NCBI GenBank assembly: GCA_902554765.1
Contig: CACDPY010000002.1
Span: 62,001 to 126,000, forward strand
Reading direction: 5' to 3'
Source: an uncultured Pelagibacteraceae bacterium
Lineage (GTDB): Bacteria > Pseudomonadota > Alphaproteobacteria > Pelagibacterales > Pelagibacteraceae
Length of the DNA: 64,000 bases
In this document: piece after piece, positions 1 to 64,000 of the stretch
Layout of the letters: every line of letters begins with the position of its first letter
Numbering within the stretch: position 1 is the first letter of the stretch
Position numbers and translations under genes: made by a program
The notes under the pieces: model-generated
The model's database searches: none
Seen by the model: the letters and a program-made list of their open reading frames with translations, nothing else
Told to the model about the DNA's origin: nothing

Positions 1-1
1 A

Positions 2-364
2 AAATTTCCAGATAAAATTGCTTTAGGTTTAGATGCTAAAGATGGGTATTTGTCAGTATCTGGATGGAAAGAAAAATCAAATCAAATGACACTGGATTAT
101 TTGAAAAAAGTAAATGATTATGGTGTTAGTAGACTGATTTTTACTGATATAAATAGAGATGGTATGAAACAAAGCCCAAATTTTGATGAAACAATTAAAG
201 TTGCTGATATGTCGAACTGTCCAGTGATCATATCTGGTGGGGTTTCATCGTTAGATGACATTAAGCAAGCAAAGAATTTAAAGAATGTCGAAGGTATAAT
301 AGTTGGTAAAGCAATTTATGATGGTGATATAAAATTAAAAGAATTGGTAAAAGAAGATGCTTAA
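2..364 (+). CDS. hisA: HisA, phosphoribosylformimino-5-aminoimidazole carboxamide ribotide isomerase (C-terminal part, truncated by window start)
   Basis: Frame is open to the window edge ([22 protein letters not shown]); (beta/alpha)8 motifs [14 protein letters not shown] and [13 protein letters not shown]; directly upstream of hisF. Confidence 0.9.
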
Positions 365-1115
365 AAATAGAATAATTCCTTGTTTAGATGTTAAAAATGG
401 TCGTGTTGTTAAAGGGATAAACTTTGTTGATCTTAAAGATGCAGGTGATCCCGTCGAACAAGCAAAAATTTATAGTGATGGTGGAGCGGATGAAATTTGT
501 TTCTTAGATATTACGGCATCTAATGAAAATAGAGATATTATCTTCGAAGTTATAGAAAAAACTTCAAAAAAATGTTTTGTACCCTTAACTGTAGGCGGTG
601 GAATTAGAAGTGTGGAAGATATCAATAAATTACTTAACTGCGGCGCCGACAAGGTTTCGATAAATACTGCAGCTGTTGAAAATTCGAAAGTTGTTATTGA
701 TAGTTCAAAAAAGTTTGGGTCCCAATGTATTGTTGTTGCAATAGATGCAAAAAAGATTGGAGATAAATGGGAAGTATTCACTCACGGAGGAAGAAATAAT
801 AGTGGTATTGATGCGTTGAAATACGCTAAGGAAATGGAAGAAAACGGAGCTGGAGAGTTATTGGTTACATCAATGGATAGAGATGGAACACAGGTTGGTT
901 ATGACATTGAGTTAATGTCAAAAATTTCATCTCAAGTTAATATTCCAGTGATAGCCTCTGGAGGAGTTGGCAATTTAGACCATTTGGTAGAGGGTGTTAA
1001 ATTAGGAAAGGCAAGTGCTGTTTTAGCAGCTTCAATATTCCATTATGGAAAACATTCGATAAGAGAAGCAAAAGAATATCTTCATTCCCAAGGAGTACTA
1101 GTTAGACTTGGTTAA
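357..1115 (+). CDS. hisF: Imidazole glycerol phosphate synthase subunit HisF
   Basis: [76 protein letters not shown]. Confidence 0.97.
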
Positions 1116-1122
1116 AATTTAA

Positions 1123-1923
1123 ATGATTTTTTTTAAACAAAAAATAATATTTATACATATACCGAGATGTGGTGGTACATTTATTGAACAAAATTTATGG
1201 AAAAAAGAATTCGGCAATTACTTTTCCTTTGATAATAATGATGAAAAACATTTGCTACAAGGTTTTGTAGATAAATATTGTAATAAATTCCAAAGCGATG
1301 GTTTACAACACTTAACAGCAGAAAATATAGAGAAAATTTACTCAAATGAAATGAAATCATTTTACAAATTCTCATTTGTAAGAAATCCTTTTTCAAGAGT
1401 AGCAAGTGCTTATTGTGAAATCATGAAATATAGAAAAGATTTAAGAGATTTTTTAGTAATCTATAAAGATAGTTCATTTAAAAATTTTTTAAAATTAATA
1501 AAAAAAAATAATCATACACATTGGATGCCGATGGTAAATTTTTTTTCAAAAGATAAAATAGATTTTTTAGGAAGATTTGAAAATTTTGAGAGAGATTTAC
1601 TAACAATTAAAAAAAATAAAGATATAAATTTTTCTAGTCAAAATTTTAAAAATAGCCATAAGTTTTCAGATAATTATAATTATCTTAAGTTTTATGAAGA
1701 CAAAGAAAACATTGAAATTGTAGAAGATATTTATCAAGATGATTTTAAATCTTTTGATTATAATTTCGAGTCCTTTGAAAATTTTGAAAAGAGTAAAAAT
1801 ACAAAAAATTCCATTGAGCCTAATATAAAGTTAGATAAAAAAGAGGTTAAATTTAAAAGATTTTTGAAAAGATATATAAAAAAAAAATTATATATGTCCC
1901 TAAATAATGATAAATTTAATTGA
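1123..1923 (+). CDS. Sulfotransferase family protein
   Basis: N-terminal IFIHIPRCGGTFIE resembles a PAPS 5'-phosphosulfate loop; FVRNPFSRVASAY resembles the 3'-phosphate-binding motif. Confidence 0.8.
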   Translation: MIFFKQKIIFIHIPRCGGTFIEQNLWKKEFGNYFSFDNNDEKHLLQGFVDKYCNKFQSDGLQHLTAENIEKIYSNEMKSFYKFSFVRNPFSRVASAYCEIMKYRKDLRDFLVIYKDSSFKNFLKLIKKNNHTHWMPMVNFFSKDKIDFLGRFENFERDLLTIKKNKDINFSSQNFKNSHKFSDNYNYLKFYEDKENIEIVEDIYQDDFKSFDYNFESFENFEKSKNTKNSIEPNIKLDKKEVKFKRFLKRYIKKKLYMSLNNDKFN

Positions 1924-1929
1924 TAACAA

Positions 1930-2211
1930 GTGAATGAAATTATGAAAATTCTTGAGGATTTGATTTTAACGATTAGAAATAGAAAAAATTCTTCATCAAA
2001 AGAGTCTTATACAAAAAAATTATTAGAGGATAAAGAATTAGCTCAGGAAAAGGTTGAGGAAGAAATCAAAGAATTAATTGAAGCTGTAAATAAAAACGAT
2101 AATAAAATACACGAGGCAGCAGATGTTTTATATCACCTAACAGTCTACCTAGAGGCAAACAATATTAAGATTGAAGATGTCTTGGATGAGCTAGAAAAAA
2201 GAAAAAAATAA
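1930..2211 (+). CDS. hisE: Phosphoribosyl-ATP pyrophosphatase HisE (start may be the ATG at 1942)
   Basis: SYTKKLLEDKELAQEKVEEEIKELIEA...HEAADVLYHLTVYL, MazG-like HisE signature; histidine gene context. Confidence 0.92.
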   Translation: MNEIMKILEDLILTIRNRKNSSSKESYTKKLLEDKELAQEKVEEEIKELIEAVNKNDNKIHEAADVLYHLTVYLEANNIKIEDVLDELEKRKK

Positions 2212-2215
2212 ACTT

Positions 2216-2581
2216 ATGTCTTATGATAATAATAATATATTTGCTAAAATTTTGAGAGAAGAAATACCTTGTAAAAAAATTTATGAGGATAAATATGTTC
2301 TTTCATTCTATGACATCAATCCTCAAAAAAAAATTCATGCATTAGTAATACCCAAAGGTAAATATATTGATTTAGATGATTTTATATCAAACGCTTCTAC
2401 AGATGAAATCACAGGTCTTTTAACAGGAATTAAAATTGTAGCAAAAAAACTTAATATCTCTACCGAAAATGGCAAAGGATATAGAGCTTTGACAAATGTT
2501 GGTGAAAATGGTGGTCAAGAGGTTCCTCATTTACATTTCCATTTATTTGGTGGCGAAAAAATTGGTAAGATGGTTGAGTGA
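2216..2581 (+). CDS. HIT family protein (histidine triad nucleotide-binding)
   Basis: NIFAKILREEIPCKKIYEDKYVLSFYDINPQ...GGQEVPHLHFHLFGG (HxHxHxx triad). Confidence 0.93.
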   Translation: MSYDNNNIFAKILREEIPCKKIYEDKYVLSFYDINPQKKIHALVIPKGKYIDLDDFISNASTDEITGLLTGIKIVAKKLNISTENGKGYRALTNVGENGGQEVPHLHFHLFGGEKIGKMVE

Positions 2582-3081
2582 ACAAATCAATTGATAGAAA
2601 TTATTTAGAAATTAATTCTTTAAGAGACTTAAAGGAGTCTGTTTATATCTCAAACGATTATTCTGTGACATTAGTTGATCCTTGTAACTTTCAATTAAAC
2701 AAATTTTTTTATAAGAATATTGGAAAAAAACATCACTGGAAAGATAGGCTCGTATGGAATGATCAACAATGGATAAATTATGTTTCAGATTACAATTTAA
2801 AAACTTATGTTTTAAAATATAAAGAAGATTTAGCTGGGTATTTTGAGTTGATATTACATAATAATTCAGAAGAAGTTGAAATAGCGTATTTAGGTCTTTT
2901 AGAGGAATATCAAAATAAAAAATTAGGATCTTATTTATTATCAAAAGCTATAAAAGAAGCATTTTTTAAAAAAATAAAAAGAGTTTGGGTTCATACATGC
3001 TCTCTGGATCATAAAAATGCACTAAACAATTATTTATCAAGAGGAATGAAAATTTTCAAAAAAGAAACAATATCTATTTAG
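2578..3081 (+). CDS. GNAT family N-acetyltransferase
   Basis: YLGLLEEYQNKKLGSYLLSKAIKEAF resembles the acetyl-CoA binding motif A; GTG start overlapping the upstream stop. Confidence 0.75.
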   Translation: MNKSIDRNYLEINSLRDLKESVYISNDYSVTLVDPCNFQLNKFFYKNIGKKHHWKDRLVWNDQQWINYVSDYNLKTYVLKYKEDLAGYFELILHNNSEEVEIAYLGLLEEYQNKKLGSYLLSKAIKEAFFKKIKRVWVHTCSLDHKNALNNYLSRGMKIFKKETISI

Positions 3082-3083
3082 CA

Positions 3084-3659
3084 CTAATCTTGAGATGGTA
3101 TAAAAAATATGTTTTTATCAATCAATTGGTTTTTTTTAATCGATGACAAAAATGTAATATTCAAATTTTGATATATATCTACTATCTGCCAACCAATTAA
3201 AAAAAAATTCCTTTTATCAAAAAAAATATTTATCTCATTATCATTTTTTATAATTGTGTAATTTATATAATTTTCATTGAGAGATCTTTCTTTTAGTAAC
3301 GAGATTTCATTTAATAAAAATTCTTTATCTAAAATAAAATTTAACGGTGTTTTATCCAAAGGATAATGATAATATGAAGGCTTATTTGTTTTAATTACCA
3401 AAGACTTTCCATTAGATACTAAAATTTTATTATTCTTACTTGCGTATTTACAAAAAATTTTTTTTGGATATTCCAAAACACAATTCCCAGTTTCGATTTC
3501 TCCATTTATGTTTTGTTCAAAGTTAAATGAAATATTTTTAGTATTCTTTAGATTGTCAATTATATCTTCTTTAATTGATGCCGTAGCTTCATTAGGAATA
3601 TACTGGATAGTTAAAAAGGCAAAAAAAAAAATCCTATAAAACATCTCTTTTTCCAACAT
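3084..3659 (-). CDS. lolA: Outer-membrane lipoprotein carrier protein LolA-like
   Basis: Signal-like N-terminus; LKNTKNISFNFEQNINGEIETGNCVLEYPKKIFCKY resembles the LolA fold; next to ftsK as in many proteobacteria. Confidence 0.75.
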   Translation of the reverse strand: MLEKEMFYRIFFFAFLTIQYIPNEATASIKEDIIDNLKNTKNISFNFEQNINGEIETGNCVLEYPKKIFCKYASKNNKILVSNGKSLVIKTNKPSYYHYPLDKTPLNFILDKEFLLNEISLLKERSLNENYINYTIIKNDNEINIFFDKRNFFLIGWQIVDIYQNLNITFLSSIKKNQLIDKNIFFIPSQD

Positions 3660-5757
3660 GATTTGCTTTGCTTACGATCCCCTCATTTTCCATCATATCC
3701 ATAATTCTAGCAGCTCTATTGTACCCAATTTGAAGTTTTCTTTGAAGAAAAGAAGTTGATGCTTTGCGCTCAGATTTAACGATTTCAACTGCATCTTGGT
3801 AGAGATCATCTTTATCTCCCTGGTTTTTTGAATTTTCATTTATTTCTTTTTCATCAACAAAATTTAATATTTCATCTACATAATCTGGTTCAGCTTGTGA
3901 TCTTAAAAATTTATTAATCTTTTCAATTTCATTATCAGATACAAATGGAGCATGTATTCTAACAATTCTATTAGCAGAAGACATATAAAGCATGTCACCC
4001 TTTCCTAGTAATTGTTCTGCCCCCTGTTCCCCCAAAATTGTTCTACTATCTATTTTAGACGTTACTTGAAATGAAATACGAGTTGGAAAGTTTGCCTTAA
4101 TAGTTCCTGTGATCACATCTACACTTGGCCTCTGCGTTGCCATTATTATATGAATTCCAGCAGCTCGAGCCATTTGGGACAATTTTTGGATATAATTTTC
4201 TATTTCTTTACCTGCAACAAGCATTAAATCTGACATTTCATCTACCACAACAACTATATAAGGCATCGGAAGTTTATGTTTTAAATTATATCCATCTATA
4301 TTTCTGACTCCTTCCTTGGTCATTAATCTATATCTACTCTCCATTTCTTTAACGACCCAACCTAATACAGAGGCAGCTTTCTTTGCTTCTGTTATAACTG
4401 GGCAAAGTAAATGTGGAACACCTTCATAAGTTGAAAGTTCTAACATCTTAGGATCAATTAATATAAATTTACATTTGTCTGGGGTATGTCTGTAAAGAAG
4501 AGATAATATAATTGTATTTATACAAACCGATTTTCCAGAGCCAGTTGTGCCAGCAATTAATAAATGAGGCATTGAGGTTAAGTCGCCAACAATAGGTGCC
4601 CCAGAAATATTTTTTCCTAGAGCTATAGGTAATTTGATTTCTTTTTTTTTAAAATCAGAATTATTTAGTATTTCGCTAAGGTAAACATTTTCTCTAGAAG
4701 AATTTGGGAGCTCAATACCGACAGTATTACTTCCAGGAATAGTTGATATTCGGGCAGAGTCAGAACTTGTATTTCTTGCAATATCATCTGAGAGATTTAT
4801 GATTTTAGATACTTTTACACCAGCCGCTGGTTCAAATTCATTTAATGTCACGACTGGACCATGACTTACCTTTTTTATATTTCCACTAACACCAAAATCT
4901 AAAAGAATTTTTTCTAAAAATTCTGGATCATTATTTTCATTTTTATTTGAATTTTCTCGTTCTTTTTTTGTTGGAACTTTTAATAAATCAAGCGATGGGA
5001 GAATAAATTTTTTTCTACTTATTGATTGACTATCTTCTGCCTTAATGAATGGTAAATCTTCTTGTATTAAATTTTTAATCTCATCTTGTGGAATATATTC
5101 ATTTATGATTTCATTTTTATTAGTGTAGTTTTTTACATTATTTCTAAAGATTATTTTAATTATTTTTTTAATTGTTTGTGAAAAATTTTTAATATTAAAA
5201 TTTATACTAATTAAAAAAATTGTAAATATTAGAAAAATGAATAGATAAAAACAGATATTCTCATAAGAACTCATCAGTTCTCCAACGAAAGACTGGTTTA
5301 GGTAATTCCCAATAAAACCACCGTTACCATTAATATAAAAAGAGAATGCTTCTTTGTAATAAAAACTAAAAAATAAGGATCCTATTAAAATATAAAGAAC
5401 AATAAAAAATGTATTTTCGATAAATAAAAAAATTTCTTTTTTTTTAAAAATATTAAGGCCTGTACAAATATAAGTTATAGGTATTAAATAAGCTATTAAG
5501 CCAAATGATTGAACAAAAAGATCTGAAATATAGCTTCCCTGAAAACCTAGTATATTTTTAATGTCAGTATTTTTTGGGAATATAAAATTTGGATCAGTTG
5601 GTGAATAAGATATTAATGCAATCAAAAGCATAATTCCCAAACAAAAAATAATTATGCCGATAATTTCTATTAATCGTTTAATAGTAAAAATTAATATTGA
5701 ATTTGCTAGTTTTTTTATATCCATATTTGATGAATCAAATTTACCACTTTGTATCAT
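3634..5757 (-). CDS. ftsK: DNA translocase FtsK/SpoIIIE
   Basis: N-terminal TM segments; HLLIAGTTGSGKSVCINTIILSLL Walker A; VVVVDEMSDLMLVAGKE Walker B; C-terminal winged-helix gamma domain QRKLQIGYNRAARIMDMME. Confidence 0.97.
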   Translation of the reverse strand: MIQSGKFDSSNMDIKKLANSILIFTIKRLIEIIGIIIFCLGIMLLIALISYSPTDPNFIFPKNTDIKNILGFQGSYISDLFVQSFGLIAYLIPITYICTGLNIFKKKEIFLFIENTFFIVLYILIGSLFFSFYYKEAFSFYINGNGGFIGNYLNQSFVGELMSSYENICFYLFIFLIFTIFLISINFNIKNFSQTIKKIIKIIFRNNVKNYTNKNEIINEYIPQDEIKNLIQEDLPFIKAEDSQSISRKKFILPSLDLLKVPTKKERENSNKNENNDPEFLEKILLDFGVSGNIKKVSHGPVVTLNEFEPAAGVKVSKIINLSDDIARNTSSDSARISTIPGSNTVGIELPNSSRENVYLSEILNNSDFKKKEIKLPIALGKNISGAPIVGDLTSMPHLLIAGTTGSGKSVCINTIILSLLYRHTPDKCKFILIDPKMLELSTYEGVPHLLCPVITEAKKAASVLGWVVKEMESRYRLMTKEGVRNIDGYNLKHKLPMPYIVVVVDEMSDLMLVAGKEIENYIQKLSQMARAAGIHIIMATQRPSVDVITGTIKANFPTRISFQVTSKIDSRTILGEQGAEQLLGKGDMLYMSSANRIVRIHAPFVSDNEIEKINKFLRSQAEPDYVDEILNFVDEKEINENSKNQGDKDDLYQDAVEIVKSERKASTSFLQRKLQIGYNRAARIMDMMENEGIVSKANHVGKRDVL

Positions 5758-6861
5758 CTAATTTTTGTTGTTAAAATTAAAATTATTATGAAAGTTTCTA
5801 TATTAGGTGATGGATTGACTAGTTTAACATTAGCAAAATCCTTAGTTAACCAAGGGGTTAATGTTGATATTTTTTCAGAAAGAAAAACCAAAAAAATCAA
5901 TAAAATTCAAACTATCGGAATTTCAAAAGCTAATATAGATTTTTTTAATAAAAATATCTTAAATATAAATAAATTTTTGTGGAAAATAAATAAAATAGAA
6001 ATTTACAGTGAAAATCTCAAAAATGAAAAAGTATTAAATTTTGAAAATAAAAATGAAGAACTTTTCTCAGTAATTAAAAATTTTGATTTATACAAAACAC
6101 TATTTGTCAGTTTGAAGAAAAGCAATTTAGTAAAGTTTAAGAAAAAGGTTAGCTATGACATTTTAAAAAAAAAAAATTATAAATTAATATTCAATTGTGA
6201 TTTCAATAATTTAATTTCTAAAAAATTTTTTAATAAAAGAATAAAAAAAGACTACAATAGTTTTGCTTACATAAGTATTTTAAAACATGAAAAACTTTCG
6301 AATAACCAAACTGCTTCTCAAATTTTTACTAAAAAAGGTCCTCTTGCTTTTTTACCCATTTCGCCATCGGAAACTTCTATTGTTTATTCTATTAAAAATG
6401 AAAAAAGCTTGAATTTAGAAAATTTAATAAAAAAATATAATACTAAGTATAAAATTATTAAGATTCAAAATTTTGTTACTTTTAAATTAGAGTCATTAAA
6501 TTTAAGATCTTATTACCATGAAAATATTATTGCATTTGGAGATTTACTACACAAAATTCATCCTCTCGCAGGGCAAGGTTTTAATATGACAATAAGAGAT
6601 ATAAAAGAGATAAATGAGCTCATTCAATTTAGAATAAATCATGGGTTAGATTTAGACACATCTATTTGTTTGGACTTTGAAAAAAATACAAAAAATAAAA
6701 ATTATTTATTTTCAAATGGTATAAATTTTATTTATGAATTTTTTAATTTTGAAAATAAAATTAACAATAATAGTTTAAGTAAAACCGTAAAATTTCTTGG
6801 GAACAACATTTCTATAAATAGTTTTTTCAAAAAATTTGCGAATAAAGGTTTAGAAATTTAA
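5749..6861 (+). CDS. UbiH/UbiF-type FAD-dependent monooxygenase (ubiquinone biosynthesis; start probably the ATG at 5788)
   Basis: MKVSILGDGLTSLTLAKSLVNQGVNVDIF dinucleotide fold; IIAFGDLLHKIHPLAGQGFNMTIRDI (GDAAHxxxPxxGQG-like). Confidence 0.85.
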   Translation: MYHLIFVVKIKIIMKVSILGDGLTSLTLAKSLVNQGVNVDIFSERKTKKINKIQTIGISKANIDFFNKNILNINKFLWKINKIEIYSENLKNEKVLNFENKNEELFSVIKNFDLYKTLFVSLKKSNLVKFKKKVSYDILKKKNYKLIFNCDFNNLISKKFFNKRIKKDYNSFAYISILKHEKLSNNQTASQIFTKKGPLAFLPISPSETSIVYSIKNEKSLNLENLIKKYNTKYKIIKIQNFVTFKLESLNLRSYYHENIIAFGDLLHKIHPLAGQGFNMTIRDIKEINELIQFRINHGLDLDTSICLDFEKNTKNKNYLFSNGINFIYEFFNFENKINNNSLSKTVKFLGNNISINSFFKKFANKGLEI

Positions 6862-6863
6862 AA

Positions 6864-7511
6864 TTATTGTATCGTTGTATTATTATATTGGTCAAATGAA
6901 TAGGTCGTCAATATTTCAGCAATTTTAGTTTTTCTAATATCTAAATTTTTAGCTTCTAATAAAACTTGTTTTTCTTCAATACTAAAAGGAGATGCCATTG
7001 CAAGTGCATTAATAGTTTCATTTAAACTTTGTTTTTCTAATGCTTTCCAATTAATAATAAATCCTCTTCTTTCAAAAAGAGACTTTAAATCTTTAAAAAT
7101 TAATTCTAAATCAGAAAATTTTATATTTTCTTTTTTATTTTCCAAATCTTCATAATAATTTTCAAAATCAATTTTACATTCTCGATATCTTTTGTTTGTA
7201 TCGATTTCATTTATTACCTTAAATCGGATAATACCTTTTAATTCTATAAGGTACCTTGTTTCTTCAGTTTCTTTGAAACTAGTAATTTTACCCATGCACC
7301 CTATTTCATGCAATTGAGGGATTTCATTGTCTTTATTTTTTAATAGTTTTGGTTGAATCATGCCTACTAATTTATTCGATTTCATACTATCATTTATCAT
7401 ATCAATATATCTCGGCTCGAAAATATTTAATGGGACTGTAGTATTAGGAAATATTATAAAATTACTTAAAGGAAAAACAGGCAAACTTTTTGGTAAACTA
7501 TCTTTTTTCAT
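6864..7511 (-). CDS. LON peptidase substrate-binding domain protein
   Basis: LPVFPLSNFIIFPNTTVPLNIFEPRYIDMINDSM...EIGCMGKITSFKETEETRYLIELKGIIRF. Confidence 0.9.
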   Translation of the reverse strand: MKKDSLPKSLPVFPLSNFIIFPNTTVPLNIFEPRYIDMINDSMKSNKLVGMIQPKLLKNKDNEIPQLHEIGCMGKITSFKETEETRYLIELKGIIRFKVINEIDTNKRYRECKIDFENYYEDLENKKENIKFSDLELIFKDLKSLFERRGFIINWKALEKQSLNETINALAMASPFSIEEKQVLLEAKNLDIRKTKIAEILTTYSFDQYNNTTIQ

Positions 7512-7582
7512 AACAATAAAAAATATATCACATTTAATATTGCTTGAATTAAAAAAAATGACTAACTATACTAGTTTTATAA

Positions 7583-7657
7583 GCGGGCATAGCTCAGTGG
7601 TAGAGCGTCTCGTTGCCAACGAGAAGGTCGAGGGTTCGACCCCCTTTGCCCGCTCCA
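7583..7657 (+). tRNA. tRNA-Gly (anticodon GCC), 3' CCA encoded
   Basis: GCGGGCA...TGCCCGC acceptor stem, anticodon loop TTGCCAA, T-arm GAGGGTTCGACCCCC, TCCA 3' end; cloverleaf folded by eye. Confidence 0.97.
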
Positions 7658-7664
7658 TTAATTT

Positions 7665-8009
7665 ATGAGTGATTTATTAAGTAAAAAATGTTCTCCTTGT
7701 GAGGGTGGAGTGATCCCTTTTGATGTTTCTGAAATACATAAGTATCAAAAAAAAGTTGATGGATGGGAACTTGTTCAAAATGATAAAAAAATTTATTTTT
7801 TAGAAAAAAAATTTACATTTAAAAATTTTTTAGAGAGCCAGGATTTTGTAAATAAAGTTGGAAAAATATCTGAGGAGGAAGGGCATCATCCTGATATTTT
7901 ATTTGGATGGGGATATGCAAAAATTACTATTACAACACATGCTATAGAAGGCTTATCTGAAAATGATTTTATCTTAGCAGCAAAAATAGACCAAAATTTT
8001 AATGTTTAA
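7665..8009 (+). CDS. 4a-hydroxytetrahydrobiopterin dehydratase (pterin-4a-carbinolamine dehydratase)
   Basis: GWELVQNDKKIYFLEKKFTFKNFLESQDFVNKVGKISEEEGHHPDILFGWGYAKITITTHAIEGLSENDF. Confidence 0.93.
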   Translation: MSDLLSKKCSPCEGGVIPFDVSEIHKYQKKVDGWELVQNDKKIYFLEKKFTFKNFLESQDFVNKVGKISEEEGHHPDILFGWGYAKITITTHAIEGLSENDFILAAKIDQNFNV

Positions 8010-9555
8010 AATGTCTTGTTTTAGAAAAGACTAAAACAGTCTCTGTTGCATTTGCAAAAGCAATAATTTTTTTATCCCTAATTGATCCAGCTGGTTGAAT
8101 TATTGCAGAGACACCAGATTGTACAAGTTTTTCAATTCCATCTACAAAGGGAAAAAAAGCATCTGAGGCAGCAACAATTTTATTTCTTGTTTTAATAAAC
8201 TTATTCATTTTATCAATGGCTATTTTACAACTATCGAGTCTACTTGGTTGTCCCGATCCAATACCTATTGTAGATTTGTTACTTGCAAGCACTATTGCAT
8301 TAGATTTTACATGACGGCAAATATTAAAAGCAAATATTAAATTTTCAAATTCGGAATTAGTAGGTTTTTTTTTAGAAACAACCTTAAAATTTTTTTTAGT
8401 AAAGATTTCCTTATCTTCAGATTGAATTAACATAGACTCATTAATAGAATTGAATTTTAAAACCTCATCTAATGTATAATCAAAAGCATTAATTAATCTT
8501 AAATTTTTTTTGGATTTTAAAATCTTTAACGCCTCATTGTCAAATCCATTAGCTATTATTACTTCAAGAAATATCTTGTTTAATTCTCTGGCTACAGATT
8601 TTGTAACTTTAAAATTGCATGAAACGATACCACCAAATGCACTTATTGGATCACAGGCTAAAGCAGATTTAAAACTATCAAGATTATTTTGAAGTGTAGA
8701 TACACCACAGGGATTTGCATGTTTAACAATAACTGTCCCAGTGTTTTTTGGAAGAGATTTAGAAATATTAAGAGCTGAGAAAATATCATTATAATTATTA
8801 TAGCTTAGCTGTTTTCCATGAATTTTATTTATTTTAATTTTGTTGTTATGTGAGTACAAAGCACTTATTTGGTGAGGGTTTTCACCATACCTTAATTCTT
8901 CAATCAGGTTTCCATGAAAAACTTTTTTATGAGGAAAATAAATTTTTGAAATTTTATTAAAATAATTTGATATAACAGAATCATAGTAGGCTGTCTCTGT
9001 AAACGCTAATTGGGACATTTTTTTTCTAAACTCTAAAGAGGTAAAACCTTTATTAGCACTCAACTCACTAATAAGTTCAGGGTATTGATTAGGTGAAGTA
9101 ATTACTGTGACGTCATTAAAATTTTTTGCTGCTGCTCTGACTAAAGTAGGTCCACCTATATCAATATTCTCAATTATTTTATTTTGGTTTTTTGTTTGTT
9201 TTATTTGTTTTTCAAATGGATAGAAATTTACAATGACCAAATCAATGTTTTCAAAGTTGTTATTTTTAATATCATTAAGATGAGATTTATCATTTCTTTT
9301 ATTTAGTATCCCAGCATGAATTTTAGGATGTAAAGTTTTTACACGACCATCAAGAATTTCATTAAACCCAGTAAAATCTGAGACTTCCAAACATTTAAAC
9401 CTTAATTTTTTTATTTCTTTAAACGTTCCGCCTGAACTAATTAATTTTACTTTATTTTTTTTAAGAATTTGTAAAAGTGGCTTTAAATTTGATTTATCCG
9501 ATATTGATATTAAGGCTGTTTTAATTTTTTTCATTATATCTTTTCTATTTCCCAT
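7999..9555 (-). CDS. purH: Bifunctional AICAR formyltransferase / IMP cyclohydrolase
   Basis: KTALISISDKSNLKPLLQILKKNKVKLISSGGT; VKTLHPKIHAGIL; LRYGENPHQ; VKHANPCGVS; DAFFPFVDGIEKLVQSGVSAIIQPAGSIRD. Confidence 0.98.
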   Translation of the reverse strand: MGNRKDIMKKIKTALISISDKSNLKPLLQILKKNKVKLISSGGTFKEIKKLRFKCLEVSDFTGFNEILDGRVKTLHPKIHAGILNKRNDKSHLNDIKNNNFENIDLVIVNFYPFEKQIKQTKNQNKIIENIDIGGPTLVRAAAKNFNDVTVITSPNQYPELISELSANKGFTSLEFRKKMSQLAFTETAYYDSVISNYFNKISKIYFPHKKVFHGNLIEELRYGENPHQISALYSHNNKIKINKIHGKQLSYNNYNDIFSALNISKSLPKNTGTVIVKHANPCGVSTLQNNLDSFKSALACDPISAFGGIVSCNFKVTKSVARELNKIFLEVIIANGFDNEALKILKSKKNLRLINAFDYTLDEVLKFNSINESMLIQSEDKEIFTKKNFKVVSKKKPTNSEFENLIFAFNICRHVKSNAIVLASNKSTIGIGSGQPSRLDSCKIAIDKMNKFIKTRNKIVAASDAFFPFVDGIEKLVQSGVSAIIQPAGSIRDKKIIAFANATETVLVFSKTRHFKH

Positions 9556-11147
9556 TTAATATTTTCAATCTCTTCATTTGAAATTCCTGAGATATAAATA
9601 TTATGATTTTCAGTGTATAAGTTTTTATCACCAAAATATAATCCATTATCAATATTTATATCATAATTTTCACATGTAAATTTCCATCCCTCATCCTTTA
9701 ATTCGATTAAGATTGTTTTATTATCTTGAGTTTTCATTAGTTTAACATTTGGTTCTATATGAAATCTAATATCAAATTTATAATTATAATTTGTTTTTTT
9801 CTTTATTATCTTATCAATTCCGATGAATTTCATTTCTTGAGGAAAAAATTCAATATGTCTTTCGTGCATTGATTTATATTTTTTCAAATATCCATCGTGA
9901 GATGCACTTATTTTCCAGTAATCTTTTTCAAATATTGAATTTTTTTGAATAATTTTCAGTCCTTTTTTTATTATTAAGGAGTTATTTAATTTTGTAAACT
10001 TACATGACGAATTATCATCAATGGTTAAAGTACTTTGAGCAGCTGTTGATTTTGATAACTCATTTAGTTTAGGATTATTTTTATAATTAAAATATCCGCT
10101 ATTACTAATTAATTTTTTTCCATTAGAAATAATTTCAAAAGATAGGGCTCCAGATTGATAGTCTTTAGTATATTTTGAATTAGGAGAAGAACCAACGTCC
10201 ATAGCTAAACACATTTTTTTATTCTTCAAAATTATATAGCCACCATAATCTTTATTTTCATTTTTAAATTTATAACCCAATCTCTTTAAATAATTATCAA
10301 AATCACTATTGTTAGAAATGTTATTACCATTAAAAAGAAAATCAGCATGAGAATTTTGCCAAACAAACGCATATCCTTGCCCTAAATGATATATAGTTTC
10401 GTTTAAGTGTTCTGGAATTATTGTTTGAGATTCCTTGAACCACTCTCGTATCAAAATAAAGTATTTCAAGTAAAAAACTAACTGTTTGATGTTTCTAGAT
10501 TTTGGAAAACCAAAATTATCTAAAGTTAGTTTCGAAATTTTTTTAAGAAGAGACGATCCAAATAAAAGATAATTTTTTTCATTTTGATAACAAAGACCAA
10601 CTAGAATAATTGATGCACAACCAATTAATTTATCATCAATTAACTTTGATTTATTAATTTCATTTATAAGGTGATTAGTTTGTTTTTGTATTATCTTATC
10701 AAAATCATTCCTATAATCTTGCTCACTTTCTTCATAGGTAAGACTGTGGCAAGATAACCAAGCAATTATTCTTTTGGCAGTTAAATCAAATTCCCAACTT
10801 TTAGAATTGTATTTATGATTATTAGTTATCCAATTTGATATTAAAGATTGTATTTTTTGTTTTGAAGATTTTAGATCTAAACTAAAAAACCAATAAAAAC
10901 TATTTAAATTTTTGTATTCTTTTAACTTAATATTTGAATTGCTCCATATTTCATCTAATGAAAAGTCTTCTATTTTAATTTTTTTTTTTTGATACCTTAT
11001 TAAGGAAGAAAGTAAATAAGGACTAGGCTTATAGACTAAACTTTTGTTATTTGTTTTTGAAATTCTTTTATCATAAAAATGCGAGTTTAAATAAAGTTTT
11101 CTAAGTTGGTTTAAAAAACTAAAAAAAAATTGATTCATGTAAATCAT
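9534..11147 (-). CDS. Heparinase II/III family protein
   Basis: WEFDLTAKRIIAWLSC; YGGYIILKNKKMCLAMDVGSSPNSKYTKDYQSGALSFEIISNGKKLISNSGYFNY; STAAQSTLTIDDNSS. Confidence 0.85.
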   Translation of the reverse strand: MIYMNQFFFSFLNQLRKLYLNSHFYDKRISKTNNKSLVYKPSPYLLSSLIRYQKKKIKIEDFSLDEIWSNSNIKLKEYKNLNSFYWFFSLDLKSSKQKIQSLISNWITNNHKYNSKSWEFDLTAKRIIAWLSCHSLTYEESEQDYRNDFDKIIQKQTNHLINEINKSKLIDDKLIGCASIILVGLCYQNEKNYLLFGSSLLKKISKLTLDNFGFPKSRNIKQLVFYLKYFILIREWFKESQTIIPEHLNETIYHLGQGYAFVWQNSHADFLFNGNNISNNSDFDNYLKRLGYKFKNENKDYGGYIILKNKKMCLAMDVGSSPNSKYTKDYQSGALSFEIISNGKKLISNSGYFNYKNNPKLNELSKSTAAQSTLTIDDNSSCKFTKLNNSLIIKKGLKIIQKNSIFEKDYWKISASHDGYLKKYKSMHERHIEFFPQEMKFIGIDKIIKKKTNYNYKFDIRFHIEPNVKLMKTQDNKTILIELKDEGWKFTCENYDINIDNGLYFGDKNLYTENHNIYISGISNEEIENIKWEIEKI

Positions 11148-11151
11148 GAAA

Positions 11152-11811
11152 TTATTTTGATTTTAATAATTCAATATTCTTTTTAATATCTCCATTATTA
11201 CTTTTAAAAACTGTAGTGCCAGATACTAAAATATTTGCTCCAGCCTCTATTGCTTTTTTTGAATTTTCAAAATTTATGCCACCGTCGATTTCAATATCAA
11301 AATCTAGTTTTCTTTCATCTCTTATTTTTTTTAATTCTTTTATTTTTGCTAAAACTTCAGGCATAAATTTTTGCCCACCAAATCCAGGGTTTACACTCAT
11401 TATAAGAATTAAATCTATTTTATCTAATTCATTTAGAATAACATCAATATTTGTCTCAGGATTCAAAGAGACTCCAGCTTTTTTATTTAATTCTTTTATC
11501 TTTAAAATTGACGATTTTAAGTTATCAGTTCCCTCTGGATGTATCGTAATTATGTCTGCTCCAGCATTAGAATAATCCTCAATATATTTGTGAACTGGTG
11601 AAATCATCAAATGTACATCAAATGGTATTTTGGAATTTTTTTTTAGAGCTTTAATAACTGGGGGGCCAATTGTTAAATTAGGAACAAAATGACCATCCAT
11701 AACGTCTACGTGTATCATGTCAGCACCACCTTTTTCCAATCGCTTTATTTCATTGCCTAGTTCACTAAAGTCAGCTGACAAAATTGATGGTGAAATTTTT
11801 ATTTTTTTCAT
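11152..11811 (-). CDS. rpe: Ribulose-phosphate 3-epimerase
   Basis: ISPSILSADFSELGNEIKRLEKGGADMIHVDVMDGHFVPNLTIGPPVI; MSVNPGFGGQKFM; EIDGGIN. Confidence 0.97.
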   Translation of the reverse strand: MKKIKISPSILSADFSELGNEIKRLEKGGADMIHVDVMDGHFVPNLTIGPPVIKALKKNSKIPFDVHLMISPVHKYIEDYSNAGADIITIHPEGTDNLKSSILKIKELNKKAGVSLNPETNIDVILNELDKIDLILIMSVNPGFGGQKFMPEVLAKIKELKKIRDERKLDFDIEIDGGINFENSKKAIEAGANILVSGTTVFKSNNGDIKKNIELLKSK

Positions 11812-11838
11812 TGATAACTATTTTACTAGTATCAATTT

Positions 11839-12195
11839 TTAAAATTTAATTGAATTAAAAAATTGGTAAATTTGTCTCGAAATTTCACTTTCTAAAGGAA
11901 AAGATAGCATACCCATTACAGAATAACCCAAAACCCATGGCATTAAGTAAAATCTAATCATAAAGAAAAACCAAGCTACATATAATGGAACTAGTGGCTG
12001 AATTATGAATGCGGGAGTTAAAGGTTTAAAAATTCTCAATAGGGGATTAGTGAATTTTACAAATACTCTCATGAAAAAAAATTGAGAGTCTTCTTTTTGA
12101 AAGATGTTCATCGCAACTCTTCCAATTAAAGTCCACATAATCACTCCAAGTATATAGTCAATTATATAAACTAAAGGATGAAAGTTTGCAGACAT
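11839..12195 (-). CDS. YggT-like membrane protein
   Basis: Hydrophobic protein with VFVKFTNPLLRIFKPLTPAFIIQPLVPLYVAWF, similar to YggT repeats. Confidence 0.5.
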   Translation of the reverse strand: MSANFHPLVYIIDYILGVIMWTLIGRVAMNIFQKEDSQFFFMRVFVKFTNPLLRIFKPLTPAFIIQPLVPLYVAWFFFMIRFYLMPWVLGYSVMGMLSFPLESEISRQIYQFFNSIKF

Positions 12196-12229
12196 TATAA
12201 AATTTATATTGGAAAATTTAGGAAATTAA

Positions 12230-12253
12230 AAGGGGCGAAATTAATCGCCCCTT
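12230..12253 (-). terminator. Intrinsic terminator downstream of the symporter gene
   Basis: AAGGGGCGA/TCGCCCCTT perfect inverted repeat with a short loop, followed on the minus strand by TTTTAATTTCC. Confidence 0.75.
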
Positions 12254-12265
12254 ATAAGATTATTT

Positions 12266-14077
12266 TTATTGTTTACCGATGATAGATCTACCAGAAGGTA
12301 CTCTAACTTCGTCAACCATTCTCTGAGTAGCAGCATTTGGCTCAGCTGTAATTAAACTTACAACTACCATAGATACTAAACTTACTGCAGAACCGAAGAT
12401 ACCAAATGTTAACTGAGTGATACCCAAGAATCCACTTCCACCGTTTCTTACCCAAATTAGGTAACCTAAACCTGAAAGTAGACCTAAAGCCATACCAGCT
12501 ATAGCACCTTCTTTATTAGCTCTCTTCCACCATACTCCAAGTACAAGTGGGAAGAACAATCCTGACATCGCAAAGTCAAAAGCCCAGATTACTGAACCTA
12601 AGATACCTTGGATCTCCATTGCTGCAATAGTTGCTCCAGCAAAACCAATTACTACAAGGAGTACCCTTGCAACAACTAGTCTTTTAGCTGTCTCTGCTTT
12701 TGGATCAATGATCTTATAGTAAACATCATGTGAAATCGCATTAGCAATTGCTAGGATCAAACCGTCAGCTGTTGACATGGCAGCAGCCATACCTCCAGCA
12801 GCAACTAGACCTGATATTACGTATGGCAATCCAGCTATTTCCGGAGTTGCTAATACTACGGCTTTACCACCCATGAAGAACTCGTTTAATTCAACAGTCC
12901 CATTTCCGTTAAAGTCGCTTACAAACATCAAGTTTGCTTGATTCCAGTTTTGATACCAATCTATCGCTTGAACCTCTGCAATTGATTTACCGATAATACC
13001 TGTAGGTAGTGACGGATCAATCAATGACAATTTAGATAGTGTCGCTAACATTGGAGCAGAAGAATAAAGTAGGAAGATAAAGAATAAAGACCAACCTACT
13101 GATTTTCTAGCTGCTTTCACACTAGGAGTAGTAAAGTATCTCATCATCACGTGAGGCAATGATGCTGTTCCCATCATCATCGCTAGTGCTAATGAAATAA
13201 ATCCCCAAGGTGTAGCGTTAACCGCTGAGTGAGCTTTAGTTATTCCAGCTAACCCTTTTGGTACTGTTTTTAGATCAGCAGCCGCATTTTTTACAAAACC
13301 AAACTGTTGTTCTAATTCACCAATTCTAGCTACCTCATCAGCCAACATGAAGTGAGGGAAGAAACCCGCACCCATCTTGTTACTGATCCAGAATACTGGA
13401 AGTAAGTAAGCTATAATTAGTACAATGTATTGTGCAACCTGTGTCCAAGTTACCCCTCTCATACCACCTAACATTGAACAAAGTAAAATACTTATTAATC
13501 CAACATATACAGCGTATTGGAACGGGATATCTAGTGCAACAGAAGCAATAGTACCTGTAGCGTTAATTTGTGCAGTCACATAAGTAAATGAAGCAACAGT
13601 TAAAACTACTACTGCAAGAAATCTACTTAAATTACCACCATATCTTGTTCCTATGAAATCTGGAACTGTGTAACAGCCAAATTTTCTTAGGTACGGTGCT
13701 AATAATGATGCAACTAATACATAACCACCAGTCCAACCTACAAGTAGTGCCATATAACCATAGCCTTTAAAGTAAATACCACCTGCCATCGCAACGAATG
13801 ATGCACCAGACATCCAGTCTGCTGCGGTCGCCATTCCATTGAACACGGTAGGTACTTGTCTTCCAGCTACGTAATACGCATCAGCTTGGGCTGTACGTGA
13901 TAGATAACCAATTATTGCATAGATGGCTACTGTGAAGGCAACGAAACAAATACCAATTGTTTTCGATGTCATACCCATCTGCTCTCCAATTGCCATAATA
14001 ATTATGAAAGCCAGGAAACCTCCTGTATATATTCCATAAACCTTAGGCAAATTGTCTATAAAATTACCTTTAATCAT
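12266..14077 (-). CDS. Sodium:solute symporter family protein (acetate/monocarboxylate-type, VC_2705-like)
   Basis: Multiple TM segments; TAQADAYYVAGRQVPTVFNGMATAADWMSGASFVAMAGGIY; MSTADGLILAIANAISHDVYYK. Confidence 0.93.
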   Translation of the reverse strand: MIKGNFIDNLPKVYGIYTGGFLAFIIIMAIGEQMGMTSKTIGICFVAFTVAIYAIIGYLSRTAQADAYYVAGRQVPTVFNGMATAADWMSGASFVAMAGGIYFKGYGYMALLVGWTGGYVLVASLLAPYLRKFGCYTVPDFIGTRYGGNLSRFLAVVVLTVASFTYVTAQINATGTIASVALDIPFQYAVYVGLISILLCSMLGGMRGVTWTQVAQYIVLIIAYLLPVFWISNKMGAGFFPHFMLADEVARIGELEQQFGFVKNAAADLKTVPKGLAGITKAHSAVNATPWGFISLALAMMMGTASLPHVMMRYFTTPSVKAARKSVGWSLFFIFLLYSSAPMLATLSKLSLIDPSLPTGIIGKSIAEVQAIDWYQNWNQANLMFVSDFNGNGTVELNEFFMGGKAVVLATPEIAGLPYVISGLVAAGGMAAAMSTADGLILAIANAISHDVYYKIIDPKAETAKRLVVARVLLVVIGFAGATIAAMEIQGILGSVIWAFDFAMSGLFFPLVLGVWWKRANKEGAIAGMALGLLSGLGYLIWVRNGGSGFLGITQLTFGIFGSAVSLVSMVVVSLITAEPNAATQRMVDEVRVPSGRSIIGKQ

Positions 14078-14337
14078 TAGTCATCTCCTCTTTCTGAAAA
14101 GCCAAACTCTTCATCAATTTTTTCTTGTCTATTCGCAAACCAGAAAATCAGGATTACGAAAATTCCAAGAGAACCTTGACAAGTGAACCAATAAGTTAGC
14201 GGATAACCAAATGGTCCCGTAACTTCGTTCATTTCAGCTCCAAAAAGAAAGATGCCAATTGAGAATACAAACCAGATCGCTAAAGTCATCATTAACAATC
14301 CTCTGGTTTTTTCCCAGTGTTGTGCTTGTTTTGACAT
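14077..14337 (-). CDS. DUF4212-type sodium/substrate symporter small subunit
   Basis: KQAQHWEKTRGLLMMTLAIWFVFSIGIFLFGAEMNEVTGPFGYPLTYWFTCQGSLGIFVILIFWFANRQEKIDEEFGF; adjoins the large subunit. Confidence 0.85.
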   Translation of the reverse strand: MSKQAQHWEKTRGLLMMTLAIWFVFSIGIFLFGAEMNEVTGPFGYPLTYWFTCQGSLGIFVILIFWFANRQEKIDEEFGFSERGDD

Positions 14338-14461
14338 TATATACCTCTCTCTTTTAGTTATAACTGGCCGAAACCATAGCGATTATGAAAGAGATTTAAA
14401 GTATTAAAATTGTTCAAATTACGTGTTTTTTTAAGGTATAATACTTAAAATTACTTATTTT

Positions 14462-15085
14462 ATGTCAAAATATAAATTAACCTGGAAAGATCTCACTTTA
14501 CACGATTTTAAAGTTTATTTATTTGCCCTTTTTAAGGCTTTTATACCAAAGCGAAAAATTACAAATCTTGATGAACTTGAAGAATTCATTCAAACCAAAT
14601 CAGCCTGGGTTACTCAAGTAACACTTTATGGATATCTAAAAACAAGAATGGGCACAAGGTATGTTCTTCATTTTGAAAACGACAAATTTATGGCATCTGT
14701 AAATTTAGCAAAATGGAATATGTATTCAGTTGCGCTTCAAGATTTGGTTTTTTTTACAATTTCTTATTTGAAAGCTAATTTAAATTATCAAGAAGTTGAA
14801 AAGGCAAAAGAAATTTTTTTTAGGATTTTAGATGAGGAGATCTCTAATAAAATGCCATTAGAAATTATTGAAGATGCAAAAAAAAATTTTAACGATAGAT
14901 GTCAAAAAATAAATTGGGATACATACTTTAACGATCTTCCATTTAACTCAAGTGCGCTTTCGCTTTATCAATGGGCACCAATAGCTGATGATCTTAAAAA
15001 ATTAGATAGAAAAATTGTTTTAAACTCAGTTATCTTAAAATGGGATGTTGTAAAAAAAGAATTTAGGGAAAGAGTTAAGTTTTAA
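14462..15085 (+). CDS. Conserved-looking hypothetical protein
   Basis: Long ORF between two minus-strand units; no family recognised. Confidence 0.75.
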
Positions 15086-17196
15086 ATATTTTTTCTATTT
15101 TCAACAAGACTTTCAACAACAGATGGATCTGCTAAAGTAGTGGTATCACCTAATTCCCCATGTTGGTTTGCAGCTATTTTTCTCAAAATTCTTCTCATAA
15201 TTTTTCCTGATCTTGTTTTTGGAAGCCCAGGAGTGAAGTGTATTAGATCAGGTGTGGCCAATGGTCCAATTTGTTTCCTTACCCATAGTTTTAAGTCACG
15301 TTCCAACTCTCCTGTTTCGTTTTCTCCGGCATTAAGAGTTACGTAACAGTATAAACCATTACCCTTGATATCATGTGGATATCCTACCACAGCTGCTTCA
15401 GCAACTTTTGGGTGAGCAACAAAAGCACTTTCAATTTCAGCAGTGCCTAAGTTGTGACCAGAAACGATAATCACATCATCAACTCTACCTGTGATCCAAT
15501 AATATCCATCTTTATCTCTTCTGCACCCATCTCCTGTAAAATATTTTCCATCAAATTGCGAAAAGTATGTATCTATAAATCTTTGATGATCACCATAAAC
15601 AGTTCTCATTTGTCCAGGCCATGACTGTGAAATGCAGAGTCTACCCTCACCAGCACCTTTTATTTCTTTTCCATCTTTATCAACAAGTGATGGTTTTATA
15701 CCAAAGAAAGGTTTTGTTGCTGAGCCAGGCTTTAATGGAATCGCTCCAGTTTGAGGAGCGATAAGAATACCACCAGTTTCTGTCTGCCACCATGTATCAA
15801 CGATTGGACACTTAGAATTTCCGATTGTTTTATAATACCACATCCAGGCTTCAGGATTAATTGGTTCTCCAACGGTTCCCAATAATTTGAGTGATTTTCT
15901 ACTGGTTTTGTTTACTGGTTGATTACCCTCTCTCATTAATGCTCTTATAGCAGTTGGTGCTGTATAAAAAGTATTAACCTTAAATTTATCAATAATTTGC
16001 CACCATCTAGAGCTATCAGGATAATTCGGCACTCCTTCAAACATGATTGTTGTTGCACCATTGGCGAGAGGTCCGTAAATTATATAGCTATGACCAGTCA
16101 CCCATCCTATATCCGCTGTACACCAATAAATATCTTTTGGTCTATAATTAAAAATATATTGGTGAGTCATCGAGGCATACACCATGTAACCCCCTGTAGT
16201 GTGCAAAACACCCTTAGGTTTTCCGGTTGACCCTGAAGTATAAAGAATAAATAAAGGATCTTCAGCATTCATTTCTTCTGGATCGCATTGATTAGAAACA
16301 TCTTTAATTAAATCATGATACCAAACATCTCTCCCAGCATTCCAAAAAACATAATTACCTGTCCTTTTTACTACTATACATTTTTTAACATTAGGACAAT
16401 TAGCAAGAGCTTCATCAGTAGTTGCTTTTAGGGGAATTGTTTTTCCTCCTCTAACACCTTCATCGGCTGTAATAATATATTCAGACTCACAGTCATTCAC
16501 TCTTCCGGATATGGACTCTGCGGAGAAACCACCAAAAATAATTGAATGTACAGCTCCAATTCTTGCACAAGCTAGCATTAAAATTGCAAGTTCAGGTATC
16601 ATTGTTAAGTAAATTGTGACTCTATCCCCTTTTTTTATACCTAGTTTTTTTAGTCCGTTAGCTGCTTTTGAAACTTTTTGATGAAGTTGTTTATATGAAA
16701 TTTTTTGAGTGTCCTTTGGATCGTCTCCAACCCAAATTATTGCAGTTTTATCTTTTTTATCTTTTAAGTGTCTGTCAATGCAATTTGTGGAGGCGTTTAA
16801 AGTGCCATCCTCAAACCATTTAATTTTTACTTCATTTTTACTATACTTAATATCCTTAATTTTTTTGTAAGGTTTAATCCAAGTAATTCTTTTTCCCTCT
16901 TTCTTCCAAAAAGCATTATTATTCTTAATTGATTCATTATATTTGTTTTGGTATTGAGATTTATTTACTAAACCACTTTTAATCCACTCTGGTCTAGTTT
17001 TAAAAATTAAATCTTGCGAGGAATTATCATTATCTTTCTTTTTAATTTCTTTTATTTTTTTCTTTTTTGGTAATTTTTTTTTTAATTTTGATCTTTTTTT
17101 AATTTTTTTCTTATAAGAAACTTTTTTTTTGATCTTATTTCTCTTTTTTTTTGAGGCTTTTTTTTTTGATTTAGATTTTTTCTTTTTTTTTGGCAT
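15082..17196 (-). CDS. acs: Acetyl-CoA synthetase with an unusual lysine-rich N-terminal extension
   Basis: [116 protein letters not shown]. Confidence 0.97.
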
Positions 17197-17209
17197 ATAA
17201 ATTTTCTAA

Positions 17210-17623
17210 TTAAATCTTACCCATCTTATTTAGAATTTTCCAGCTTTTAGAGTCTATTGGCACTACTGATAATCGGCTCTGTTTAATTAATGATAAATGG
17301 CTTAATTCCTCGTTTTTCTTGATTTCCTCTAAGGTAACAGGTCTTTTTAATTTTTTCAAAAATTTGACAGTAACTGCTACAAAGCGACCAGATTGGTCCG
17401 TTTTATCAGGATAATACTCTTTTATAATTTCAACAATACCAACAATTTGTTTTCCAATATTTGAGTGATAAAAAAAACATTGGTCGCCATTTTTCATGGC
17501 TTTTAAATTTTTAGCTGCTTGATAATTTCTGACTCCATCCCAAGGTGCACCTTTATTTCCCATTTTTTTTTGTTGATCGATTGACCATACGTCTGGTTCT
17601 GATTTCAATAACCAATACTTCAT
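17210..17623 (-). CDS. EVE domain-containing protein
   Basis: [18 protein letters not shown]...GAPWDGVRNYQAAKNLKAMKNGDQCFFYHSNIGKQIVGIVEI. Confidence 0.92.
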   Translation of the reverse strand: MKYWLLKSEPDVWSIDQQKKMGNKGAPWDGVRNYQAAKNLKAMKNGDQCFFYHSNIGKQIVGIVEIIKEYYPDKTDQSGRFVAVTVKFLKKLKRPVTLEEIKKNEELSHLSLIKQSRLSVVPIDSKSWKILNKMGKI

Positions 17624-18697
17624 TATAATTGAACTCCTGCTCCTTTAAGGAAAGAAGCTTTTTCATCGAGTGGCCATCTTGGTTTTGCAGGATGACTTAG
17701 CTCACTGAATTTTTTTATTTTGAATCTTTCTAAACCGACCATTGCAATCATTGCGGCATTGTCTCCACATAATTCTATTGGTGGAAACATATTTTGATAA
17801 TTTTCTTCATTACACAAATTTACTAACATAGATCTAATTTTTTTATTAGCCGCAACACCCCCAGCGACTACAAATATTTTTTTTTTTAATTTATTTTGTT
17901 TTTCAAATTCTTCAAATGCGATTTTTGTTTTTTTATATAAAATTTTTTCTACTGTTTTTTGAAAAGAAGCTGCCAAATCAAATTTTTCTTTTTCAGTCTT
18001 AATATTTTTTAGATATTTTTAAAACTGCAGTTTTAAGTCCAGCAAATGATAAGTTACATCCTCCTTTATTGAATATTGGTTTTGGTAATTCATATTTATT
18101 TGGATCTCCTTTTTTTGCTAATATTTCAATTTGAGGACCGCCAGGAAATTCTACTCCTAAGAGTTTTGCAGTTTTATCAAAAGCCTCACCCAATGCATCA
18201 TCTATTGTTGTGCCTAATCTTTTATATTTACCAAGACCTTGTACGCTTAAGAATTGTGAGTGGCCTCCTGAAATTAATAAAAGTAAATATGGATAATTTA
18301 AATTTGAATTTAATTTAGGACTTAAAGCATGTCCCTCTAAATGATTGACAGCTATGAAAGGTTTATTCATTGATGCAGCAAAAGCTTTACTAAAACTCAA
18401 GCCTACAGATAAACAAACTATTAAACCAGGTCCAGCTGTGGAAGCTACAGCATCAATTTCTAAAATTTTTCGTCCGCTGTCGTCAATTGCTTTTTGAACA
18501 ATCCAATCGATTTTTTCCATATGTGATCGAGCTGCTAATTCAGGAACCACTCCACCAAACTCTTTATGGACGTCAACCTGACTTGAGATAACATTAGATA
18601 AAACAATAGGTTTACCTTGATCATTTTCTGTTACTAATGATGCAGCAGTTTCATCACAACTCGACTCTATTCCGAGAATTAAGGGTTTTTTACTCAT
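17623..18697 (-). CDS. tsaD: tRNA N6-adenosine threonylcarbamoyltransferase TsaD, split by an apparent one-base frameshift near 18005-18010
   Basis: N-terminal [20 protein letters not shown]...[12 protein letters not shown]...[15 protein letters not shown] and C-terminal ORF (KTEKEKFDL)[12 protein letters not shown]...[13 protein letters not shown] lie in different frames but together make a complete TsaD. Confidence 0.93.
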
Positions 18698-18753
18698 TCA
18701 AATAGTTTTTATTAACTGTACAATCTCAATACAAGAAAGAAATAAATTTAATT

Positions 18754-19669
18754 ATGAATAAAATAACTATTGGATCAAGAGGTAGCAAGTTAGCTTTAAT
18801 TTATGCCCAAATTGCAAAGGATAAGATTTTACAAAATTCCAATTTAAATAAAGAAGATGTAGTCATAAAAAAGATTATAACAAAAGGTGATCAAATTAAG
18901 GATATTAGATTGTCCGAGATTGGAGGAAAGGGTTTGTTTTCAAAGAGTATAGAAAAGGAACTTCAAGAAAAAGAAATTGATATAGCTGTTCATGCTTTAA
19001 AAGATTTACCGGTCATTGAAACAAAGGGTTTAATTACCGACACTTTTTTTAAAAAGAAACGATCCTAGAGAAATTTTAATAACAACTGATAAAAAAAAAC
19101 TTAAAGAATTAAAATCAAATTCAATCATTGGAACCTCCTCATATCGAAGAGAATTTCAAATTAAAAAAATTAGAAAAGATTTAAAATATAAAATTATAAG
19201 AGGAAATATTGATACTAGAATTAAAAAACTTAATGAAGGTTTGTATGATGCTATAATTTTGTCTTATGCTGGAATTAAATCTTTAGAATTGGATGATCAA
19301 ATATCAGAAATATTTTCTATAAAAGATATAATTCCAAGTGCAGGACAGGGAGTTATTTCACTACAATGTAGAGAGGATGATGATGAAATAATATCTATAT
19401 TAAAAAAACTAAATCACAATGAAACTTTTAACAGAGTTATTGCTGAGAGAAATGTTTTAAAGATTTTAGAGGGAGACTGTGAAACTGCAGTTGGTGCACA
19501 CGCCGTAATAACAGGAAATAAAATTACTTTAGAGGCTGAGCTTTTTTCTTTAGATGGTAACATAAGATTCTATGAAAAAAAATCTTCTGTTATAGAATAT
19601 GCAAGCAATCTTGGTAAAGAAGTAGGAGAAATATTAAAAATAAGATCAAATAATTCATACAAAAAATAA
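18754..19669 (+). CDS. hemC: Hydroxymethylbilane synthase (porphobilinogen deaminase) HemC, split by an apparent one-base frameshift at 19044-19050
   Basis: ITIGSRGSKLALIYAQIAKDKI; GGKGLFSKSIEKELQEKEIDIAVHALKDLP in frame 1; NDPREILITT...IIGTSSYRREFQIKK...RGNIDTRIKKLNEGLYDAIILSYAGIKSL...PSAGQGVISLQCR in the shifted frame. Confidence 0.93.
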
Positions 19670-19670
19670 T

Positions 19671-20369
19671 ATGCACATCTTATTAACTAGACCATTAGAA
19701 GATTGTTCTGAAATGATTTTAAAATTTCAATCATTAGGGAATAAAGTATCACACCTCCCATTGTTAAAGATAGAAAAAGTGAAATATGAAGAACCTAACT
19801 TTTCAGAATTTAAAGGAATTATTTTTACAAGTGCTAACGCAGTCAAACATTTAAATGTCAAAAAAATTGATAAAAAAATTTTGTGTTTTTGTGTGGGTAA
19901 TGTAACAGAAAAAAAAGCTAGATGTGTGGGTTTTCAAAATGTTATTACAGCAGAAGGAAATGTGAAAAATTTAAAAGAGTTAATTTTACAAAATTTTGAT
20001 CAAAATGATGGAAAAATGATTTATGTAAGTGGTGAAACTATTTCAGTCGATTTAGACCAACAGTTGGTTAGGGATGGATATAAAATAAAAAGGATTATTA
20101 GCTATAGAACAATACCAAATGAGAGCTTTAATGATAACTTTGTTAAAGAGTTGAAACTTAATATGCCAGATATTGTTTATATTTATTCACAAAATAGCGC
20201 TGTAAACTTCTTAAAATTTATTAAGCTTCATCAGTCGGATAATCTTTGGATGAATACTAATTTAATGTGTATAGGTGAAAAAACATCAGCTATATTGAAC
20301 GAAATTAAATGGAAAAAAATATTTCTTTTTAATCCTGGAGAAGAAGAGTTTTTGTTATATAAAATTTAA
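19671..20369 (+). CDS. hemD: Uroporphyrinogen-III synthase
   Basis: MHILLTRPLEDCSEMILKFQSLGNKVSHLPLLKIE; GIIFTSANAVKHL; directly follows hemC. Confidence 0.85.
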   Translation: MHILLTRPLEDCSEMILKFQSLGNKVSHLPLLKIEKVKYEEPNFSEFKGIIFTSANAVKHLNVKKIDKKILCFCVGNVTEKKARCVGFQNVITAEGNVKNLKELILQNFDQNDGKMIYVSGETISVDLDQQLVRDGYKIKRIISYRTIPNESFNDNFVKELKLNMPDIVYIYSQNSAVNFLKFIKLHQSDNLWMNTNLMCIGEKTSAILNEIKWKKIFLFNPGEEEFLLYKI

Positions 20370-20371
20370 GT

Positions 20372-21457
20372 ATGGAATTATTGAATAATTTTTCTGAAAT
20401 ATTTTTATCGGTTTGGAATAAGGGAATCCTAGGAGTAGATATATTTCAAATTTTGATTGGAATAGGAATTTTTTTAATATTTTTAATTTTTAGAGGATTA
20501 ATTAGTAAGCTTATAATTAAGAAAATAGAAATTATTTCAAAAAGAACTACAAATAAACTTGATGATACTTTTGTTTCTGCTCTCATTGGACCAGCTAGAT
20601 TTTTACCAATTGTTTTAGGTTTTTTTATTGCAAGTTATTATATGACCTTTTCTAGTGAAGGTCGTGAAATTGTAGACACAATTAATAGAACTTTAATTAC
20701 AATTTTAATTTTTTGGATAATTCATCAAATTATTGAACCTGTTTCTTACATCTTAAGTGGACTTGATAAACTTCTAACCAGAGAATTAATTGGGTGGATT
20801 ATTAAATCTTTAAAAATTTTAATTTTTATTTTGGGGCTTGCAGCAGTGCTCGAGTTGTGGGGAATAAAAATTGGCCCAATTATTGCTGGTTTAGGTTTGT
20901 TTGGTGTTGCAGTAGCTTTAGGTGCTCAAGATTTATTCAAGAATTTAATTTCAGGAATTTTAGTTCTTGTTGAAAAAAGGTTTAAAATAGGTGATTGGAT
21001 TCTTGTTGATGGAATTATAGAGGGCATAGTTGAGAAAATTGGTTTTCGTTCAACAACAATAAGAAAATTTGATAAATCTCTTGCAATAATTCCAAATTTT
21101 CAGTTTGCTGAAAATGCGGTTGTTAATGTAAGTGAAACTTCAAACTGGTTAATAAGTTGGATTATCACTCTTCAATATGACACTACAGTTGATCAATTAA
21201 AAACAATTAGAAATCAAATTGAGGATCATATTAAAAAAAGTGAGGATTTTGATACAAATATAGGTATTGCAGTTAGAGTAGATAAATTTTCTGATAGTTC
21301 AATTGATATGTATGTGCGTTGTTTTACAAAATCAGACAGCTGGAATGAATGGCTTTCTGTGAAAGAGAAACTGGCCATTGAAGTTAAACAAATTGTAGAG
21401 AGTAATAAAGCTGCATTCGCATTTCCAAGCTCTTCAATTTATATTGAAAAAAAATGA
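20372..21457 (+). CDS. Mechanosensitive ion channel family protein (MscS-like)
   Basis: GLFGVAVALGAQDLFKNLISGILVLVEKRFKIGDWILVDGIIEGIVEKIGFRSTTIRKFDKSLAIIPN. Confidence 0.95.
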   Translation: MELLNNFSEIFLSVWNKGILGVDIFQILIGIGIFLIFLIFRGLISKLIIKKIEIISKRTTNKLDDTFVSALIGPARFLPIVLGFFIASYYMTFSSEGREIVDTINRTLITILIFWIIHQIIEPVSYILSGLDKLLTRELIGWIIKSLKILIFILGLAAVLELWGIKIGPIIAGLGLFGVAVALGAQDLFKNLISGILVLVEKRFKIGDWILVDGIIEGIVEKIGFRSTTIRKFDKSLAIIPNFQFAENAVVNVSETSNWLISWIITLQYDTTVDQLKTIRNQIEDHIKKSEDFDTNIGIAVRVDKFSDSSIDMYVRCFTKSDSWNEWLSVKEKLAIEVKQIVESNKAAFAFPSSSIYIEKK

Positions 21458-21744
21458 TAGCTATTTTTTATTTGGTTTTACAAATATTAAAACTTTACTC
21501 GTATGTTGTTATTGCTAACGTAATTGTGAGTTGGCTAATATCTTTTAACATATTAAATACTCAAAATAGATTTGTTTATTCTATTTTAGAATTAAGTTAT
21601 CGTCTTACAGATCCAATATTGAATAAAATCAGACGTTTTTTACCAAATTTAGGTTCACTTGATATTTCACCTATAATTTTACTGCTATTGATTTGGTTTA
21701 TAGAAATGTGTATGAAGCTCTACATTGCACCAATGATATTCTAA
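21454..21744 (+). CDS. YggT family protein
   Basis: LQILKLYSYVVIANVIVSWLISF...LSYRLTDPILNKIRRFLPNLGSLDISPIILLLLIWFIE. Confidence 0.88.
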   Translation: MIAIFYLVLQILKLYSYVVIANVIVSWLISFNILNTQNRFVYSILELSYRLTDPILNKIRRFLPNLGSLDISPIILLLLIWFIEMCMKLYIAPMIF

Positions 21745-21747
21745 TTT

Positions 21748-22593
21748 ATGATTTTAATTGACGGAAAAAAAGCAGCTGCAGAATTAAGAGAAAAACTTAA
21801 AAAAGAAGTTGCTGAATTAAAAACAAAACACAACAAAGTACCTGGATTAACGGTAATCTTAATTGGAGATATGACCCCGAGCCAAATTTATGTTCGGAAT
21901 AAAGAAAAATCTGCTAATGAAGTGGGTTTAAAATCTGAAGTGATTAAATATCCAGCAACTGTAGAAGAAAAAACTGTTCTAGAAAAAATTAAAGAATTAA
22001 ATCAAGATAAAACTGTTTCTGGAATTTTAGTACAATTACCATTACCAAAACATATTGATAAGCAAAAAGTTATTGAGACTATTGATCCTTCAAAAGATGT
22101 GGACGGTTTTCATCCAATGAATGTTGGAAATCTTTCTTCAGGATATGAAAGTTCTGTACCATGTACCCCGTTAGGATGTTATTTATTAATTAAAAAAATT
22201 GAGTCAAATCTTAGTGGAAAAAAAGCAGTTATAGTTGGTAGATCAAATTTGAACGGAAAACCAATGACACAACTTCTTTTAAAAGAAAACTGTACAGTTA
22301 CAATTACACATTCAAAAACTAAAGATTTAAAAGCTGAATGTTTAGAAGCTGACATTATAGTTGCAGCTGTTGGCATTCCTGAACTTGTAAAAGGAGATTG
22401 GGTTAAAAAAGACACAATTGTAATTGATGTTGGAATTAATAAAACTGAAAAAGGTATTGTAGGTGATGTTGCGTTTGATGAAGTTTCAAAAAATGCAAAA
22501 GCACTTACTCCAGTTCCTGGGGGTGTAGGTCCTATGACAATAGCCTGTTTATTAAAAAACACGATAGACTGTTTCAAAAGATCGCAAATTTAA
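21748..22593 (+). CDS. folD: Bifunctional methylenetetrahydrofolate dehydrogenase/cyclohydrolase
   Basis: VILIGDMTPSQIYVRNKEKSANEVGL; GILVQLPLPKHID; IDPSKDVDGFHPMNVGNL; PVPGGVGPMTIACLLKNT. Confidence 0.98.
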   Translation: MILIDGKKAAAELREKLKKEVAELKTKHNKVPGLTVILIGDMTPSQIYVRNKEKSANEVGLKSEVIKYPATVEEKTVLEKIKELNQDKTVSGILVQLPLPKHIDKQKVIETIDPSKDVDGFHPMNVGNLSSGYESSVPCTPLGCYLLIKKIESNLSGKKAVIVGRSNLNGKPMTQLLLKENCTVTITHSKTKDLKAECLEADIIVAAVGIPELVKGDWVKKDTIVIDVGINKTEKGIVGDVAFDEVSKNAKALTPVPGGVGPMTIACLLKNTIDCFKRSQI

Positions 22594-22630
22594 TATTTAA
22601 ATCAGTAAATTTTTTTTGTTAAATTAGGTT

Positions 22631-22834
22631 ATGAAAAAACCTAGATATCCATATAGAATTGCGATTCTTATGATAATACTTACAGTACCTCCCATAGGAG
22701 CAACTCAGTTAGGATGGTATTTGTATGACCAGCAAACTGGATTTGATTATGGTATGATTGTTGGCACATTTTCAGTAATATATGCTGCTTGGTTAATGTA
22801 TGAAAAAAATTGGAGAGAAGATGATGAGGATTAA
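22631..22834 (+). CDS. Small hypothetical membrane protein
   Basis: 67 aa with two hydrophobic segments; tightly followed by the next ORF. Confidence 0.6.
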   Translation: MKKPRYPYRIAILMIILTVPPIGATQLGWYLYDQQTGFDYGMIVGTFSVIYAAWLMYEKNWREDDED

Positions 22835-22837
22835 CTT

Positions 22838-23098
22838 ATGGAAAAAATAATTTTTTTTAGTCTTGTATTACCAATATTTGGTTTCGTACTTTATTTAGGT
22901 ATTAATGCTATTATGAAAGGTGTGAGCGCTAAAAATGCCAACAAAGAGAATGATGATTCAGGAAAAAATGAAATTGAAAACTCATCTGAGGTTAATAAAA
23001 ATCTGAGTAAAGAACTTGATAAGCTTAATAATCTTTTAAAAGAAGGTGTTTTAACTCAAGAAGAATTCGAAAAAGCAAAAAAAAAATTATTAGATTAA
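22838..23098 (+). CDS. Small membrane protein with a SHOCT-like C-terminal domain
   Basis: N-terminal TM segment; C-terminal LSKELDKLNNLLKEGVLTQEEFEKAKKKLL matches the SHOCT motif. Confidence 0.75.
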   Translation: MEKIIFFSLVLPIFGFVLYLGINAIMKGVSAKNANKENDDSGKNEIENSSEVNKNLSKELDKLNNLLKEGVLTQEEFEKAKKKLLD

Positions 23099-24162
23099 TT
23101 ATAGTTAAGTAATTTTTTTAAAGATCTAAACTCACCTATTTTATAAATAATAGCATCTTCTTTTTTAAACCCATATTTTTCTGCACTATTTTTAAATCGG
23201 ATAGGTGGTTCCATTATCGGCTCTAATGATAAAACAAATGTGCCCCAGTGAGTTCCTAAAACTTTTTTGCTTTTTAAATCCTGAGCAACCTGCAAGGCTT
23301 CCTCAGGTGTAGTATGATAAACTGATTTATCAAACATAGGTCTAAAATCATAAGCTCCAATGTTGATCATAGATAAATCAATTGGTCCATATTTGTCACC
23401 TAAGTCTTTATAAATATTTCCATATCCTGTATCACAAGCAAATAATATTTTTTTATTTTTATATTCAATTAAAAAATTTCCCCAAAGAGTTTTATTTGTA
23501 TCAGTCAAACTTCTTTTTGACCAATGAACTGCAGGCAATAATGTAATCTTTAAATCATCGTTAATTTTTATTTCATCATACCAATCCATTTCATTAACAT
23601 CTTTGTATCTTTGAAAATATTTGCCAAGTTTAAGAGGGAGTAGAACCTTCGCATCTTTATAAGGAAAACCTCTAATAGTTGACATGTCTTGATGATCGTA
23701 ATGATTGTGAGTAAGTAAAAAAACGTCTGTTTTAGGAATTTCTTTTAAATCAAGCGCTGGTTTTACGTATCTCTTTGGTCCAAAAATTAAAGGTCCTGCA
23801 TTTTTTGAAAAAACTGGATCTGTAATAATTGTTGTCTCACCTAATTTAATTAAGAATGTAGCATGCCCTATCCAAGCAATATAATCATCATTTTTAAATT
23901 TCTCTAAATTTTCTTTAACAATTTTTTTATCTATAGCATGATCTTTTGGAATAGTAATATCAATTTTCTTTTTTTCTTTAATAAATGTTCTATAGGAAAA
24001 TTTTATATCACTTGATCGAACTGGAGATCCTTCAGGATTCCTAAAAGTTCCATCTGGTAAATGATGATAAGGTTTTTTTTCCATAGCTAGAACAATAGAG
24101 TTACACGAAGTTATCCCAATTAAAAAACATAAAATTTTAATTAATTTTTTTCCATCAACCAC
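23095..24162 (-). CDS. MBL-fold metallo-hydrolase (NAPE-PLD/UlaG-like)
   Basis: WIGHATFLIKLGETTIITDPVFSKNAGPL; LLTHNHYDHQD; ACDTGYGNIYKDLG; lipoprotein-like N-terminus (ITSCN). Confidence 0.9.
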   Translation of the reverse strand: MVDGKKLIKILCFLIGITSCNSIVLAMEKKPYHHLPDGTFRNPEGSPVRSSDIKFSYRTFIKEKKKIDITIPKDHAIDKKIVKENLEKFKNDDYIAWIGHATFLIKLGETTIITDPVFSKNAGPLIFGPKRYVKPALDLKEIPKTDVFLLTHNHYDHQDMSTIRGFPYKDAKVLLPLKLGKYFQRYKDVNEMDWYDEIKINDDLKITLLPAVHWSKRSLTDTNKTLWGNFLIEYKNKKILFACDTGYGNIYKDLGDKYGPIDLSMINIGAYDFRPMFDKSVYHTTPEEALQVAQDLKSKKVLGTHWGTFVLSLEPIMEPPIRFKNSAEKYGFKKEDAIIYKIGEFRSLKKLLNYN

Positions 24163-25232
24163 AAACTATCTCCTGCTAAAAAATAAATTTTCCCATTATT
24201 TGGATGAACTTGTATATCTCTTATTCTTCCAATTTCATCTTTAAAAATAATTTCTTCTTTTATACTAGAAGTATTTTTAAATATTAATTTTCTTAAAGAT
24301 TTATCTTTCAGAGAAGTTATTAAAGCATTTCCATTCCATTCTTTAAATTCATCACCTTTATAAATAGTTATTGCACTTGTTGCGATAGAAGGTACCCAGT
24401 AATGTATTGCTTTTGTAAAACCAGGTTTCCATTTAGGTCCAATAGGTATACCTGAATAATTTTTTCCTCCCCAACCTAATATTTTCCATCCATAGTTCTC
24501 TCCTTTTTTAGCCTCACCAAACCAATCCCCTCCTTTTGCTCCATGATTACTCATATAAATTTTTCCATCAAATGGTGACAAAACTAAACCTTGAGGGTTT
24601 CTAATTCCAATTTGATAAATTTCTGGTAGCCAATCCGATTTTCCTTTAAATTTTGGGTTATCTTTAGGAATACTTCCATCAACGTTTATTCTAATAATAC
24701 TCCCGGGATGTTTGGTTGGATCTTGTGCAATCATGCCTTGGCCTCTCTCACCAGCTGATGCAAATAGATAATTACCTTTGATCGCTAATCTAGATCCGAA
24801 ATGATATCCAGAGTCGATTGGTGGATTTGCTTGAAAAATATTTTCAAAGATTAAATCTTTATTATTAAATTTTGCTTTTGCAATTGAAGTGCTTGTTTTC
24901 CAATTGCCTCTATTTTCTGAATAAGAGATATAGATAAAATTGTCTTTATATAGAATATCTAATAACCCACCCTGTCCGTGTTCTAAGTAATTTAAATCAT
25001 GTTCAACATTAGAAATTTTTTGTGAGTTAATATCAATAATTTTTATTTTACCACTTTTTTCAGTAATTATTAATTCATTATCATTTATGAACGAAGAACC
25101 CCATGGATCATTTAATTTCACTATTTTTTTAAATTTGAAATCTTGAGAAAATAAATTTGTTGAAAAAATTAAAAAAAAAAAAATTAAAATTAGATATTTT
25201 TTCACTTTACGAAAGTTTAGATCTTCCACCAT
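24141..25232 (-). CDS. PQQ-dependent sugar dehydrogenase family protein (glucose/sorbosone dehydrogenase-like)
   Basis: GGLLDILYKDNFIYISYSE; YHFGSRLAIKGNYLFASAGERG; IRNPQGLVLSPFDGKIYMSNHGAKGGDWFGEAKKGENYGWKILGWG. Confidence 0.9.
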   Translation of the reverse strand: MVEDLNFRKVKKYLILIFFFLIFSTNLFSQDFKFKKIVKLNDPWGSSFINDNELIITEKSGKIKIIDINSQKISNVEHDLNYLEHGQGGLLDILYKDNFIYISYSENRGNWKTSTSIAKAKFNNKDLIFENIFQANPPIDSGYHFGSRLAIKGNYLFASAGERGQGMIAQDPTKHPGSIIRINVDGSIPKDNPKFKGKSDWLPEIYQIGIRNPQGLVLSPFDGKIYMSNHGAKGGDWFGEAKKGENYGWKILGWGGKNYSGIPIGPKWKPGFTKAIHYWVPSIATSAITIYKGDEFKEWNGNALITSLKDKSLRKLIFKNTSSIKEEIIFKDEIGRIRDIQVHPNNGKIYFLAGDSLWLMEKN

Positions 25233-25917
25233 CTACTGCAATTATCTGACCAGTTACCCAAGAACTATCTTCAGTGATAAGAAACTTTGCAAGGGAAGCA
25301 GAGTCTCTTCCCTCTCCCAATCTTTTTAATGGATGCGCTTTTGCAATTCCATCAGCAAGTGCTTTATTTTTTAACATTGGTTCTGCAATTTTAGAATTCG
25401 TTAAGCTAGGAGCAATACAGTTAACTCTAATACTTGGTGCAAATTCAGCTGCTAGAGAAACAGTCAATCCTTCAACAGCAGCTTTTGCTGAGGCAATTAT
25501 TGCATGATTAGTAAAACCTCTTTGAGCTGCAACTGTTGAAAATAAAACTATTGAACCCTTATTTTTTTTTAAACTTTCTTGGTACCCCTTAATTACTTCA
25601 ACTGCCGAATAAAGATTTAGCTTCATACATTTATTGAAATCTTGCTCGGCAACCATCCTTAAAGGTTTTAAATCTATTGAGCCAACACAATAAGCAATAC
25701 CTTTAGTTTCTGCGATATCATTTTTTACTTTATCAATAAATCCCTCTTCCAAGACATCAGCTACAGTGGATGAACATCCTAGTTTGTCAGAAATATTTTT
25801 AAGTTCAGCTTCATTTCTTGCAACTAAATGAACATTATTTCCTGAACTTACTAATTGTTCTGCTAAACTCGATCCGATTGAACCTGTCGCACCAAAAACA
25901 ATATATTTTTCTGACAT
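25207..25917 (-). CDS. SDR family oxidoreductase
   Basis: YIVFGATGSIGSSLAEQLVSSGNNVHLVAR; SAKAAVEGLTVSLAAEFAPSIRVNCIAPSLTNS; ITEDSSWVTGQIIAVDGGRS. Confidence 0.93.
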   Translation of the reverse strand: MSEKYIVFGATGSIGSSLAEQLVSSGNNVHLVARNEAELKNISDKLGCSSTVADVLEEGFIDKVKNDIAETKGIAYCVGSIDLKPLRMVAEQDFNKCMKLNLYSAVEVIKGYQESLKKNKGSIVLFSTVAAQRGFTNHAIIASAKAAVEGLTVSLAAEFAPSIRVNCIAPSLTNSKIAEPMLKNKALADGIAKAHPLKRLGEGRDSASLAKFLITEDSSWVTGQIIAVDGGRSKLS

Positions 25918-25944
25918 AAAAAATTTTATTAGTTATATTTAAAT

Positions 25945-27435
25945 ATGAAGTTATTTTTTATACTCGGTAATCAATTATTTCCATTAAAATACCTCGACCG
26001 CTTCAAAAAAGACCATATATTCTTTATGGCAGAAGACAATGGTTTATGTACTTACGAAAAACATCATAAGCAGAAAATACTATTATTCTTGTCTTCCATG
26101 CGATCTTATGCAGACAAACTCAAAAAGAATAAATTTAAATTAGAGTATATAAAAATTGAAGATAAAGAATTTAAAGATGATTACCTTAAAAAATTAAAAA
26201 AGATTGTTAATTCAAAAAATATTAAAGAGATTTCTAGTTTTGAAATCGAAGATAAGTTTTTTGAAAAAAAAATTTCACAATTCTTAAAAAAAGAAAAAAT
26301 TAATTGGAATGTTGTTCAAACTCCTATGTTTTTAAACTCAAGAGATGAATTCAAAAATTACTTAGGAAAATCAAAAAAACCTTTCATGGCAACATTTTAT
26401 AAAGAATCTAGAAAAAAATCTGGAATATTGATGGGTGCAGATGGAAATCCAATCGGAGGAAAGTGGAGCTTTGATGAGGATAATAGAAATAAATTACCAA
26501 AAGATATTTCAATACCAAAATTTCCTAAAATTAATGAAACTAATCATACAAAAAAGTTAAAGCCTATCGTAGAAAAATTATTTAAAGATCATCCAGGTAG
26601 TACAGATAATTTTTGGTTGGCAACAGAATTTGATGACGTGGTTAAACTACTAAATTTTTTTATAAAAGAAAAATCAAATTTGTTTGGTGATTATGAGGAC
26701 GCAGTAAATCAAAAAGACTACATTTTATTTCATAGTGCTTTAAGCCCTTATATCAATCTAGGTTTAATAACTCCTAAATTTATTATTCAAAAAGTTTTAG
26801 ATTTTCACAAAAAAAATAAAATAAGAATGAACTCTTTAGAAGGTTACATTCGACAAATAATTGGTTGGAGAGAGTTTATGCGAGGAATTTATCAAAGTTA
26901 TTCTGAAGAAATGGAAACAAAAAATTTTTTTAAACAAAATAGAAAAATGAAAAAATCTTGGTACGATGGAACAACAGGTTTGCCACCATTAGATTATGCA
27001 ATCAAGAATGCATTAAACCATGGCTGGTCTCATCACATTGAAAGACTAATGATTTTATCTAATATTATGAACCTTTGTGAAATCAAACCAAACGTAGTTT
27101 ATAAATGGTTTATGGAAATGTTTGTAGATTCTTCTGACTGGGTAATGGTACCAAATGTTTATGGCATGGGATTATTCAGTGATGGTGGATTATTTGCAAC
27201 CAAACCGTATATCTGTGGGTCTGCTTATTTTATGAAAATGATGGATTTTAAAAAAGGAGAGTGGTGCAATACAATGGATGGTCTTTATTGGAGATTTATA
27301 AATCGAAACAGAAAATTTTTTTTAACTAACCCTAGACTATCAATGATGGTAAGAATTTTTGATAAAATGAAAACGGATAGAAAAAAATTAATTTTATCTG
27401 AGGCAGATAAATTTATTAAACAAAATACGATTTAA
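25945..27435 (+). CDS. Deoxyribodipyrimidine photolyase-related protein (DPRP / FeS-BCP-type cryptochrome or (6-4) photolyase)
   Basis: MKLFFILGNQLFPLKYLDRFKKDHIFFMAED; EGYIRQIIGWREFMRGIY; NHGWSHHIERLMILSNIMNLC; DWVMVPNVYGMGLFSDGGLFATKPYICGSAYFMKM. Confidence 0.93.
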   Translation: MKLFFILGNQLFPLKYLDRFKKDHIFFMAEDNGLCTYEKHHKQKILLFLSSMRSYADKLKKNKFKLEYIKIEDKEFKDDYLKKLKKIVNSKNIKEISSFEIEDKFFEKKISQFLKKEKINWNVVQTPMFLNSRDEFKNYLGKSKKPFMATFYKESRKKSGILMGADGNPIGGKWSFDEDNRNKLPKDISIPKFPKINETNHTKKLKPIVEKLFKDHPGSTDNFWLATEFDDVVKLLNFFIKEKSNLFGDYEDAVNQKDYILFHSALSPYINLGLITPKFIIQKVLDFHKKNKIRMNSLEGYIRQIIGWREFMRGIYQSYSEEMETKNFFKQNRKMKKSWYDGTTGLPPLDYAIKNALNHGWSHHIERLMILSNIMNLCEIKPNVVYKWFMEMFVDSSDWVMVPNVYGMGLFSDGGLFATKPYICGSAYFMKMMDFKKGEWCNTMDGLYWRFINRNRKFFLTNPRLSMMVRIFDKMKTDRKKLILSEADKFIKQNTI

Positions 27436-27563
27436 TGAGAAAAGAAAATTTACCATTTAAAACCTGTCCAGTTTGTAAAAGACCTTTTGTTTGGCGAAAG
27501 AAATGGAAACTAAATTGGGATAGAGTAAAATATTGTTCTAAAAAGTGTTCTAAGCTAAGCTAA
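27435..27563 (+). CDS. DUF2256-like small zinc-binding protein (not in the ORF track)
   Basis: Manual translation: MRKENLPFKTCPVCKRPFVWRKKWKLNWDRVKYCSKKCSKLS*; CPVC...CSKKC cysteine pairs; ATG overlaps the photolyase stop codon (TAATG). Confidence 0.85.
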   Translation: MRKENLPFKTCPVCKRPFVWRKKWKLNWDRVKYCSKKCSKLS

Positions 27564-27596
27564 CTTGAGTGAATATAAAAGAAATTTATAAGGATT

Positions 27597-27818
27597 ATGA
27601 ATAATAAAATTTTTGAATGGGCAGGGGTTATTACCGCAATTTTATATTCATTATTTGTAGCCATGAATATTGGTATAGAGTTCTTTGGTTTTTGTTTATT
27701 GCTTATATCTGCAATCTTAATTGGAATTTGGGCTTATAGGGGTGGTCACAGAGGAATATTATTTTTACAATTCTTTTATGCGACGGCTGGAATTATCGGA
27801 ATGTTTAGGTGGTTTTAA
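27597..27818 (+). CDS. Small hypothetical membrane protein
   Basis: 73 aa, three hydrophobic segments, ends YATAGIIGMFRWF. Confidence 0.6.
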   Translation: MNNKIFEWAGVITAILYSLFVAMNIGIEFFGFCLLLISAILIGIWAYRGGHRGILFLQFFYATAGIIGMFRWF

Positions 27819-28957
27819 TTAAAAGTTGTAATTATTTTTGGAATATAATTTTTAAAATTAAAAAAACCTTTATTACAATATTGCCAAGAAAATTGGTCTA
27901 ATTTTCTATATAAAAATTCTATTTTTAAATTATTTGTATTTATAAAATCTAGGTTTTCACCAACTGTGGGATATAAACCATAAGAAGTTTCATTAATATT
28001 CTGTATCTCACTTAAATCTATAATTTCAGTATTGATTGATTTTTCTTCCAATCTCTTTTTTTGATCTTCAATTAATTGTGACTTGAATTTTACTAATTTT
28101 TCACTGAGCTCTATAGTTCGGTTTTCATTTTTGTTAGAAATTAAAAAAACCTTTTTAAATTTTTGATCTTTAAAATCACCTATTTCAAAAGACAAATTAT
28201 TCTCAAAAATGAGAAGATTTTTTTCTTCAAGATTTTGTGGATTGTTAAACTCAAATTTTGATGCAGCATAAGTTTTGTTACTGGTTTTTGGTGCAGCATT
28301 TTCATTAAGTTTGATATTGCTAAATCTGTTGTTGGTAAATTTTTTAATGTTCCATTCACTAGCTAAATAATTTTTACCTTGCGTTTGAATTCCAGCAACC
28401 CATCTCCATCCTAAAGTATTTGCTGCAGCATCTCCATCGTATAAATGCTTCATGAAAAACTCAGCTCCTAATTGCCAGGGAAGCTCTAAAGTAAAAACCC
28501 AAATACTTGCAAACCACATTCTTGCGTGATTATGTAAGTAGTTGTTTTCCTTTAATTCATTTATCCATTCATTAAAGCAATCTATTTTCGTATTTCCTTC
28601 AATAGCTTTTTTATAATTAGCATTATCTTTAAATTCTTCACGAATTTTTTTTAATTCGTTTAAATAATCCGTCCAAACAGCTGGTCTTAGTTCTAACCAA
28701 CCTTTCCAATATGTTCTCCAAAGAACTTCTTGAATAAATTTTTCATTTTTTGAAAATGAAAATTTACTTAATGATTTTTTAATTACTTCTAACTCAGAAA
28801 TTATCCCATGAGTAATATAGGGTGAAAGGCATGAAATATTTGATCTATTGTCAGGACCATAATCAAAATTTCTTAATCTTGAATATTCAAATAAATTTTG
28901 CTCAATAAAATTATTTAGCTTTTCAATGGCCAAGGCCCTTGACGTCCCAAAGTTCAT
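27815..28957 (-). CDS. FAD-binding domain of DNA photolyase/cryptochrome, with a separate C-terminal region
   Basis: SCLSPYITHGIISELEVI; EVLWRTYWKGWLELRP; LHNHARMWFASIWVFTLELPWQLGAEFFMKHLYDGDAAANTLGWRWVAGIQTQGKNYLASEWNIKKFT. Confidence 0.92.
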   Translation of the reverse strand: MNFGTSRALAIEKLNNFIEQNLFEYSRLRNFDYGPDNRSNISCLSPYITHGIISELEVIKKSLSKFSFSKNEKFIQEVLWRTYWKGWLELRPAVWTDYLNELKKIREEFKDNANYKKAIEGNTKIDCFNEWINELKENNYLHNHARMWFASIWVFTLELPWQLGAEFFMKHLYDGDAAANTLGWRWVAGIQTQGKNYLASEWNIKKFTNNRFSNIKLNENAAPKTSNKTYAASKFEFNNPQNLEEKNLLIFENNLSFEIGDFKDQKFKKVFLISNKNENRTIELSEKLVKFKSQLIEDQKKRLEEKSINTEIIDLSEIQNINETSYGLYPTVGENLDFINTNNLKIEFLYRKLDQFSWQYCNKGFFNFKNYIPKIITTFN

Positions 28958-28962
28958 TAAAT

Positions 28963-29343
28963 TTATTTATTTTTTTTCTTTTTAAGACCTAATTTATCAC
29001 TATGTCTTAATCTTAATATAACAATTGCAGCTGCAATAAGAACTATTGCAACAGCTTCATAAACTAGCGCGGTTGGATCCATTTCTTTTCCTTGTAGAAT
29101 AATAAATCGTGCAAGGGCAGTGATAGCGATTAAAAGTGGTAGAGTTATACTGATTGATTGTTGATTCCAAAAAACTCTTACCATTGCTAAAACTTCTAGA
29201 TATAGAAACATTAATAATAAGTCAGCTAAAGTTACTGATTGATTGAGAAACATATTTTTAATTTCTATACCAACTGCTATTACTGTGCTTATTAAAATAA
29301 TACACATTAAAATTAGTTGTAAATTTTTAGCAATCTTTTCCAT
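28963..29343 (-). CDS. PsiE family membrane protein (phosphate-starvation-inducible-like)
   Basis: LADLLLMFLYLEVLAMVRVFWNQQSISITLPLLIAITALARFIILQGKEMDPTALVYEAVAIVLIAAAIVILR. Confidence 0.8.
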   Translation of the reverse strand: MEKIAKNLQLILMCIILISTVIAVGIEIKNMFLNQSVTLADLLLMFLYLEVLAMVRVFWNQQSISITLPLLIAITALARFIILQGKEMDPTALVYEAVAIVLIAAAIVILRLRHSDKLGLKKKKNK

Positions 29344-29801
29344 TACTTATCTTTACTAAATGGTAGCCATTTTTCAAATACTGATTTTGATGGACCATCA
29401 TAAGGTATTGAATATGAACTTGGATTGGGACTTGTTAAAACCTCAATTCCTTTTGAGAATACAAAAATAAAAACAATAACGAATACTATAACCATTATTT
29501 TAAATGGATCGAAATTTTTAGTCTTGAACACATTAGCTGACTGTTCTTCTGCTTTGTGAAAGTGTTTGAAAGTCATATAAACAGCAAAAATTAATCCAAT
29601 GTGAGCAACGTAAAGCCCAGCCCAACCAAAAGCGAAAGTTGTGTAAGAAAAAACATATAAACTAAAAACAGTTGTCCATATAAAACTTAATACTAATAAG
29701 ATTTGTAATCTAACAGCTTTTGGCAGAGATCTAAGATCATTTTTGCTATCATCAAATAAAATATTTGCTGAGTCCTGCATCCATTTTTTTAAACTATTCA
29801 T
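29343..29801 (-). CDS. Hypothetical membrane protein
   Basis: 152 aa, about three TM segments; overlaps the start of the PsiE-like gene. Confidence 0.65.
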   Translation of the reverse strand: MNSLKKWMQDSANILFDDSKNDLRSLPKAVRLQILLVLSFIWTTVFSLYVFSYTTFAFGWAGLYVAHIGLIFAVYMTFKHFHKAEEQSANVFKTKNFDPFKIMVIVFVIVFIFVFSKGIEVLTSPNPSSYSIPYDGPSKSVFEKWLPFSKDK

Positions 29802-29861
29802 AACTTACTGGTATTCGTTATAATGATATATACAATTGACAAATTGTCCAGTTATGAAGCG

Positions 29862-31052
29862 CTAATTTCTTAACTTTTTTTTATGAAAATTTATAAATCT
29901 TTCAACATTTGATTTATTAAATGATTTATTTTCTTCAAAAGAAACCTTTTTCATAGAATAAGCTTTGCTATTTGTAATCCTTGATTCGATTGTAATGTTT
30001 CCTTTATAAAGTTTTAATTTAATAGTTCCATTAACCTTATTTTTTTTTAGATCTACAATCTTTTGTAATTTAAATCTTTCTTTTGAATACCAATAACCAT
30101 TGTAAATTAATTCAGCATATCTTGGCATTATGCTATCTTTTTTATGCATTGTTTCTTTATCCAATGTAATAGATTCAATTGCTCTATGAGCATGAATTAA
30201 TAAGGTTCCTCCTGGAGTTTCATAAACCCCTCTTGATTTTATTCCTAAGAATCTATTTTCAACAACATCAACTCTACCAATTCCATTTTTTCCAGCTAGT
30301 TGATTAAGTTTTTCAAGTAATTTTGCTGGAGTTAATTTTTTTCCATTAACTCCTATTGGATCTCCATTTCTAAATTTAATTGAAACAAATGTTGGTTTAT
30401 TTGGAGCTTTTTCTGGTGAAACAGTTCTTTGATAAAGAAATTCTGGTGCAGAATTTTTGGGATTTTCTAAAACTTTGCCTTCGGTTGAAGTGTGAAATAA
30501 ATTATCATCTATTGAAAAGGGTGGGGCACCTTTTTTATCTTTTGGAATAGAAATTTTATTTTTTTTTGCATAATTTATTAAGTCTGTTCTTGATTTTAAT
30601 TTCCATATTCTCCACGGTGCAATTATTTTTATTTTTGGACCAAAGTAATGATAGCCAAGTTCAAATCTAACTTGATCATTCCCCTTTCCAGTTGATCCAT
30701 GGGATACAGCGTATGCTTTGTATTTTTTTGCTACCCTTATTTGATCTTTTGCAATCAGTGGTCTCGCTATTGAAGTTCCTAACAAGTAAACACCTTCATA
30801 AATCGCATGACCTCTAAGCATTGGAAATACATAATCTTTTATAAATATATCCTTAAGATCTTTTATAATTATGCTCTTAACTCCTAATTTTTTAGCATTT
30901 AAAATAATTTTTTTTTTATCAATTTCTTGACCAATATCTGCAGTGTAACAAATTACTTCAGCATTATAATTTTCCTGAAGCCACTTAAGTATAACAGATG
31001 TGTCTAAGCCACCAGAATAAGCTAAGACAATTCTTTTTTTGGATTTCATCAA
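29862..31052 (-). CDS. argG: Argininosuccinate synthase
   Basis: KRIVLAYSGGLDTSVILKWLQENYNAEVICYTADIGQ; HGSTGKGNDQVRFELGY; DNLFHTSTEGKVLENP; ARYAELIYNGYWYSKER-like region. Confidence 0.98.
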   Translation of the reverse strand: MMKSKKRIVLAYSGGLDTSVILKWLQENYNAEVICYTADIGQEIDKKKIILNAKKLGVKSIIIKDLKDIFIKDYVFPMLRGHAIYEGVYLLGTSIARPLIAKDQIRVAKKYKAYAVSHGSTGKGNDQVRFELGYHYFGPKIKIIAPWRIWKLKSRTDLINYAKKNKISIPKDKKGAPPFSIDDNLFHTSTEGKVLENPKNSAPEFLYQRTVSPEKAPNKPTFVSIKFRNGDPIGVNGKKLTPAKLLEKLNQLAGKNGIGRVDVVENRFLGIKSRGVYETPGGTLLIHAHRAIESITLDKETMHKKDSIMPRYAELIYNGYWYSKERFKLQKIVDLKKNKVNGTIKLKLYKGNITIESRITNSKAYSMKKVSFEENKSFNKSNVERFINFHKKKLRN

Positions 31053-31565
31053 TTAACTGCAGGCTTTTTTGGCAGTATTATAAGCCTTCGTAAATCCTAA
31101 CAATGAGTAGTGGTCAATAGTTTGAGACCCCTTTTCATTATAGCCTGAAAGCATAATTCTTGATCCCTTTTTCATTACTTTAACCATTATTTTTTCTTTT
31201 TTATTACTAGTCATCCAAGCAAAGCCTTGCTCTTTGATATCAAATTTAAATTTGTTATTTCCAGAAGTTGCTAAAACAGTATTATTTTTATTGAACTCAT
31301 ATCCTGCAGTCGCACTTATTTCATTAGAAATTTTTTCACCAGGTCTAAAAGTTATAAATAATCTTGCGTCTCTCTTATTTTTTTTTGGTGCTTGTAAAAC
31401 AGGAACTGATTGAGCAAAACATACTTTGCCAGATTGCTCTGACATTACCATAACTTCCCAATCTTTAAACTTACCAACTTTTTTTAAATCATCTGCAAAA
31501 GCATTAGATATAAAAATAATTGAAATAAATACTGATAAAAATATAATTTTTTTAATTATGGACAT
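31053..31565 (-). CDS. Invasion-associated locus B (IalB)-like secreted protein
   Basis: Signal peptide; FKDWEVMVMSEQSGKVCFAQSVP...ARLFITFRPGEKISNEISATAGYEF...QGFAWMTSNKKEKIMVKVMKKGSRIMLSGYNEKGSQTIDHYSLLGFTKAY. Confidence 0.85.
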   Translation of the reverse strand: MSIIKKIIFLSVFISIIFISNAFADDLKKVGKFKDWEVMVMSEQSGKVCFAQSVPVLQAPKKNKRDARLFITFRPGEKISNEISATAGYEFNKNNTVLATSGNNKFKFDIKEQGFAWMTSNKKEKIMVKVMKKGSRIMLSGYNEKGSQTIDHYSLLGFTKAYNTAKKACS

Positions 31566-32593
31566 GGGTTTGGATAAATTTTTTGTACTTTATTAATTTC
31601 ATTTAAAATTTCTTCTGTTAAATTTATATTTACACTTTCTATATCAGTTTTCAACTGCTCCATAGTAGTTGCACCTATTATAACAGAAGTAACAAATGGT
31701 TGAATTTCCAAAAATTTTAAAGACATTTGTGCCAAATCTAACTTGTATTTTTTTGCCACTTTATAATAAGCTTCGATTGCCTCTTCTGCATTAGGCTTAT
31801 TATATCTAGTCCAAAAATCCTTATGTAGAGCTATTCTTGATTTTCTAGGCAGTTGATTATTTCTATATTTTCCTGAAAGGTATCCACAAGCAAGAGGAGA
31901 GTAGGCTAAAAGCCCTGATTTTTCTCGGACCGATATTTCAGCAAGACCTACTTCATAAGTCCTGTTGAGTAGATTGTATGGATTTTGTACTGAAAGCATT
32001 CTTGGAAGATTTTTGTTTTTTGATATTTCCAAAAATTTTGCTAAACCCCACGGAGTTTCGTTTGATAAACCAACGTACCTTATTTTGCCTTGATCTATAA
32101 ATTTTTTTAAACTTTCTAAAATATCTTCAAATTTAGTCCATTCACCATCTTCCTCATGTTCATAACCTAATTTTCCAAAAAAATTTGTATTTCTTTCTGG
32201 CCAGTGAAGTTGATATAAATCAATGTAATCTGTTTTAAGTCTTCTTAAACTTCCTTCTAATGCCTCAGTAATATTTTTTTTCCCAAACTGATTACCACCA
32301 CCTCTCACATATTCTCTCATAGGCCCGCAAACTTTTGTAGCAAGAATTACCTTGTTTCTTTTTTTAGTTTTTTCAAACCAATTTCCAATAATTTCTTCTG
32401 TACTCCCAAAAGTTTCTTCTCTTGGAGGAATAGAATAAATTTCTGCTGTATCCCAAAAATTTACACCTTGATCTAAAGCATAATCCATTTGCTCGAACCC
32501 TTCATCTTGGGTATTTTGCTCACCCCATGTCATTGTTCCGAGACAAATTGTACTCACATCAAGATCTGTATTTCCTAATTTTTTATAGTTCAT
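31556..32593 (-). CDS. Aldo/keto reductase (Tas-like)
   Basis: MNYKKLGNTDLDVSTICLGTMTWGEQNTQDEGFEQMDYALDQGVNFWDTAEIYSIPP; YIDLYQLHWPERNTNFFG. Confidence 0.95.
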   Translation of the reverse strand: MNYKKLGNTDLDVSTICLGTMTWGEQNTQDEGFEQMDYALDQGVNFWDTAEIYSIPPREETFGSTEEIIGNWFEKTKKRNKVILATKVCGPMREYVRGGGNQFGKKNITEALEGSLRRLKTDYIDLYQLHWPERNTNFFGKLGYEHEEDGEWTKFEDILESLKKFIDQGKIRYVGLSNETPWGLAKFLEISKNKNLPRMLSVQNPYNLLNRTYEVGLAEISVREKSGLLAYSPLACGYLSGKYRNNQLPRKSRIALHKDFWTRYNKPNAEEAIEAYYKVAKKYKLDLAQMSLKFLEIQPFVTSVIIGATTMEQLKTDIESVNINLTEEILNEINKVQKIYPNPCP

Positions 32594-32638
32594 TGAGGTT
32601 TTATAGTGTTAATTTTTTTATTAATCTTTTAAGGTATC

Positions 32639-32667
32639 TTGAATAATTAGTAAAAGAATATTATATA
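32639..32667 (+). promoter_or_regulatory. Putative sigma70-type promoter for the Bax inhibitor-1 family gene
   Basis: TTGAAT - 17 nt - TATATA, about 9 nt before the ATG; low specificity in AT-rich DNA. Confidence 0.35.
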
Positions 32668-32676
32668 TAGTTCATT

Positions 32677-33438
32677 ATGGAATTTGATAAAAAAGGAATT
32701 TTAGGAAGAGCTGCATCAGCAGCACAGTCAACAGTAGTAACAGATGAAGGCTTAAGAGCCTACATGCTTAAAGTTTACAATTATATGGCAACAGGGATAT
32801 TGTTAACTGGTATAGTTGCTCTTTTAACATTTAAAATGTCAGTTATTACAAACGATGCGGGATCAATTGTTGGTTTAACATCTATGGGAAATGCCATTTA
32901 TATGTCAGGACTTAAGTGGATTGTTATGTTGGCGCCTTTGGGAGTAGTTTTTTATATGAGTTTTGGAATTAATAAAATGAGCGCATCTAAAGCTCAGACG
33001 ACTTTTTGGGTTTTTGCAGCATTGATGGGATTATCTTTATCTTCAATTTTATTAGTTTACACTGGAATGAGTGTAACTAGAGTTTTCTTTATCTGTTCAG
33101 CTACCTTCGGAGCTATGAGCATTTATGGTTACACAACTAAAAGAGATCTAACTAAGTTAGGATCTTTTTTAATGATGGGACTTATAGGAATTATTATTGC
33201 TTCATTAGTTAATATTTTTTTGAAATCTTCTATGATGTATTTTGTGATATCAATTTTAGGAGTTTTAATCTTTGTAGGCTTGACAGCATATGATACTCAA
33301 AAAATCAAAAATATGTACGCAGCAAGTGATACAGGTGAACTTATGGGTAAAAAAGCTGTGATGGGAGCATTAACTCTTTACTTAGATTTCATTAATTTAT
33401 TTATTATGCTTCTAAGGCTTTTTGGTCAAAGACGATAA
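32677..33438 (+). CDS. Bax inhibitor-1/YccA family protein
   Basis: Seven hydrophobic segments; GLTAYDTQKIKNMYAASDTGELMGKKAVMGALTLYLDFINLFIMLLRLFGQRR. Confidence 0.95.
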   Translation: MEFDKKGILGRAASAAQSTVVTDEGLRAYMLKVYNYMATGILLTGIVALLTFKMSVITNDAGSIVGLTSMGNAIYMSGLKWIVMLAPLGVVFYMSFGINKMSASKAQTTFWVFAALMGLSLSSILLVYTGMSVTRVFFICSATFGAMSIYGYTTKRDLTKLGSFLMMGLIGIIIASLVNIFLKSSMMYFVISILGVLIFVGLTAYDTQKIKNMYAASDTGELMGKKAVMGALTLYLDFINLFIMLLRLFGQRR

Positions 33439-33444
33439 AATTTT

Positions 33445-33786
33445 TTAAAGTTTTTTCCAGTTCGTATTTTTTAAAAGTGTTTTTAATTCAAAAGAATTCT
33501 TTAGTATTTTTCCGTTAGTATCTGTAATTAAATATTTTAGATTCTTATTTTTTGGTTTAAAGTTTTTACAAATTTTATAAAGCGCATTTTCAGTAGCATT
33601 TTTAAAAACACTAAAACCTACTTGTTTACTAGATATGCTGAGACCATAATCTTTCCAAGAACCTTCAGATACCATTTTGGCATATAAATCTAAAATAATT
33701 TTTAATTCATCTTTTTCAAAAAAATGTTTATCTTCTAACTTTTTTTCGTTTACGTTATTAACTATTAACCTTAAATTATTATTCAT
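33445..33786 (-). CDS. DUF2794-like protein
   Basis: FEKDELKIILDLYAKMVSEGSWKDYGLSISSKQVGFSVFKNATENALYKICK; resembles the alphaproteobacterial DUF2794 family. Confidence 0.75.
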   Translation of the reverse strand: MNNNLRLIVNNVNEKKLEDKHFFEKDELKIILDLYAKMVSEGSWKDYGLSISSKQVGFSVFKNATENALYKICKNFKPKNKNLKYLITDTNGKILKNSFELKTLLKNTNWKKL

Positions 33787-34330
33787 TAGATTTATATTTA
33801 TTGATTAATCCTATTTGAAAACCCGTAAAAATAAAAGTAATAGGCAATAAGCCCCATACTTTAAAATTTACCCAAAATTCTTCTGATTGTGTTCTCCAAA
33901 CTAATTCATTTAGCATTGCAAGACCGAAAAAAAAATATACCCATCTTTTATTTAGTAAGTCCCAACCTTCATTAGTTAATGAAACAGATTTTCCCATTAA
34001 TTTTTTGAGTATTGGTTCATCAGTAAAATATTTACCAAATATTAGAGCTAGACCAAATAAAATATTTATAATTGTAGGCTTTATGAAAATAAAAACTGGA
34101 TTGTCAAAATAAATTGTTAATCCTCCAAAAAAAGTAATTAAAATACCACTCAATAAAGGAACTTTTGGTATTTTTTTTTCTAAAAACCACATAACAGCCA
34201 AAGCTATTATTGTCGCAACAATAAATGGTGGTATCGCAATTTTTAAATCTTTTCCACTATCGTAGTAGTAGTAAAAAAAAATTACTAATGGCCCAAAATC
34301 AGTAAGAAACTTTAAAAAAGATTTGTTCAC
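33779..34330 (-). CDS. YciB/IspZ-family inner-membrane septation protein
   Basis: LKFLTDFGPLVIFFYYYY...KPTIINILFGLALIFGKYFTDEPILKKLMGKSVSLTNEGWDLLNKRWVYFFFGLAMLNELVWR. Confidence 0.93.
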   Translation of the reverse strand: MNKSFLKFLTDFGPLVIFFYYYYDSGKDLKIAIPPFIVATIIALAVMWFLEKKIPKVPLLSGILITFFGGLTIYFDNPVFIFIKPTIINILFGLALIFGKYFTDEPILKKLMGKSVSLTNEGWDLLNKRWVYFFFGLAMLNELVWRTQSEEFWVNFKVWGLLPITFIFTGFQIGLINKYKSNE

Positions 34331-34418
34331 TTTAAAGATATTAACATAAATAATATTTATACAAAAATTATAAATTTTTCTTATTGATTTTTATTTATAA
34401 ATACCCATACTAAACATA

Positions 34419-34739
34419 ATGCCAATTCAAAAAGCTAAATTCTCAATAGGCGATATTGTAAAACATAAACACTTTGAATTCAGAGGTGTTATCTATGATG
34501 TTGATTTTGAATTTAATAATTCTGAGGAGTGGTATCAATCTATACCAAAAAATGTAAGGCCTAAAAAAGATCAACCATTTTACCATCTTTTAGCAGAAAA
34601 TGATGAAATTACATATGAGGCATACGTTTCTGAACAAAATTTGTTGATGGATGACTCGGATGAGCCCATAAAACATCCTTTAATTGAGGAAATTTTTTCA
34701 GGAAAAAAAGGGTCTAGTTATTTTAAGCTTTCAAACTAA
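34419..34739 (+). CDS. hspQ: Heat shock protein HspQ (YccV-like hemimethylated DNA-binding)
   Basis: AKFSIGDIVKHKHFEFRGVIYDVDFEFNNSEEWYQSIPKNVRPKKDQPFYHLLAENDEITYEAYVSEQNL. Confidence 0.93.
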   Translation: MPIQKAKFSIGDIVKHKHFEFRGVIYDVDFEFNNSEEWYQSIPKNVRPKKDQPFYHLLAENDEITYEAYVSEQNLLMDDSDEPIKHPLIEEIFSGKKGSSYFKLSN

Positions 34740-34774
34740 ATAAATCACTTTTTAAACACATTTAGTTCAAATCT

Positions 34775-34802
34775 TTGACACAGCAATTTACTAAATTATG
34801 AA
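34775..34802 (+). promoter_or_regulatory. Putative sigma70-type promoter upstream of the ccm operon
   Basis: TTGACA - 16 nt - TATGAA; predicted start about 34808, at the base of the hairpin below. Confidence 0.5.
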
Positions 34803-34806
34803 TAAT

Positions 34807-34868
34807 TCTGATCAAGAGTGTTATTTATTGACCCTTCGTTATTATCTCCCTCTACATTCTTGATCAGA
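34807..34868 (+). ncRNA. Candidate structured 5' leader (long-stem hairpin) of the ccm operon
   Basis: TCTGATCAAGA (34807-34817) and TCTTGATCAGA (34858-34868) are perfect inverted repeats; extends to a 14-bp stem with one G-U, loop about 34 nt. Confidence 0.5.
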
Positions 34869-34919
34869 TGTTGATTTCATAATAAAAATTCATAAATAAA
34901 TCTCAAATATTAATTAGAA

Positions 34920-35627
34920 ATGTTTAAACATCTTAAACCCAATAAAATTTTTTTGCTGACGTCCAAGGCACCAAAATATGTCTTATTGGCATTTATTATC
35001 ATTCTCTCAATTGGATTAACAGAGGCATTAATATTATCTCCGGAAGATTATAAACAAAGTCACTCTGTAAGAATTATGTATGTACATGTTCCAGCAGCGT
35101 GGATTTCGCTTGGAACTTTTTCCGCAATCACATTGTTATCTTTAGTAGGATATATTTTTAAGATAAGAAATTTTTTTTTAATATCAAAAAGTTTGGCACC
35201 TTCTGGATTATTATTTAATATTATAGCTCTGGTTACAGGATCTATTTGGGGTAAACCAACATGGGGCACATGGTGGGCCTGGGATGCAAGGATTACTTCA
35301 ATGTTAATTTTAGCCATGTTTTACCTCATGTATTTAGTTGCTTGGAGAATTTATAAAGATGACGATAAGACATTTAAAATTACCTCAATTATTACACTTT
35401 TGGGAATAATAAATGTTCCCATTATCAAATATTCTGTTGATTGGTGGAATACTTTACATCAACCAGCTTCAATTAATATTTTATCAAAATCTTCGATACA
35501 TATTTCAATGTTATATCCTTTAATTATTATGACTGCGGCATTTGCTCTATTTTCTCTACTAATTTTTTTAATGAAATATAATACAGAACTGATAAAGATT
35601 AAGAATAAAGGTTTAGATAGACTATGA
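34920..35627 (+). CDS. ccmC: Heme ABC exporter permease CcmC
   Basis: VRIMYVHVPAAWISLGTF; WGKPTWGTWWAWDARITSMLILAMFYLMY; VDWWNTLHQPASI. Confidence 0.97.
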   Translation: MFKHLKPNKIFLLTSKAPKYVLLAFIIILSIGLTEALILSPEDYKQSHSVRIMYVHVPAAWISLGTFSAITLLSLVGYIFKIRNFFLISKSLAPSGLLFNIIALVTGSIWGKPTWGTWWAWDARITSMLILAMFYLMYLVAWRIYKDDDKTFKITSIITLLGIINVPIIKYSVDWWNTLHQPASINILSKSSIHISMLYPLIIMTAAFALFSLLIFLMKYNTELIKIKNKGLDRL

Positions 35628-35851
35628 TTAAAGAAATTCTTTTTATGAACGGTTACGGGCTTTATGTTTGGTCAGCTTTTGTGTTCACGTTATTAAGTTT
35701 GGTATCAGTTTATATTGTTATACTGACACAATACATAAGAGAAAAAAATAAATTTATTGCTAAATTTGGAACTTTAAACTCTGAAAGAGCAGCTTTTGCA
35801 AAATCTCAAAGTATTAATAAAGAAATCTTATCTAATACTTCAAGCATTTAA
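35624..35851 (+). CDS. ccmD: Heme exporter protein CcmD
   Basis: NGYGLYVWSAFVFTLLSLVSVYIVI; position between ccmC and ccmE. Confidence 0.85.
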   Translation: MIKEILFMNGYGLYVWSAFVFTLLSLVSVYIVILTQYIREKNKFIAKFGTLNSERAAFAKSQSINKEILSNTSSI

Positions 35852-35861
35852 CTTTTAAACC

Positions 35862-36281
35862 ATGTATGGTCGAAAAGTTAAATTAAGATTTTTTTTTATT
35901 TTATTAATTTTACTAACATTAATTTTATCAGCTTTTCTCATTTTGAAATCTCTTGAAGAAAATGTAGTTTATTTTCAATCTCCAACTGAAATTCAGTCTC
36001 TTTCCGAGGTAGATAAAAAAAAGATTAGAGTTGGAGGAATGGTAAAAGTTGGTTCAATTTCTATGGAAGTGAAAGAAGTAAAATTCGTTATTACTGATTT
36101 TAAAAATGATATAAATGTAATTTATTCAGGTGTCGTTCCTAATCTTTTTACAGAGGGAAAAGGAGTTGTTGCAGAAGGATATCTTAAAGATAAAAACTTT
36201 TTTTTGGCTACAAAAATTTTAGCAAAACACGATGAAAATTATATGCCGCCTGAAGTAAAAGCAGCATTAGAGGAGAAATAA
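35862..36281 (+). CDS. ccmE: Cytochrome c maturation heme chaperone CcmE
   Basis: [59 protein letters not shown] (heme-binding HxxxY). Confidence 0.97.
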
Positions 36282-36284
36282 ATT

Positions 36285-38162
36285 TTGGCAAGTTTAATTG
36301 GATATTACTCTTTAATTTTTGGATTTTGTTTTTCATTATTGATTGTTTTATTTTCTATCAAAAATTTTAGAAATACTAACATTTTTGATAATAAAATAAT
36401 CTTTTTAACTTTTATGCAATTTTCCTTTGTAGTATTAAGTTTTTTAGGTTTGATTTTGTCATTTGTTTATTCAGATTTCAGCAATCAAACTGTCTTTAAT
36501 CATTCGCATACAACTAAGCCCCTTTTTTATAAAATATCTGGTACCTGGGGCAATCATGAGGGAAGTTTATTACTTTGGTTGTTGGTTTTAACATTATTCA
36601 TATTTATTTTTTTATTGAGATCTAAAGAACAAACTAAACAATATAGAATTTTAACTTTATTGTTTCAGCAAATTATAATTATTGGTTTTTACATATTTGT
36701 AATCAAAACTTCTAACCCGTTTAATTATATATTTCCAATACCGAGTGAAGGATTAGGACTTAACCCTATCTTACAAGATCCAGCGTTAGCTATTCATCCA
36801 CCAATTTTATATTTGGGATACGTTGGATCATCAATAATTTTTTCATCCACTCTGGCTGCAACCACACTTAATTATATTTCAAAAGAATGGGCAAAACATA
36901 TAAAAAATTGGATATTAGTATCCTGGATTTTTTTAACACTTGGAATATTAATAGGTTCTGTTTGGGCATACTATGAATTAGGTTGGGGTGGATTTTGGTT
37001 TTGGGATCCAGTTGAAAATGTATCTTTAATGCCTTGGTTAGCTCTTACTACTCTTCTGCACTGTATTTTAGTTTTAGAAAAGAGATTAGCCCTAACTTCC
37101 TGGGTGGTTATTTTATCAATTTCAACCTTTACATTAAGCATGTGTGGAACTTTTTTAGTGAGATCAGGTATTTTAAATTCTGTGCATACATTTACTAATG
37201 ATCCAGATAGAGGATTATTTATTTTAATTTTTTTATTTTGCTTAATTTTTTTATCATTATTTATTTTCTTTTTTTTTCACAAAGATAAAACTCAACTTTC
37301 AAATAATTTCTTTTGGCTTAGTAAAGAAACATCAATTTTAATAAATAATTGGTTTATGATGTATTTTCTTGCTGTTGTTTTTATCGGCACAGTGTACCCA
37401 ATATTTTTAGAAGTAATAACGTCTGAAAAAATTTCAGTCGGTCCCCCCTTTTATAATAAATTGATAATCCCATTTCTTGTTCCATTTTTATTTGCAATGA
37501 CTATTGGGCCAAAATTAAAATGGATTAAATCAGAATTACGAAATAAATTTAATTTGATTACATTTTTGATTATTTCACTTTTATTGTCTGTGCTTATAAT
37601 TAAAAGTTTAAATATTAGCTTTCTTTTAAATTCATTATTGATTACTGCAGCATTCTATTTATTTTTTATTACGTTAAGAGATTTTTTTACTCGAAAATTT
37701 GAAAATTTATCACAAAGTATTTCTCATTTTGGTTTTAGTTTATTAATTTTAAGTATTTTGTTTAACAATATTCTTTCAACAGAAATAATTACAAACTTAA
37801 AAATTGGTGAAACCTTTGTAACTAAAAAATTTAAGATTAATTTTGAAAAGATTGAGCAAAAAGAGGAACAAAATTTTAAAGCTATTATAGGTAAATTTAG
37901 TGTAGAAAATTCAAAAGGTAATATTGAAATTTTAAACCCAGAGTTAAGAATATATAATCAGCCCAATATTGTTACTAGTGAGGCAGATATTAAAACAAAT
38001 TTTCTTACAGATAAATTTATGACGATGAATTTAGTTCAAAATCAAGATTATTTTAACATTAGATATCAAACAAAACCCCTTATGATTTGGATTTGGATTT
38101 CTGTGTTAATGATAAGTTTGGGAGGATTAAAAAGTTTAATAAAAAAAAAATATGAAAATTAA
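36285..38162 (+). CDS. ccmF: Heme lyase CcmF (TTG start)
   Basis: GTWGNHEGSLLLWLLVLTLF; LQDPALAIHPPILYLGYVG; WAYYELGWGGFWFWDPVENVSLMPWL. Confidence 0.97.
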   Translation: MASLIGYYSLIFGFCFSLLIVLFSIKNFRNTNIFDNKIIFLTFMQFSFVVLSFLGLILSFVYSDFSNQTVFNHSHTTKPLFYKISGTWGNHEGSLLLWLLVLTLFIFIFLLRSKEQTKQYRILTLLFQQIIIIGFYIFVIKTSNPFNYIFPIPSEGLGLNPILQDPALAIHPPILYLGYVGSSIIFSSTLAATTLNYISKEWAKHIKNWILVSWIFLTLGILIGSVWAYYELGWGGFWFWDPVENVSLMPWLALTTLLHCILVLEKRLALTSWVVILSISTFTLSMCGTFLVRSGILNSVHTFTNDPDRGLFILIFLFCLIFLSLFIFFFFHKDKTQLSNNFFWLSKETSILINNWFMMYFLAVVFIGTVYPIFLEVITSEKISVGPPFYNKLIIPFLVPFLFAMTIGPKLKWIKSELRNKFNLITFLIISLLLSVLIIKSLNISFLLNSLLITAAFYLFFITLRDFFTRKFENLSQSISHFGFSLLILSILFNNILSTEIITNLKIGETFVTKKFKINFEKIEQKEEQNFKAIIGKFSVENSKGNIEILNPELRIYNQPNIVTSEADIKTNFLTDKFMTMNLVQNQDYFNIRYQTKPLMIWIWISVLMISLGGLKSLIKKKYEN

Positions 38163-38670
38163 AACTCTACCTGTTTTCATAACAATTGTTTTTTTTATTA
38201 TATTCTTTATTTTTTTTAAAGGTTTACAAAATTCAAATATTTATGTCCCAAAATCAGAATTTGAAAATGACATCCCATCTTTTAAAGCTCAAATATTTGA
38301 TAGTGAAAAAAAAATTAATTCCACAGATATCTTTGATGATGGTAAATTTTATTTAGTAAATATTTGGGCTTCATGGTGTGCACCGTGTAGAATTGAACAT
38401 CCTTTTCTGATGAATTTAAGTAATCAAAAAAATTTGGAAATTATTGGACTTAATTATAAAGATAAAAAAGAAAATGCAAAAAAATTTTTGAAAGAGTTAA
38501 ATAATCCATATGAAATTATTATTCAAGATAAAGATGGGACAATTGCAATTGAATGGGGAGCTTATGGTGTACCCGAATCTTTTTTAATTTATAATAATAA
38601 AATAGTAAAAAAAATTATTGGCCCAATCAATAAAGATTCATTTTTAAAAATTCAAGAGAGAATAAAATGA
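38152..38670 (+). CDS. ccmG: Thiol:disulfide interchange protein CcmG/DsbE
   Basis: YLVNIWASWCAPCRIEHPFLMNL (CxxC thioredoxin motif); EWGAYGVPESFLI. Confidence 0.95.
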   Translation: MKIKTLPVFITIVFFIIFFIFFKGLQNSNIYVPKSEFENDIPSFKAQIFDSEKKINSTDIFDDGKFYLVNIWASWCAPCRIEHPFLMNLSNQKNLEIIGLNYKDKKENAKKFLKELNNPYEIIIQDKDGTIAIEWGAYGVPESFLIYNNKIVKKIIGPINKDSFLKIQERIK

Positions 38671-39035
38671 AATTAATTAGATATTTAATAATAATTTTTT
38701 TAGTAACTCATTTTAATATACTAAATGCCCAAGATATAAATATGCAAAACAAAATTACAAAAAATTTACGTTGTCTAGTTTGTCAAGGCCAATCAGTTTA
38801 TGATTCTGATTCTGAATTCGCAAATAGTTTAAAAATAGTTGTTAAACAAAAACTATATGAGGGAAAAAATGAAAAAGAAATATATGATTATATGAAAAAG
38901 AAATATGGCGAGTGGATATTGTATGATACAGAATTTAACAAAAATACCTATTTTCTTTGGTTATTACCTATATTGATGTTTTTAATAGGGGGTGCAATAA
39001 TACTTAAATTATTTATTATTAAAAAAAAAAATTGA
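38667..39035 (+). CDS. ccmH: Cytochrome c maturation protein CcmH/CcmL
   Basis: KITKNLRCLVCQGQSVYDSDSEFANSLKIVVKQKLYEGKNEKEIYDYMKKKYGEWILY. Confidence 0.95.
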   Translation: MKLIRYLIIIFLVTHFNILNAQDINMQNKITKNLRCLVCQGQSVYDSDSEFANSLKIVVKQKLYEGKNEKEIYDYMKKKYGEWILYDTEFNKNTYFLWLLPILMFLIGGAIILKLFIIKKKN

Positions 39036-39044
39036 GTATATTTT

Positions 39045-39560
39045 GTGATGAATTTAAAAAAACTATTAACTATTTTAATTTCTTTTTTTATTATTTTTTC
39101 AGTACAAGCTGACGAAGTTAAACTTAAAGAGAAAAATACAGAATTTAGTATTTACACTGGAATGTTTGATTTTAGTGATGATGGTAAAAGAGCATCACTC
39201 GTAGGGTTTCAACACCAAAATGAAGAATTAAATAGAGACACATTTTTAGGAAACTTATCACCAATCACTGGTGCGATGATAACCGTTGATAATGCAAGTT
39301 ATGTCTATACTGGAGTTCAAGCCCACTATAAAATAGGATCTTTAAATTTTACACCAAGCTTTGCACCTGGTTATTATAACCAAGGTGATGGCAAAGATCT
39401 TGGCCATGCTTTGGAATTTAAAAGTGAAGTACAACTATCTTTAGAATTACCAAAGGATAGTCAATTGGGTATTTCTTACAACCATTTGTCAAATGCAAGC
39501 CTTGGATCAAAAAATCCTGGGGCAAATAGTTATATGTTTAATTTTTTCAAAAAGTTTTAA
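39045..39560 (+). CDS. PagL-like acyloxyacyl hydrolase / lipid A 3-O-deacylase family protein
   Basis: Signal peptide; GYYNQGDGKDLGHALEFKSEVQLSLELPKDSQLGISYNHLSNASLGSKNPGANSYMFNF (catalytic-type HxSN near C-terminus). Confidence 0.8.
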   Translation: MMNLKKLLTILISFFIIFSVQADEVKLKEKNTEFSIYTGMFDFSDDGKRASLVGFQHQNEELNRDTFLGNLSPITGAMITVDNASYVYTGVQAHYKIGSLNFTPSFAPGYYNQGDGKDLGHALEFKSEVQLSLELPKDSQLGISYNHLSNASLGSKNPGANSYMFNFFKKF

Positions 39561-39569
39561 TAAATCTCC

Positions 39570-40721
39570 ATGAATTTAAAAGACTGTCACAATTTTAGTG
39601 ATTTTAGGAAATTAGCAAAAAAAAAACTTCCATCACCAATATTTCATTACATTGACGGTGCTGCAGACGATGAAATTACTTACGCGAGAAATACAAGTGC
39701 TTTTGACGACGTAGACCTGGTTCCCAATGTTTTGAGGGGAGTTGAAGATGTTGATTTGTCAACCACTATATTTGGTAAAAAATTAGATCTACCATTTTAT
39801 CTTGCGCCAACAGCGCTCCAAAGACTTTTTCATTATGATGGTGAAAGAGCAGTGGGAAAGGCAGCTAAAAAATATAACACTATGTTTGGGGTTTCCGCTT
39901 TAGCTACAGTCAGTGTAGAGGAAATATCTTCCATGATTGATACTCCAAAAATGTTTCAATTTTATTTTCACAAAGACAGAGGATTAAATACCTCATGTTT
40001 GGAGAGAGCGAAAGCAGCTAAATTTGATGTCATGGCTTTAACAGTGGATACTATCACTGGAGGTAACCGTGAAAGAGATTTAAGAACAGGCTTTACATCT
40101 CCCCCAAAACTAACTTTATCAAGTTTATTTAGTTTTGCTACAAAACCAATGTGGGGAATAAACTATTTAACTAAAGGAAAGTTTGAATTACCTCATTTAC
40201 AAGATTACGTTAAAGAAGGTACTGATACTAATACTTCGATAGGGAATTATTTCTCAACTATGCTTGATCAATCTATGAACTGGAAAGATGCAGAAAAACT
40301 TTGTGCTCAATGGGGTGGGCATTTTGCTCTAAAGGGTGTGATGAGTGTAGAAGATGCTAAAAGAGCAGTTGATATTGGATGTACAGGTATAATGGTTTCG
40401 AATCATGGAGGTAGACAATTAGATGGATCAAGATCACCCTTCGATCAACTTGCAGAAATTGTTGATGCTGTAGGTGATAAACTTGATGTAATTTGTGAAG
40501 GAGGAATACACAGAGGAACCCACATGCTTAAAGCATTATCGCTTGGTGCAAAGGCATGTTCTGGGGGAAGACTTTATCTTTATTCACTAGCAGCAGCAGG
40601 TCAGCCAGGTGTTGAAAGAGCCTTAGAACTCTATAAATCAGAATTAATTAGAGATATGAAATTAATGGGATGTACTAAGATATCTGATCTAAATAGGAAT
40701 AATTTAAGATTTAGAAAATAG
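39570..40721 (+). CDS. FMN-dependent alpha-hydroxy acid dehydrogenase/oxidase, copy 1
   Basis: FRKLAKKKLPSPIFHYIDGAADDEITYARN; LKGVMSVEDAKRAVDIGCTGIMVSNHGGRQLDGSRSPFDQL. Confidence 0.95.
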   Translation: MNLKDCHNFSDFRKLAKKKLPSPIFHYIDGAADDEITYARNTSAFDDVDLVPNVLRGVEDVDLSTTIFGKKLDLPFYLAPTALQRLFHYDGERAVGKAAKKYNTMFGVSALATVSVEEISSMIDTPKMFQFYFHKDRGLNTSCLERAKAAKFDVMALTVDTITGGNRERDLRTGFTSPPKLTLSSLFSFATKPMWGINYLTKGKFELPHLQDYVKEGTDTNTSIGNYFSTMLDQSMNWKDAEKLCAQWGGHFALKGVMSVEDAKRAVDIGCTGIMVSNHGGRQLDGSRSPFDQLAEIVDAVGDKLDVICEGGIHRGTHMLKALSLGAKACSGGRLYLYSLAAAGQPGVERALELYKSELIRDMKLMGCTKISDLNRNNLRFRK

Positions 40722-41878
40722 TGAGCTTAAAAAATTGTTATAACTTTGAGGATTTCAGAAAGTTAGCAAAAAAAAAATTACCTTCTCCAATTTTTCATTA
40801 TATAGATGGTGGGTCCGATGATGAGACAACCCTTAGAAGAAATTCAGACTCTTTCAATGATTGTGACTTAGTTCCTAATATTCTTGCGAGCGTTGGTAAA
40901 CCAGACTTATCTACTACTTTATTTGGAAGAAAAATAGATATGCCAATATTTCTTTCACCTGCAGCAATGCAGAGACTTTACCACCCTGACGGTGATAAAG
41001 CTTCCGCAAGAGCTGCTGAAAAGTTTGGAACTTTTTATAGTATGTCTTCAATGGGCAACAACTCGATTGAAGAAATATCAAATATTTCAAGTGGTCCAAA
41101 ATTATTTCAGTTATATGTTCATAAGGACAGATCAATTTCTGATGATTTAATTGAGAGGTCAAGAAGATCTGGATTTGATGCAATGTGCTTAACAGTAGAT
41201 ACTTTGGTAGCTGGCAATAGAGAAAAAGATCACAGAACAGGGTTTACAACCCCACCGAAATTAACTTTACAGAGCTTAATGAGTTTTGCAATGAAACCTG
41301 GCTGGGTATTTAATTATTTAACAGGAAAAAAATTTGAATTATCGAATGTTAAAAAAAAAACAGATAAAGGCACAAATATTGCTAAGTCAGTAATCCAATA
41401 TATTAATGAACAATATGATCCAACAATGAACTGGAAGGACGCTGAGTACTGTGCAAAAAAATGGAATGGTCCTTTTGCATTAAAAGGAGTTATGTCAGTT
41501 GAGGATGCAAGAAGAGCAATTGATATTGGATGTACAGCCATAATGATCTCAAATCATGGCGGAAGACAACTTGATGGATCTAGATCTCCTTTTGACCAAG
41601 TAAAAGCCATTTCAGATGCTGTAGGAGACAAGCTCGAAATCATTCTTGATGGAGGTGTTAGAAGAGGAACACATGTATTAAAAGCTATTGCTGCTGGTGC
41701 AAAAGCTTGTAGTTTTGGTAAAATGTTTTTGTTCTCTTTGGCCGCAGGAGGTCAAGAAGGTGTTGAACATTTACTTAAAAACATGCACGATGAAATTAAC
41801 AGAAATATGGTTTTAATGGGTTGTAAGAATTTAAAAGAGTTGAATAGTTCTAAATTAATTTATAGAAATAGATTTTAA
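40721..41878 (+). CDS. FMN-dependent alpha-hydroxy acid dehydrogenase/oxidase, copy 2 (GTG start)
   Basis: FRKLAKKKLPSPIFHYIDGGSDDETTLRRN; LKGVMSVEDARRAIDIGCTAIMISNHGGRQLDGSRSPFDQV. Confidence 0.95.
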   Translation: MSLKNCYNFEDFRKLAKKKLPSPIFHYIDGGSDDETTLRRNSDSFNDCDLVPNILASVGKPDLSTTLFGRKIDMPIFLSPAAMQRLYHPDGDKASARAAEKFGTFYSMSSMGNNSIEEISNISSGPKLFQLYVHKDRSISDDLIERSRRSGFDAMCLTVDTLVAGNREKDHRTGFTTPPKLTLQSLMSFAMKPGWVFNYLTGKKFELSNVKKKTDKGTNIAKSVIQYINEQYDPTMNWKDAEYCAKKWNGPFALKGVMSVEDARRAIDIGCTAIMISNHGGRQLDGSRSPFDQVKAISDAVGDKLEIILDGGVRRGTHVLKAIAAGAKACSFGKMFLFSLAAGGQEGVEHLLKNMHDEINRNMVLMGCKNLKELNSSKLIYRNRF

Positions 41879-41895
41879 ATTAAAGGAATATTGTC

Positions 41896-43062
41896 ATGAA
41901 GCTAGCAAAAAATTTAGGTAATTTAGGAACGGAAACTGCTTTTTCTGTTTTAGCAGAGGCGAAAGCATTAGAAGCTAAAGGAAATCCAATGATACATTTA
42001 GGTTTAGGTCAACCAGATTTCAAAACACCTAAACATGTTGTTGAAGCTGCAAAAAAAGCTTTAGATGACGGACATCATGGCTATGTTTTATCTAATGGAA
42101 TTTTAGAGTGCAGACAAGCTGTTACAAGATGGATAAAAAAACGATATAATACTGATGCCGATCCAGAAAGAATTTTAATCATGCCGGGTGGTAAACCTAC
42201 GATGAGTTATGCAATTCAGTGTTTTGGAGAGCCAGGTGCGGAAATCATTCATCCAACACCTGCTTTTCCAATCTATGAATCAATGATTAATTATACGGGG
42301 TCAACTCCTGTTCCATATGATTTAACAGAAGATCAAGATTTAAAATTTAACCCCGAAAAAATATTGTCATTAATTACTGATAAAACAAGATTGTTAATAC
42401 TAATTAATCCAAATAACCCTACAGGAAGTTTTGTAGAAAAATCGGATATAGATGTATTGGCTGAAGGATTAAAAAAACATCCACATGTAACTATTTTAAG
42501 TGATGAAATTTATAGTAGACAAATTTTTGATAACAAAGAGATGCCATCTTTTTTTAATTACCCAGAATTGAGAGAGAGATTAATTGTATTAGAAGGCTGG
42601 AGCAAAGCATATTCAATGACAGGATGGAGACTAGGTTGGAGTTTTTGGCCTAAAGAGTTAGTGCCACATGTAAATAAACTTTTGATTAATAGTGTATCTT
42701 GTGTAAATGCTGCAGCACAATTTGCAGGAATAGCTGCCTTAGATGGTCCAGATGACTCAATTAATGACATGATGGAAAAGTTTACAGCTAGAAGAAACTT
42801 AATTCATCAAGGTTTAAATGACTTACCAGGTGTAGAATGTAGTTTACCTGGTGGTGCTTTTTACGCTTTTCCTAAAGTAATTGGAACTGGAATGAATGGT
42901 TCTGAGTTTTGCAAAAAAGCAATGCATGAAGCAGGGGTCGCAATAGTTCCTGGTACAGCTTTTGGAAAAACTTGTAAAGACTATGTAAGATTTAGTTTTG
43001 CTGCATCTAGAGATAATATTTCTCAAGCATTGGAAAACATAAAGAAAATGCTTACTAAATAA
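41896..43062 (+). CDS. Class I/II pyridoxal phosphate-dependent aminotransferase
   Basis: HLGLGQPDFKTPKHVVEAAKKAL; LINPNNPTGSF; LSDEIYSRQIF; LEGWSKAYSMTGWRLGW. Confidence 0.96.
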   Translation: MKLAKNLGNLGTETAFSVLAEAKALEAKGNPMIHLGLGQPDFKTPKHVVEAAKKALDDGHHGYVLSNGILECRQAVTRWIKKRYNTDADPERILIMPGGKPTMSYAIQCFGEPGAEIIHPTPAFPIYESMINYTGSTPVPYDLTEDQDLKFNPEKILSLITDKTRLLILINPNNPTGSFVEKSDIDVLAEGLKKHPHVTILSDEIYSRQIFDNKEMPSFFNYPELRERLIVLEGWSKAYSMTGWRLGWSFWPKELVPHVNKLLINSVSCVNAAAQFAGIAALDGPDDSINDMMEKFTARRNLIHQGLNDLPGVECSLPGGAFYAFPKVIGTGMNGSEFCKKAMHEAGVAIVPGTAFGKTCKDYVRFSFAASRDNISQALENIKKMLTK

Positions 43063-43102
43063 GCTGTATTTTTAAATCAATTTTTACTAATATTACACAA
43101 TT

Positions 43103-44476
43103 ATGTATGATCAAGTAGAAGCAGAATTAAAGAAAATTTTTAATGGAAGATTTTCAACCTCTATATCGACAAGAACAAATTACGCTAGAGGAGAAGACAC
43201 ATACGATCCTGTACTATCTAAAGCAGTAGTTTTTCCTGAGACAAACGAAGAAGTTTCAAAAATTCTTAGATTATGTAACGAACATAAAATTCCTGTTGTT
43301 CCGTTTGGAACTGGAACGTCTTTAGAAGGAAATGTTGTAGGAAATGAAAAAGGGATAACGATCTGTTTAGAAAAAATGAACAAAATTTTAAGTGTTAATG
43401 TTGATGACTTTGACTGTAGGGTTCAAGCTTGTGTTACTAAAGAACAGTTAAATGAATATTTACGAGAGGACGGGGTTTTTTTCCCAATTGATCCTGGTGC
43501 TAATGCTGCAATAGGTGGAATGGCTTCAACTTCTGCCTCTGGAACTATGGCAGTAAAATATGGAACTATGAAAACTGTAATCTCAGGTCTTACAGTTGTT
43601 TTGCCTAACGGTGATATTATAAATACTGGTAGTAGAACTAAAAAAACTTCTGCAGGTTATAATTTGACAAATCTATTTATTGGTTCAGAAGGAACATTAG
43701 GCATTATAACTGAAGTTCAATTAAGATTGTCGCCTATACCTGAGAGCATAATGGCTGCGGTATGTCATTTTCCCAATTTAGAAAATGCAGTACAGACTGC
43801 TCAACAAGTAATACAATATGGTATCCCAATTGCCAGAATTGAGATGCTTAACAAAGACCAAATGGGAATAAGTATAAAATATTCAAAATTAAAAGATGTT
43901 GAAGAAGTTCCAACGTTATTTTTTGAATTTCATGGATCAGAGTCATCAAATAATGAGAATATTAAAATTGTTGAGGGGATATCAAAAGATAACAATGGAA
44001 GCTCTTTTAAATGGGCTAAAGATTTAGAGGAAAGAAATAAACTCTGGAAAGCAAGGTGGGATGTATATTACTCGGTAAAAGCTTTAATAAATAATGGAAG
44101 AGTTTATTCAACAGATGTGTGTTTACCTATCTCAAATATTACTGAGTGTGTGAATTATGCTGAGGAACAAGCCAAAAAATTTGGGCTTAGAGCCCCGATG
44201 GTTGGTCATTTAGGGGATGGAAATTTTCATGTTCTTTTACCTTTTGATCCAGCAAAAAAAGAAATGTATAAAAAAATTAGAGAATTTAATGATTTATTAA
44301 TTAGAAAAGCGCTTGATTTAAATGGAACTATAACAGGTGAGCATGGAGTAGGTCTTCATAAAAAAGAATATTTATTAGAAGAACATGGCGATAATATTCC
44401 CGTTATGAAAATGATTAAAAGAAGCATTGATCAAAATAATATAATGAATCCTGGAAAGATATTCGATCTTAATTAA
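43103..44476 (+). CDS. FAD-linked oxidase (GlcD / D-lactate dehydrogenase type)
   Basis: VVPFGTGTSLEGNVVGNEKGITICLEKMNKIL; GTMKTVISGLTVVLPNGDIINTGSRTKKTSAGYNLTNLFIGSEGTLGIITEVQLRL; GHLGDGNFHVLL; GEHGVGLHKKEYL. Confidence 0.95.
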   Translation: MYDQVEAELKKIFNGRFSTSISTRTNYARGEDTYDPVLSKAVVFPETNEEVSKILRLCNEHKIPVVPFGTGTSLEGNVVGNEKGITICLEKMNKILSVNVDDFDCRVQACVTKEQLNEYLREDGVFFPIDPGANAAIGGMASTSASGTMAVKYGTMKTVISGLTVVLPNGDIINTGSRTKKTSAGYNLTNLFIGSEGTLGIITEVQLRLSPIPESIMAAVCHFPNLENAVQTAQQVIQYGIPIARIEMLNKDQMGISIKYSKLKDVEEVPTLFFEFHGSESSNNENIKIVEGISKDNNGSSFKWAKDLEERNKLWKARWDVYYSVKALINNGRVYSTDVCLPISNITECVNYAEEQAKKFGLRAPMVGHLGDGNFHVLLPFDPAKKEMYKKIREFNDLLIRKALDLNGTITGEHGVGLHKKEYLLEEHGDNIPVMKMIKRSIDQNNIMNPGKIFDLN

Positions 44477-44493
44477 TAATTTAAAAAATATTT

Positions 44494-45447
44494 ATGAAAA
44501 AAATTTTGATTACAAGAAAATTGATTAAAGAAAGTGAAGATAAAGCAACAAAAACTTTTGATCCAATTTTCAATACAAATGATGAATTATACTCACAATC
44601 TAAAGTTATAGAAATGAGTAATGGCTGTGATGGTATCTTAACATCGCTTACTGATAAAATGGATAAACAAACAATTGATAAACTGCCAGACAGCATAAAG
44701 ATTATCTCAAACTTTGCAGTTGGATTTGGAAATATAGATTTAGATGCTGCTAAGGAGAGAGGAATAGTAGTTACAAACACTCCAGAAGTTTTATCTGATG
44801 CTACTGCAGAAATTGGAATATTATTAATTTTAGGTGCATGTAGAAGAGCTGCCGAAGGGATAGAAGCTGCTAGAGAAGGTGGATGGAAGTGGTCAGCAGA
44901 TTATTTAATTGGTAAGCAGTTAACTGGCACAAGATTAGGTATTTTGGGAATGGGTAGGATTGGACAAAAGATTGCAAAAATCGCAAAATCTCTAGGAATG
45001 AAAATTCACTATCATAATCGATCAAAATTAAACGATGAAAAAGAGGATGGAGCTACTTATCATGATAATATAAAAAGTCTTTTTTCTGTTTCAGATGTAC
45101 TTTCAATTTGTTGTCCAGCAACAAAAGAAACTGAGAATATGATTAACAAGGAGACAGTTGAATATTTTCCTAAGGGTGCAATAATAACTAATGTAGCAAG
45201 AGGCGATATAGTTGAGGATGAGGCCTTAATTGACGCTTTAAATAGAAGAAAAATTTATGCTGTTGGATTAGATGTATATAAAAATGAGCCGAATCTAAAT
45301 CCAGGATATTTGAAAATAAAGACAGCTTTTATTTTACCCCACTTAGGAAGTGCCACCAAAGACACACGAATTGCAATGGCAAATTTAGCAATAGATAATA
45401 TTGATGAATTTTTCAAAACAGGTGACTGCACAAATAAAGTGAATTAA
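44494..45447 (+). CDS. D-2-hydroxyacid dehydrogenase (glyoxylate/hydroxypyruvate reductase type)
   Basis: SNFAVGFGNIDLDAAKERGIVVTNTPEVLSDATAEIGI; TRLGILGMGRIGQKIAKIAKSLGMKIHYHNRS; LPHLGSATKDTR. Confidence 0.95.
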   Translation: MKKILITRKLIKESEDKATKTFDPIFNTNDELYSQSKVIEMSNGCDGILTSLTDKMDKQTIDKLPDSIKIISNFAVGFGNIDLDAAKERGIVVTNTPEVLSDATAEIGILLILGACRRAAEGIEAAREGGWKWSADYLIGKQLTGTRLGILGMGRIGQKIAKIAKSLGMKIHYHNRSKLNDEKEDGATYHDNIKSLFSVSDVLSICCPATKETENMINKETVEYFPKGAIITNVARGDIVEDEALIDALNRRKIYAVGLDVYKNEPNLNPGYLKIKTAFILPHLGSATKDTRIAMANLAIDNIDEFFKTGDCTNKVN

Positions 45448-45479
45448 TTCTACTCAAGATTGAATTTTAATTAAATTAT

Positions 45480-45500
45480 GCGACATTGTCGCTTCTTTTT
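45480..45500 (+). terminator. Possible weak intrinsic terminator after the hydroxyacid dehydrogenase
   Basis: GCGAC-ATT-GTCGC followed by TTCTTTTT. Confidence 0.4.
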
Positions 45501-45565
45501 AGAAAGACTCTAATCCAAATCTGTGTTTAAATTATTACAGTTAATTAACTTTAATAGGAGTAATA

Positions 45566-46723
45566 ATGACAAAAGAAAATAAATCATTGAAGATAAAAAC
45601 ATCTTCAAGACGTAAGTTCTTTAAAACTGCTGCTAAAGCAGGAGCTGTTGCTGCAGCTACTGTTGCAATGCCAAACATTGCAAGAGCAGACGGTCATGTA
45701 ACATTAAAGATGCAAGCTGCTTGGCCATCAGGCGCTAACATCTTTTTTGAAATGGCTGGAGACTACTGTAACATGGTAAAAGAAATGTCTGGAGGTACAC
45801 TTAAAATTGACCTTCAGCCAGTTGGTGCAGTTGTAAAAACTTCAGAAATCGGAGCAGCGGTAAGTGATGGAAACCTTGATATGGGTCACTGGGTGACAGC
45901 ATATTGGTATGGTAAAAATCCTGCAGCTTCACTTTTTGGAACTGGTCCTTCATATGGAATGTCATCTCAAGAAGTTATGGGATGGATGGAGTATGGTGGA
46001 GGAAGAAAATTATATGAAGAAGCAGTAGCTTCTGTAGGATTCGATTATATTGGATTCTTTCATATGCCTATGCCAGCGCAACCATTCGGTTGGTTTAAAA
46101 AGAACGTAACAAAAGTATCTGATGTTAAAGGAATGAAGTATAGAACAGTTGGTTTAGCGACTAACGTTTTGACTGCTATGGGAATGGTAGTAAGACAATT
46201 GCCAGGTGGTGAAATTCAACCAGCTATGAAAACTGGTTTGATTGATGCTGCTGAATTTAACAACCCAACATCAGACTCACAGTTTGGAATGCAAGATGTA
46301 TCGAAACACTATCACTTAGGTAGTTTCCACCAGTCTCAAGAAATGTTTGAGATACCGGTGAACAAGAAAAGATACAACAGCCTTTCACCTGCTCACCAAG
46401 CTATCTTGAGAAATGCTGCTTACGCTGCAAACTCAGATAACTACTTTAAAGCTTTGGTAAGATATTCAACTGACTTAGGTAAGTTGATGAATGAGCATAA
46501 GGTAAATGTTTACCAAACATCTGATGCTATTTTAGCTGAACAGTTAAAAGGTTGGGATAAAATAGTAAGTGAATTTTCTGGGAAAGATCCTTTCTTCAAG
46601 AAAATTATCGCTTCTCAGAAAGCATACGCTAAGAGAACAATGAAGTATCTGTTGATGAATCAACCGAACTACAAATTAGCTTATGAAAATGAGTTTGGTC
46701 CAATTGCAAAAGTTAAAATCTAA
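45566..46723 (+). CDS. dctP: TRAP transporter substrate-binding protein DctP (Tat-type signal)
   Basis: SSRRKFFKTAAKAGAVAAATVAMPNIARADG Tat-like signal; GMKYRTVGLATNVLTAMGMVVRQLPGGEIQPAMKTGLIDAAEFNNPTSD. Confidence 0.95.
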   Translation: MTKENKSLKIKTSSRRKFFKTAAKAGAVAAATVAMPNIARADGHVTLKMQAAWPSGANIFFEMAGDYCNMVKEMSGGTLKIDLQPVGAVVKTSEIGAAVSDGNLDMGHWVTAYWYGKNPAASLFGTGPSYGMSSQEVMGWMEYGGGRKLYEEAVASVGFDYIGFFHMPMPAQPFGWFKKNVTKVSDVKGMKYRTVGLATNVLTAMGMVVRQLPGGEIQPAMKTGLIDAAEFNNPTSDSQFGMQDVSKHYHLGSFHQSQEMFEIPVNKKRYNSLSPAHQAILRNAAYAANSDNYFKALVRYSTDLGKLMNEHKVNVYQTSDAILAEQLKGWDKIVSEFSGKDPFFKKIIASQKAYAKRTMKYLLMNQPNYKLAYENEFGPIAKVKI

Positions 46724-46745
46724 TTAACTTTTAATAGTTTTAAAA

Positions 46746-46775
46746 GAGGGGGTTTAAAAACCCCCTTTTTTTTTA
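46746..46775 (+). terminator. Strong intrinsic terminator between dctP and dctQ
   Basis: AGGGGGTTTAAAAACCCCCT followed by nine T's. Confidence 0.88.
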
Positions 46776-46801
46776 TCTAAAATTAATATACCTTAAAAAT
46801 T

Positions 46802-47389
46802 ATGATGAAATCCTTCATTAGATTTGCAGATACTTTGAGTACCTCCATGGGAAAAGCTTTTTCTTGGTGCATAGTAATTTTAATGGGTGGTACAGTTTAT
46901 GAAGTTGTTATGGCCTATGCATTCAACAAACCAACTTTATGGAATTTTGATTTTAGTATGCAGATGTATGGAGCAATATTGATGATGTCCGGAGCTTATT
47001 GTTTAGCTACAGAGGCACATGTAAGAGGTGATGTTATTTACAGATTATTCAGCCAAAAAACACAGGCATGGATAGATTTAGTTTTATATTTTATTTTCTT
47101 TTTTCCAGGAGTAATTGCTTTAGCTTTTTATGGATACGAATATGCAGCTCAAGCCTGGAAGATAAAAGAAACTAGTTGGAGTAGTCCTGCGCAAATTCAA
47201 ATCTATATGGTAAAGTCTATGATACCTGCAGCTGGTATTTTATTAATAATCCAAGGAATAAGTGAAGTGTTTAGATCAATACTATGTATTCAATCTGGTC
47301 AATGGCCTGCAAGGATGGTTGTGGCAGAGGAAACAGAAAAAATTTTAATGAGAACATCTCAAGAGGAAGATAAAGAAAATGCTGTTTAG
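46802..47389 (+). CDS. dctQ: TRAP transporter small permease DctQ
   Basis: Four TM-like segments; FSMQMYGAILMMSGAYCLATEAHVRGDVIYRLF. Confidence 0.92.
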   Translation: MMKSFIRFADTLSTSMGKAFSWCIVILMGGTVYEVVMAYAFNKPTLWNFDFSMQMYGAILMMSGAYCLATEAHVRGDVIYRLFSQKTQAWIDLVLYFIFFFPGVIALAFYGYEYAAQAWKIKETSWSSPAQIQIYMVKSMIPAAGILLIIQGISEVFRSILCIQSGQWPARMVVAEETEKILMRTSQEEDKENAV

Positions 47390-48740
47390 TCTAACTAATC
47401 CTGAAGTGGCAATTTTAATGATGGGTGTATTTTTATTTGCAGTCTTATTAGGATTTCCTATTGCATTTACTTTGATGGCTATGGGCATAGGCTTTGGTTA
47501 TTATGCTTATTATGATCCAGTTTTAATGGATCATTTGTTTGACAATCGAATATTTTCTTTATTTGTTAAAAACACTTACACAGTCATGGATAATAACGTG
47601 TTAACAGCGGTACCACTTTTTTTATTCATGGGATATTTAGTTGAAAGAGCTGGGATTGTAGCAAAATTATTTTTTGCTATTAGATTAGCAGCACATAGAT
47701 TACCAGCTTCTATGGCTGTAGCAGCATTAATAACTTGTACTTTATTTTCTACTGCAACAGGAATTATTGGAGCAGTGGTAACTTTGATGGGATTACTTGC
47801 ATGGCCAGCGATGATTAAAGCAGGATATGATAAAAAATTTGCATCTGGAATTATTTGTTCTGGTGGTTGTTTAGGAATTTTAATTCCACCAAGTATAATG
47901 TTAATTGTTTATTCAGTAATTGCACAATTATCACCACTTAGATTATTCGCAGCTGCAATTTTCCCAGGACTTATGCTGGCAGGTTTATATATTGCTTATG
48001 CAGTTTTTAGAGCTTGGCTAAATCCATCAATTGCACCTAGGCCTCCCGCTGAAGATATTCCGCCTAGAGCAGAAATTTTAAAAGAGGTATTAGTTTCGTT
48101 TGTGCCTCTATTTGGTCTCATAATGTTGGTTCTAGGAACAATTTTGGCAGGAATTGCAACTCCAGCAGAAGCAGCAGCAGCAGGAGCATTTGGTGCAATT
48201 CTTTTATCTTGGTTTTATAAAACATTAAAATGGCAAAATTTTAAGGAGTCTGTTTTTCTAACTGCAAAAACGACAGCTATGATTATGTGGCTGTTTATAG
48301 GGTCTTGGACTTTTTCATCAGTATTTTCGTATTTAGGTGGACATGAAGTTTTTGAGCATTTTTTTACATCGATAAATATTTCAACTTGGCAATTTTTAGT
48401 AATCACTCAAATAATAATTTTCCTTTTAGGCTGGCCCTTAGAGTGGACTGAAATTTTAATTATATTTGTTCCAATATTTTTGCCACTTTTAGAGATTTTT
48501 GATGTTAATCCATATTTCTTTGCAATGTTAATTGCTTTGAATTTACAGACATCTTTTTTAACCCCACCAATGGCAATGTCTGCTTATTATTTAAAAGGAG
48601 TTCAAAAGGCAAATGTTGAATTAATGGAAATATTTAAAGGGATTATGCCATTCTTGGGAATTGTAATTTTTGGAATGTTTTTAATGTATATGTTTCCTGG
48701 AATAGCTTTATGGCTGCCAGATGTATTGTTTGCTGACTAA
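47379..48740 (+). CDS. dctM: TRAP transporter large permease DctM
   Basis: LLGFPIAFTLMAMGIGFGYYAY; ATGIIGAVVTLMGLLAWPAMIKAGYDKKFASGIICSGGCLGILIPPSIMLIVYSVI. Confidence 0.95.
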   Translation: MLFSLTNPEVAILMMGVFLFAVLLGFPIAFTLMAMGIGFGYYAYYDPVLMDHLFDNRIFSLFVKNTYTVMDNNVLTAVPLFLFMGYLVERAGIVAKLFFAIRLAAHRLPASMAVAALITCTLFSTATGIIGAVVTLMGLLAWPAMIKAGYDKKFASGIICSGGCLGILIPPSIMLIVYSVIAQLSPLRLFAAAIFPGLMLAGLYIAYAVFRAWLNPSIAPRPPAEDIPPRAEILKEVLVSFVPLFGLIMLVLGTILAGIATPAEAAAAGAFGAILLSWFYKTLKWQNFKESVFLTAKTTAMIMWLFIGSWTFSSVFSYLGGHEVFEHFFTSINISTWQFLVITQIIIFLLGWPLEWTEILIIFVPIFLPLLEIFDVNPYFFAMLIALNLQTSFLTPPMAMSAYYLKGVQKANVELMEIFKGIMPFLGIVIFGMFLMYMFPGIALWLPDVLFAD

Positions 48741-48742
48741 AA

Positions 48743-50068
48743 ATGATTGATATATTTTCACTTAGTGTTGAGGAGATGGCCTCACAAATTAAAGATGGTC
48801 AATTAACATCTGTCGAAGTATGTGAAAGGTATATTGAAAGAATAAATAAATTTGAAAAAGATATTAAAGCATGGGCTCACTTCGATAAAAAAGTTTTATT
48901 AGAAAAAGCTGCAGGTGCAGATGAACATAGAAGGTCTGGAAAACCAGTAGGCTCATTACATGGAATTCCTGTGGCTTTAAAAGACATTATTGGAACAGTG
49001 GATATGCCAACTGAATGTGGAACACCAATAAGAAAAGGAAAATCTTATTCTCAGAATGCTGAGATAGTTGAACTTTTACATGCAGCTGGAGCTATTGTAA
49101 TGGGTAAGACAACTACTTCAGAGTTAGCATATCTTGGCCCCCCTAAAACAACTAATCCCCATGATTATTCTCGAACACCAGGAGGTTCATCCAGTGGATC
49201 AGCAGCATCTGTTGCTTCATTAATGGCACCACTCTCAATTGGATCTCAAACAGGTGGGTCTGTCATAAGACCAGCATCTTATTGTGGAGTTGTTGGTTAT
49301 AAACCTAGCTACGGTTTGATTTCACGAAATGGTGTCCTAAGGACATCTTATACATTGGATCATATAGGCATGTTTGGAAAAACAGTTCAAGATGTTGCAT
49401 TACTAGCAAAAGTTTTGATTAAAAAGGATCATCATGATCCAGCTACCATTTACTATTCAGCTGAAAATATTTTTGAAGAAACAAAAAAAGGGCCTGCCTA
49501 TGAACCCAAGTTTATTTTTTATAAATCAGATTATTGGAAAATTATTGATAAAAAGTCTAGAGAGTCTTTTGAATATTTTATTAAGTCATTTAAAAATATT
49601 GAAGTGTTTGATACTCCATCATATTTTAAAGAAATTCATAAATATCATCAAATTATTCATGAAACTGATTTAGCTAATAATTTTGGAATGTATTATAAAA
49701 AATACAAATCTAAACTTTCAAAATATATGCAAACTGCCATAGCTAAAGGCAATAAATATTCAGCAAAAGAATATGCTGAGGCAATTGATTTTAAAAAAAG
49801 AAGTTATGAATCTTATCAAGAAGTCTTTGAGGATTACCATGGTGTATTATCACCCTCAAGTCCTGGTGTAGCACTAAAAGGCTTGAAAAGTACTGGAACA
49901 GCAGAATTTAATAAAGTGTGGTCTTATCTTGGAACACCTTGTATTTCTCTTCCATTACTTGAAGGTGAAAATAATTTACCATTAGGAGTTCAGTTAATAG
50001 GAGATCGTTATGATGATCACAGATTTTTAGGGGTTGCTAATTGGTTAGAAAAGGAATGTAATAATTAA
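48743..50068 (+). CDS. Amidase (GatA-like amidase signature family)
   Basis: GSLHGIPVALKDIIGTVDMPTECGTPI; NPHDYSRTPGGSSSGSAASVASLMAPLSIGSQTGGSVIRPASYCGVVGYKPS. Confidence 0.95.
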   Translation: MIDIFSLSVEEMASQIKDGQLTSVEVCERYIERINKFEKDIKAWAHFDKKVLLEKAAGADEHRRSGKPVGSLHGIPVALKDIIGTVDMPTECGTPIRKGKSYSQNAEIVELLHAAGAIVMGKTTTSELAYLGPPKTTNPHDYSRTPGGSSSGSAASVASLMAPLSIGSQTGGSVIRPASYCGVVGYKPSYGLISRNGVLRTSYTLDHIGMFGKTVQDVALLAKVLIKKDHHDPATIYYSAENIFEETKKGPAYEPKFIFYKSDYWKIIDKKSRESFEYFIKSFKNIEVFDTPSYFKEIHKYHQIIHETDLANNFGMYYKKYKSKLSKYMQTAIAKGNKYSAKEYAEAIDFKKRSYESYQEVFEDYHGVLSPSSPGVALKGLKSTGTAEFNKVWSYLGTPCISLPLLEGENNLPLGVQLIGDRYDDHRFLGVANWLEKECNN

Positions 50069-50069
50069 A

Positions 50070-50246
50070 ATGCAAAAGTTCACAACACTTTTAGGTTCTT
50101 TGCTTGCCATTGCTTTTTTAGTTGGCTTAGCCACTACATTAACTAGATCAACAATGATAGGTTTTTTTGATGTATTGCCTGTTTATATTTTAATGGGTAT
50201 TGCAATTTTTATGATGGTGTATGAAGCTTTCTTTGATAAAAAATAA
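50070..50246 (+). CDS. Small membrane protein (58 aa, not in the ORF track)
   Basis: Manual translation MQKFTTLLGSLLAIAFLVGLATTLTRSTMIGFFDVLPVYILMGIAIFMMVYEAFFDKK*; two hydrophobic segments; directly follows the amidase stop. Confidence 0.65.
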   Translation: MQKFTTLLGSLLAIAFLVGLATTLTRSTMIGFFDVLPVYILMGIAIFMMVYEAFFDKK

Positions 50247-50265
50247 TTAATCCAAAAATAAATCA

Positions 50266-51171
50266 TTGAGTATGAAAGCTAATAATTTTTTTGCGTTTTC
50301 ACTTTTATTTATTCAGCCCATTTTTATGGCATCAAATCTAGTTGTAGCGAGAGGTGGTGTTGAATATGTTCCACCAATTTCTTTGGCATTTTGGAGATGG
50401 ACATTAGTTTTTCTAATTCTCTTACCTTTTACTTACGTATCTTTAAAAAAAAATTATAAGGTAATGAAAAAGGAATATAAAAAACTCTTTTTCTTAGGAG
50501 CAACAGGATGTGGAGTTTGTGGTGCTTTTCCTTTTTTAGCAGGCCAAACTACTACTGTAACTAATATGGGGATTATATATACTTCTTCTCCAATATTTAT
50601 AATTTTGATTTCTTGTATTTTTTTTAATGAAAAAATCAATCTTACAAAAATTATTGGCCTTATTTCTTGTTTAATTGGTGTCTTTGCAATTATCATTAAG
50701 GGTGATTTTTATTCACTAAGAAATCTTAATTTTACTATTGGGGATCTTTGGATGTTAGCTGCTGCCATAGGATGGGCATTATATTCTATATATTTGTTTT
50801 ATTGGAAAACAAAACTTGAGATTTTTCAAAGATTCACGATAGTTGCATTTTTTGGTGCAGTTAGCTTGTTGCCATTTTATGTTGGTGAAGAAATTTTTTT
50901 TGAAAAAACTGTTTTTAGTCGAGAATTTTTTATATGGGTAATTTTTGCAGCAATTTCTCCAGGAATTATTGCTTTTACTTTTTATACAATGGCTCAAAAA
51001 AAACTTGGTGCGTCTTTGACTGGATTTACATTATATATCTTTACAATTTACGGTGCAATTTACGGTTACTTTTTATTTGAAGAAAAATTAGAAAATTACC
51101 ATTTGATAGGAACAGTTTTAGTATTTATTGGCGTATACTTAGCAAAGAAAAAAAATGTTCAAAAAATTTAG
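50266..51171 (+). CDS. DMT-family (EamA) transporter
   Basis: Two EamA-like halves; FAFSLLFIQPIFMASNLVVARGGVEYVPPISLAFWRW; YTSSPIFIILISCIFFNEKI. Confidence 0.93.
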   Translation: MSMKANNFFAFSLLFIQPIFMASNLVVARGGVEYVPPISLAFWRWTLVFLILLPFTYVSLKKNYKVMKKEYKKLFFLGATGCGVCGAFPFLAGQTTTVTNMGIIYTSSPIFIILISCIFFNEKINLTKIIGLISCLIGVFAIIIKGDFYSLRNLNFTIGDLWMLAAAIGWALYSIYLFYWKTKLEIFQRFTIVAFFGAVSLLPFYVGEEIFFEKTVFSREFFIWVIFAAISPGIIAFTFYTMAQKKLGASLTGFTLYIFTIYGAIYGYFLFEEKLENYHLIGTVLVFIGVYLAKKKNVQKI

Positions 51172-51973
51172 GAAGAATTTATTGCAATTAGTTTTAATCA
51201 TCGTCTCACTATATTTATTCGTTTTAGTATTTTTATACTTTTATCAACGAAATTTACTTTATCATCCAAATGAAAATAATTACTCAGGAGATAAAATTTC
51301 AGTAAAAATTGAAAAAGTAAAAATACGAACTTCAGATAACATTGAATTAATTGGATGGTATCATGAAAAAAATATTAAGGATTATAAAACTCTTGTTTAT
51401 TTTCATGGTAATGCTGGATCTTTAGAAAATAGAATTCATAAACTTAATCACTTTCAAGATATGAATATCAATTTTTTAATCATTGCTTGGAGAGGTTTTA
51501 GTGGCAACAATGGTAAACCTACTGAACAAGGTCTTTATGAAGATGGTAAAAGTTCAATTAATTGGTTAGCCAAAAAAGGAGTAAATGAAAAAAATCTTAT
51601 TTTATATGGAGAATCTTTAGGAACTGGTGTGGCCACACATTTAGCTCAAAAGAAAAATTATGCAGGCATAATTTTAGAAACACCCTTTACTTCTATGATA
51701 GATGCTGCCAAAACATTCTATCCCTATATTCCAGTTAATTTATTACTTAAAGATAAATTTGAAAATTATAAAAAGGTTAAAAACATCAATTCACCCATCT
51801 TGGTTATGCATGGTGAAGTAGATCAAATAGTTCCATTTTCAATGGGAAAAAAAATTTATGAAATAGCAAATGAACCTAAATATTCATACTTTACTAAATA
51901 TGACAATCATATGATGGAATTTGATGAAAGGTTGGTTAATGCAATTAAATCATTCATTGAAAGTTTAAATTAA
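51155..51973 (+). CDS. Alpha/beta hydrolase (BEM46-like)
   Basis: YFHGNAGSLENRIHKL; LILYGESLGTGVATHLAQ (GxSxG); ILVMHGEVDQIVPFSMGKKIYE; NHMMEFD. Confidence 0.93.
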   Translation: MFKKFRKNLLQLVLIIVSLYLFVLVFLYFYQRNLLYHPNENNYSGDKISVKIEKVKIRTSDNIELIGWYHEKNIKDYKTLVYFHGNAGSLENRIHKLNHFQDMNINFLIIAWRGFSGNNGKPTEQGLYEDGKSSINWLAKKGVNEKNLILYGESLGTGVATHLAQKKNYAGIILETPFTSMIDAAKTFYPYIPVNLLLKDKFENYKKVKNINSPILVMHGEVDQIVPFSMGKKIYEIANEPKYSYFTKYDNHMMEFDERLVNAIKSFIESLN

Positions 51974-52022
51974 GCCACATTCTAACCAAATAAAATTCAA
52001 TATTGTTTTGTAATTCTATTAT

Positions 52023-52586
52023 GTGAATAGAATATTTTTATTAGTCATTTTTCTTTTTTCTTTAAACAAAATTGCTATTGCAAAAGATAATAATTTTTCA
52101 CCTGACAATCTCTTTCATATAGATCAAATGAATTCTCATAATAAAGATTTTGCTTTGTATTTTAAAGGTAGAGAAAATTCTATTTTAGCAAGAGGAGAGA
52201 CAGAAAATTACATTAATGACTATCCAAAAGATCTTTATATTTATGATTATAAAACTAAAACCTCATCTCCTTTAATATCCTACGATTGGTTTCCATCTCA
52301 TGCAAAGTACTACCTTGAACAATACGATTTCCCAGTATTCCCAGACGATTTTGCATATTATCTATTAAAAGATAACAAAACTCTAGTTATGATTAGTGCA
52401 GTAAAAAGCTTAAACGCTAATTTTAAATTTGATATTATAGAAAAAAAATTAGAATTATACCCAACCACTGGAAAATTTGATTTTATTATTTCTTCTTTTG
52501 CTAAAAATTGTGGTCATTTTGAATTTAAAGATAATTACAAATGTAGTTATTATAAACCTCTAATATCAAGTAATTTAATTAACTAA
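52023..52586 (+). CDS. Hypothetical secreted protein (GTG start)
   Basis: Signal-like N-terminus IFLLVIFLFSLNKIAIAKD; no family recognised. Confidence 0.65.
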   Translation: MNRIFLLVIFLFSLNKIAIAKDNNFSPDNLFHIDQMNSHNKDFALYFKGRENSILARGETENYINDYPKDLYIYDYKTKTSSPLISYDWFPSHAKYYLEQYDFPVFPDDFAYYLLKDNKTLVMISAVKSLNANFKFDIIEKKLELYPTTGKFDFIISSFAKNCGHFEFKDNYKCSYYKPLISSNLIN

Positions 52587-53496
52587 CTTGAGTAAAAGCT
52601 TCTGCAAATTTTTCAGCTTCAAATATTTGTAAGTCATCTTCTTTCTCTCCTAAACCTAAAGCAATAATTGGAAGTTTATATTTTTTTGCTAATGCCAAAA
52701 GAATTCCACCTTTAGCAGTTCCATCTAATTTCGTCATGACAATTCCTGTTATTGGAATAATCTTGTTGAATTCCTCTACTTGATTTATAATATTTTGGCC
52801 GGAAGTTGCATCTAAAACTAAAATAACATCATGTGGTGCATCAGGATCTATTTTTTTTGTTACATTTGCAATCTTTTTATATTCCTCCATTAAATTTTTT
52901 TTATTTTGAAGTCTTCCAGCTGTATCGATTAAAACTTGATCAAAATTATTATTAATAGCTTCCTCAATCGCTTTATATGCAACAGAAGCAGGATCAGACC
53001 CTTGTGAAGATTTAGTTATTTGAACATTAATTTTATTAGCCCAATTTTCTAATTGTTCAATTGCTGCGGCTCGAAAAGTATCTGAAGCTGCAAACATAAC
53101 TTTATTACCATTACTTTTTAAAATTTTTCCAATTTTACCAATGCTTGTTGTTTTACCAACACCATTTACTCCAGAAATTAAAGTTGCATTAAGTTTTTCT
53201 TTTTTCAAAAAAAAAGTACTGTTCTCCAAGGGTTTCATTAATGAAACAATATATTCTTTTAAGATTAGATTAATTTCTGATGTTAAATCTTTATTAGGAT
53301 CTACTTTCTTAGTTGAAATTATTTCCTTTATTTCAGAAGCAGCTTCAATTCCAACATCTGATTGGATTAAAAATTCCTCAATTTTGTCTAAATTTTCATC
53401 ATCTATTTCTTCTTTTATAATTATTTCTTTAAGACCAGATGAAAAAGCCGAAGCACTTTTTTGAAAACCTTTTTTAAATTTATCAAATATTCCCAT
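52579..53496 (-). CDS. ftsY: Signal recognition particle receptor FtsY
   Basis: LISGVNGVGKTTSIGKIGKIL; AASDTFRAAAIEQLENWA; VLIDTAGRLQNKKNLMEE; MTKLDGTAKGGILLALAKKYKLPIIALGLGEKEDDL. Confidence 0.97.
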   Translation of the reverse strand: MGIFDKFKKGFQKSASAFSSGLKEIIIKEEIDDENLDKIEEFLIQSDVGIEAASEIKEIISTKKVDPNKDLTSEINLILKEYIVSLMKPLENSTFFLKKEKLNATLISGVNGVGKTTSIGKIGKILKSNGNKVMFAASDTFRAAAIEQLENWANKINVQITKSSQGSDPASVAYKAIEEAINNNFDQVLIDTAGRLQNKKNLMEEYKKIANVTKKIDPDAPHDVILVLDATSGQNIINQVEEFNKIIPITGIVMTKLDGTAKGGILLALAKKYKLPIIALGLGEKEDDLQIFEAEKFAEAFTQVS

Positions 53497-54320
53497 TATA
53501 ATTTTATTGAGATTTTCTTTATACCTGAAACAGGACCTTTCATGTGAATAGAATTTTTTTCATCTATAAAAATTGATAATTTTCCAGTCTCAAATTCTAT
53601 ATCTGTATTTTTATTAGTAAGGTTATTTAACAAACCAGCGAATGCTGTAGCACATGCTGCAGTTCCACATGCTTTTGTTAACCCAGCACCTCTTTCCCAC
53701 ACTTTAACTTTAATTAAATTTTTATTCATAACTTTAGCAATTGTAACGTTACATTTTTCTGGAAATATTTTGTGATTTTCTATAAGTGGACCAATTTTGG
53801 CAATATCAAAATTTTCAATTTCATCCATAAAAAAAATAACATGAGGGTTTCCAACATTTACGGCAGTGCCACCATAATATTCGTTGTTATTAATATCATT
53901 AATTTTTATATTTAGATTGAGTGTATCAAATTCACTCGATAGAGGAATCTCATTCCATTTAGTTTTTGCTATCCCAATTTCAGTTGTAACTAGATTATTT
54001 TCTAATATTTCAGATTTTAAATTACCGGATGGAGTAGTTAAAATTATAGTTTTATTATCTTTTTCTCTTGAAATTAAATCAGCAACACATCTTGTGCCAT
54101 TACCACATGCACCAGATTCTCCACCATCAGAATTAAAAAATTTCAAACTAGCATTAGTTATTTTATCATTTTCAATTAATATTAATTGATCACATCCAAT
54201 AAAATTTCTATCGCAAATTTTTATTATTTGCTCTTTTGATAAGTCTGTAACTTTTTGTCTATTATCAATGATGACAAAGTCATTACCTAATCCATCCATT
54301 TTAAAAGCTTTTATGTCCAT
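53496..54320 (-). CDS. dapF: Diaminopimelate epimerase
   Basis: FKMDGLGNDFVIID; FFNSDGGESGACGNGTRCVA; VNVGNPHVIFF; WERGAGLTKACGTAACAT. Confidence 0.97.
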   Translation of the reverse strand: MDIKAFKMDGLGNDFVIIDNRQKVTDLSKEQIIKICDRNFIGCDQLILIENDKITNASLKFFNSDGGESGACGNGTRCVADLISREKDNKTIILTTPSGNLKSEILENNLVTTEIGIAKTKWNEIPLSSEFDTLNLNIKINDINNNEYYGGTAVNVGNPHVIFFMDEIENFDIAKIGPLIENHKIFPEKCNVTIAKVMNKNLIKVKVWERGAGLTKACGTAACATAFAGLLNNLTNKNTDIEFETGKLSIFIDEKNSIHMKGPVSGIKKISIKL

Positions 54321-54342
54321 ATATAGTTATTTAACTTATTTA

Positions 54343-54369
54343 TTGACTTTTTTGAACCTCTATTATAGT
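54343..54369 (+). promoter_or_regulatory. Putative promoter for the ffh leader/operon
   Basis: TTGACT - 15 nt - TATAGT; predicted start about 54375; short spacer lowers confidence. Confidence 0.35.
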
Positions 54370-54373
54370 TTGT

Positions 54374-54462
54374 GGCACTTTCCGCAAAAACGTTAAATTT
54401 GCGGTGTCTTTGGAAACAAAGAGATCGACACTAGTCAGCGAGGGTTCGCCCACTAGTGCGAT
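54374..54462 (+). ncRNA. Candidate structured RNA (three consecutive hairpins), leader of ffh-rpsP-trmD-rplS or a separate small RNA
   Basis: CCGCAAA(54382-54388)/TTTGCGG(54398-54404); TCTTTG-GAAA-CAAAGA (54407-54422); ATCG-A-CACTAGT-CA-GCGA-GGGT-TCGC-CC-ACTAGTG-CGAT (54424-54462). Confidence 0.65.
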
Positions 54463-54482
54463 TACTGCTGTGTGTAATAAAT

Positions 54483-55841
54483 ATGTTTGAAAATTTAACA
54501 AATAAATTCGAAGAAATTTTTTCTTCTTTAAAAAAATCTCCTTCACTTGATGAAAATCAGGTTGATGAAGGCTTGAGAGGTATTAGACAAGCTTTACTTG
54601 AAGCAGATGTCTCACTTGATGTAGCTAAAGAATTTATTGAAAAAGTTAAGCCAAAAGCTTTAGGACAAGAAATAATTAGATCCACATCACCGGGGGATAT
54701 GGTGGTTAAGATCGTTTATGATGAATTGGTTAGTCTACTCGGCGAAAAAAATAACGATGTAAATCTTAATGCAGTTCCACCGGTACCAATGATGTTGGTT
54801 GGACTACAAGGCTCTGGTAAAACGACTACAACAGCAAAACTTGCCAAGTATCTCGAGAATACGAAAAAAAAGAAAGTTATGATGGTTAGCTTAGATATTT
54901 ATAGGCCAGCCGCTCAAGAACAATTAAAATCGTTAGGAGAACAAAATAATATTTTAACACTTCCAATTATTGAAGGTCAACAACCGGCTGATATTTGTCA
55001 AAGAGCTATCAGTGCAGCAAATTTAAATGGTGCTGACATTATCTTATTTGATACTGCAGGTAGGACACAGATAGACCTACAAATGATGAGTGAAATTAAA
55101 CAAATTGAAAATACAATAAAACCTGCAGAAACATTTTTGGTTGCAGATTCTCTTACAGGACAAGTGGCTGCGTCTGTAGCAAAAGAATTTAAGAATACTG
55201 TCAATCTTTCAGGAATAATTTTAACTAGAGCGGATGGTGATGCTAGAGGTGGAGCAGCTGTAAGTATGAAATTCATTTCTCAAGTTCCAATTAAATTTTT
55301 AGGAGTAGGTGAAAAAATTGAAAATCTTGAAGTGTTTCATCCAGATAGAATTGCAAATAGAATTTTGGGAATGGGAGATATTGTGTCTCTTGTAGAAAAA
55401 GCAGCACAAGATTTAGGTGAAGAAAATATTAAAAAGGCTGAAGAGAATTTAAAAAAGGGACAATTTTCAATGCAAGATTATTTAACTCAATTACGACAAA
55501 TGAAAAAAATGGGTGGAATAGAAGGTGTGATGTCTTTTATGCCGGGTGTATCTAAGGTTAAGTCTCAAATGGATGCTGCAGGTATAGATGAAAGCATTAT
55601 TACAAAAAATGAAGCGATAATTTTGTCTATGACTAAAAAAGAGAGAGAGAACCCAAAAATAATTGACGGTTCTAGAAAAAAAAGAATTGCTAATGGTTCT
55701 GGAACAGATCCAGCCACTATCAATAAATTGCTAAAGCAATTTAAAATGATGTCTGAAATGATGAAAAAGATGTCCAAAGGAAATCTGAAAGGTATGACTG
55801 ATAAAGGAATACCACCAGAATTATTTAATCAACTAAAATAA
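54483..55841 (+). CDS. ffh: Signal recognition particle protein Ffh
   Basis: MFENLTNKFEEIFSSLKKSPSLDENQVDEGLRGIRQALLEADV; GLQGSGKTTTTAKLAKYL; DTAGRTQIDLQMMSEI; GDARGGAAVS; C-terminal M domain. The ATG at 54483 fits better than the track start at 54456. Confidence 0.97.
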   Translation: MFENLTNKFEEIFSSLKKSPSLDENQVDEGLRGIRQALLEADVSLDVAKEFIEKVKPKALGQEIIRSTSPGDMVVKIVYDELVSLLGEKNNDVNLNAVPPVPMMLVGLQGSGKTTTTAKLAKYLENTKKKKVMMVSLDIYRPAAQEQLKSLGEQNNILTLPIIEGQQPADICQRAISAANLNGADIILFDTAGRTQIDLQMMSEIKQIENTIKPAETFLVADSLTGQVAASVAKEFKNTVNLSGIILTRADGDARGGAAVSMKFISQVPIKFLGVGEKIENLEVFHPDRIANRILGMGDIVSLVEKAAQDLGEENIKKAEENLKKGQFSMQDYLTQLRQMKKMGGIEGVMSFMPGVSKVKSQMDAAGIDESIITKNEAIILSMTKKERENPKIIDGSRKKRIANGSGTDPATINKLLKQFKMMSEMMKKMSKGNLKGMTDKGIPPELFNQLK

Positions 55842-55855
55842 AAAAAGGAGAGTAA

Positions 55856-56344
55856 ATGTTAAAGTTAAGGTTATCAAGAGGAGGAACAAAAAAAAGACCT
55901 GTATACAAGGTTGTTGTAGCAGATAGTCGTTTTGCAAGAGATGGAAGATTTATTGAAAAAGTAGGTTTTTTCAATCCATTACTTCCTAAAGAAAAAAAAG
56001 AAAGAATTGGACTTGAGGCTGAAAGAATTAAGTATTGGTTAGGCCAAGGTGCACAACCAACAACAAGAGTAGCAAGAATTTTAGGTGAAAATGAATTAAT
56101 GCCTATGCCTGCTAATGGAAACAATCCTCAAAAAGCAGTTCCAAAGAAAGATAGAAAAAAAGAGGGATCTGAAGAAGCTCCTAAAGCAGATGCAGCACCA
56201 GCAGCAGAAGCTAAAAAAGAAGAAGCTCCTAAAGCAGATGCAGCACCAGCAGCAGAAGCTAAAAAAGAAGAAGCTCCTAAAGCAGATGCAGCACCAGCAG
56301 CAGAAGCTAAAAAAGAAGAAGCTCCTAAAGAGGAAAAAAAATAA
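55856..56344 (+). CDS. rpsP: 30S ribosomal protein S16 (bS16) with a repetitive C-terminal tail
   Basis: [41 protein letters not shown]; tail of [16 protein letters not shown] repeats. Confidence 0.97.
56171..56314 (+). repeat. Three perfect tandem 48-bp repeats within rpsP
   Basis: gaagaagctcctaaagcagatgcagcaccagcagcagaagctaaaaaa at 56171, 56219 and 56267, plus a partial fourth copy from 56315. Confidence 0.97.
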
Positions 56345-56358
56345 TATAAATTTTGCCT

Positions 56359-57045
56359 ATGTTTCAAGCCCGAGTATTTACTCTTTATCCAGAAGTTTTT
56401 GCCGGACCTTTATCTAAAGGCCTTTACGGAAAGGCTTTGTCTAATAAATTGTGGGACTTAAGTGTAATAAACATAAGAGACGCAGCCACTGATAAACACA
56501 AAACAGTCGATGATACTCCTTACGGAGGAGGGACAGGAATGTTGTTAAAAGCTGATGTTTTAGCAAATGCACTTGATCAAAAAGTTAAAAAGGGAGAAAG
56601 GGTTTTTTATCTTTCGCCTAAGGGTAAAAAATTTGATCAGAAACTTGCTAAAGAACTTTCAAAAGAAAAATCTATTTCTTTAATATGTGGTCATTTTGAA
56701 GGAGTGGATGAAAGAGTTTTAACCACAAGGAACATTGAAGAAATAAGCATAGGCGATTATGTTCTGTCTGGAGGTGAAACAGCTGCATTTGTAGTACTTG
56801 ATAGTATTCTTAGACTTTTGCCTGGAGTTTTAGGTAATGATAAATCCTCACTTGATGAAACCTTTGAAAATGGTCTTTTAGAGTATCCTCAATATACAAA
56901 ACCTCAAATATGGGAGGAAAAATCAGTGCCAGATGTATTATTATCTGGAGATCATAGTAAAATTAAAGACTGGCGTTTATCTCAATCTGAGGCTATAACA
57001 CGCGACCGAAGACCAGATTTGTGGCAAAAATATAAGAAGAACTAA
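56359..57045 (+). CDS. trmD: tRNA (guanine-N1)-methyltransferase TrmD
   Basis: [89 protein letters not shown]. Confidence 0.97.
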
Positions 57046-57061
57046 TTTGATAAATACTAAA

Positions 57062-57610
57062 ATGAAAACTATAGAAGAAATAAACCAGCATAACGTTAAA
57101 AAAATTCTTTCAGAAAAGAAAATTCCTGATTTCTTTCCTGGCGATGTAGTTAAAGTTGGTGTCAGAATTACAGAGGGTAAAAAAGATAGGATTCAATATT
57201 TCGAAGGCGTGTGTATTGCTAAAAAAAGTAGAGATTTAAATTCATCTTTTACTGTCAGAAAGATATCTTTCGGGGAGGGTGTTGAAAGAACCTTTCCATT
57301 ATATGGAACATTAATTGATACAATTAAAGTAATTCGTTCAGGAAAAGTAAGAAGAGCAAAACTTTATTATTTAAGAGACAGAACTGGTAAATCAGCAAGG
57401 ATCGCAGAAAAAATTAGAAAAAAAATTGGAATTGATATAGATGTTAAACCCGAGGTTGTTACTGAAGAAAATTTAGCCCCAGTTAATAAAGAAAGTGAAA
57501 CTGAGGTGAAAGCAGAAAAAGTGCCTGCGAAAGAAGCTAAAAAGGAAGAGGCTCCTAAAGCTGAAATTAAGATAGAAAAAAAACTTGAAAATACACCAGA
57601 AAAAAAATAA
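57062..57610 (+). CDS. rplS: 50S ribosomal protein L19 (bL19) with a C-terminal extension
   Basis: [93 protein letters not shown]. Confidence 0.97.
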
Positions 57611-57621
57611 TTTTTTTTTCA

Positions 57622-59025
57622 ATGCCTAATACTCTTTACGATAAAATTTGGAACGATCACTTAGTAGATCAACAAGATGATGGAACTGCTTTACTATTTG
57701 TTGACAGACATTTAGTTCATGAAGTTACTAGTCCCCAGGCTTTTGAGGGATTAAGAAATTCTAAACGTAAAGTGAGGCATCCTAGATTAACTCTTGCTGT
57801 TGCGGATCATAATGTCCCCACAACAGATAGGTCTAAGGGCATTTCAGATCGAGAGTCAAAAATACAAGTCGAAACTTTAGAAGCTAATTGTAAAGAATTC
57901 GGTGTTAAACTTTTCGGAATGGATGATAAAAGACAAGGCATTGTTCATGTTACTGGTCCTGAACAAGGCTTCACACAACCAGGTACAGTTATTGTTTGTG
58001 GAGATAGTCATACAGCTACTCATGGTGCATTCGGTGCTTTAGCATTTGGAATCGGAACTTCAGAAGTAGAACACGTTTTAGCAACACAAACATTGGTTCA
58101 AAAAAAAGCAAAAAATTTTAGAATAAATGTTGATGGTAAACTCCCATTAGGTGTTACATCTAAAGATGTAATTCTTCAAATTATTGGAAAAATTGGTACA
58201 GCAGGTGGAACTGGCTGTGTAATAGAGTACGCTGGTGACTTAATTAGATCATTGAGTGTTGAGCAAAGAATGACGATTTGCAATATGACAATTGAAGGTG
58301 GTGCTAGAGCAGGATTGATCGCTCCTGATGAAAAGATATTCAAATACTTAGAAGGTAGACCAATGTCACCTAAGGGAAAAGATTGGTATAAAGCTTTAGA
58401 ATATTGGAAAAATTTAAATTCTGATGAAGGTGCTAAATTTGACAAAGAAATTAATCTAAAGGCTGATGAAATTTTGCCTATGATAACTTGGGGTACGTCT
58501 CCTCAGGACGTGATTACAATTGATGAAAAAGTACCAAATCCACAAAATGAAAAAGATGAGGATAAAAAAAATTCTTTAGAGAGAGCACTTAATTATATGG
58601 GTTTAAAACCAAATATGGCAGCTAAAGATATTAAGATAGACAAAGTATTTATTGGAAGCTGCACGAATGGTAGAATAGAGGATTTAAGAGAGGCTGCAAA
58701 AATTTTAAAAGATAAAAAAATAGCTTCACACGTCCAAGCAATGGTTGTTCCAGGGTCGGGCTTAGTTAAAGAACAAGCAGAACAAGAGGGTTTAGATAAA
58801 ATTTTTGTAAATTCTGGTTTTGAATGGAGAGAACCAGGTTGCTCTATGTGTTTAGCAATGAATGCAGATAAATTAAAACCTGAAGAGAGATGTGCCTCTA
58901 CATCAAACAGAAATTTTGAGGGTAGACAAGGAAGAGGTGGAAGAACTCATTTAGTAAGCCCAGGCATGGCAGCCGCAGCAGCAATATCTGGAAACCTTGA
59001 CGATGTAAGAAAGTATCAAAATTAA
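57622..59025 (+). CDS. leuC: 3-isopropylmalate dehydratase large subunit
   Basis: [76 protein letters not shown]. Confidence 0.98.
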
Positions 59026-59026
59026 C

Positions 59027-59632
59027 ATGCAAAAATTTAATACATTAAAGAGTATACCAGCATATTTGCCGATAGTGAATATAGATACTGATATGATTAT
59101 TCCTAAACAATTTTTAAAAACAATTAAAAGAACAGGCTTAGGTAAAAATTTATTTTTTGAGATGAGGTATGATGATGAGGGAAATGAGATTGATAATTTT
59201 GTTTTAAATCAAAATCCTTTTAATAATTCAAAAATTTTAATTGCAGGTAAAAATTTTGGTTGTGGTTCGTCAAGAGAGCACGCTCCATGGGCATTATTAG
59301 ATTTCGGTATTACTTGTGTAATTAGTTCAAGTTTTGCAGATATTTTTTATAGTAACTGTTTTAAAAATGGAATTTTGCCCATTATTTTAGATGATAATAA
59401 AATTAAGGAGTTATCAGAATATGCAAAAAGAAAAGAGGAAATTTTTATAGATCTTAATGAAGAAAAGATCATTTACGGAAATAGTGAGACAAAATTTAAA
59501 GTAGATACATTTAAGAAGAAATGTTTATTAGAAGGGTTGGACGATATAGCACTATCTTTAAAAAAATCAGATAAAATAGAAAATTTTGAAAATAATTTAA
59601 AAGTAAAAAAACCATGGATATTTAATGATTAA
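59027..59632 (+). CDS. leuD: 3-isopropylmalate dehydratase small subunit
   Basis: [58 protein letters not shown]. Confidence 0.98.
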
Positions 59633-60731
59633 AGTAAAAAAAAGAAAAATATTATTATTGCCTGGAGATGGAATCGGCCCAGAAGTTATTAGAGAAGTAA
59701 GAAAAATAATTAATTGGTTCAATGATAAAAAGTCTCTCGATTTTGAAATAGATGAAGATCTTGCTGGTGGCTGTTCTTATGACAAACATGGAATCCCTAT
59801 CACAGACGAGGTATTTTATAAAGCTTTAGAAAGTGCAGTAGTAATGCTTGGTGCGGTTGGTGGCCCAAAATGGGACGGTGTAGAATTTTCAAAAAAACCT
59901 GAGAGAGCCTTATTAAAATTAAGAAAAGAATTAAAGTTATTTGCTAATTTACGACCAGCAATATGTTTTGAACAATTAGTTGATGCATCAACATTAAAAC
60001 CAGAAATAGTTTCTGGTTTGGATTTAATGATCGTTAGAGAGTTGACAGGTGGAATATATTTTGGTGAACCGCGAGGTATTAAACCGATTGAAAATGGCGA
60101 AAGAAAAGGAATTAATACTCATACTTACACTAGCAGTGAAATAATTAGAGTTGCTAGAATTGCTTTCGATTTAGCTAAAAAGAGATCAAACAAAGTCACT
60201 TCATGTGAAAAATCAAATGTTATGGAAGCGGGACAACTTTGGAAAGAAGAAGTTCAAGCATTACATGATAAAGAATATATGGATGTTAAATTAAGTCATA
60301 TGCTTGCTGATAATTGTTCGATGCAGTTACTAAGAAACCCAAAACAATTTGACGTGATAGTAACTGATAATTTGTTTGGAGACATGTTATCAGATCAAGC
60401 TTCTATGCTGACTGGATCTTTGGGTTTATTACCATCAGCTTCTCTAGGGGCAAAAAATAAAGATGGTGAAATGAGAGCGATGTATGAACCTATACATGGA
60501 TCTGCTCCTGATATCGCTGGTAAAGGGATTGCCAATCCAATTGCTAGCATATTGAGTTTTGCTATGGCTTTAAGATATTCTTTGGATCTAGATAAGGAGG
60601 CTCAAGATCTAGAAAAAGCAGTGCAGGACGTTCTAAATGATGGATTAAGAACTAAAGACATTCTATCAGATGGAATGAAAGAAGTTTCTACTGCCCAAAT
60701 GGGTGATGCGATAATTTCAAAATTGCAATAA
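59625..60731 (+). CDS. leuB: 3-isopropylmalate dehydrogenase
   Basis: [86 protein letters not shown]. Confidence 0.98.
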
Positions 60732-60757
60732 TCTATCAATTATTCTAAACTATTTTT

Positions 60758-62521
60758 ATGCCAAGCTATACTGCACCAGTAGAAGATATGATGTTTCTCT
60801 TCGAGAAGTTAAGAGATAATGAAAAATATAATGAATTAGAAAAATATAAAGAAGTTAGTTCAGATTTAGTTAAAGATATTTTAGAAGAAGCTGCGAAAAT
60901 AAATCAAAATTTAATCCTTCCACTTGCAAAAGCAGGTGATGAAAATCCTGCAGTTTTAGAAAATGGTGTAGTAAGAACACCTCCAGGATATAAAGAAGCA
61001 TATAAAAAATATATTGAAGATGGGTGGACCTCTTTATCTTGCGATCCAAAATATGGTGGGCAAGGAATGCCAAAAACAGTAAGTGCATTTTTTGATGAGA
61101 TGTTATCTTCTGCAAGTTTATCATTTAAACTTTACAGTGAACTGAGTATAGGCGCGTATAATTGTATAAATCATCATGCATCAGATGAATTAAAAAATAA
61201 GTATTTACCAAAAATAGTTGAAGGTAAATGGAGTGGCACCATGTGTTTAACAGAACCTGTTTGTGGAACTGATTTAGGACTTTTAAAAACAAAAGCTGAA
61301 AAACAAAATGATGGAACATATAAAATTAGTGGTCAAAAAATATTTATAACTTCAGGCGACCATGATCTTACTGAAAATATTATTCATTTGGTAATCGCTA
61401 GAGCCACAGATTCTCCAGCAGGCACAAAGGGCATAAGTTTATTTTTAGTTCCTAAATTTGTAGTCAACGAAGACGGAAGCGTAGGACCAAGAAATGGGAT
61501 ATCAACAGGTTCTATTGAAAGTAAAATGGGTATAAAAGGTTCTGCAACATGTGTATTAAATTTTGATGGAGCTACTGGTTATATGATTGGCACAAAAGAT
61601 AAAGGTTTAAACGCAATGTTTACAATGATGAATCTAGAAAGGATAGTCGTAGGAATCCAAGGGTTAGGAATTTCAGAGATTGCTTATCAAAATTCACTTG
61701 CATATGCAAAAGAGAGAAAACAAGGTAAGACAAATAAAACTAAATCGACCAATGGTGCTGATTTTATAATTGAACATGCAGATATAAGAAAATCATTACT
61801 AAATATGAAATCAATTATTGAAGGCGAGAGAGCTTTGTGTTTTTGGTTATCACAACAAACTGAAGTAAGTTTGAACCATCAGGATGAAAAAGTACGTCAG
61901 GAAGCTTCCGATTTTGTTTCTTTGATGACACCAGTAGTAAAATCATTGTTTACTGATTTGGGTATGGAAATAACCAATGATGCAATGCAAATTCATGGAG
62001 GTTATGGTTATACAAAAGATCAAGGAATAGAACAGTTATATAGAGATAATAGAATAACCCCAATATACGAAGGTACGAATTCTGTGCAGGCAGCAGATTT
62101 AGTTTTTAGAAAATTATCAAATAAAAATGGAGATATAATTAATAAATTTATAGATTTAATAAAGTCTGAAACAGATTTAGATAACGAAAAGATTAAGCCA
62201 TTTACAAAGGAATTTAAGTATTATTTGGATATTTTAACTAAATTTAGTGAATGGATAAACGAAAAAACGAAAAGCGATAAAGACGATGTTAGTGCTGCTG
62301 CAAATGATTATCTAAAAACTCTTGGTTTTGTTTCTGTTGCTTATGCTTGGATAAAAGTCTTGGACGTAAGTTTTAAAGATTATAATGAAAACAAAAGTTT
62401 TTATGATGATAAAATTAACACTGCAAAATTTTATTTTGAAAAAGTTTTACCTAGAGCCGAGCTACATTATAAATCTGCTATTTCTGGAAGCTCAAATATT
62501 ATGAATTTTAAATTTAATTAG
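60758..62521 (+). CDS. dmdC: Large acyl-CoA dehydrogenase, likely 3-methylmercaptopropionyl-CoA dehydrogenase (DmdC-like)
   Basis: GWTSLSCDPKYGGQGMPKTV; GTMCLTEPVCGTDLGLLKTKAEKQNDGTYKISGQKIFITSGDHDLTENIIHLVIAR; MQIHGGYGYTKDQGIEQLYRDNRITPIYEGTNSVQA; 587 aa, followed by an AMP-binding ligase. Confidence 0.8.
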   Translation: MPSYTAPVEDMMFLFEKLRDNEKYNELEKYKEVSSDLVKDILEEAAKINQNLILPLAKAGDENPAVLENGVVRTPPGYKEAYKKYIEDGWTSLSCDPKYGGQGMPKTVSAFFDEMLSSASLSFKLYSELSIGAYNCINHHASDELKNKYLPKIVEGKWSGTMCLTEPVCGTDLGLLKTKAEKQNDGTYKISGQKIFITSGDHDLTENIIHLVIARATDSPAGTKGISLFLVPKFVVNEDGSVGPRNGISTGSIESKMGIKGSATCVLNFDGATGYMIGTKDKGLNAMFTMMNLERIVVGIQGLGISEIAYQNSLAYAKERKQGKTNKTKSTNGADFIIEHADIRKSLLNMKSIIEGERALCFWLSQQTEVSLNHQDEKVRQEASDFVSLMTPVVKSLFTDLGMEITNDAMQIHGGYGYTKDQGIEQLYRDNRITPIYEGTNSVQAADLVFRKLSNKNGDIINKFIDLIKSETDLDNEKIKPFTKEFKYYLDILTKFSEWINEKTKSDKDDVSAAANDYLKTLGFVSVAYAWIKVLDVSFKDYNENKSFYDDKINTAKFYFEKVLPRAELHYKSAISGSSNIMNFKFN

Positions 62522-62522
62522 A

Positions 62523-64000
62523 ATGAATCATTACGATGCAAATTTAGATAAAAATGCTGCAAATTATGTTCCATTAACACCTTTATCTTTCTTAGAAAGA
62601 GCGAAAGATGTTTACCCAAATTATGAGGCAATAGTATATGAAGATAGAAAATATACTTGGAAAGAAGTTTACAAAAGAGCTACTAAATTTGCTAGTGCAT
62701 TAGAAAAAATTGGTATTAAAAAAGGAGATACTGTTTCGTTTTTAGCTTTTAACACTCCTGAAATTTTTGAGGCCCATTATTCTGTTCCAATGACAGGTGC
62801 TGTGTTAAATACAATTAATATTAGATTAGATGCAAATACCATCTCTTACATCCTGAGTCATAGCGATGCAAAAGTACTAGTGGTAGATAGACAACTTCAT
62901 ATTGAGGTAAAAAAAGCTCTAAGTAAATTAGATAAAAAAATTACCGTAATTGATATTCACGATAAATTTGCTGATCAGTCAAAATTAGAAAAAATTGGTG
63001 ATTTGGAATATGAAAATTTTCTTAATACAGGTGATGATAATTATATTTGGAAAATGCCAGAAGATGAGTGGCAAGCTATATCTTTGAGTTATACTTCAGG
63101 TACAACTGGAAATCCTAAAGGTGTTGTTTATCATCATAGAGGCTCTTATCTAATGTCAACTGGAAGTGCTGTAGCTTGGAATATGCCTAATAGATTAAAT
63201 TTTTTAACAATTGTTCCAATGTTCCACTGTAATGGCTGGTGTTATCCCTGGACAGTTCCAATGTTGAATGGAAGAACCATTTGTTTACGAAACATAGATG
63301 TCAAAAAGATTTTTGAGTTAATAGATAAATATGATGTTACTCATTTTGGAGGTGCACCAATTGTATTAAATATGATAACAGGCGCTCCTGAAAGTGACCG
63401 AAAAAAATTAAAGAATAAAGTTCAAGTGCTTACTGCAGGTGCTCCACCCCCAAGTATAATTTTCAAAAAAATGAAAGAACTTGGTTTTGAAGTAATGCAC
63501 GTTTATGGTTTAACTGAAACCTATGGTCATGTTACTCAATGTGCTTGGAATGATGATTGGAATGAATTTGACGAAGAAAAGCAAAATGAAATTAAAGCAA
63601 GACAAGGAGTTCGATATCCTAATCTTGAAGGAGCAGCAATTATGGATCCTGAAACCATGAAAGAAGTTCCAAAAGATGGAAAAACGATTGGTGAAATTAT
63701 GCTAAGAGGAAATGTTGTAATGAAGGGTTATTTCAAAGATAAGGCTGCAACTGATAAGGCTATGGCTGGCGGATGGTTTCATTCTGGAGACTTAGCGGTT
63801 ATGCATCCAGATGGATATGTTAAAATACAAGATAGATCAAAAGATATAATTATTTCTGGTGGAGAAAATATTTCATCAATCGAAATAGAAAACACTTTAA
63901 GTAAACACCCTTCAGTATCAATTGCTGCTGTAGTAGCTAAACCTGATGAAAAGTGGGGAGAAGTTCCTTGCGCATTTATTGAAATGGTTAAAGACAAGCC
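62523..64000 (+). CDS. dmdB: Acyl-CoA synthetase, likely 3-methylmercaptopropionate-CoA ligase (DmdB-like), truncated by window end (not in the ORF track)
   Basis: Manual translation MNHYDANLDKNAANYVPLTPLSFLERAKDVYPNYEAIVYEDRKYTW...SLSYTSGTTGNPKGVVYHHRGSYLM...VYGLTETYGHVTQCAW...GWFHSGDLAVMHPDGYVKIQDRSKDIIISGGENISSIEIE. Confidence 0.8.
   Translation, partial: MNHYDANLDKNAANYVPLTPLSFLERAKDVYPNYEAIVYEDRKYTWKEVYKRATKFASALEKIGIKKGDTVSFLAFNTPEIFEAHYSVPMTGAVLNTINIRLDANTISYILSHSDAKVLVVDRQLHIEVKKALSKLDKKITVIDIHDKFADQSKLEKIGDLEYENFLNTGDDNYIWKMPEDEWQAISLSYTSGTTGNPKGVVYHHRGSYLMSTGSAVAWNMPNRLNFLTIVPMFHCNGWCYPWTVPMLNGRTICLRNIDVKKIFELIDKYDVTHFGGAPIVLNMITGAPESDRKKLKNKVQVLTAGAPPPSIIFKKMKELGFEVMHVYGLTETYGHVTQCAWNDDWNEFDEEKQNEIKARQGVRYPNLEGAAIMDPETMKEVPKDGKTIGEIMLRGNVVMKGYFKDKAATDKAMAGGWFHSGDLAVMHPDGYVKIQDRSKDIIISGGENISSIEIENTLSKHPSVSIAAVVAKPDEKWGEVPCAFIEMVKDK

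Follow-up and report, generated by a model that had tools for sequence, protein, structure and literature searches.

A conserved three-hairpin RNA containing the ffh motif (RF01793) precedes the rpsP-trmD operon of alphaproteobacteria and may be a ribosomal-protein leader

Introduction

In the account of Meyer et al. (2009; PMC2704228), the ffh motif of 'Ca. Pelagibacter ubique', a member of SAR11, lies at the junction of dapF and ffh and is a single bulged hairpin, supported by covariation and widely found in Rhodobacterales, Sphingomonadales, and Rhizobiales. The motif is unlike the Ffh-bound part of 4.5S RNA, and a role in ffh regulation was tentatively suggested; it has also been seen as a small RNA in metatranscriptomes (PMC2704228). 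In Mesorhizobium, the same family, Rfam RF01793, is catalogued as an expressed sRNA, MH_s5 (PMC5596092), which is plasmid-borne in M. huakuii. Our literature search found no functional study of RF01793 after 2009. A second point of reference is the S16 leader of Flavobacteria, which lies upstream of rpsP(-rimM) and for which bS16 is the proposed ligand (Eckert and Weinberg 2020; PMC7247131). Here, we describe a locus of the first kind and compare it with these systems.

Results

Three adjacent hairpins lie between dapF and ffh

The window, i.e., the whole stretch of 64,000 nucleotides that was analyzed, corresponds to positions 62001-126000 of contig C2 of a SAR11-type genome (879 kb, 71% complete). 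The features around the dapF/ffh junction are the following:

53496-54320, leftward: dapF
54343-54348 and 54364-54369, + strand: promoter-like -35 (TTGACT) and -10 (TATAGT) elements, read from the sequence
54382-54388 and 54398-54404, + strand: P1 hairpin, CCGCAAA/TTTGCGG, from the MFE fold and covariation; outside the Rfam model
54402-54405, + strand: shared strand CGGU, pairing with CCG 54382-54384 (P1) or AUCG 54424-54427 (P2 base)
54407-54412, 54413-54416, and 54417-54422, + strand: P2 hairpin, TCTTTG, loop GAAA, and CAAAGA
54405-54424, + strand: P2 with its basal pairs; only the 3' part overlaps the Rfam model
54429-54458, + strand: P3 hairpin, with a 7-bp outer stem, a 4-bp inner stem, and a GGGU loop
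54414-54467, + strand: match to Rfam RF01793 'ffh' over model positions 1-52 of 52 (cmscan, 54.4 bits against a gathering score of 35)
54459-54471, + strand: single-stranded tail with the conserved pattern C--U----GYUKG (positions 1-13, counted from the end of P3), from base frequencies
54483-55841, + strand: ffh, the SRP protein (TIGR00959, 555.8 bits, cut-off 473.2)
55856-56344, + strand: rpsP, bS16 (TIGR00002, 99.2 bits, cut-off 45.3)
56353-57045, + strand: trmD, an ORF whose homologue at the PS1-like locus L200 is TIGR00088/NF000648
57047-57610, + strand: rplS, bL19, an ORF whose L200 homologue is TIGR01024

The hairpins span 54382-54458, downstream of the promoter-like site, which had already been remarked on in the initial annotation. 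The TTGACT and TATAGT elements are separated by a spacer of 15 nt, and a transcription start at about 54376-54378 is predicted from them; SAR11 relatives carry similar promoter-like elements at a similar distance from the RNA. The ffh ATG is at 54483, and 24 nt separate it from the end of P3. In the ORF listing, rimM was not found between rpsP and trmD (56344-56353) of this genome. The bS16 of the window has a C-terminal extension built of near-identical repeats (56128-56344), and the bS16 of the PS1-like locus L200 carries a shorter acidic/alanine-rich tail.

In P3, the outer stem is formed by CACTAGT (54429-54435) and ACTAGTG (54452-54458), followed by a 2x2 loop (CA/CC) and by the inner stem GCGA (54438-54441)/TCGC (54446-54449), closed by the loop GGGT. 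The MFE fold of 54374-54482 consisted of exactly P1, P2, and P3, at -36.6 kcal/mol, while dinucleotide shuffles gave -24.2 +/- 3.0 kcal/mol (z = -4.16), with none of 200 as low. Both the presence of three hairpins, read directly from the letters in the initial annotation, and its remark that such a density of hairpins is unusual are thus borne out. That annotation also drew P3 as a compound stem, extended by ATCG (54424-54427)/CGAT (54459-54462). The extension does form in the window, but it is not conserved: in an alignment of 29 relatives, its four column pairs were formed in 22, 16, 20, and 24 rows, with no compensatory change, and it was rejected as a conserved part of P3. A long-range stem that would join the tail to the 5' end found no support either, as the 5' ends paired no better with their own tails than with those of other genomes (53 leaders, permutation p = 0.31).

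The RNA core is the known ffh motif and not 4.5S RNA

The core of this RNA, P3, is already known as the "ffh motif" or "ffh sRNA": RF01793 was the sole Rfam match of the element at the gathering cut-off, and by the yardstick that the initial annotation itself had set for novelty, the idea that the RNA is new has to be given up. The window element shares with the published motif the dapF/ffh junction and P3, including the bulge with two conserved cytosines, here C54436 and C54451. It differs in that the published motif is one bulged hairpin tied to ffh, whereas conservation here extends to P1, P2, and the tail, and in that the motif also persists upstream of rpsP without a detectable ffh. A position upstream of ffh therefore holds for the window and is not general, since rpsP follows in the PS1-like family described below.

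The initial annotation had argued that the element is not 4.5S SRP RNA, and this holds. No match to RF00169 was found at 54200-54600, even at E <= 5, and the 4.5S RNA of the same genome lies elsewhere, between pheA and dnaX (locus L002, G000:C11:4255-4347), which is also its place in HTCC1062 (PMC2704228). The likeness of the leader to 4.5S RNA consists of a gene-neighborhood association with Ffh; it has neither helix-8 features nor an RF00169 match, and a divergent 4.5S RNA is ruled out as its identity. The 4.5S gene at C11:4255-4347 scores 33 bits, under the Rfam cut-off of 40 bits, so automatic annotation would miss it.

Structure beyond the Rfam model is conserved and covaries

For the analysis of covariation, 29 diverse leaders from two SAR11-order families and from Rhodobacter-like genomes were aligned with MAFFT, which is blind to structure. 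RNAalifold recovered P2 and P3 unaided from this alignment. For the three-helix structure, 89.9% of cells were paired, against 74.6% in shuffles, and the covariation score was 0.456, against 0.188 in the shuffled and 0.07-0.11 in the slid controls; because the shuffle control ignores relatedness, these figures are not probabilities, and the slid control, which keeps relatedness, is the better guide. By helix, P1 had 86.5% of its cells paired and changes on both sides in three of seven pairs, P2 had 90-92% of its cells paired and double changes in four to six pairs, and P3 had seven pairs with double changes.

A covariance model built from the 29 leaders (R1) matched all 78 loci, among them those of the PS1-like family, that had not been used for training; in 77, the match covered the whole model. 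In the R1-fitted alignment of these loci, about six rows of which are chance matches, all helices covary again. The 52 nt upstream of P3 had a mean folding-energy z of -2.7 in SAR11, -2.3 in the PS1-like family, and -1.5 in other alphaproteobacteria, in which P1 is often weak or absent. The count of three hairpins in the initial annotation, which improves on the published single-hairpin model, is thus supported by covariation; the conservation and covariation of P1 and P2, neither of which is in the Rfam model, across the 29 alphaproteobacterial leaders are new.

The strand CGGU can pair either in P1 or at the base of P2. The P2 base, YGGU/AUCR, is paired in 28-29 of the 29 rows, with a compensatory change from C-G to U-A, and its YGG is also the end of P1. 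By an alignment-based count, columns 30, 50, and 78 read G-C-G in 22 of the 29 rows and A-U-A in four, so that the shared base tracks both of its partners. Both pairings are formed in most rows, and in the window the energies of the two conformers, computed without the P3 extension, are less than 1 kcal/mol apart. This pattern suggests that the pairings of CGGU with P1 and with P2 are mutually exclusive and may constitute a switch, with few independent changes behind the exchange.

For the 2x2 loop of P3, a more apt description is that of an invariant C.C mismatch (C54436.C54451 in the window) next to a covarying A.C position (A54437.C54450). The C.C mismatch was present in 159 of 160 loci. 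At the position beside it, the same loci had A.C (121), C-G (15), A.A (9), G.U (7), U-A (6), G-C (1), and U.C (1). In the tail, C1, U4, and GYUKG at positions 9-13 are kept in SAR11, in the PS1-like family, and in other alphaproteobacteria, the window having the last-base variant GCUGU. Of 76 leaders of other alphaproteobacteria, 28 have a TTTT tract within 10 nt past P3, but none of the 50 SAR11 leaders does; any terminator role is thus at most lineage-specific. In some Rhodobacter-like genomes (loci L039 and L046), the tail makes a further hairpin, CAAAACC...GGTTTTG, directly after P3.

The genes that always follow the motif are rpsP and trmD

RF01793 was detected in 114 of 150 relatives and in at least 112 of 387 members of the class, the latter count being a lower bound, as few candidates were scored per high-GC genome. 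Among 160 loci, the next gene was ffh in 154 (same strand, directly downstream) and rpsP in five, and one locus ended with its contig. Outside SAR11, the distance from the motif to ffh ranged from 8 to 284 nt. In Rhodobacter-like genomes, rpsP is 2-2.6 kb behind ffh, with other genes intervening. Two of these genomes (G162 and G487) have opposite-strand ORFs that part rplS from trmD, and in a third (G382) rplS was not found within ~6 kb of trmD, these ORFs being unannotated and the strand calls provisional; in all three, the motif is strong. The genes always retained downstream of the motif are rpsP and trmD.

In Sphingomonas parapaucimobilis (NZ_CP155749.1, 764449-766091; L239/L240), the ffh operon carries an insertion between rimM and an unannotated trmD, made up of a VapC/AbrB toxin-antitoxin pair and an oxidoreductase on the opposite strand. 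This break was discarded as proof that trmD and rplS are dispensable, as both are found just past the insertion.

A PS1-like family keeps the motif without a detectable SRP

All the loci in which rpsP is the next gene belong to one family, f42, whose public record names include PS1 clade, OCS116 cluster, MED-G09, and others. The motif was found in 14 of the 18 genomes of f42, and wherever the next gene could be read it is directly upstream of rpsP, with no ffh between. The gene order is dsbE, mtaB, dapF, motif, rpsP, trmD, rplS, and leuC-like; ffh is missing from its usual place and ftsY from its place beside mtaB. The genomes searched were G183, G289, G370, G438, and G500 plus five relatives (loci L197-L201, L204-L209, L211, and L212). 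The Ffh model TIGR00959 had no matches in five f42 genomes that are 93-97% complete, and it matched in all 14 control genomes. PF00448 had no match above its cut-off in ten f42 genomes, against two strong matches in each of five comparison alphaproteobacteria. The same ten genomes gave no match to 4.5S RNA (RF00169), of which each of the five comparison genomes had one. These ten genomes, of which five reach a completeness of 93-97%, point to an apparent loss of the whole SRP in this marine, PS1-clade-like alphaproteobacterial family. To our knowledge, the SRP is nearly universal.

Discussion

The motif seems best explained as a leader, composed of P1, P2, P3, and the tail, that acts in cis on the (ffh-)rpsP-(rimM)-trmD(-rplS) operon, likely under feedback by an RNA-binding protein that the operon encodes, with bS16 as the most parsimonious ligand; we give this reading about an even chance. 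As expected of a ribosomal-protein leader, a structured and conserved RNA is found 5' of a ribosomal-protein operon. Since the SAR11 operon has no rimM and three Rhodobacter-like genomes have a decoupled rplS, only rpsP and trmD are always kept, and bS16 would emerge as the ligand from this intersection of retained genes, in which TrmD is as constant as bS16. As a ribosomal protein and a binder of 16S rRNA, bS16 is the more plausible ligand of the two, and an rpsP leader is known in Flavobacteria. The Flavobacteria leader is alike in lying ahead of rpsP(-rimM) and in having bS16 as its proposed ligand, but it belongs to another phylum and is a separately described motif; it is a parallel in the way of working only. 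Against the bS16 reading stands the distance of 2-2.6 kb by which rpsP trails ffh in Rhodobacter-like genomes. Likeness to the rRNA site of the bound protein is frequent in ribosomal-protein leaders, though not required; with model R1, the E. coli 16S, 23S, and 5S rRNAs and one SAR11 16S region gave chance-level matches only.

If the motif is such a leader, P3 with its C.C/A.C internal loop may be the binding platform, and the ligand would either shift CGGU from one of its partners, P1 and P2, to the other or trap one of the two forms. In SAR11, this shift could alter ribosome access to the start codon 24 nt downstream, and in lineages with a U-tract past P3, premature termination could change instead. 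Given the range of distances between the motif and ffh outside SAR11, a mechanism in which the start codon is directly occluded cannot hold for all lineages.

The position directly upstream of ffh in most loci, and the fact that Ffh is an RNA-binding protein, fit the suggestion of Meyer et al. that Ffh, or the balance between Ffh and 4.5S RNA, binds the leader and controls ffh. P3, however, is unlike SRP helix 8 (see also PMC2704228), and family f42 keeps the motif before rpsP with Ffh, FtsY, and 4.5S RNA undetected. The presence of the motif thus does not seem to require Ffh or 4.5S RNA, and since an element that senses either should not outlive them, we consider SRP autoregulation very unlikely. 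Of the two kinds of cis-regulation that the initial annotation had put forward, control by a ribosomal protein is therefore now the leading hypothesis and SRP autoregulation is disfavored; the ribosomal rpsP operon is more likely than the SRP to be under the control of the motif, judging from family f42. A leader of the same type might still answer to TrmD, bL19, or RimM and not to bS16, an option that we hold unlikely, if the least so of those weighed here. For it speak the presence of trmD downstream in every lineage examined and the known bL19 leaders of other phyla (RF00556); against it, the SAR11 operon does without rimM, three genomes (G162, G487, and G382) have a decoupled rplS, and we know of no precedent for TrmD as an autoregulator.

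It is also rather improbable that the motif is a stand-alone, trans-acting small RNA with its own promoter and an end at P3, as the Rfam type (sRNA) has it. Its detection as a small RNA in metatranscriptomes (PMC2704228), the expressed MH_s5 of Mesorhizobium (PMC5596092), and the U-tract past P3 in part of the other alphaproteobacteria would agree with this, but SAR11 leaders have no such tract, the short distance to ffh in the window leaves scant space for a terminator of its own, conservation continues past P3 into the tail, and the motif always heads the rpsP-trmD operon. A passive, ligand-free 5' UTR that stabilizes the mRNA or limits initiation would account for stable hairpins at the predicted 5' end, as such hairpins protect mRNA; an invariant C.C mismatch and a tail conserved in sequence exceed the needs of a passive hairpin, and we see little probability in this explanation.

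With bS16-responsive feedback on the rpsP operon as the preferred reading, the natural experiment offered by f42, in which the motif is kept and the SRP goes undetected, would reduce the question of SRP or ribosome control to a few candidate ligands, with bS16 first. The extended three-helix model provides a better tool for searches and better targets for mutagenesis. A marine alphaproteobacterial lineage that apparently lacks any SRP is, moreover, of interest in its own right.
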